The position numbers were made by a program, and so were the translations under genes. Of a DNA stretch of 33,575 nt, positions 1-33,575 are shown in pieces. The DNA is taken from assembly GCA_003219465.1 (NCBI GenBank), contig QHOX01000046.1, forward strand, positions 1 to 33,575. Direction: 5' to 3'. How positions within the stretch are numbered: the stretch's first letter is position 1; each line of letters begins with the position of its first letter. Below the pieces are notes generated by a model that was given only the letters and a program-made list of their open reading frames with translations, searched no databases and was not told the DNA's origin. Source of the DNA: Verrucomicrobiota bacterium (GTDB taxonomy: Bacteria; Verrucomicrobiota; Verrucomicrobiia; Chthoniobacterales; UBA10450).

Positions 1-3000
1 AAGTCAACCACCATGATTCCGTTCTTTTTCACGATGCCTAACAACAGGAAAAGGCCGATCACGCTGTAGAGCGAAAGCACTGAGTGGAAAATATACAATG
101 TGGCCAACCCGCCGACCACCGCGGGCACAATGGCCGGGAACAAAACCGTGAACGGGTGCACATAGCTCTCGTAAAGAATTCCCAGGATCACATACATGAC
201 GAAGATTGCCGCAAGCAGCAGCAGGGGCAGCGATCGAAACAGCTGTCTGAACACGAGCGTTTCGCCCTGAAAGGTTCCCTGCACCGTCGGATAATGCGGC
301 TGGATTTGGGATACCGCGTCTTCGATGTAATTCGTAGCATCCCCAATCGCGGCATTTGGCAACAGGTTGAAATTGAACGTTACGCTGGTGAACTGGTTGA
401 AATGGTTCACCGCCTGCGGCCCGATGACTTCCTTTGTTGACGTTACAACACGCAGCGGCACGAGGCTTGTCATGTTACCTGTGGTGGTGGCGATGGTTCC
501 CCCACCCGAGCCGCTGGCGCTGAAACTGCCGCTGGTGCTGCTGCGGACGTAGAGATCGTCCAAGTCCTCTGGATGCGCGCGCTCGTTGTCTTTGACTTCA
601 AGAATGACCTGGTACTGGTCGTCTGGTTCCTTGATTAGGTAGATGTAGTTTTGGGAGTAAGCGTTGCGGATCAGGCTTTGAATCGCAGACGTAGAAACGC
701 CATACGTGGCGGCGCGATCGCGGTTGATGTCGATCCTAAGGTTGGGCGTGTTGTGGTAATAGTCGGAGCGAACGCTGGTGAAGCCCTTGAACTGTTGAAG
801 TTTCTTCATCAATTCGTCGGCCATCGCGTAAACGTCCTGGGGCACGATGCCGCTAATGGTGTAGGCGTACTGGCCCTGGCTCTGGCTCGTCGCGCCGACG
901 CTTATTTGCAGAACTGGAGTCGGGGTCAACACTGCGGTGATTCCCGGAATGGAGGCGAGCGACTTTTGCAATCGCAAAACGATTTTGTCGACGGACGGAC
1001 GCTCACTGCGCGGTTTCAGAAAAAGGAACATCAATCCCTGCGATAGCGGGCCGCGCGAGGCAAAACCGGCCAGCGTAAAAAACTGCCCGACGGCTGGATC
1101 CTCCTGGAGTTTTTGGTTCACCTGCGCTTGAAACGCGCGCATCTGCGCCGGCGAACTACCTTCTTGCGCGATGAACAAGCCTCGGATGAAACCGCTGTCG
1201 CCCGGCGGTAACAATGTGAACGGCAAATGCGTGAAGAAAAACCAAAGACCAAGAATGCAAGCCACGAGGATCGGCACAGCAAGCCATGCGCGATCGAGAA
1301 ACTTATCGAGCAGCCGGCCATAGGCAGCAATCACCCGCTGGATGAAATTGCTGGTGTGCCGTTCCATCCAGGCGCGCTTATGGCCGGCTCTGCGCTCACC
1401 CAGGATGCGAGCGCACATTAGCGGTGTAAGCGTCAACGAAACGAGGCCTGAGGCGAGAATGGCCACGATGATTGTGACAGAAAATTCGCGGAAGATGCGG
1501 CCAAGCAGCTCTGGGATGAAAACCAGTGGGATGAAAACCGCGGCAAGCGAAAGCGTCATTGACAGGATGGTAAACGAGATTTCGCCGGCGCTGTTGAAAG
1601 TTGCTTTCAGGATTGATTCCCCGTGCTCGGCCCGACGCACGACATTTTCCAAAAACACAATGGCGTCATCGACAAGAAAACCAATGGCGAGAGTCAGCGC
1701 CATCAAAGTGAGATTATTGATGGAGAAGTTGAGCATGTACATCACGGCTACGGTGAGCAACAACGACATCGGCAAGGCCACAGCCGGGATCAGCGTGTCG
1801 GTAGCGCGACCGAGAAAGACGTAGATCACGATAACCACCAGCACGAACGCGATCATTAGCGTCCATTTCACTTCATTGGCGGAGTTGACGATGCTTTGCG
1901 AACGGTCGAAGACCGGCGTGAATTGGATCGACCCAGGTAAACTAGCGCGCAGCTCGGGAAAGAGCGCTCTGACGGACTTGGCCACTTCGACTGCGTTTGC
2001 TCCTGCCTGCCGTGAAACAGCCAGCACGACCACCGCGCGTGCTGGCTTATAACCGCGCATCCAGAAGAAGCGCGAGATGCGTTCGTCCTGAACACTCTGG
2101 CGTACATCAGCTACATCCTGTAAATAAACCGGCGCACCGTTCGGGTTGCGCGCGACGATGAGGTTCCTATAGCCCTCAGCCTTGTCGAGCTGGCCATTGG
2201 GTTGAAGGACAAATGTGCGATGCGCACCATCGAATTGCCCCGCACCGGAATAGACGGTTCCTGCTTTAATCGCGCTGGCCAGATCGTCCATCGTCAGGGC
2301 GCGCGCTGCGAGCGCAGCGGGGTCCGCCTTGACGCGAATCGCGCCTTGCACGCCGTAAATGCTCACCTGCGAAACGCCGGGGAGGATGTTGATACGCTGT
2401 GCTACAACAGTGGACGCATATTTATACAGGTCTCCATCGGTCAGCGTGTCCGACATCAGGCCTAACAAGTAAACCGCCTGGTCATTCGGGTTTGTTTTGG
2501 TAAACGTCGGCGGGCTTGGCAGATCGATTGGCAACTTTCCGGTGGCGCGCTGAATCGCGGCCTGCACGTCGGTCGCGGCGTCTGTGATGCTTTTGCTCAG
2601 AACAAATTGTAATGTGAACTGCGTGTTGCTCTGCGTGCTGGTGCTGGTGATGATGTCGAGCCCGGGGATCTGCAAAAATTGTTTCTCTAACGGCGTGGCG
2701 ATGTTGTTCGCCATGGTGGTTGGATCCGCGCCAGGATACGAGCAGCTGACTTGAATAACCGGATAATCGACCGCCGGCAGGTCGTTCACCGCGAGCTTCC
2801 CGTAAGTCGCCAAGCCCGCGACGATGACCGACAGCGTCAGCAGCACGGTCATTACGGGCCGGCGAATAAACGGTCCGGAGAGTCCCGAGCCTTTGACTGG
2901 AACTAGCTTTGCGGTCGGCCGCGGCTGCTCCTGGGAAAACGATCCGGGCCTCCGGCGGTCACGATCTTTTACTTCGCGTTCGCCGTCATGTTGGTCCGCG

Positions 3001-3008
3001 TTATTCAT
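1..3008 (-). CDS. RND efflux transporter, inner-membrane subunit (HAE1/AcrB-like), partial: C-terminus beyond left edge
   Basis: Open minus-strand frame to the window edge, so absent from the ORF track. Translation includes MNNADQHDGE..GPFIRRPVMTVLLTLSVIVAGLATYGKLAVNDLPAVDYPVIQV, LAIGFLVDDAIVFLENV and LLLGIVKKNGIMVVD, hallmark RND motifs. Start ATG overlaps the end of the upstream MFP gene. Confidence 0.93.
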   Translation of the reverse strand, partial: MNNADQHDGEREVKDRDRRRPGSFSQEQPRPTAKLVPVKGSGLSGPFIRRPVMTVLLTLSVIVAGLATYGKLAVNDLPAVDYPVIQVSCSYPGADPTTMANNIATPLEKQFLQIPGLDIITSTSTQSNTQFTLQFVLSKSITDAATDVQAAIQRATGKLPIDLPSPPTFTKTNPNDQAVYLLGLMSDTLTDGDLYKYASTVVAQRINILPGVSQVSIYGVQGAIRVKADPAALAARALTMDDLASAIKAGTVYSGAGQFDGAHRTFVLQPNGQLDKAEGYRNLIVARNPNGAPVYLQDVADVRQSVQDERISRFFWMRGYKPARAVVVLAVSRQAGANAVEVAKSVRALFPELRASLPGSIQFTPVFDRSQSIVNSANEVKWTLMIAFVLVVIVIYVFLGRATDTLIPAVALPMSLLLTVAVMYMLNFSINNLTLMALTLAIGFLVDDAIVFLENVVRRAEHGESILKATFNSAGEISFTILSMTLSLAAVFIPLVFIPELLGRIFREFSVTIIVAILASGLVSLTLTPLMCARILGERRAGHKRAWMERHTSNFIQRVIAAYGRLLDKFLDRAWLAVPILVACILGLWFFFTHLPFTLLPPGDSGFIRGLFIAQEGSSPAQMRAFQAQVNQKLQEDPAVGQFFTLAGFASRGPLSQGLMFLFLKPRSERPSVDKIVLRLQKSLASIPGITAVLTPTPVLQISVGATSQSQGQYAYTISGIVPQDVYAMADELMKKLQQFKGFTSVRSDYYHNTPNLRIDINRDRAATYGVSTSAIQSLIRNAYSQNYIYLIKEPDDQYQVILEVKDNERAHPEDLDDLYVRSSTSGSFSASGSGGGTIATTTGNMTSLVPLRVVTSTKEVIGPQAVNHFNQFTSVTFNFNLLPNAAIGDATNYIEDAVSQIQPHYPTVQGTFQGETLVFRQLFRSLPLLLLAAIFVMYVILGILYESYVHPFTVLFPAIVPAVVGGLATLYIFHSVLSLYSVIGLFLLLGIVKKNGIMVVD

Positions 3009-4233
3009 TGGACATCGCGCTTTTTGAACCGGCGGCGCCATCAGGCGTCGCGGGGGTTTTCGGCGCGTACGGTTGCGGCGCAATTTTCGATCCCGGCGCA
3101 AGCGCAAGCTGGCCGGTGACAACCACCGTTTCGTCGGGTTTGACACCGCTCTCAATAACGGTCAGGTCCCCGTGCTGGCGTTGCCCAGGCGTGACGGGAC
3201 GAAGCTCGACCGTATTGTCCGCTTTCACCACGAAAACGAACGGCCCGCTCTGGCTAACTTGCACAGCCTGCGACGGCACAAGCGTAGCATCCTTCAGCGT
3301 GTCCAGAATAAAACGCACACGGACAAACTCGGATGGCCACAGCGCACGATCGGGATTCGGCATGACCCCGCGCGCTTTCACGGTTCCCGAGCCGGGCTGA
3401 ACTGCGTTGTCGATGAAATACAAATCACCCGTTCGCGGCGTGATCGAGCCATCCGCGAGGTACGTTTCGACTTTTACGTTTGGGCCGCCCAGATATTTTC
3501 GCACTAGCGGAAGATCGTTCTCCGCCACGGTGAAATCGGTGTAAATCGGATCCAATCCCTGGATCGTTACAAGAGCCCCAGTGGAAGGTCCAACCAAGTT
3601 GCCGACGTCGACATTGCGCAGGCCGATTCGTCCAATGATCGGCGATTTGATGAAGCAATAGTCGTAGTTCACCTGAGCAGCTTCGGTCGCTGCCTGCGAC
3701 TTTTGCGCGTTCGCCAAAGCAATGTCGTAGTCCTGTTGCGCAATGACTTTTCTCGCACGCAAGTCCTCTTGTCGCTTCAGCGTCACTTGATCTAACGCGG
3801 CCTGCGCCTTCGCCTGATCGAGAGCGGCCTTATACGGCCGAGGATCGATTGTGAAAAGCAGATCGCCTTTCTTCACGTCGGAGCCATCCTGGAAATGGCG
3901 CTCCATGATCACACCACTTACCTGCGCCTGCACCTGCACCGTCTCGTACGCTGCACATGTGCCGATTTCATCCAGATAAAGCGGCACGTCCTTTGTGATT
4001 ACCTTGGCGACGGTCGCCGGACGGGGAGCAGGCTGAGTAGCTGTAACCTCGGTGGCTCTGTGTTGAAGAATGCGGTAAGTGACGAAGCCTGCCAGCAGGA
4101 TGAAAAGTAAGTACGCCCATTTGGGAATTCTCTGATTCGCAGTACGCGCCCGCTTCGCTTGTGGCTGAGGCGACCTGTGAGAAGAGCCGTGATTCAACGT
4201 TTTAAAGTCGCTCAATTCTGTGTGAAGTTTCAT
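3001..4233 (-). CDS. RND efflux periplasmic adaptor / membrane fusion protein (HlyD/AcrA family)
   Basis: ORF 3001..4284. Start chosen as MKLHTELSDF at 4233 because it forms an ATGA overlap with the marR stop. Contains VQVQAQVSGVIMERHFQDGSDVKKGDLLFTIDPRPY and the typical hairpin and barrel regions. Confidence 0.92.
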   Translation of the reverse strand: MKLHTELSDFKTLNHGSSHRSPQPQAKRARTANQRIPKWAYLLFILLAGFVTYRILQHRATEVTATQPAPRPATVAKVITKDVPLYLDEIGTCAAYETVQVQAQVSGVIMERHFQDGSDVKKGDLLFTIDPRPYKAALDQAKAQAALDQVTLKRQEDLRARKVIAQQDYDIALANAQKSQAATEAAQVNYDYCFIKSPIIGRIGLRNVDVGNLVGPSTGALVTIQGLDPIYTDFTVAENDLPLVRKYLGGPNVKVETYLADGSITPRTGDLYFIDNAVQPGSGTVKARGVMPNPDRALWPSEFVRVRFILDTLKDATLVPSQAVQVSQSGPFVFVVKADNTVELRPVTPGQRQHGDLTVIESGVKPDETVVVTGQLALAPGSKIAPQPYAPKTPATPDGAAGSKSAMSNE

Positions 4234-4793
4234 TTGAACCCTCCGACACGCCGCGAAATTGCGCCCTTTCTTGCAATCGAACATCGCTGTTTGGTGTGGC
4301 CGTTGCGATCGACGGAATCGTGAGACGGCCGGCTGCGCGGTGTGGATTGACGTCGATCGCTTTTCTCGGCCCGCTCTTGAATGAGCCCCAGCACTTGCAT
4401 GCAGGTCTCAACATCGCCGCTCGGAATCCCCGCTAACAGTTCATGCCGTAGTTTCGCTGCGGTGGCGCTGATCTGCGCGATTACCCGCTGGGCACGCCGG
4501 CCCAGCAACACCATTTTACAACGACGGTCATGCAGCGAGGTCTTTCGTATGATCCAGGATTCCCTTTCCAGCCGATGAATCAAATTCACGACAGTCGGTT
4601 CCTCAACCCCCAGCCGCGCGGCAATTTCCGCTTGGGTAAGCGCATCTCCGGCCAGCGACAGATGCATTAACGTGCGCCATTTGGCCTGGCTCAGTCCCAT
4701 CGGCTTGAGACGCTCATCGAGTTTTTGCCGCCATGCACGCGCCGTGCCGTGGACCAACTGGCCAAACATTTCAGTGGAGTCGCCGCTGGACAT
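4230..4793 (-). CDS. MarR family transcriptional regulator
   Basis: GLSQAKWRTLMHLSLAGDALTQAEIAARLGVEEPTVVNLIHRLERESWIIRKTSLHDRRCKMVLL is a MarR winged helix. Start likely MSSGDST at 4793, downstream of the palindrome; the ORF track extends to a TTG at 4829. Confidence 0.88.
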   Translation of the reverse strand: MSSGDSTEMFGQLVHGTARAWRQKLDERLKPMGLSQAKWRTLMHLSLAGDALTQAEIAARLGVEEPTVVNLIHRLERESWIIRKTSLHDRRCKMVLLGRRAQRVIAQISATAAKLRHELLAGIPSGDVETCMQVLGLIQERAEKSDRRQSTPRSRPSHDSVDRNGHTKQRCSIARKGAISRRVGGFK

Positions 4794-4809
4794 AACACTC
4801 CAGATTAAA

Positions 4810-4829
4810 TTAGTTAGTATGCTAACCAA
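4810..4829. promoter_or_regulatory. Putative MarR operator (palindrome TTAGTTAG-TATG-CTAACCAA)
   Basis: Near-perfect 20-bp palindrome (7/8 arm identity, GTTAG/CTAAC core) immediately 5' of the likely marR start. Confidence 0.6.
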
Positions 4830-4847
4830 TTCTAATCTACGAGTTTG

Positions 4848-6302
4848 TCAATCCTCGTTCGGGGGCGCCACCTTGAAGAGAACCATCTCGCGTTTGCTGT
4901 AATCTCGCACGCGGGCAATCGGCCGCGCGCGCAGCGGCGCCCATTTTCGCGCCGCTGATGCCTCCGCTTCATTCTCATGTCGAACGAGAAAGTAACGCAC
5001 GTTCCCTGGCAGCTTCTTCACGTAGCTCACGTATTTCACCGGCGCTTTCACATAAAAAAAGACTGGCTGATAATCCGGATTCACTGCGTAGAGCGTCTCG
5101 TTCGGGGGCACCAGCGCATTGATTTCCGCGGCGGCCTTTTTTACCTGCTGCTTGTTTCTTAAGACGATCGCCGTAATCGGATACCCGATCGCCCCAATCA
5201 CAAGCCCCAGCCCAATGAACGCCGCCACAAGCTTGGCCCAAACTCGTTCGTCTTTTATCCAGCGTCGCGGGTATTGGAATGCGTTGCCGGCGCAGATCGT
5301 CCCCATCAGCCACGATGCTGGAACTATTGCAGGGATGCTGTATCGGGCGACCGCGCCAGGGACGAGATTGACCGCCAAAAACGGTACTGCAGTTCCCCAG
5401 GACAACGCGCGCGCCAGCCGCTGTTGGCCTTGCTCCTGCAATTTTGAAAATCGTGCAAGCGGAAACAGGAGAACCCATGGCAGAAAGTAGATCAGACCGC
5501 GGGGGACATTTTGGATCCAACTAAAGAATTTGAAATCGATGCCCTTCAACCGTCCGGTGTACTGACCCGACCACTTGTCGATCGCAACCTGCGACGTCGT
5601 GCTGTGAACGAATGGAATTGCCCACGCTGCTGCGATCCCAAGCATGACGACGATCGCGACAAAATGTGCCGGATGAACAAGAAGCCGCCACTTTTTCCAA
5701 TAGGCCAGAACGGCTATCACAACCCCGTAGAAAAATACGAGATGTGTCGGCCCTTTCGCCAGCAGACCAAGCCCGAGAAAAACAGATGGCGGAAGCCATA
5801 TGAGCCACGGAGATTTCCTTTGAAGGAAGAAGCTCAGCCAAAAAATAATCGCCAGACCGCAAAGAGACACATACAGCGCTTCGATTTCAATTAGCCGGCC
5901 TTTTTCGATGATACCGATGTTCGTCAGCCAGATCATAGCCGCGATGATCGATCCTCTCGCGCCGAGGCTGGCAGAGGCGACGGTGACGAAGGCAATGGCT
6001 ACGGCAAGTACGGAAAGGGCCGACGGTAGCCGCGCTGTCCATTCGTTGCGCACCCCAAAGATTTTGAAAGATGCCGCTATCAGCCAGTTCACCAGCGGCG
6101 GCTTGCGGTAATATGGGTTACTACCCACTTGCGGGACGATGTAGTTCCCCGTCTCAAGCATCCGAACAGCCGGCAAAATCCGGCGTCCCTCTTCTCCCTT
6201 GATGGCGATCGAGCCAAGCGCAGGTAAATAGATAACGGCCCACACGAGCACCACCGTAGCGACAGCTCGAAGCCGCGACTTGACTAGATCTTCAATACTC
6301 AA
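4848..6302 (-). CDS. ArnT/PMT-family membrane glycosyltransferase
   Basis: MEDLVKSRLRA-type N-terminus, then EEGRRILPAVRMLETGNYIVPQVGSNPYYRKPPLVNWLIAASFKIFGVRNEWTARLPSAL; multiple TM segments typical of ArnT/PMT_2 proteins. Confidence 0.85.
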   Translation of the reverse strand: MSIEDLVKSRLRAVATVVLVWAVIYLPALGSIAIKGEEGRRILPAVRMLETGNYIVPQVGSNPYYRKPPLVNWLIAASFKIFGVRNEWTARLPSALSVLAVAIAFVTVASASLGARGSIIAAMIWLTNIGIIEKGRLIEIEALYVSLCGLAIIFWLSFFLQRKSPWLIWLPPSVFLGLGLLAKGPTHLVFFYGVVIAVLAYWKKWRLLVHPAHFVAIVVMLGIAAAWAIPFVHSTTSQVAIDKWSGQYTGRLKGIDFKFFSWIQNVPRGLIYFLPWVLLFPLARFSKLQEQGQQRLARALSWGTAVPFLAVNLVPGAVARYSIPAIVPASWLMGTICAGNAFQYPRRWIKDERVWAKLVAAFIGLGLVIGAIGYPITAIVLRNKQQVKKAAAEINALVPPNETLYAVNPDYQPVFFYVKAPVKYVSYVKKLPGNVRYFLVRHENEAEASAARKWAPLRARPIARVRDYSKREMVLFKVAPPNED

Positions 6303-6417
6303 ATTGTTGCTCGCGATTTATCCGAAGCCGAGCACCGAACGTCAAATCAAACCGAACCGGAGCTTGACGCGAACGGTTCGTAAAGGTAACCTGCAGCCCT
6401 AGTCCGCGCGCTGATCG

Positions 6418-6445
6418 GAGTGGGAACTGGTGTCCCACTCTTTTT
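6418..6445 (+). terminator. Terminator-like hairpin in the nusA leader (candidate attenuator)
   Basis: gagtggga-actggtg-tcccactc followed by ttttt. 8-bp perfect stem oriented toward nusA; the upstream gene is divergent. Confidence 0.65.
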
Positions 6446-6468
6446 AGTCTGCGGGCTGCATGTTTTAT

Positions 6469-7719
6469 ATGAACGCCGAATTTATCGCCATGCTCGATTA
6501 CCTGGAGCGGGAACGCGGGATCAAACGCGAAATCCTGCTTGAGGCAGTGTCGAATGCCCTGCTCTCTGCCTCGAAAAAGAGCGTTGGGGCCTCCCGCGAT
6601 TTACGCATCGATATCAACCGCAAGACCGGCGAAATCCGCGCCCTCGCAAATTTAGTTGTCGTCGATCAGGTAGCCAATCCCCAGGATGAAATCGAGCTCT
6701 CGAAGGCGCGTAAAATCAAGCCAGACGCCAACGTCGGCGACACTGTGGAAGTCGAGGTCACGCCAAAAAATTTCGGACGCATCGCGGCGCAGACCGCAAA
6801 GCAAGCCATGATGCAGCGGATTCGCCAGGCTGAGAAGGAGATGATTTACGAGGAGTTTAAGGACCGCGCGGGCGAAATTGTGAGTGGCACGGTCCGACGG
6901 TTCGACCGTTCCGATGTCATTCTCGATCTCGGCAAATTCGAAGCCGTCATGCCGCAGCGCGAACGAGTCGCGGTGGAAGATTATAATGTTGGCGATCGTC
7001 TCCGCGCGTACGTCGTGGCGGTGGAAAACGGTGCACGCGGCCCTGAGATAATTGTCTCACGCAGCCATCCGAATTTCGTACGGCGCCTGTTTGAATTGGA
7101 AGTAAGCGAGATCGCGGATGGCACAGTTGAGATTCGTGGCATCGCGCGCGAAGCCGGTTATCGCACCAAGATCGCGGTATGGAGCGCGAATCAAAAAGTG
7201 GATCCAGTCGGCGCCTGTGTGGGCATGCGCGGCTCTCGCGTGAAAAACATCGTGCGCGAGCTCAACAATGAAAAGGTGGATATTATCCGCTGGAGTTCAG
7301 ATCCAAAGGAATACGTTCTGGAAGCACTCAAACCGGCAAAAGTAAAAAATCTGGTTTTTGATACAGAGAAAAAGAACGTGCAAATCTCCGTGGATGAAGA
7401 CCAGCTTTCGCTCGCCATCGGGAAAAAAGGACAAAACGCGCGGCTGACTTCGCGGCTCACCGGGTGGGAAATCAACATCGGCAAGGACACGTCGGCGACG
7501 AACGTTGTCGAGCAGAAGGTGGCTCAAGCCGCCCAAACGCTCGCCGGCGCGCTCCCCGTCACCGAAGGACAGGCACTTAGTCTCGTGAAATCCGGCTTTA
7601 CCAACCTGGAAGGATTGCGCGATGCAGATGTGCAGGATTTAGTGGATATTCTAACGGTCGACGAAATAAAGGCGCGCGAAATATACGATGCAGTGCACCG
7701 GCAGGAAGTTGTACACTAA
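6469..7719 (+). CDS. nusA: Transcription termination/antitermination factor NusA
   Basis: MNAEFIAMLDYLERERGIKREILLEAV, S1 and KH domains (IAVWSANQKVDPVGACVGMRGSRVKNIVRELNNEKVDII). ORF track start 6460; Met at 6469 fits the family start better. Confidence 0.96.
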   Translation: MNAEFIAMLDYLERERGIKREILLEAVSNALLSASKKSVGASRDLRIDINRKTGEIRALANLVVVDQVANPQDEIELSKARKIKPDANVGDTVEVEVTPKNFGRIAAQTAKQAMMQRIRQAEKEMIYEEFKDRAGEIVSGTVRRFDRSDVILDLGKFEAVMPQRERVAVEDYNVGDRLRAYVVAVENGARGPEIIVSRSHPNFVRRLFELEVSEIADGTVEIRGIAREAGYRTKIAVWSANQKVDPVGACVGMRGSRVKNIVRELNNEKVDIIRWSSDPKEYVLEALKPAKVKNLVFDTEKKNVQISVDEDQLSLAIGKKGQNARLTSRLTGWEINIGKDTSATNVVEQKVAQAAQTLAGALPVTEGQALSLVKSGFTNLEGLRDADVQDLVDILTVDEIKAREIYDAVHRQEVVH

Positions 7720-7773
7720 CATGGCTCCGTTTGAGGACGCTTGAGCCATGAGCGAAATTTTAGAGCAACAACA

Positions 7774-9993
7774 ATGGCAACTAAGACGAGCAGCAAAACC
7801 GCAACGCGTAAGCCGGCCCCGAAGGCTTTCGGGGCAGGGCGCAAGACTACTGCTCCTCAGAAGCCAGCTGATGTAGCGCCAAAAGATAAGGTGCCCAAAA
7901 AGGGGCTAGAGGCTCCGGCGAAGGCAACCGCACCCGCCAAGCAGCCGAAAAAACCCGAAGGTTCCGCGCACACCACTCCCCACGCGGAGACCGTCTCGCT
8001 GATTGATCGAAGGCGGCCGCCAAAAAAATCTCAGGACGGCGAGGTAAAAACAAAGCGTACTGTTTTACCGCCGATCTCGCGTATCCGCGCGTCGCTTGAG
8101 GCTGCTTCCAAGCCTCCGCTGCCCACGCCGTCACCGGAACCCCCGACAACTGAACCGGCAAAGCAACCGGCTGCCGAAGTGGCTTTGACTACTGCTGAAA
8201 TGGAAGCCGGGCCGCAGCAGAAGGTTCTTCTGATCAAGCCTCCAATCGTTGTTAAACATTTCGCAAACGAGCTCGGACTAAAACCGCATCAGATAATCGC
8301 GGAGCTGATGACGCATAATATTTTCGCTAATATCAATCAGACAATCGAGCCGGATATCGCCGCCAAGATTGCTGAAAACCACGGGTTCATTCTAGAAAAA
8401 GAACGACGGGAAAAGGGCGGTGGTGTTCACAAGGTGGAACAGCCGGTGGTCGCGCCGCCTCCCCCGGTGATTGAAAAGAAAGAGGAACTCAAGCTACGCG
8501 CGCCGATTATCACCTTCATGGGGCACGTCGATCACGGCAAAACCAGTTTGTTAGACGCGATTCGAAAGACGCGGGTCGCAGCTGGCGAAGCCGGCGGGAT
8601 TACGCAGCACATCGGGGCGTACAGCGTCGATCATAACGGCCACAAGATTACGTTTATCGATACGCCGGGGCACGCCGCATTCACCGCTATGCGCGCGCGT
8701 GGCGCGAATGTCACCGACATCGTTGTTCTGGTGGTTGCAGCCGACGACGGCCTAATGCCGCAAACGGTCGAAGCGATCAATCACGCCAAGGCCGCACCGC
8801 ATGTAAAGATCATGGTGGCCGTCAACAAGATGGATCTCCCGGGTGCGAACCTCGATCGCGTGAAGAAACAACTGCAAGAGCGCGGTCTTACTCCGGAAGA
8901 TTGGGGAGGAGAAACGATTATTTGTCCCGTCTCGGCAACGAAAGGCACTGGAATTGATCAACTGCTTGAGATGATGTCGCTTCAAGCAGAGGTGATGGAA
9001 CTGAAAGCTTCACCGACGGCCAGACCGCGGGGCACCGTCATCGAAGCACAAGTTGAAGCCGGCCGCGGGCCTACGGCCACCGTAATCGTGCAGATGGGCA
9101 CGTTGAAAATCGGTGACCCATTTATCTGCGGCGACTACAGCGGAAAGGTCAAATCCCTCCTCGACGACCGGGCCAAACCTGTCAAGCAAGCTGGGCCTTC
9201 GACGCCGGTGAGAGTTCTCGGATTCACAGGACTGCCGAATGCGGGCGACGAATTCCTAGTCATGGAATCCGAACGGGGCACAAAGCAACTGAGCGACGAG
9301 CGGCTTGAGACAAAGCGCACCAACAAGCTTTTCGTTCCGCAACGCGCGACGCTCGAGAGCCTGCTCGAAACCGCCGGAGGCAGAAAAGTGCTGCGGATCG
9401 TTTTAAAAGCCGATACGCAAGGTTCCGTCGAAGCAATCGTCAACGCGTTGAAACAGATCGAAACCAAAAAAGTCGATCTGGAAATTATTCACTCAGCGGT
9501 CGGACCAATTTCGGAATCCGATATCCTGCTCGCCAGCGCATCCGAAGCAGTAGTCGTCGGTTTTAATGTGAAAGTTGAGACCATGGCGGTCCCAGCTGCA
9601 AAACGCGAAGGCGTGCAAGTCAAGCTTTACAGCATTATTTATGAGCTGCTCGATCAAATGAAAGACGCCATGGCCGGTCTGCTGGAACCGGAATTGCGCG
9701 AAACCGTCATTGGACACGCGGAGGTGAAACAGATTTTCGGGTTGAGCAGAGGCATCGTCGCTGGTTGCCTCGTTACCGATGGTCGGATTGCGCGCGCCGG
9801 GCGCGCTCGCATTTTGCGAAAGCGCCAACCGGTTTACGACGGCGGGATTTCGACGCTGCGCCGTTTCCAGGACGACGTGAAAGAAGTTCGTTCCGGTCTG
9901 GAATGCGGAATCAAGCTGGGCGACTTCAGCGAATATCAGGTAGGCGACGTGATCGAGTGCTATCAGCTCGAGCAAATTGCCCAGAAATTGTGA
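7774..9993 (+). CDS. infB: Translation initiation factor IF-2
   Basis: [61 protein letters not shown]. Likely ATG at 7774 (MATKTSSKT); ORF track starts at an upstream TTG. Confidence 0.97.
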
Positions 9994-9998
9994 CGCTA

Positions 9999-10090
9999 GT
10001 CATTCCAAGCGAAGTCGAGGAATCCCGTTGCAAAACCGAAATCTGATTTCACGGGATCCTTCGACTCCGCTTCGCTCCGCCCAGGATGAC
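9999..10090. repeat. REP/BIME-like inverted-arm element, family 1 copy A
   Basis: Left arm gtcattccaagcgaagtcgaggaatcccgt and right arm acgggatccttcgactccgcttcgctccgcccaggatgac are imperfect reverse complements. Related to copies at 17907 and 19638. Confidence 0.8.
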
Positions 10091-10098
10091 AACAAATC

Positions 10099-10449
10099 AT
10101 GAAACATCGGCAACTACGCGTAAACGAATTGGTGAAACGCGAGCTAAGCGCCATCATTGTGCGCGAGATCAATTTCCAAGGAGCACTGGTCAGCATTAAT
10201 GCTGTTGATGTCGCCCCCGATCTTAAGAGCGCGAACGTTTTCGTGAGCACTCTCGGCGCCGACAATGGCAAAAGCGTGATCGACAAGCTGGAGGCGCATC
10301 GGCCGGCGTTGCAGGCGGCACTGTCCCGGCACGTCGTGTTGAAATACACGCCGCATCTCATTTTCCACCTCGACGAGTCCATCAAACGCGGTGCACGCGT
10401 ACTTGAAATTTTGGACGACCTCGGCAAACGCGACGGCCAAGACGAGTGA
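10099..10449 (+). CDS. rbfA: Ribosome-binding factor A
   Basis: MKHRQLRVNELVKRELSAIIVREI..VDVAPDLKSANVFVSTLG, and position after infB. Confidence 0.93.
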   Translation: MKHRQLRVNELVKRELSAIIVREINFQGALVSINAVDVAPDLKSANVFVSTLGADNGKSVIDKLEAHRPALQAALSRHVVLKYTPHLIFHLDESIKRGARVLEILDDLGKRDGQDE

Positions 10450-11435
10450 GTAACACCACGTTCGAAGAGATCGGCCGCGTTCTTCGCGAACATCAGCAGT
10501 TCGTTGTGCTGGGTCATGTCCGCCCCGATGGCGATGCGCTTGGCAGCCAGCTCGCGCTTGGCCTGTCACTTCAGAAACTTGGTAAAAACGTGCGCGTCTG
10601 GAACGAAGAAGGCATGCTGGAAAAATACTCATTCCTTCCGCGCGCGGAATTGCTAACTAAACCGCCTGCAACCGCAGAGCACGTGGATGTTGCCATCGCG
10701 CTTGATACCGCAATTCAAAACCGATTGGGCACGACCCTCGCCGCCGTCGGGTCGGCGAAAATTTGGATCAACATCGACCATCACGTCACTAATCCAGGCT
10801 ATGGGGACTTGGTGATCATTGATCCAAGCGCGCCCGCAACCGGAGAAATCATTTTCAGATTAATCAAGAGCCAGGGCCTGCCCTTCGACCACGATATCGC
10901 GGAAAATCTCTTCGCTGCGATCTCAACTGATACGGGCTCGTTTCAATATCCAAAAACCAGCGCGCGGACGTTTGAAATTGCTGCCGGGTTGGTGCGCGAG
11001 GGCGATCTCGACGTTGGGAAAATTAGCCAGCAACTATACGAAAACTACCCCCGACGCCGACTCGAACTTTTGCGTGAGCTGCTGCGAACGATGCGCTTTA
11101 GTGAATGCGGCCGAATCGCAACGTTTGGCCTCAGCTTGAAGACTGCGGCAGAACTTGGTGTGATTCCCGAAGACAACGAAGGATTAATCGATCATCTTCG
11201 CGCACTTCACGGAGTCATCGTCGCCGTGTTTTTCGAAGAACTCTCTGACGGAAAGGTGCGAGTCAGCATGCGTTCCAAAGACGAACGGGTGGATGTATGC
11301 GCGATTTGCCAGAAATTTGGTGGCGGAGGACACACACTCGCAGCCGGTGCGCGTGTGCGCGGAACGTTGGCGGAAGTCGAAGAAAAAGTTCTGGAGGAAA
11401 CTCGTGAAGCCGTTAAGCGCGCCTGCGTCTCCTGA
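10446..11435 (+). CDS. nrnA: DHH/DHHA1 phosphoesterase (NrnA-like, bifunctional oligoribonuclease/PAP phosphatase)
   Basis: [45 protein letters not shown] motifs; position between rbfA and truB. Confidence 0.88.
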
Positions 11436-12135
11436 CGGCGTCCTGCTCGTGGATAAAGCCGAAGGGATGACGTCGCACGACGTTGTGGCGCTGGCGCGAC
11501 GACAACTTGGAACAAAAAAGATTGGCCATTGCGGCACGCTCGATCCGATCGCCACGGGCCTGCTTCTGCTCACTGTGGGCCGCGGCACAAAGGTTCAGGA
11601 TTTGCTCATGAGCGAGGACAAAGAATACGTGGGCACGTTCGCGCTTGGCGTGACGACCGACACACAGGATCGCGAAGGTGAAGTGATCCAACAACGTTCG
11701 GTGCCTCCACTGGATGAAACTCAAATCCGGACTGCCTTTGAAAAATTCCGCGGCGATTTCTACCAGTTGCCACCCATGGTTTCTGCGAAAAAACACGGTG
11801 GCGTGCCGTTGTATAAGCTGGCGCGCGAGGGGAAAGTAGTGGAGCGCGAGCCACGCCTCGTCCACGTCTATCGCTACACAATCGACCGGATTGCATTACC
11901 CGAAATCGATTTCAGCGTGCTGTGCAGCAAAGGTTTTTATGTCCGCACCTATGTTCACGATATCGGCGAAGCGCTCGGTTGCGGCGCCCATTTAAAATCC
12001 CTGCGCCGAACGAAATCAGGCCGCTTCGACGTTGCCAATGCGATCAGTGTCGACGAGATCAAAAACGCGACGCGAGAGGACATTCTCAGGCGAATGCTGA
12101 GTCTGCCGGAAGTTTCCAGGATGCGCGGAGCGTAA
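11404..12135 (+). CDS. truB: tRNA pseudouridine(55) synthase TruB
   Basis: [55 protein letters not shown] start at 11404 inferred; ORF track extends upstream into nrnA. Confidence 0.94.
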
Positions 12136-12141
12136 GAGGTT

Positions 12142-13074
12142 ATGATGCAAATTCTCCGTTCGATTCCGGAGCTCTCGCACTTACCCGATCCTCTGTTTCT
12201 CGCCATCGGCGTCTTCGATGGCGTCCATCTTGGTCATCAGGCGGTGATCTCCACTTCTGCGGAGCACGCTCGGGCGGTAAGTGGCACGCCTGTGGTGGTT
12301 ACATTCGATCCGCACCCTGAAAAAATACTGCGGCCCGACAAAGCACCGCACTTGCTCACGGCCACGCAACACAAAATCACTCTGATTCGCACGCTTGGTG
12401 TGCGGCATCTGCTGATCATTCCGTTCGATAAACATTTTGCTGCCACCGAGCCTGAGGATTTCGTGCAGCAATTGATCCAGCATTCGAAACCGCTGCGTGA
12501 AATCTGCGTCGGACACGAATGGTCATTTGGAAAAAATCGGCGTGGGAATCTCGAATTGCTTAAAAAGCTCGGTGCGCAATTTGATTTCAACGTAGTGGGC
12601 ATTCCGCCGGTAACTGTTAATAGCGAAATTGTAAGCAGCACAACGATTCGTCGCGCTATCGAAGGGGGCGATCTAAAAAAAGCCGCGACCATGCTTGGCC
12701 GCGAATACACGATCCTGGGAACAGTTGTGCATGGCGACGATCTGGGAAAGAAAATCGGATTTCCGACCGCAAACCTAAGCGCCCACAGCGAGCAATTTCC
12801 GCCGAACGGCGTCTATTTCGCCGAAGCAAGGCTGGACGATATTGTCTATCCCGGCGTGGTGAATCTCGGCTATCGGCCCACGATGAGCAGCGGCAGATCG
12901 GACCGCACTCTTGAAGTTTACCTCCTCGATTTCGATCGCGATATCTACGGCAAAGATCTCGAGCTGCGCTTCGTCCGTTATCTCAGACCGGAAGAGAAAT
13001 TCGAGAGCGTCGAGGCGTTGGTTTGGCAAATCGAGCGCGATGTGCAACAGGCGCGTGAGTTGGCGGCGGTGTAA
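12142..13074 (+). CDS. ribF: Bifunctional riboflavin kinase/FAD synthetase
   Basis: LAIGVFDGVHLGHQAVI, FDPHPEKIL, GREYTILGTVVHGDDLGKKIGFPTANL. Confidence 0.94.
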   Translation: MMQILRSIPELSHLPDPLFLAIGVFDGVHLGHQAVISTSAEHARAVSGTPVVVTFDPHPEKILRPDKAPHLLTATQHKITLIRTLGVRHLLIIPFDKHFAATEPEDFVQQLIQHSKPLREICVGHEWSFGKNRRGNLELLKKLGAQFDFNVVGIPPVTVNSEIVSSTTIRRAIEGGDLKKAATMLGREYTILGTVVHGDDLGKKIGFPTANLSAHSEQFPPNGVYFAEARLDDIVYPGVVNLGYRPTMSSGRSDRTLEVYLLDFDRDIYGKDLELRFVRYLRPEEKFESVEALVWQIERDVQQARELAAV

Positions 13075-13089
13075 TCGCGTCGGCGGGCT

Positions 13090-13443
13090 TCAAAAATTCA
13101 GCCGCGTCAAATCGCGCACTTCGGGCGTCTTACGGATCGCAAAGATGACGGCAAACGCGCCGACGACCAGGCCACAGCCGAACGCAAATACGAGCAACAG
13201 CCAAATCGGGAACTCCGCCATTTGGATCAGGCCCTGGCGAATGAGGCCACCGGAAAGCAAGTAGGCGACTCCACTTCCGAGTAATGCCAAGCCGAGCAAT
13301 ACCATCGCACGCAGCCATCGCGGCTCACGCGGCGCTGTCGGCAGCCTGGCCATCACGCGCGCGGTGAATCCGTCGTCGTCTATATACGGCACCGCTTCCC
13401 GCAACTGTCGGTCCAGCATTTCGTCGTCAATCATTGGATTCAT
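13090..13443 (-). CDS. Small membrane protein, putative anti-sigma-like partner of the adjacent ECF sigma factor
   Basis: 117-aa protein with short cytosolic N-terminus (MIDDEMLDRQLREAVPYIDDDGFTARVMARLP) and two hydrophobic segments, immediately downstream of the sigma gene. Confidence 0.55.
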   Translation of the reverse strand: MNPMIDDEMLDRQLREAVPYIDDDGFTARVMARLPTAPREPRWLRAMVLLGLALLGSGVAYLLSGGLIRQGLIQMAEFPIWLLLVFAFGCGLVVGAFAVIFAIRKTPEVRDLTRLNF

Positions 13444-13447
13444 TGTA

Positions 13448-13984
13448 TCAATTCGGTGCCCAGGCCGCCAGTGTGCGTTTCAATTTTTCGCGGCCACGCA
13501 GAACGTTCGTTTTGACCGTGCCAAGCGGAATGTCGAGGACCCGCGCGGCTTCATCGTGCGACAGACCGTTTTGGCAGCAAAGTACAACCGCGGTGCGCTC
13601 ATGCAACGGAAGCAAACTCAGCGCGTGCATAAGATCGTGTCTCAAACCGGGGTCGACAGTCTGCGGATCATGTTCTGCCTGCCATTGCTCCTCATCCACG
13701 CCCACCAACTCCTTGCGACGCCGCGCGTCCTCGCGAAAGCAGTTGTATGCGATTCGATAGAGCCATGTGGAAAACCGCGCTTCACCACGAAAGCTGCGGA
13801 TGTTTTTGTAAGCCCGGAGAAAAGCTTCCTGCGCGAGATCATCTGCCAGAGCGATATCTGTGCGAGTGAGTTGCCGCAGCAAACCGCGCACACTGGACTG
13901 ATGCCGCCGCACGAGTTCGCCGAAGGCGTGTTGATCGTCATCGGCAAGAACTCGCGCAACGAGATCCGCATCAGTGAGCTCCAC
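13448..13984 (-). CDS. ECF (sigma-24/RpoE-type) RNA polymerase sigma factor
   Basis: LADDLAQEAFLRAYKNIRSFRGEARFSTWLYRIAYNCFRED and LPLHERTAVVLCCQNGLSHDEAARVLDIPLGTVKTNVLRGREKLKRTL. GTG start at 13984 (VELTDADLVARVL) inferred because the ORF-track start overlaps the upstream gene. Confidence 0.93.
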   Translation of the reverse strand: MELTDADLVARVLADDDQHAFGELVRRHQSSVRGLLRQLTRTDIALADDLAQEAFLRAYKNIRSFRGEARFSTWLYRIAYNCFREDARRRKELVGVDEEQWQAEHDPQTVDPGLRHDLMHALSLLPLHERTAVVLCCQNGLSHDEAARVLDIPLGTVKTNVLRGREKLKRTLAAWAPN

Positions 13985-13994
13985 AGCCGCAATA

Positions 13995-14714
13995 TTACGG
14001 TGCCGGTGGGGGAGGAGGAATGCCCTTTTTGTCGTCCAACTTCCATATAAGCAAATAACCAAGCCCGATCAGGAACGGAATCAGTCCGAACGACCACGCA
14101 CCGCCTTCCCAGTCGTTGACGGATGCAAGCCAGATCATCAAACCGAGACCCACCATCGTCCATACGACCCCACGCCGGACATCCGAACGTCGACGCATGC
14201 CTCGCGTGGTGGGGGCGAGCAGTTCAGCGGGAACGGGTTGACCTTTCTCCACCATCATTCTGATCGTCCGCTGGCGCATGCGCGTGCCTACAAGCGCGAT
14301 GATTCCAATCACCATCACGATCAGCACAGGCGCACCGAAGATCGTCATGAAAACGATACCAACGAGTGGAATGACCATCGCTGGAATATCTTCACCGTGG
14401 CCTTCGTGATCGCCGTCTTCGTCGCCCCCATCGATCACAATCCCATGCTTGCGACCAAGCTTTTTCTCCAGCTTCCGGTGAATTTTGTCGGCGAGATCCG
14501 ATGAAGCGGAACTAGAGGTTGCCCTCGGTACGGGCGTTGCTGTTGATGCTGGCGTTGCCGTTGATGCTGGCGCTGCAATTGAGGTTGCCGCTGTCGCGGC
14601 AGTTGCTGCCGTCGCTGCTGTTGGGCTGGCAATCGGAGTTTCGGTTGGAACCTGCGCAAACAAGCTCCCCGCCAGCGCCATCGAGGAAATACAGAGGAGG
14701 AATAGTTTATTCAT
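13995..14714 (-). CDS. Secreted/membrane protein with Ala/Thr/Pro low-complexity region and DUF6249-like membrane domain
   Basis: Signal peptide MNKLFLLCISSMALAGSLFAQ, AATAATAATAATS/ASTATPASTATP repeats, then MVIPLVGIVFMTIFGAPVLIVMVIGIIALVGTRMRQRTIRMMVEKGQPVPAELL. Confidence 0.75.
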   Translation of the reverse strand: MNKLFLLCISSMALAGSLFAQVPTETPIASPTAATAATAATAATSIAAPASTATPASTATPVPRATSSSASSDLADKIHRKLEKKLGRKHGIVIDGGDEDGDHEGHGEDIPAMVIPLVGIVFMTIFGAPVLIVMVIGIIALVGTRMRQRTIRMMVEKGQPVPAELLAPTTRGMRRRSDVRRGVVWTMVGLGLMIWLASVNDWEGGAWSFGLIPFLIGLGYLLIWKLDDKKGIPPPPPAP

Positions 14715-14837
14715 AGAGTGTTTTGATTATAGGATGCAGTAAACGCCCGATTTGGATTCAACGATTTTTGCGCCTCACCAGGCAATTAAAAAGGTTGCGT
14801 GGCGCGGTTGGCTGGACATTATTGTCCCTCTCAAACT

Positions 14838-14913
<76 letters not shown>

Positions 14914-14944
14914 GCCTTCGCTTGTAATGTAATGTAAGCCGATA

Positions 14945-15034
14945 GCTGGAGCGGGTGCGCCGTAGCTTTGGCGAAGGCGGACGGCCCAAACCCCTCGAAG
15001 GTACGGCTGGCAGGCCAGCCCCGTGATACACGGG
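14945..15034. repeat. Hairpin-rich intergenic segment starting with an inverted copy of the tRNA-Gly 3' end
   Basis: gctggagcgggtg (14945-14957) is the exact reverse complement of cacccgctccagc (14903-14915). Back-to-back hairpins ggctgg-cagg-ccagcc (15005-15020) and cccgtg-ata-cacggg (15020-15034). Confidence 0.6.
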
Positions 15035-15505
15035 CGAACAGGTCACGACGGCAATGTCGCTTCGTTTTTGGGAGCAACTGACCCGCTGCTGGAACTCCAG
15101 CTGGTCGCTCGTCGATCTTGGGACTGGCAGCGGAATTCTTGCTTTCGCGGCAAATGTTTCGGTGCAGGCCCCGTGATGGGTATCGACAACGACCCCACCG
15201 CAATTTCGATGGCCAAACCAAACGCCCGACTAAACAGGATTCGGGGCGCCAGTTTTCAATTGGGCGACGTGCACAAATGGGACTCGGCAAAGGAGCCCGA
15301 CGTGATCACGGCGAATTTATACAGCGATTCACTTATTGAAATGATGCCGAAATTAGGCGGCAGCGCGTGGCTAATTCTCTCAGGAATTTTGCGCGCCCAG
15401 CAAGACGACTTCGTTCGCGCGCAACAGCAGAACCACCTCGACATCATCAGCGCGAAGCGTCGCCGGAAATGGATGGCTTTTCTGGCACGTACGCGCCGGC
15501 TATAG
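15030..15505 (+). pseudogene. prmA: Remnant of ribosomal protein L11 methyltransferase: N-terminal domain missing, one frameshift
   Basis: In one frame TGEQVTTAMSLRFWEQL..SLVDLGTGSGILAFA. After about 15150 the homology continues in another frame as GKCFGAGPVMGIDNDPTAISMAKPNARLNRI..DVITANLYSDSLIEMMPKLGGSAWLILSGIL. Confidence 0.8.
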
Positions 15506-15572
15506 CGTTCGCTGTCCTCAGCGCATGCCCCAGACGCCCCGCTCGGATCTACTTAGGACAGCGGACTCTACA
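15501..15572. repeat. TGTAG-ended inverted-repeat element, family 2 copy G (imperfect)
   Basis: tatagcgttcgctgtcct and the reverse complement of aggacagcggactctaca (tgtagagtccgctgtcct) match at 15/18 positions. Confidence 0.6.
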
Positions 15573-15631
15573 GCATCCCGCAGGTAGAAGAATTTTTGCG
15601 GCACTGATTGACCGCCGTTAAGATAGCGAGA

Positions 15632-16708
15632 ATGCAAACTGAACAGCTTACGTATGCCATTGTCACACCCTATTCGATGCGGAAATCGCGCACCGGCGGC
15701 ATCGTCGGCAGGTTGATTTCCCGCACCGGACTCGATTTGGTCGGAGGCCGAATGTTCGCTCCCAGCGCCGAGCTAACAAAGCGCTACGCCGACACAATTG
15801 TGACGGAAACTGACCCGCGCCACCGTGCCACGCAGGAATTGATTCGCGAGTACGTGCTCAAAAATTTCACGGGCAAAAAAAACGGTCAGCATCCGCGCGT
15901 TTTGTTTCTCATTTTTCGCGGACCAGACGCGGTTGAACGGATTCATCACGTGGTGGGCCACATCGTGCACGAGCGGACCAGCGGCGAAACGATTCGCGAC
16001 ACCTACGGCGATTACATCACCGATGATTCAGGCAATGTTGTTTACTTCGAACCGGGAGTGATCACCGAGTTCGCACCCGGCGCGGTCGTGCGCGATTTGA
16101 AACTGTGGGCGGAATTTTCTGATTCGGATGGTGGAATCGTGGATCACGCCGTGCCCTTTCCGCCTGGGGCGCAAATCGAAAAGACGCTCGTGCTCATTAA
16201 ACCGGACAATTTCCGGTTCCCAAATTTGCGTCCAGGCGGCGTGATCGAGGTGTTTTCGCGCACTGGCCTCTCGATCATTGGCTTCAAAGTTCACCAGATG
16301 AGCGTCGCACAGGCGGAGGAGTTTTACGGGCCTGTGCTGTCGGTGCTTGAGGAAAAGCTCGGTCCGCAAAGCGGCCGGGAAAACTGGGAGAGCATTATCG
16401 AGTTTATGGCCGGTAAAAGGCCCAGCGAATGCGATCGAGACCAACGCGACGCGCCTGGAACCGAAAAGTCGATCGCGATTGTTTACCAGGGCGTGGACGC
16501 CGTGCGTAAGATTCGCGACGTCCTCGGCCCCACTGATCCGGCGAAAGCGCCGCCCGGTTCGATTAGAAAGGAGTTCGGACAAACGATCATGGTTAACGCC
16601 GCGCATGCATCGGATTCCGTCGAGAACGTGAGACGCGAGATGGCGATCATCCGAGTCGAAGAAAATAATTTCAAACCTCTGATTGAAAACTTCTATCGTC
16701 GCCAATAG
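15632..16708 (+). CDS. Tandem-domain nucleoside diphosphate kinase (degenerate N-terminal half, canonical C-terminal half)
   Basis: N-half LTYAIVTPYSMRKSRTGGIVGRLISRTGLDLVGGRMF. C-half KTLVLIKPDNFRFPNLRPGGVIEVFSRTGLSIIGFK..GPTDPAKAPPGSIRKEFGQTIMVNAAHASDSVENVRREMAII. ORF track starts at TTG 15608. Confidence 0.85.
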   Translation: MQTEQLTYAIVTPYSMRKSRTGGIVGRLISRTGLDLVGGRMFAPSAELTKRYADTIVTETDPRHRATQELIREYVLKNFTGKKNGQHPRVLFLIFRGPDAVERIHHVVGHIVHERTSGETIRDTYGDYITDDSGNVVYFEPGVITEFAPGAVVRDLKLWAEFSDSDGGIVDHAVPFPPGAQIEKTLVLIKPDNFRFPNLRPGGVIEVFSRTGLSIIGFKVHQMSVAQAEEFYGPVLSVLEEKLGPQSGRENWESIIEFMAGKRPSECDRDQRDAPGTEKSIAIVYQGVDAVRKIRDVLGPTDPAKAPPGSIRKEFGQTIMVNAAHASDSVENVRREMAIIRVEENNFKPLIENFYRRQ

Positions 16709-16740
16709 TTTGCGCTCCCATTTTGGATCACATCATTGCC

Positions 16741-17904
16741 ATGGAAATTTCTGAACGCGCTGCCCAATTGACTCCGTCGTTGACTCTCTCAATCGATAGC
16801 AAGGCGAAGGCCATGAAAGCCGAAGGCATCGACGTCTGCGGTTTCGGGGCAGGCGAGCCGGATTTCGATACACCCGAGCATATAAAAAGGGCAGCAATCG
16901 AGGCGTTGGAAGCCGGTTTCACTAAATACACGCCAAACGCTGGCATCCCAGAACTGCGCCAGGCAATCGCGGACAAATTGGCAGCCGACAACGGACTCAA
17001 TTATCGCGCCGGGCAGGTCGTGGTGAGTAATGGTGCGAAACACGCATGCTACAATGCGATCCTCGCAACCTGTCAGCCCGGCGATGAAGTCATAATCCCC
17101 TCCCCCTATTGGGTCAGCTACCCCGACATGGTGCGGTTAGTCGGCGCGGATCCGGTGATCGTGCCCACCAGCGAGCGCAATGCCTGGAAAATGCGCCCGG
17201 AAGATTTCGAAAACGCGATGACGCCACGCACGAAGATGTTAATCATGAATAGCCCGGGCAACCCAACCGGCTCTGTTTATACGCGCGAGGAATTAGAGGC
17301 GATTGTCAACGTCGCCGCTGAAGAAGACATTTATGTGTTGTCCGACGAGATTTACGAGAAGCTCGTCTATAACCACGCCAAACATGTGAGCATCGCGTCC
17401 CTGTCAAAGGAGGCGTACGATCTCACAATCACGATCAACGGATTTAGCAAATCCTATGCGATGACAGGCTGGCGACTCGGTTACCTCGCCGCGCCTGATG
17501 CGGTCACGAAAGCCGTTGATTCAATCCAGAGCCATACCAGTTCGAACCCGTCGTCCTTTTCGCAATACGGCGCGCTTGCTGCGCTCAAAGGCGATCAACA
17601 ACCGCTCGCCGATATGCGCGAGGAATTCGATATGCGTCGCAACTACATGTTTGATCGCATCTCGAAGATCTCCAATGTCACCGCGGTCAAACCGCAGGGC
17701 GCGTTTTATATTTTAGTAAACATCAGCCAGCTTGGGCTAACGTCGCAAAATTTCGCCGACCGATTGCTTAGCAAAGCCAATGTCGCCGTCGTACCGGGCG
17801 CTGCCTTCGGTGACGATCGCACCGTGCGGTTCAGTTACGCCACGAGTCTTGACGTGATCAAAAAGGGTCTGGACCGCTTCCAGGACTTTTGCCGAACGCT
17901 CTGA
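16741..17904 (+). CDS. Class I pyridoxal-phosphate aminotransferase (aspartate aminotransferase-like)
   Basis: FGAGEPDFDTPEHIKRAAIEALEAGFTKYTPNAGIPELRQAIADKL, NSPGNPTGSVYTREELEAI, INGFSKSYAMTGWRLGYLAAP. ORF track starts at 16723; MEISERAAQL at 16741 preferred. Confidence 0.93.
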   Translation: MEISERAAQLTPSLTLSIDSKAKAMKAEGIDVCGFGAGEPDFDTPEHIKRAAIEALEAGFTKYTPNAGIPELRQAIADKLAADNGLNYRAGQVVVSNGAKHACYNAILATCQPGDEVIIPSPYWVSYPDMVRLVGADPVIVPTSERNAWKMRPEDFENAMTPRTKMLIMNSPGNPTGSVYTREELEAIVNVAAEEDIYVLSDEIYEKLVYNHAKHVSIASLSKEAYDLTITINGFSKSYAMTGWRLGYLAAPDAVTKAVDSIQSHTSSNPSSFSQYGALAALKGDQQPLADMREEFDMRRNYMFDRISKISNVTAVKPQGAFYILVNISQLGLTSQNFADRLLSKANVAVVPGAAFGDDRTVRFSYATSLDVIKKGLDRFQDFCRTL

Positions 17905-17906
17905 GC

Positions 17907-17992
17907 TGTCATCTGGAGCGGAGCGGAGGCGAGGGCCTGGCGGCTTAAGCTCAAGTAATGTATCGGGATTCCTCGACTTCGCTCGGAACGAC
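17907..17992. repeat. REP/BIME-like inverted-arm element, family 1 copy B
   Basis: tgtcatctggagcggagcgg... paired with gggattcctcgacttcgctcggaacgac (reverse complement gtcgttccgagcgaagtcgaggaatccc). Starts 2-3 nt after the aminotransferase stop. Confidence 0.75.
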
Positions 17993-18007
17993 GCTGTAAA
18001 CGTCTGA

Positions 18008-19633
18008 ATGCCTGGCCATTTCGCCCTCATTCTACACGCTCATCTCCCGTTCGTTCGTCATCCGGAGCACGAGCATTTCGTCGAGGAGGAGTGGTTTTTT
18101 GAGGCGATCACCGAGACGTACATCCCGTTGCTGCGCGCGATGCAGCGACTCGTCGACGATTTTGTGCCGTTCAAACTCACGATGTCGATTACGCCGACGC
18201 TCTGCGCGATGCTTCAAGATCAACTGTTACGCGAGCGTTACCTCCGACACCTCGAGCTTTTGATCGACCTTGCTACACGCGAACGAAAGCGAAATTGCAA
18301 ACATCCTCAGCTACGCGAGTTGGCTGAGTTTTACATTGGTGTGTTTTCAGAAGCTCGCCGCCTCTTTGTCGATGAATGGAAATGCGATCTGCTATCGGTG
18401 GTACGTGAGCTGCGACAAACGGGCGCGCTAGAAATCATCGCCAGCGCGGCAACACATGGCTTGCTGCCGGTCCTTCAGCAGCAATCGCGTCACACAGCGC
18501 GCGCGCAGGTCTTGATCGGCCGCGACGCCTATGTCGAATTTTTCGGCGCAGAGCCCGATGGATTCTGGCTACCCGAGTGCGGTTACGCTCCTGGTCTGGA
18601 ATGGATTCTACAGGAAGCGAATCTTCGCTGGTTCGTTCTCGACGCACACGGATTGCTCTTTGGAGCGCCGCGCCCCCGCCGCTCTATTTATGCTCCCTGT
18701 TATACACCAGGGGGGCCGGCGGCCTTCGCACGCGATCCCGACGTCAGCCGCCAAGTCTGGAGTGCGCACGAAGGCTATCCCGGCGATCCAGCTTACCGGG
18801 AATTTTATCGAGACATCGGTTTCGATCTGCCGATGGAGCATTTGGGATCGATCGCGCGTGGAACCAGGAAATTTTCCGGCGTTAAATACCATCGGATCAC
18901 CGGACGCGGCGATGAAAAACAGTTGTATGACCGAACGGCAGCCGAAAATGCGGCAGCACACCATGCAATTCACTTTTTGCAACTCTGCCAGCAGCAGATT
19001 CGCGAAATCGGCGAAGTCGGGTTCGACCCGATCATTGTCGCGCCGTTCGATGCGGAATTGTTTGGTCACTGGTGGTTCGAAGGACCAATTTTCCTGGAAC
19101 AATTGGTTCGCCAGGCAGCAAACGAACAAGATTTCCCGCTGACAACCCCGAGTGAATATCTGGCCGCGCATCCAACGCAACAAATCGTTGAGCCCGCTGC
19201 TTCCACGTGGGGTGAGAACGGGCATCTCGCCGTCTGGCTCGATCCGAGTAATGCCTGGATTTATCCGCAACTGCAATCTGCGACGGACCGCATGACTCAG
19301 CTCGCGCGCCAGCACACCAACACCGTTGTAGGGCAACCGCTTCGGTTGCCGGGCGCGGGATTGTCAGGCGAAGGGCCTGCCCTACAATTCGCTGATCGCG
19401 TACTAAAACAACTCGCCCGCGAGCTTTTGCTGGCACAATCAAGTGACTGGGCATTTCTAATGAAAACCGGGACTGCGCGCGAATACGCCACTAAACGCAC
19501 GATCGATCACCTTGCTCGCTTCAACCGTCTGCACGATCAGTTTGTCACAAATAATCTCGATGAAGAATTTCTGCGCGACTGCGAATGGCAGGACAACATT
19601 TTTCCGAACGTGAACTGGCGCTATTATGCTTAG
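18008..19633 (+). CDS. Glycoside hydrolase family 57 / DUF1957 protein (probable 1,4-alpha-glucan branching enzyme)
   Basis: GHFALILHAHLPFVRHPEHEHFVEEEWFFEAITETYIPLLRAM, GFWLPECGYAPGLE, FDAELFGHWWFEGPIFLEQL, ARELLLAQSSDWAFLMKTGTAREYATKRTIDHLARF. Confidence 0.9.
   Translation: MPGHFALILHAHLPFVRHPEHEHFVEEEWFFEAITETYIPLLRAMQRLVDDFVPFKLTMSITPTLCAMLQDQLLRERYLRHLELLIDLATRERKRNCKHPQLRELAEFYIGVFSEARRLFVDEWKCDLLSVVRELRQTGALEIIASAATHGLLPVLQQQSRHTARAQVLIGRDAYVEFFGAEPDGFWLPECGYAPGLEWILQEANLRWFVLDAHGLLFGAPRPRRSIYAPCYTPGGPAAFARDPDVSRQVWSAHEGYPGDPAYREFYRDIGFDLPMEHLGSIARGTRKFSGVKYHRITGRGDEKQLYDRTAAENAAAHHAIHFLQLCQQQIREIGEVGFDPIIVAPFDAELFGHWWFEGPIFLEQLVRQAANEQDFPLTTPSEYLAAHPTQQIVEPAASTWGENGHLAVWLDPSNAWIYPQLQSATDRMTQLARQHTNTVVGQPLRLPGAGLSGEGPALQFADRVLKQLARELLLAQSSDWAFLMKTGTAREYATKRTIDHLARFNRLHDQFVTNNLDEEFLRDCEWQDNIFPNVNWRYYA
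19326..19387. repeat. TGTAG-ended double-hairpin element, family 2 copy E, inside the GH57 coding sequence
   Basis: Terminal stem ttgtaggg/ccctacaa, hairpin ggcaaccg-ctt-cggttgcc, hairpin caggc-gaagg-gcctg. Confidence 0.8.
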
Positions 19634-19637
19634 GTTC

Positions 19638-19734
19638 TGTCATTCCGCGCGAAGTCGAGGAATCTCTCGATATTGCTGGCAGAGCACGCCGCATTTAAAG
19701 AGCTAGAGATGTCTCGACTTCGCTCGACATGACA
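19638..19734. repeat. REP/BIME-like inverted-arm element, family 1 copy C
   Basis: tgtcattccgcgcgaagtcgaggaatctct vs reverse complement of agagatgtctcgacttcgctcgacatgaca: 25/30 identical. Confidence 0.82.
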
Positions 19735-20481
19735 ACGAGGTCCACTCTCGGATTTTTGATCGCCATTTTCCCTTCTGTCGCACTTGCGCAGGAATCGCCC
19801 ACTTTAACTCCTTCGCCGACGCCGGCCGCATCTTCTTCTTCTTCCTCGATTTCGCCAGAACAATCTGTGGCGCCCTCGCCCCCTTCGGAACAAACGCCTT
19901 CACCTTCGCCTGCGAGAACCGTCCGGATCAGTTTCGTTCCTCCGCCGATAGAAGGAACGATCAGCCTTGGGATCTATGATCAGGCCGGCAGAATGGTGCG
20001 CGTCCTGCATCAGAATGCGCAATTGAACGACTTCGCGATCGGCGCGGACGCGCTCGTAACGCGATGGGATGGAAAGGATGATGGAAACCAGGACTTGCCC
20101 TCTGGAAGATATCACGCGCGCGGGTACCTGGTCGGTGCACTAAAACGCGAAGATCTGGGCGAGAATTCGCGGCCCCAAACGGAAATGGAAGCGAACGTGG
20201 TGAAAGTCCGATTAGTCCGCAATCCTTTGCGGAAAGATAAAAGGCCAGTTGTCGAACTCGGCATTGGATTTAATAGCGACGGAAGTTACCTGAAAACCAG
20301 CGACGGTCTGCCTCTGTTCAAAATCAGTGAGACACCGAATGTGACGCGTGCAGGGATCGCGGCCAAAAGTGAGAATGCCGTCAATATTTGGCAGGACGAC
20401 GGCACGACCGTGCATCAATTCCGCGTCTCGAACGTTGATCAGATGATGGCCTTCGATTGCGGCGAATTTGAACTGAGATGA
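19729..20481 (+). CDS. Secreted protein with Ser/Pro-rich linker and FlgD-Ig-like domain
   Basis: Signal peptide MTTRSTLGFLIAIFPSVALAQ, S/P-rich linker, then GTISLGIYDQAGRMVRVLHQNAQLNDFAIGADALVTRWDGKDDGNQDLPSGRYHARGYLVG. Confidence 0.72.
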   Translation: MTTRSTLGFLIAIFPSVALAQESPTLTPSPTPAASSSSSSISPEQSVAPSPPSEQTPSPSPARTVRISFVPPPIEGTISLGIYDQAGRMVRVLHQNAQLNDFAIGADALVTRWDGKDDGNQDLPSGRYHARGYLVGALKREDLGENSRPQTEMEANVVKVRLVRNPLRKDKRPVVELGIGFNSDGSYLKTSDGLPLFKISETPNVTRAGIAAKSENAVNIWQDDGTTVHQFRVSNVDQMMAFDCGEFELR

Positions 20482-20492
20482 GGCCTCTCATC

Positions 20493-20516
20493 AACACCTC
20501 GCTCCGGCGAGGTGTT
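20493..20516. other. Strong hairpin in the leader upstream of lpxC-fabZ (possible terminator/processing structure)
   Basis: aacacctcgc-tccg-gcgaggtgtt, 10-bp perfect stem, only a short T-run after it. Confidence 0.5.
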
Positions 20517-20580
20517 TCGAGCGAACACAATGTGAACGCCTGCTGGTAACGATTCAAAATCTCTGTTATTTAAGCCCGCG

Positions 20581-21900
20581 ATGGCCGCTACCGAGTTCCA
20601 GCAGACCGTTGGCAAGATTGCCGGTTTTACCGGCACTGCGCTGCACACCGGCGAAAAAGTTACGCTCAGACTGCATCCCGCGCCGGTGGATCACGGAATT
20701 AAATTCAAGCGCAAAGATTTGCAGGATGAGCCGACAATCGACGCCAAAATTGAGAATCTGAAGACGGTCGAGCGCGCCACTACAATTGGCGAAGGCTCGG
20801 TGCGCGTGCACACCGTCGAGCACGTGCTAGCGGCGCTGTGGGCGATGGGTGTGGATAACGCGATTGTGGAAATGGACGCAAACGAGCCGCCAATCGGCGA
20901 TGGCAGCGCCCAAGTGTATGTCGATCTCATCCGTAAGGCTGGTGTTGTCGCACAGGACGAGCCGCGAAAATTCTTTGGCGCGCGAGACACGATGCACGTC
21001 GAATCGAAAACGGGCGCGCTCCTCGTTTTGCTGCCCGACGACAAGTTTCGCATCTCGTGCACGCAAGCCGGGCCAAACAACAAATTCACGCAGTTCTTGT
21101 CGATGGAGGTTACGCCGGCAGCTTTCGAGCGCGAGATCGCTCCGGCGCGGACATTTGTTTACTACGAAGACGTCAAGCCGTTGATGGACAAAAATCTCAT
21201 CAAGGGCGGCAGCCTCGAAAATGCCATCGTCGTGCGCGGCGAAGCAGTATTAAGCAAGGAACCGTTGCGGTTTGCCGATGAATTTGTGCGTCACAAAATT
21301 CTCGATATCATCGGCGATCTCGCTCTGGTTGGACGGCGCATTCGTGGGCATGTGGTCGCGGTGAAACCGGGTCACGCGAGCAATGCGGATCTGGCTCGAT
21401 TAATCGCGCGCGAGCAAACGCGCAGAAGCGCGGTGGCCGTGTCGCGCCCTCTTCCAAGCGGCGACGGGGGACTCGATACCGATCAGGTGATGCAAATTTT
21501 GCCGCATCGTTTCCCGTTCCTGATGGTCGATCGGATCGTCAGTTTCGACACGGAAACCAAATGTGTGGGTGTGAAAACCGTCACGATCAATGAACCATTT
21601 TTCCAGGGACATTTCCCAGGCCACCCGGTAATGCCGGGCGTCTTGCAGGTCGAAGCTATGGCACAGGTGGCCAGCATTTTGTTGTTTAAGTTGGCGAAAA
21701 CCACCAGCCGCATCGGTTATTTCATGAGCGCAGACGAAGTGAAATTTCGCAAACCCGTTTTGCCCGGCGACACCATCTTCATCCACGCCGAACTTACCAA
21801 GTCGCGTGGCGAACGCCTGGCAAAAGCGAAATGTCATTGCGTCGTCAATGATGCAATCGTCTCCGAAGGCGAACTGATGTTTACGTTCCTCGATAAATGA
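20581..21900 (+). CDS. LpxC-FabZ fusion: UDP-3-O-acyl-N-acetylglucosamine deacetylase + 3-hydroxyacyl-ACP dehydratase
   Basis: LpxC part: GFTGTALHTGEKVTLRLHPAP, VRVHTVEHVLAALWAMGVDNA, KILDIIGDLALVGRRIRGHVVAVKPGHASN. FabZ part: IMQILPHRFPFLMVDRI-type, FFQGHFPGHPVMPGVLQVEAMAQVA. Confidence 0.95.
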   Translation: MAATEFQQTVGKIAGFTGTALHTGEKVTLRLHPAPVDHGIKFKRKDLQDEPTIDAKIENLKTVERATTIGEGSVRVHTVEHVLAALWAMGVDNAIVEMDANEPPIGDGSAQVYVDLIRKAGVVAQDEPRKFFGARDTMHVESKTGALLVLLPDDKFRISCTQAGPNNKFTQFLSMEVTPAAFEREIAPARTFVYYEDVKPLMDKNLIKGGSLENAIVVRGEAVLSKEPLRFADEFVRHKILDIIGDLALVGRRIRGHVVAVKPGHASNADLARLIAREQTRRSAVAVSRPLPSGDGGLDTDQVMQILPHRFPFLMVDRIVSFDTETKCVGVKTVTINEPFFQGHFPGHPVMPGVLQVEAMAQVASILLFKLAKTTSRIGYFMSADEVKFRKPVLPGDTIFIHAELTKSRGERLAKAKCHCVVNDAIVSEGELMFTFLDK

Positions 21901-22676
21901 GCGCCGCGCAGATTCACCCGACGGCCATTATTGAACCCGGAGCAGAACTCGGTGCTGCGACAAGCGTCGGTCCATACTGCGTCATCGGCCCTGACGTCGT
22001 GCTCGGTCCAGATTGCTGGCTGCAGCACCACGTCACGCTTTGCGGACCAATGAAGGCCGGAGCGAAAAACAGATTTTACGCTTCCTGCTCGATCGGACAG
22101 CAGACGCAGGACCTGAAATATCAGGGTGAGCCGACGTATCTGGAGATCGGCGATGAAAATACGTTTCGCGAATTCGTTACAATCAGCCGGAGCACCACCA
22201 GCAAAGGAAAAACTCGCATCGGCCATCGAGGAACCTTTCTTGCCTACAGCCATATCGGACACGACTGCCAAGTGGGAGACGGCGTTGTTTTTTCGAATAA
22301 CGGCACATTAGCCGGGCACGTTCAGGTGGGAGACCACGCGGTAATGGGCGGCCTCACAGCTGTACATCAATTTTGTCGGATTGGACGGTTCGCCATTACC
22401 GGCGGGTGCTCGAAAATTGTCCAGGACATTCCACCGTTCATGATCGCCGATGGCAACCCGGCCGAGATTCGCGGCGTCAATCTAATTGGTTTGGAACGGA
22501 AGAATTACCCGCCCGAGAGCGTGAAGCTGATCAAAGAAGCCTTTCGCCTGATTTACCGCTCGAAAAACAACCGACGTCAGGCAATCGAAGCCATGCAGAA
22601 AGAATTGCCCCAGACAGAAGAAATCACGGAGATCATCCAATTCATCGAACAAAGCGAGCGCGGAATTATTAGGTGA
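21897..22676 (+). CDS. lpxA: Acyl-ACP--UDP-N-acetylglucosamine O-acyltransferase
   Basis: IHPTAIIEPGAELGAATSVGPYCVIGPDVVLG hexapeptide repeats, GLERKNYPPESVKLIKEAFRLIYRS. ATGA overlap with lpxC-fabZ. Confidence 0.95.
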   Translation: MSAAQIHPTAIIEPGAELGAATSVGPYCVIGPDVVLGPDCWLQHHVTLCGPMKAGAKNRFYASCSIGQQTQDLKYQGEPTYLEIGDENTFREFVTISRSTTSKGKTRIGHRGTFLAYSHIGHDCQVGDGVVFSNNGTLAGHVQVGDHAVMGGLTAVHQFCRIGRFAITGGCSKIVQDIPPFMIADGNPAEIRGVNLIGLERKNYPPESVKLIKEAFRLIYRSKNNRRQAIEAMQKELPQTEEITEIIQFIEQSERGIIR

Positions 22677-22725
22677 GATTTGTGACCGCGGATTACGCGG
22701 ATGATGATTGATCAGGCTCCCAGGG

Positions 22726-24393
22726 ATGTCTGCCGTTCTCACACTATTGCGAATTAGAAATCTTGCGCTCGTCGAAGAGCTCGAGTGGCAGTTGGAGCCG
22801 GGGTTTGTCGCGGTCACAGGAGAAACAGGCGCGGGGAAATCAATCATTATTGGCGCCCTGCAACTTTTGCTGGGTGAGCGGGCGGACAAATCCCTGATTC
22901 GCACGGGAGCCGATCTTTGCACGGTCGAAGCAGTTTTTACCGGCACAGACGTGCGTAAGCTCAATCCGCAACTTGCCGAAGCGGGCATAGAACTATGCGA
23001 AAACGATTTGATCCTGAAACGGACGCTCTCCTCGAGCGGAACGAATCGGCAGTTCATCAACGGGTCGCCGACGACACTGTCGGTGTTGAAAAATCTTGGC
23101 GATGAACTCGTGGATCTTCATGGTCCTCACGATCACCAGTCGTTGCTCTCGCCGGAGACGCAATTGAGATTGCTCGATTCCTTCGCGCGCGCCGAACAAC
23201 AGCTCGAGGAATATCGAACGCATTATCGGCACTTGCAGACATTGTTCGCGGAACATGCCGCGCTCGACACCGCGGAGACCGCGCGCGAGCAGGAGATGGA
23301 TTTGCTTCGGCACCAAACCATCGAGATCAAATCGGCGAATCTCGTCGCGAGCGAAGAAGAAGAAATCGAGAAACGCTACAAGCTCGCCAGCAACAGCAAA
23401 CGGCTGATTGAGCTTGCCAGCGGGATCGCGAACAGACTTTCCGAGGCAGACGATTCCGTTCTCGCCCAGCTCGCGGAAACGCAACGGCTGCTTCGAGAAT
23501 TGGAAAAGATCGACAGCTCGACCGCACAATTCTCGTCGGCGCACGCCGCTGCCGTGGTCGAGCTTTCCGAAATCGCGCGCACTCTGTCGGCTTACGCCGA
23601 GAAACTCGATCTCGATCCGGAACAACTCGCCGCACTTGAACAACGCGTTTCGCTGTTCGAAACGTTGAAGCGCAAATACGGCGGTTCAATTGCCGACGTG
23701 ATCGTGTTCGGTGAACGCGCCGCCGAGCGGATGCGGAAGATTGAAGGGCGGGACGCAGAGTTGGAGCGACTCACCAAAGACATCGAGAATGTTCGCGCGC
23801 AAATGAACCGCGCCGGCGAAGCGCTGCGCAAATCGCGCCTAAAAGTTGCGCCGAAACTTTCCGAGAATATTCGGCGAAATTTGCGCGACCTTGGGTTTCG
23901 TCAGTCAGAATTCGAAGCAAACCTCAGCGCGCTCGACGAGCCTCGCCCGAACGGATTTGATTCGGTAGAATTACTGTTCTCGCCAAATCCGGGCGAACCG
24001 TTGAAACCGCTTCGCGCGATCGCATCGAGCGGCGAAATTTCACGGCTGATGCTCGCGATCAAATCCGCGCTGGCTGAGCATGACGCGATTCCGTTGCTCG
24101 TGTTCGATGAGATCGACACGAACGTCGGCGGCGAGATCGCTCACGCCGTTGGTGCCAAGATGCAAACGTTAGGGCGTGATCATCAGGTGATCTGCATCAC
24201 GCATTTGCCGCAAGTCGCCGCCACCGCTTCGTCGCATTTTGTTGTGACAAAGGACGTGTCGCGTGGCCGCACGTTTTCCAATCTGCACGCAGTCACGGGC
24301 AAATCCCGCCAGGAAGAAATCGCGCGAATGCTTGGCGGCAAAAGCGATTCGGCGCTTAAGCTCGCAGCGAGCTTACTGAAAGAGAGGCCCTAA
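22726..24393 (+). CDS. recN: DNA repair protein RecN
   Basis: LTLLRIRNLALVEELEWQLEPGFVAVTGETGAGKSIIIGALQLLLGERAD; SSGEISRLMLAIKSALAEHDAIPLLVFDEIDTNVGGEIAHAVG. Start MSAVL at 22726 preferred to 22708. Confidence 0.94.
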   Translation: MSAVLTLLRIRNLALVEELEWQLEPGFVAVTGETGAGKSIIIGALQLLLGERADKSLIRTGADLCTVEAVFTGTDVRKLNPQLAEAGIELCENDLILKRTLSSSGTNRQFINGSPTTLSVLKNLGDELVDLHGPHDHQSLLSPETQLRLLDSFARAEQQLEEYRTHYRHLQTLFAEHAALDTAETAREQEMDLLRHQTIEIKSANLVASEEEEIEKRYKLASNSKRLIELASGIANRLSEADDSVLAQLAETQRLLRELEKIDSSTAQFSSAHAAAVVELSEIARTLSAYAEKLDLDPEQLAALEQRVSLFETLKRKYGGSIADVIVFGERAAERMRKIEGRDAELERLTKDIENVRAQMNRAGEALRKSRLKVAPKLSENIRRNLRDLGFRQSEFEANLSALDEPRPNGFDSVELLFSPNPGEPLKPLRAIASSGEISRLMLAIKSALAEHDAIPLLVFDEIDTNVGGEIAHAVGAKMQTLGRDHQVICITHLPQVAATASSHFVVTKDVSRGRTFSNLHAVTGKSRQEEIARMLGGKSDSALKLAASLLKERP

Positions 24394-24409
24394 TCCACCG
24401 CGCTTACGC

Positions 24410-24463
24410 TGTAGCCGCGTCCCTGTGGGACGCGTGCGTGTCGCCCGCAGGGCGACGGCTACA
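24410..24463. repeat. TGTAG-ended double-hairpin element, family 2 copy D
   Basis: Terminal stem tgtagccg/cggctaca, hairpin cgcgtccc-tgt-gggacgcg, hairpin gtcgccc-gca-gggcgac. Confidence 0.82.
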
Positions 24464-24504
24464 AATTCCATCTCATGCTCTTCGTGTCCTTCGTGGTGGA
24501 AAAA

Positions 24505-25095
24505 TTATTTCATCACCGGACCGAGGGGTAGAATGACTTTGCCGTAGATTTCGTTGAGCACCTGCGCAAGGCCGGCGTAAATCGCGGAGAAGCCGCAGAA
24601 AATTCCTTCGTAGCCGGTAAACTGTTTGAAACCAGGACCTGCGCTAATGAAATCCCCAATGGCGAGGAGAAAGAAAAGAATCGTTAGCGAACCAAAAACG
24701 ACCTGCCCGGCAACGTGCAATCGCAGCGTGCCAATAAACATCACGGCGGTGAACAAACCCCACATGAAAAAATAAGCTACCATGGCAGTGGCGTTGGAAG
24801 CGGTGGCCCATCCTAACTTCGGCAGAACAATCAGCGCGACGAGCGAGAACCAGAACAAGCCGTACGAAAGAAAGGCAGTGGTGGCGAAAGTGTTGCCTTT
24901 CCGCCATTCCATAATCCCAGCCACAATTTGAGCCGCGCCGCCGTAGCAGATTCCCATCGCCAGAATCATGCTGTTAAGTTCGTAGAACCCGGCGTTGTGA
25001 AGGTTAAGCAATACGGTGGTCATGCCGAAGCCCAGCAGCCCAAGGGGCGCCGGATTCGCTGTCGTATCCTTGAGGTGAGTAGTGGATTCGTTCAT
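24505..25095 (-). CDS. GPR1/FUN34/YaaH (SatP) family acetate transporter-like protein
   Basis: [71 protein letters not shown]. Start MNESTTH at 25095 preferred. Confidence 0.9.
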
Positions 25096-25326
25096 GGCGA
25101 CGCCAGTGTGCCTAAAGAAAGAGCGACAATGCAAGAAGGAATGGCTTAACCATCCTAAATCGTTGACTCCCTTGACGTGTCAGAACCCTTGCATTTGTCG
25201 CCTCTCCCGGTTCAGGGCGAGGTGCCCGGTGTTCCACGCCCTACTCACTGGCACTTGGCCCGGTCACGTTCGTACGATTTCGCTTGTCGCCGCACCTCCG
25301 CTGAAATTATGGTCAAAGTTTCGTAT

Positions 25327-26508
25327 ATGATTCGGCGCGATTATCTCGTCGTTGGTGCGGGTATCGGCGGAGCGAGCGCATGCGAAGGGATTCGCAAATA
25401 CGACAAGCGCGGCTCCGTCACGCTGGTCGGCGCGGAAGCGTTCCCGCCTTACAAGCGTTGGATCCTTTCCAAGAGTTTTTTACGAGAAAAGGAAGCCAAT
25501 CTAAAAAAACTCCAGGAGTTCGATGAGCGCTGGTTTGAAGCGCACAAAATCGAGACACGCTTCGGCACGGTAGTCACGCAATTCAATATCGACCGCCGCC
25601 TGGCTGTGCTGGCCAATGGCGAAAGCATCGAATTTACGAAGGCATGTCTGGCGATGGGTAGCCGCCCGGTACGCCCGCCAGCGGCAGGGACAAGTCTGGG
25701 CAACGTGATCTACCTGCGAACAATCCGTGATGCTCTCGCATTACGCGAAATGGCGAGCTTGGAGAAAACGATCATGGTCGTTGGAGGTGGTTTGCTGGCA
25801 TCCGAGGCGGCAGCAAGCCTGCGCATGATGAAAATGAAAGTCGGACTGATGCATCGCGACGCTTACTTGTTGAATCGTTACGTCGATCCTAACACCGGCG
25901 TATGGTTGACTGATTATTTTGCGAAGCACGGCGTGGTGCTCTCGATGGGAGAAGCCCTCAACGGATTCGAAGGCAAAACTGTCTTGCGCAACATTCAAAC
26001 CAAGAGCGGTAACCGTTTCCCGGTCGGCCTTGCCGTTGTTGCATGCGGCGCAGAACCGAATCTCGATCTTGTGCGCAACACTCCGTTAGCGGGGCCGCAC
26101 GGGTCGCCTGTCACAGAATATCTCGAGACCGAAGAAAAAGGAATTTACGCCATTGGCGATCTTGCCTTCTACCCGGACAGGATCATGGGCGGCATGCGGC
26201 GTCAGACCCACTGGGAAAACGCCCGCGAGCAAGGTCTGGTAGCAGGGGCTAATATGACGGGCAAGAAGCGCATCCGTTACGAGCAGGTCCCCTATTTTTG
26301 GACGGAGATGTTCGATTTGCGGATGGATTTCGTGGGCGATTTCACCCTGCCGCCTACGCGCGTGAACCTTGATGGATCATATCCGAAGAAAAAATTCAGC
26401 GCCCGATACTACCAAGGGGATAAGCTCCGCGCGATTCTTCTTTGCCAGCAAACGCAACGCGAAGTCGATGCCGCAAAGAACCAATTGCGGCAGGCGCAGG
26501 GAAAATAA
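25327..26508 (+). CDS. FAD/NAD(P)-dependent oxidoreductase (ferredoxin-reductase/AIF-like)
   Basis: DYLVVGAGIGGASACEGIRKYDKRGSVTLVGAEAFPPYKRWILSK, IMVVGGGLLASEAAASLRMM, GIYAIGDLAFYPD. ORF track start 25177 extends upstream; MIRRDY preferred. Confidence 0.87.
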   Translation: MIRRDYLVVGAGIGGASACEGIRKYDKRGSVTLVGAEAFPPYKRWILSKSFLREKEANLKKLQEFDERWFEAHKIETRFGTVVTQFNIDRRLAVLANGESIEFTKACLAMGSRPVRPPAAGTSLGNVIYLRTIRDALALREMASLEKTIMVVGGGLLASEAAASLRMMKMKVGLMHRDAYLLNRYVDPNTGVWLTDYFAKHGVVLSMGEALNGFEGKTVLRNIQTKSGNRFPVGLAVVACGAEPNLDLVRNTPLAGPHGSPVTEYLETEEKGIYAIGDLAFYPDRIMGGMRRQTHWENAREQGLVAGANMTGKKRIRYEQVPYFWTEMFDLRMDFVGDFTLPPTRVNLDGSYPKKKFSARYYQGDKLRAILLCQQTQREVDAAKNQLRQAQGK

Positions 26509-26521
26509 GAACGTCGTGCAC

Positions 26522-27013
26522 TCAGTAAGACAGATCCGCCGGGATTTGGAACGCTGGATTGCGCACGCGCACGAGCTTCCAATCCCACGGCTTTCCTGAG
26601 GCGTGATGCCACTCCAATTGGAACGGACTGGGCAGTTTGTTCACCCGCTCCTCCAGCACTTCCATCACCCCTTCGTCGCTGCTATAGACGTTGATTTTGC
26701 CAATCCAGATCGCACGCGGCGATTCGACGTGTACGACGGGATCGGGCGCAGTAATCCTGGACCCGCGTACCCATCGAAAGCCTTCCCGCATACGCTCGAG
26801 AAGCCGGGTCCGATCATCGTCCCACTGGTCCCAGTAATCGTTGCCAATGAAATCGGCAACAGTCTCCCAATTTCTGCCATCGATCGCGTGAAAGAAATGT
26901 TCTGTGTGGAGGCGGACCTGATGCTCGGGTCGCCAAAGCCAGAGCAGATATAGACCGATGCACAGTGCCACGGCCAACACGCCGATGATTGCTCCACGAA
27001 GCGTAATCGTCAC
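26522..27013 (-). CDS. Hypothetical single-TM protein with NTF2-like/SnoaL-like region
   Basis: N-terminal TM (GAIIGVLAVALCIGLYLLWLW), then HTEHFFHAIDGRNWETVADFIGNDYWDQW. No family confidently recognised. Confidence 0.6.
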   Translation of the reverse strand: MTITLRGAIIGVLAVALCIGLYLLWLWRPEHQVRLHTEHFFHAIDGRNWETVADFIGNDYWDQWDDDRTRLLERMREGFRWVRGSRITAPDPVVHVESPRAIWIGKINVYSSDEGVMEVLEERVNKLPSPFQLEWHHASGKPWDWKLVRVRNPAFQIPADLSY

Positions 27014-27091
27014 AAGTGCCGTAGCAATACAACATCAAGGGCGAATTCCTTCGGGGGTCGCCTTACTTCATGCTTTACCATCGCTGTTGCT

Positions 27092-27940
27092 CTAGCGGCC
27101 GATAATCGAAATTGATCCGGCGCCGGCAAGATTGGCAATCGCATCCGCTTGCAAAAACAAGGTTTTGCCTGCTTCAATGGCAATTACCCGAAGTCCTGCT
27201 TCCGTCGCTACGCGAATTGTTTCAACGCCGATTATGGGCACGTCGAAGCGCATGTCCTGATTTGGCTTGGCGACCTTGACCATGACTGCACCCTCACGTG
27301 CAAGTGCGCCCCCTCGGCTGATGGCCTCGTTTGTTCCTTCCAACGCTTCTACGGCTACAATTGTTCCATTCTTGACAATCACAGTTTGGCCGATGTCGAG
27401 TCGGGCAATTTCCTTGGCAATATTCCAACCGAGCTCGACGTCGTACTCTTCACGAGATGATAATTTCGGTCCCGCAATTAGTCCCAGTTTGGCAATCGAT
27501 TGTTCGAGAAATGTTGTGGCTGGCAGGAGATCGACTTCGATCTTCGCCAGTTCATCTGCGAGCGCCGCGAAAATGGATTCAGCGTTGCGTTGTTTAAGTT
27601 TTCCCAGCAACATCACCGCCTTCAAATCCGGCCGCAGATCGTAAAGGTTTTTAGGCGCGATTTGTCCGGCCATGATCGCGTGATGAATATCCTGCTCGCG
27701 AAGAAATTTCAGGAGCCGCCCGAGTTGTCCAACACGCATCCACTCGACCACATCGATATGTTGCCCGAGCACCGGATCGGTCTCGCCGGTGAATGCGGCA
27801 GCGACGATCTTTTTAACGCCGGCTTTCCGCGCTGCATCGGCCACCAGTAGAGGATAGACGCCGTTGCCGGCAATGATCCCCAGGGCGTGTAGCGGTGCTT
27901 GTGCCAAGCACCGAATTTGAAATAGACAGGCGCCTGACAC
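27092..27940 (-). CDS. lpxI: UDP-2,3-diacylglucosamine pyrophosphatase LpxI-like (DUF1009)
   Basis: LGIIAGNGVYPLLVADAARKAGVKKIVAAAF, AIMAGQIAPKNLYDLRPD, GAVMVKVAKPNQDMRFDVPIIGVETI. Annotated GTG start lies within a repeat; true start uncertain. Confidence 0.88.
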   Translation of the reverse strand: MSGACLFQIRCLAQAPLHALGIIAGNGVYPLLVADAARKAGVKKIVAAAFTGETDPVLGQHIDVVEWMRVGQLGRLLKFLREQDIHHAIMAGQIAPKNLYDLRPDLKAVMLLGKLKQRNAESIFAALADELAKIEVDLLPATTFLEQSIAKLGLIAGPKLSSREEYDVELGWNIAKEIARLDIGQTVIVKNGTIVAVEALEGTNEAISRGGALAREGAVMVKVAKPNQDMRFDVPIIGVETIRVATEAGLRVIAIEAGKTLFLQADAIANLAGAGSISIIGR

Positions 27941-27953
27941 AAGCGCCTCTACA
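27888..27953. repeat. TGTAG-ended double-hairpin element, family 2 copy F (atpC-lpxI junction)
   Basis: tgtag..ctaca ends, hairpin cggtgctt-gtgcc-aagcaccg, hairpin aggcgc-ctgacacaa-gcgcct. Confidence 0.78.
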
Positions 27954-27958
27954 AATTC

Positions 27959-28369
27959 TTACCCGTGATGGCGGCGGCGTTTGACGTTCAACTGGGCAAG
28001 TGCTTTTTGCAGCGAGGCTTGAATGGCGGCTACTTCCTCGGCCGTGTGATCTTCTTTCATCGCCGCTTTGGCTCGCTCGACGGCCGCTTCGGCGGCAGCA
28101 ATGTCAATTTTCTCTGATTCAAGCGCCATGTCGGTTAGCACCGAAACCGCGTCTCCTTTGATTTCCACAAAGCCTTCGCCGATGGCCAACGTCGTCTCGC
28201 GGCCGCTTTTTATCACGCGCAGTTCGCCAGGCTTCAATGTGGTCAGAAGCGGGACGTGCTTCGGATAAACGCCAAGCTCGCCCTCCGAGCCGGGCAGCGT
28301 CACCATCTCGACGTCCTCGGAGTAAATTTTTTCCTCAGGCGTTACGATCTCGAGCTTGAGCGTGGCCAT
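27959..28369 (-). CDS. atpC: F1F0 ATP synthase subunit epsilon
   Basis: LKLEIVTPEEKIYSEDVEMVTLPGSEGELGVYPKHVPLLTTLKPGELRV. Confidence 0.96.
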   Translation of the reverse strand: MATLKLEIVTPEEKIYSEDVEMVTLPGSEGELGVYPKHVPLLTTLKPGELRVIKSGRETTLAIGEGFVEIKGDAVSVLTDMALESEKIDIAAAEAAVERAKAAMKEDHTAEEVAAIQASLQKALAQLNVKRRRHHG

Positions 28370-28448
28370 GGATAACAGTTACAAGGTTACAACAGTTACA
28401 AAGGACGCGTGCTGGAAAGGATTTCAACAACGTAACTCTTGTGACGTT

Positions 28449-30744
<2,296 letters not shown>

Positions 30745-30765
30745 CTGAAGGTCTAATTAGATAGA

Positions 30766-32298
30766 TTATCGCCAAGCAGTCTTGAATTCGTCGAGGGCCG
30801 CTTTCAATTGCGCCTCGAGGTCCTTATCGAGCTCTTTTTTATCGCGAATCGTTTGGAGCAAACTGGCTTTGCGTGTTTGCAGGTAATCCTGAAGTTTCAA
30901 TTGGTATTCTTTGACCCGTTCGACAGGAACAGCGTCAATGTAGCCGTTTTGCATCGCCCACATCACAGCCACTTGTTCTTCCACCGAAATTGGGTTGTAC
31001 TGTTTCTGCTTAAAAAGCTCGACAATACGTTGACCGCGATCGAGTCGCGCTCTTGTGGCCGCATCGAGGTCCGAACCAAATTGCGCAAACGCAGCGAGCT
31101 CGCGAAACTGCGCCAAATCGAGCTTCACTTTGCCCGCAACCTGCTTGATCGCCTTGATCTGCGCCGCGGAGCCAACGCGGCTGACGGACAAACCGACCGA
31201 AATTGCAGGTCGAACGCCTTGATAAAACAAATCAGTCTCCAGATAAATCTGACCGTCCGTGATTGAGATGACATTCGTCGGAATGTAAGCGGACACGTCC
31301 CCGGCTTGGGTCTCGATGATTGGCAGGGCGGTCAATGAGCCGCCGCCGAATTCGTCGCTCATCCGCGCAGCGCGTTCGAGCAACCGTGAATGTAGATAAA
31401 ACACATCACCCGGGTACGCTTCGCGCCCTGAAGGCCGTTTCAGGACCAGCGAGACCTGACGATAAGCCACCGCGTGCTTTGATAAATCATCGTAAATGAT
31501 CAGGGCGTCCATCCCGTTATCCATGAACCACTCGCCCATCGAGGCGCCGGCAAAGGGTGCGAGATATTGGTTGGTTGCAGTGTCCGATGCTGGCGCGGAG
31601 ATGATTGTTGTGTAAGGCATGGCGCCCTCTTTCTCGAGAGTATCGAGCACTCGCGCCACGTTGGAATTTTTCTGGCCAACTGCGACGTAAATGCAATAGA
31701 GCGGCCGATAATTTTTGTCGCCCGCATCCTCAGCCGCCTTATTCAACCGCGCCTGACTGATGATGCTGTCGATGGCAATCGTCGTTTTACCCGTTGCACG
31801 ATCGCCGATGATCAGCTCGCGCTGACCGCGTCCGATTGGAATCATCGTGTCAATGGGCATGATGCCGGTTTGGACCGGCTGGTTCACGCTGCGGCGCTTG
31901 ATCACGCCCGGCGCAATCTTTTCCAGAGGATAAAATGTGTCGCTCTTGATAGGACCTTTTCCGTCTAACGGCTGACCGAGCGTGTTGACCACGCGTCCGA
32001 GGAGCGCCTTACCTACGGGAACAGAAAGGAGCCGGCCAGTTGTTTTAGCTTCGTCGCCTTCTTCAACGAGGGTATTGTCGCCTAACAAGATCGCGCCGAC
32101 TTCAGTTTCTTCGAGATTGAGTGCGAGACCGTAAACGCCGTTAGGAAATTCGATCATCTCGTTAAGCATCACGTCGCTCAGACCCTCGATGCGCGCGACA
32201 CCGTCGCCGGTTTCGCGCACAACGCCCACATTGCTCTTGGTCGTGGATGTTTTTAGCTCGTCAATTTTTGATTCGATCTCTTCGAGTATGGTGCTCAT
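30766..32298 (-). CDS. atpA: F1F0 ATP synthase subunit alpha
   Basis: [70 protein letters not shown]. Confidence 0.98.
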
Positions 32299-32309
32299 GG
32301 TTTTAAATT

Positions 32310-32702
32310 TTATAGTTCGTGTTGAAGGCGTTCGAGGCGGTTGCGAACGCTCCCGTCCCAGACATCATTTCCGACGCGGATCCGCATTCCGCCAAGAAGT
32401 TGGGGATCAACGTGAAATTCGGTAGCGAGGTCGTCGCCGTATTTACTCTTCAGATTGGAAACGATCTCCGAACGTATTGCGGGATCCACTTCGCTTGCGG
32501 TTTCGATCGTGGCGTGGCGCTTCTCTACCTCGAGGCGAAGCAAACGTTTGTAGTTTTTTAGCACGTTAATGTAATTGCGCGGCTTTTCTGCTATAACCGA
32601 ATCGACCAGGGACGCGATTCTGCCAGGGTCAAGCTGACCATCAGTGAAACTTGCCTGAAGCATTTTGCGCGAGAGTTGACGAATTTCTTTGTTAAGCTTC
32701 AT
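32310..32702 (-). CDS. atpH: F1F0 ATP synthase subunit delta
   Basis: [27 protein letters not shown]...[46 protein letters not shown]. Confidence 0.92.
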
Positions 32703-33244
32703 CAGGCTACTTCTCGAGCTGCTTCCTCCTGCAAGCGCCGCTGGTCGTCCTGCGTTAATACTTTCCCCGTGACCTTCGCCGTTGTGTCGACTACGAGCCG
32801 CCCCAGTTCGCGCTTCAACGATTCCATCGTGCGGTCGTGTTCGATCGCTGCGGCCTCACGCGCTTTGGCGATGATCTGCTCGGCTGCCGTAATAGCTTCC
32901 TGCTGTTTCCGCTCGGACAAATGGGCGGCGCTTTCACGCGCTTCATCGATCATTTTCTGCGCGTCCGCATTGGCCTTCGCGACAATTTCCTGGTAACGCT
33001 TCTCCGCTTCAGCGAGCTCCTTCTTGATTTTCTCGGCATTAATCTGGCCTTCCTCGACCTTGCGCCGGCGCTCCTCGAGCACTGCCAGGATTGGTTTGTA
33101 AGCGAAGCGTTGCAAAAGGTATGCAACAATGCAGAAGCTAATGACCTGCGACAGAAACAACTTCCAATTCCAGCCGAAGGTCTCAGCTGTTTCGCGCAAG
33201 ATGTCGGTGACGCCTCCGCTGCTGGCGGCAATAATCAGGTTCAT
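32702..33244 (-). CDS. atpF: F1F0 ATP synthase subunit b
   Basis: FGWNWKLFLSQVISFCIVAYLLQRFAYKPILAVLEERRRKVEEGQINAEKIKKELAEAEKRYQEIVAKA. Confidence 0.94.
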   Translation of the reverse strand: MNLIIAASSGGVTDILRETAETFGWNWKLFLSQVISFCIVAYLLQRFAYKPILAVLEERRRKVEEGQINAEKIKKELAEAEKRYQEIVAKANADAQKMIDEARESAAHLSERKQQEAITAAEQIIAKAREAAAIEHDRTMESLKRELGRLVVDTTAKVTGKVLTQDDQRRLQEEAAREVA

Positions 33245-33286
33245 AAACTAAGTCTCGGGCGCAACATAATTGCTCCCCGCTTCAAA

Positions 33287-33499
33287 TTAGTGAACGAGAT
33301 AAAGGGCGTAGAAAACGATCGCCTCGGTCAACGCGATGGCGAGAATTCCGTGCACGAGCACTTGCGTGAACGCACCTGGATTGCGACCGACCGCGCTTGT
33401 CATTCCCAGGCCGGTCAAGCCGATTCCGATTCCGACGCCCATCGCGGCAAGCCCAACGTGAATGCTTCCGCCCAGTTCTGCGAGTATTGGTAGTATCAT
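33287..33499 (-). CDS. atpE: F1F0 ATP synthase subunit c
   Basis: MILPILAELGGSIHVGLAAMGVGIGIGLTGLGMTSAVGRNPGAFTQVLVHGILAIALTEAIVFYALYLVH. Start at 33499 preferred to 33532. Confidence 0.94.
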   Translation of the reverse strand: MILPILAELGGSIHVGLAAMGVGIGIGLTGLGMTSAVGRNPGAFTQVLVHGILAIALTEAIVFYALYLVH

Positions 33500-33547
33500 A
33501 TTTAGTTTACTTGGTTTTTGCGATCTCGTCACGAGATCGTCGAAAAA

Positions 33548-33575
33548 TTAGTGCGCATGCTCCGGGCCCTCCTGG
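33548..33575 (-). CDS. atpB: Probable ATP synthase subunit a, extreme C-terminus only (partial)
   Basis: Open minus frame ..QEGPEHAH-stop at the window edge; assigned by operon position only. Confidence 0.4.

Follow-up and report, generated by a model that had tools for sequence, protein, structure and literature searches.

A GTAG-type REPIN inserted in frame in a GH57 gene of a probably Udaeobacter-like bacterium, in a loop that also carries inserts in related species

Palindromic repeats of the GTAG REP super-family are known from within protein-coding genes, where Di Nocera et al. 2013 found them mostly as dimers that code for 20-30 residues and most abundantly in the verrucomicrobium Opitutus terrae (PMC3733652). 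DNA-repair genes and tRNA-related genes are among the named hosts, REPs occupy about the same recB site in two Xanthomonas species, and it has been suggested that flexible loops may tolerate intragenic REPs (PMC3733652). In the REPtron layout a RAYT gene is bordered by inverted REPs (PMC8266576). Of the Rickettsia palindromic elements (RPE), RPE-4/6 of R. conorii have been classed in the CGTC super-family (PMC3733652). Here we analyze a 62-nt element in a 33,575-nt stretch of DNA (the window; contig C288 of a 4.19 Mb assembly of 413 contigs that is 88.8% complete). Its host is most likely an Udaeobacter-like verrucomicrobium from soil. The element is a REPIN, that is, a REP/inverted-REP doublet tagged GTAG, inserted in frame in a GH57 ORF (Table 1).

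Table 1 Features of the window discussed in the text.
Feature	Position	Strand	Basis or context
GTAG-type REPIN (REP / inverted REP doublet), in frame	19326..19387	+	sequence, BLAST copies, folding, empty homologous sites
Left REP: GTAG tag + perfect 8-bp hairpin GGCAACCG-CTT-CGGTTGCC	19328..19350	+	REP scan
Right REP, inverted: GTAG tag + imperfect hairpin GGCAGGC..GCCTG	19365..19385	-	sequence
GH57 branching-enzyme-type gene, 541 aa, insertion host	18008..19633	+	Pfam domains, solved-structure matches
Second GTAG REP doublet, different subfamily	24411..24462	.	between ORF 22708-24393(+) and ORF 24505-25134(-)
Third GTAG REP doublet, different subfamily	27889..27952	.	overlaps predicted 5' end of ORF 27092-27940(-), start codon uncertain

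The sequence-only reading of the window had placed the element exactly: TTGTAG stands at its start (19326-19331) and CTACAA at its end (19382-19387), and the ORF is intact on both sides and open from end to end, element included. Codons 19325-19387 encode VVGQPLRLPGAGLSGEGPALQ (V440-Q460), so that the roughly 20 extra residues first proposed are 21. The layout is TTGTAG GGCAACCG CTT CGGTTGCC ... CAGGCGAAGGGCCTGCCCTACAA, with tag, hairpin and spacer followed by a second GTAG hairpin in inverted orientation, and the 10-nt terminal arms TTGTAGGGCA/TGCCCTACAA pair perfectly. As expected of a REPIN, an unpaired GTAG lies directly 5' of a short hairpin in the left unit (GTAG + GGCAACCGCTTCGGTTGCC), and two units stand head to head in this copy and in sibling copies. 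Both of the internal hairpins described earlier are present, although the right-hand stem has one mismatch and the right unit is therefore imperfect. As single-stranded DNA the element has a folding energy of -19.1 kcal/mol, whereas its shuffled versions average -10.9 (z = -4.1), and 0 of 200 shuffles matched it. The likeness to Rickettsia elements drawn at the outset is right in kind, given that this is a palindrome inserted in frame within an ORF, but not in family: the tag is GTAG and not the CGTC of RPE-4/6, which places the element with GTAG REP/RAYT systems.

By sequence and fold, the host protein is nearest to AmyC of Thermotoga maritima and to GH57 branching enzymes. Pfam identifies both the catalytic domain (Glyco_hydro_57, residues 6-394, E 8e-37) and the BE_C domain (residues 460-540, E 8.5e-31), and the closest solved structures are 2b5d (AmyC) and the GH57 branching enzymes 5wu7, 3p0b and 3n8t. 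The best fold match, AmyC, was deposited as an alpha-amylase, and the putative substrate specificity is unproven because the two NCBIfam branching-enzyme equivalogs that match the protein both score below cut-off. In an AlphaFold2 model (mean pLDDT 84, pTM 0.87) residues 443-454 of the insert have pLDDT < 50 and lie between helix 418-437 and helix 457-476. Hence, the insert is predicted to be a disordered loop joining two helices of the C-terminal domain, and would lengthen the interhelical loop while leaving the GH57 domain untouched. Another palindromic repeat (TGTCATTCCGCGCGAAGTCGAGGAATC ... TCGACTTCGCTCGACATGACA), more abundant than the element, is found at 19638-19734, directly 3' of the GH57 stop codon, and also at window positions 9999-10032 and 17954-17992 (own-genome matches n = 49).

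The element family occurs at 13 places in its own genome by BLAST, and a near-perfect sibling lies at C171:18288-18342. The own-genome repeat counts rest on BLAST, pattern scans and a 508-kb genome sample, in which a strict scan found 55 single REPs against about 15 with permuted tags. The same scan returned 10 head-to-head doublets of GTAG hairpins, all subfamilies counted, against 0 with permuted tags; this is an undercount, given that the mismatch in the right stem hides the GH57 element of the window from the scan. The loose pattern TGTAG-N-CTACA was not enriched (114 versus 153 in the control) and was left out of the evidence. Two further elements of the window, at 24410 and 27888, had been described as intergenic and of the same design. 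They do have the GTAG-hairpin/inverted architecture in common with the GH57 copy, but their stem sequences differ and assign them to different subfamilies, and only the first lies between ORFs, whereas the second reaches into the predicted 5' end of a minus-strand ORF.

The genome also encodes candidate mobilisers. One gene (L011) scores above the cut-off for the NF047646 REP-associated tyrosine transposase (118.6 versus 80 bits), another is just at it (L013, 80.4 bits) and a third just short of it (L014, 78.0 bits). Inverted GTAG REPs border L011 and L013, which gives them the REPtron layout, and likewise the congener RAYTs L254, L258, L262 and L267. Among the RAYT loci examined, in an own genome that is 89% complete, none had flanking REPs of the exact element subfamily (GTAGGGCAACCG), and the pairing of RAYT and element is therefore drawn at the super-family level.

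The GH57 gene was found in 78 of 83 family genomes, and about 67 of the homologues cover the insertion site. Most of these lack the insert, their flanks being joined by about seven residues between the helices (e.g., ARRHAENCSPLADR), which is the gap that the sequence-only reading had suggested looking for. All 73 distant homologues from other groups are also without it and have linkers of 28-41 residues, against 49 in the window protein. A family doublet is present in the same loop and the same frame in nine other genomes (L031, L032, L033, L034, L035, L042, L091, L099 and L051), of which L051 belongs to another genus. The palindrome is gone in L031 and the peptide is kept. At the same loop, L050 has a half copy consisting of one REP only, and L056 and L061 have inserts of unrelated, non-family sequence, that of L061 giving only one weak half match when searched in its own genome. 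The ten other genomes whose GH57 holds a family insert each contain between 5 and 22 family copies. Presence and absence of the insert require 8 parsimony changes, an approximate figure from a quick protein tree that left out the insert columns. On contig C51 of G057 (L264, L056), about 2.4 kb separate a RAYT-like gene (1134-1403) from the GH57 gene (3810-5450) with its non-family loop insert.

In-frame insertions are not confined to this loop. Four congeners (L062, L091, L097 and L098) have a GTAG doublet of a different subfamily inserted in frame at a helix-helix boundary near residue 158 of GH57; it is common to this four-member clade and visibly eroding, and L091 has both GH57 inserts. A same-family REPIN lies in frame, and in the same reading frame, in a loop of the CarD/RID domain of the own-genome mfd (L023 1501-1569, contig C79). 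Congeners have a medley of other, repeat-like linkers at the mfd site (e.g., STGFQPVGPAGV..., AGVSPASSN...), and L248 has a short empty version. In the congener G078 (contig C25), a pheT-like ORF (L211 943-1758) contains a family copy in frame between the tRNA_bind and B3_4 domains; its frame stops soon after the copy (272 aa), possibly through a frameshift, a contig problem or pseudogene formation. A genus-wide peptide search found most copies in short open frames, and the long-frame matches checked besides GH57 were pheT and L200. The match in L200 is an N-terminal extension, probably due to a misplaced start.

We consider it very probable that a RAYT-type element entered a tolerated GH57 loop that has been decorated repeatedly, on the direct support of the sequence, its copies, empty homologous sites, recurrence, RAYTs and predicted disorder. 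A head-to-head pair of GTAG-tagged REP hairpins would constitute a non-autonomous element such as RAYT transposases (TnpA-REP, Y1 HUH) move, and this one was presumably transposed in that way. A copy would have inserted into the loop that joins two helices in the C-terminal domain of GH57. Its length and frame would have kept the gene open, the frame (GTA GGG CAA...) avoiding the TAG stop in the tag, so that selection would have tolerated a disordered surface loop without an essential role. The open frame suggests that the insert is translated, and it is presumably neutral. Within the Udaeobacter-like family the same loop would have been decorated more than once, with copies later eroding as palindromes while the peptide stays. 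The central claim of the sequence-only reading, a dispersed palindromic element inserted in frame, thus stands on the empty homologous sites, the other copies and the loop position; neither the same residues in repeat-free homologues nor an absence of further copies was seen.

That the palindrome arose by chance in an ordinary linker, with no repeat involved, can practically be dismissed. The linker is indeed variable, and nothing else favors this explanation, which is refuted by the 13 genome copies and conflicts with the folding (z = -4.1) and the empty homologous sites. The earlier suggestion of a domesticated protein segment, in which the REPIN-encoded loop gained a useful role (e.g., in substrate or partner binding) and the peptide is under selection, is not borne out and appears improbable. 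It would agree with the in-frame state throughout three-member clades (the window protein, Q, with L034 and L031; L033, L035 and L099) and with the peptide that L031 retains although the palindrome is gone. The peptide pattern VGQPLRLP...PALQ also recurs, but this is simply the translation of the DNA family in that frame, in mfd and pheT as well. Furthermore, the insert is predicted to be disordered (AlphaFold2), its presence is patchy, with many sister species lacking it (the 8 parsimony changes), and its pN is double the level found outside it (0.25 against about 0.10-0.12 over most of the gene); no sign of a conserved role was seen.

A further alternative is about the insert's history and does not conflict with its REPIN identity: a single ancestral insertion in the genus, whose patchiness was produced by repeated loss or by short-tract recombination between species and not by several landings. 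We give this real weight but lean against it. The nine same-genus doublets, the window's included, have a common junction and frame; L032, L034 and L042 have a central loop in common (NETS/KETS/NETP) and are closer to each other than to other genomic copies; and the flank just upstream in L042 (15 codons) is more like L032/L099 than like its sister species. However, the doublet in a different genus (L051), the half element of L050, from a third genus, and the non-family inserts (L056 and L061) are separate events there, and many precise losses are unlikely. Synonymous divergence between carriers is about 0.6 along GH57 but 0.32 in the insert (a rough estimate from 21 codons), that is, about half of the gene's, which makes most copies look younger than the species split, or homogenised. 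It is 0.12-0.39 in pairs without L031, and the L031 insert has ordinary synonymous divergence; we read this as a probably old copy in L031, with the copies of other carriers being younger, replaced or homogenised. The low values may also reflect constraint on the arms at the nucleotide level, or recombination of short tracts between species, the latter hinted at by the L042 flank. Non-synonymous divergence (pN) in the insert compares with 0.04-0.12 in most of the gene, and the 19 codons just upstream of the insert are also fast (0.28).

Repeated insertion suggests a broader, tentative picture. The GH57 helix-helix loop and the Mfd RID-domain loop could be recurrent landing sites at which palindromic elements enter, erode and get replaced across species, a possibility to which we assign slightly less than even weight. 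That unrelated elements, or elements of different age, cycle through these loops at one protein position is conceivable to a similar, not quite even, degree. If true, mobile palindromes would continually supply particular loops with new disordered peptide segments. One enzyme gene in dozens of related soil bacteria provides a natural series of empty sites, fresh, half and eroded copies and second insertions, which allows a test of whether intragenic mobile palindromes serve protein evolution as raw material or are carried along neutrally, and of whether their landing is targeted.

The GH57 case fits the description of Di Nocera et al. in every feature tested: as in the GTAG REP super-family, there is a GTAG tag, a hairpin, head-to-head dimers, RAYTs with flanking REPs and in-ORF dimers of 20-30 aa (PMC3733652). 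It differs from the cases described there in its other verrucomicrobial lineage, its GH57 host and the refilling of one loop across species, also by different elements. Apart from recB of two Xanthomonas species, we did not find one loop refilled repeatedly across a genus in that paper (PMC3733652), and our literature search found no paper on palindromic repeats in Udaeobacter. REPIN/BIME systems with RAYTs have the same combination of REP and inverted REP, the GTAG motif and RAYT-like Y1 transposase genes flanked by inverted REPs (PMC8266576), whereas the GH57 copy is intragenic instead of extragenic and no exact-subfamily RAYT was present among the loci examined. Rickettsia palindromic elements are likewise mobile palindromic repeats that lie in frame in protein genes and add a peptide, but their lineage is unrelated and RPE-4/6 are CGTC-tagged (PMC3733652), with no GTAG/RAYT link. 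Hence, the kind of event is known, and the notable part is the recurrently decorated GH57 linker in related species.
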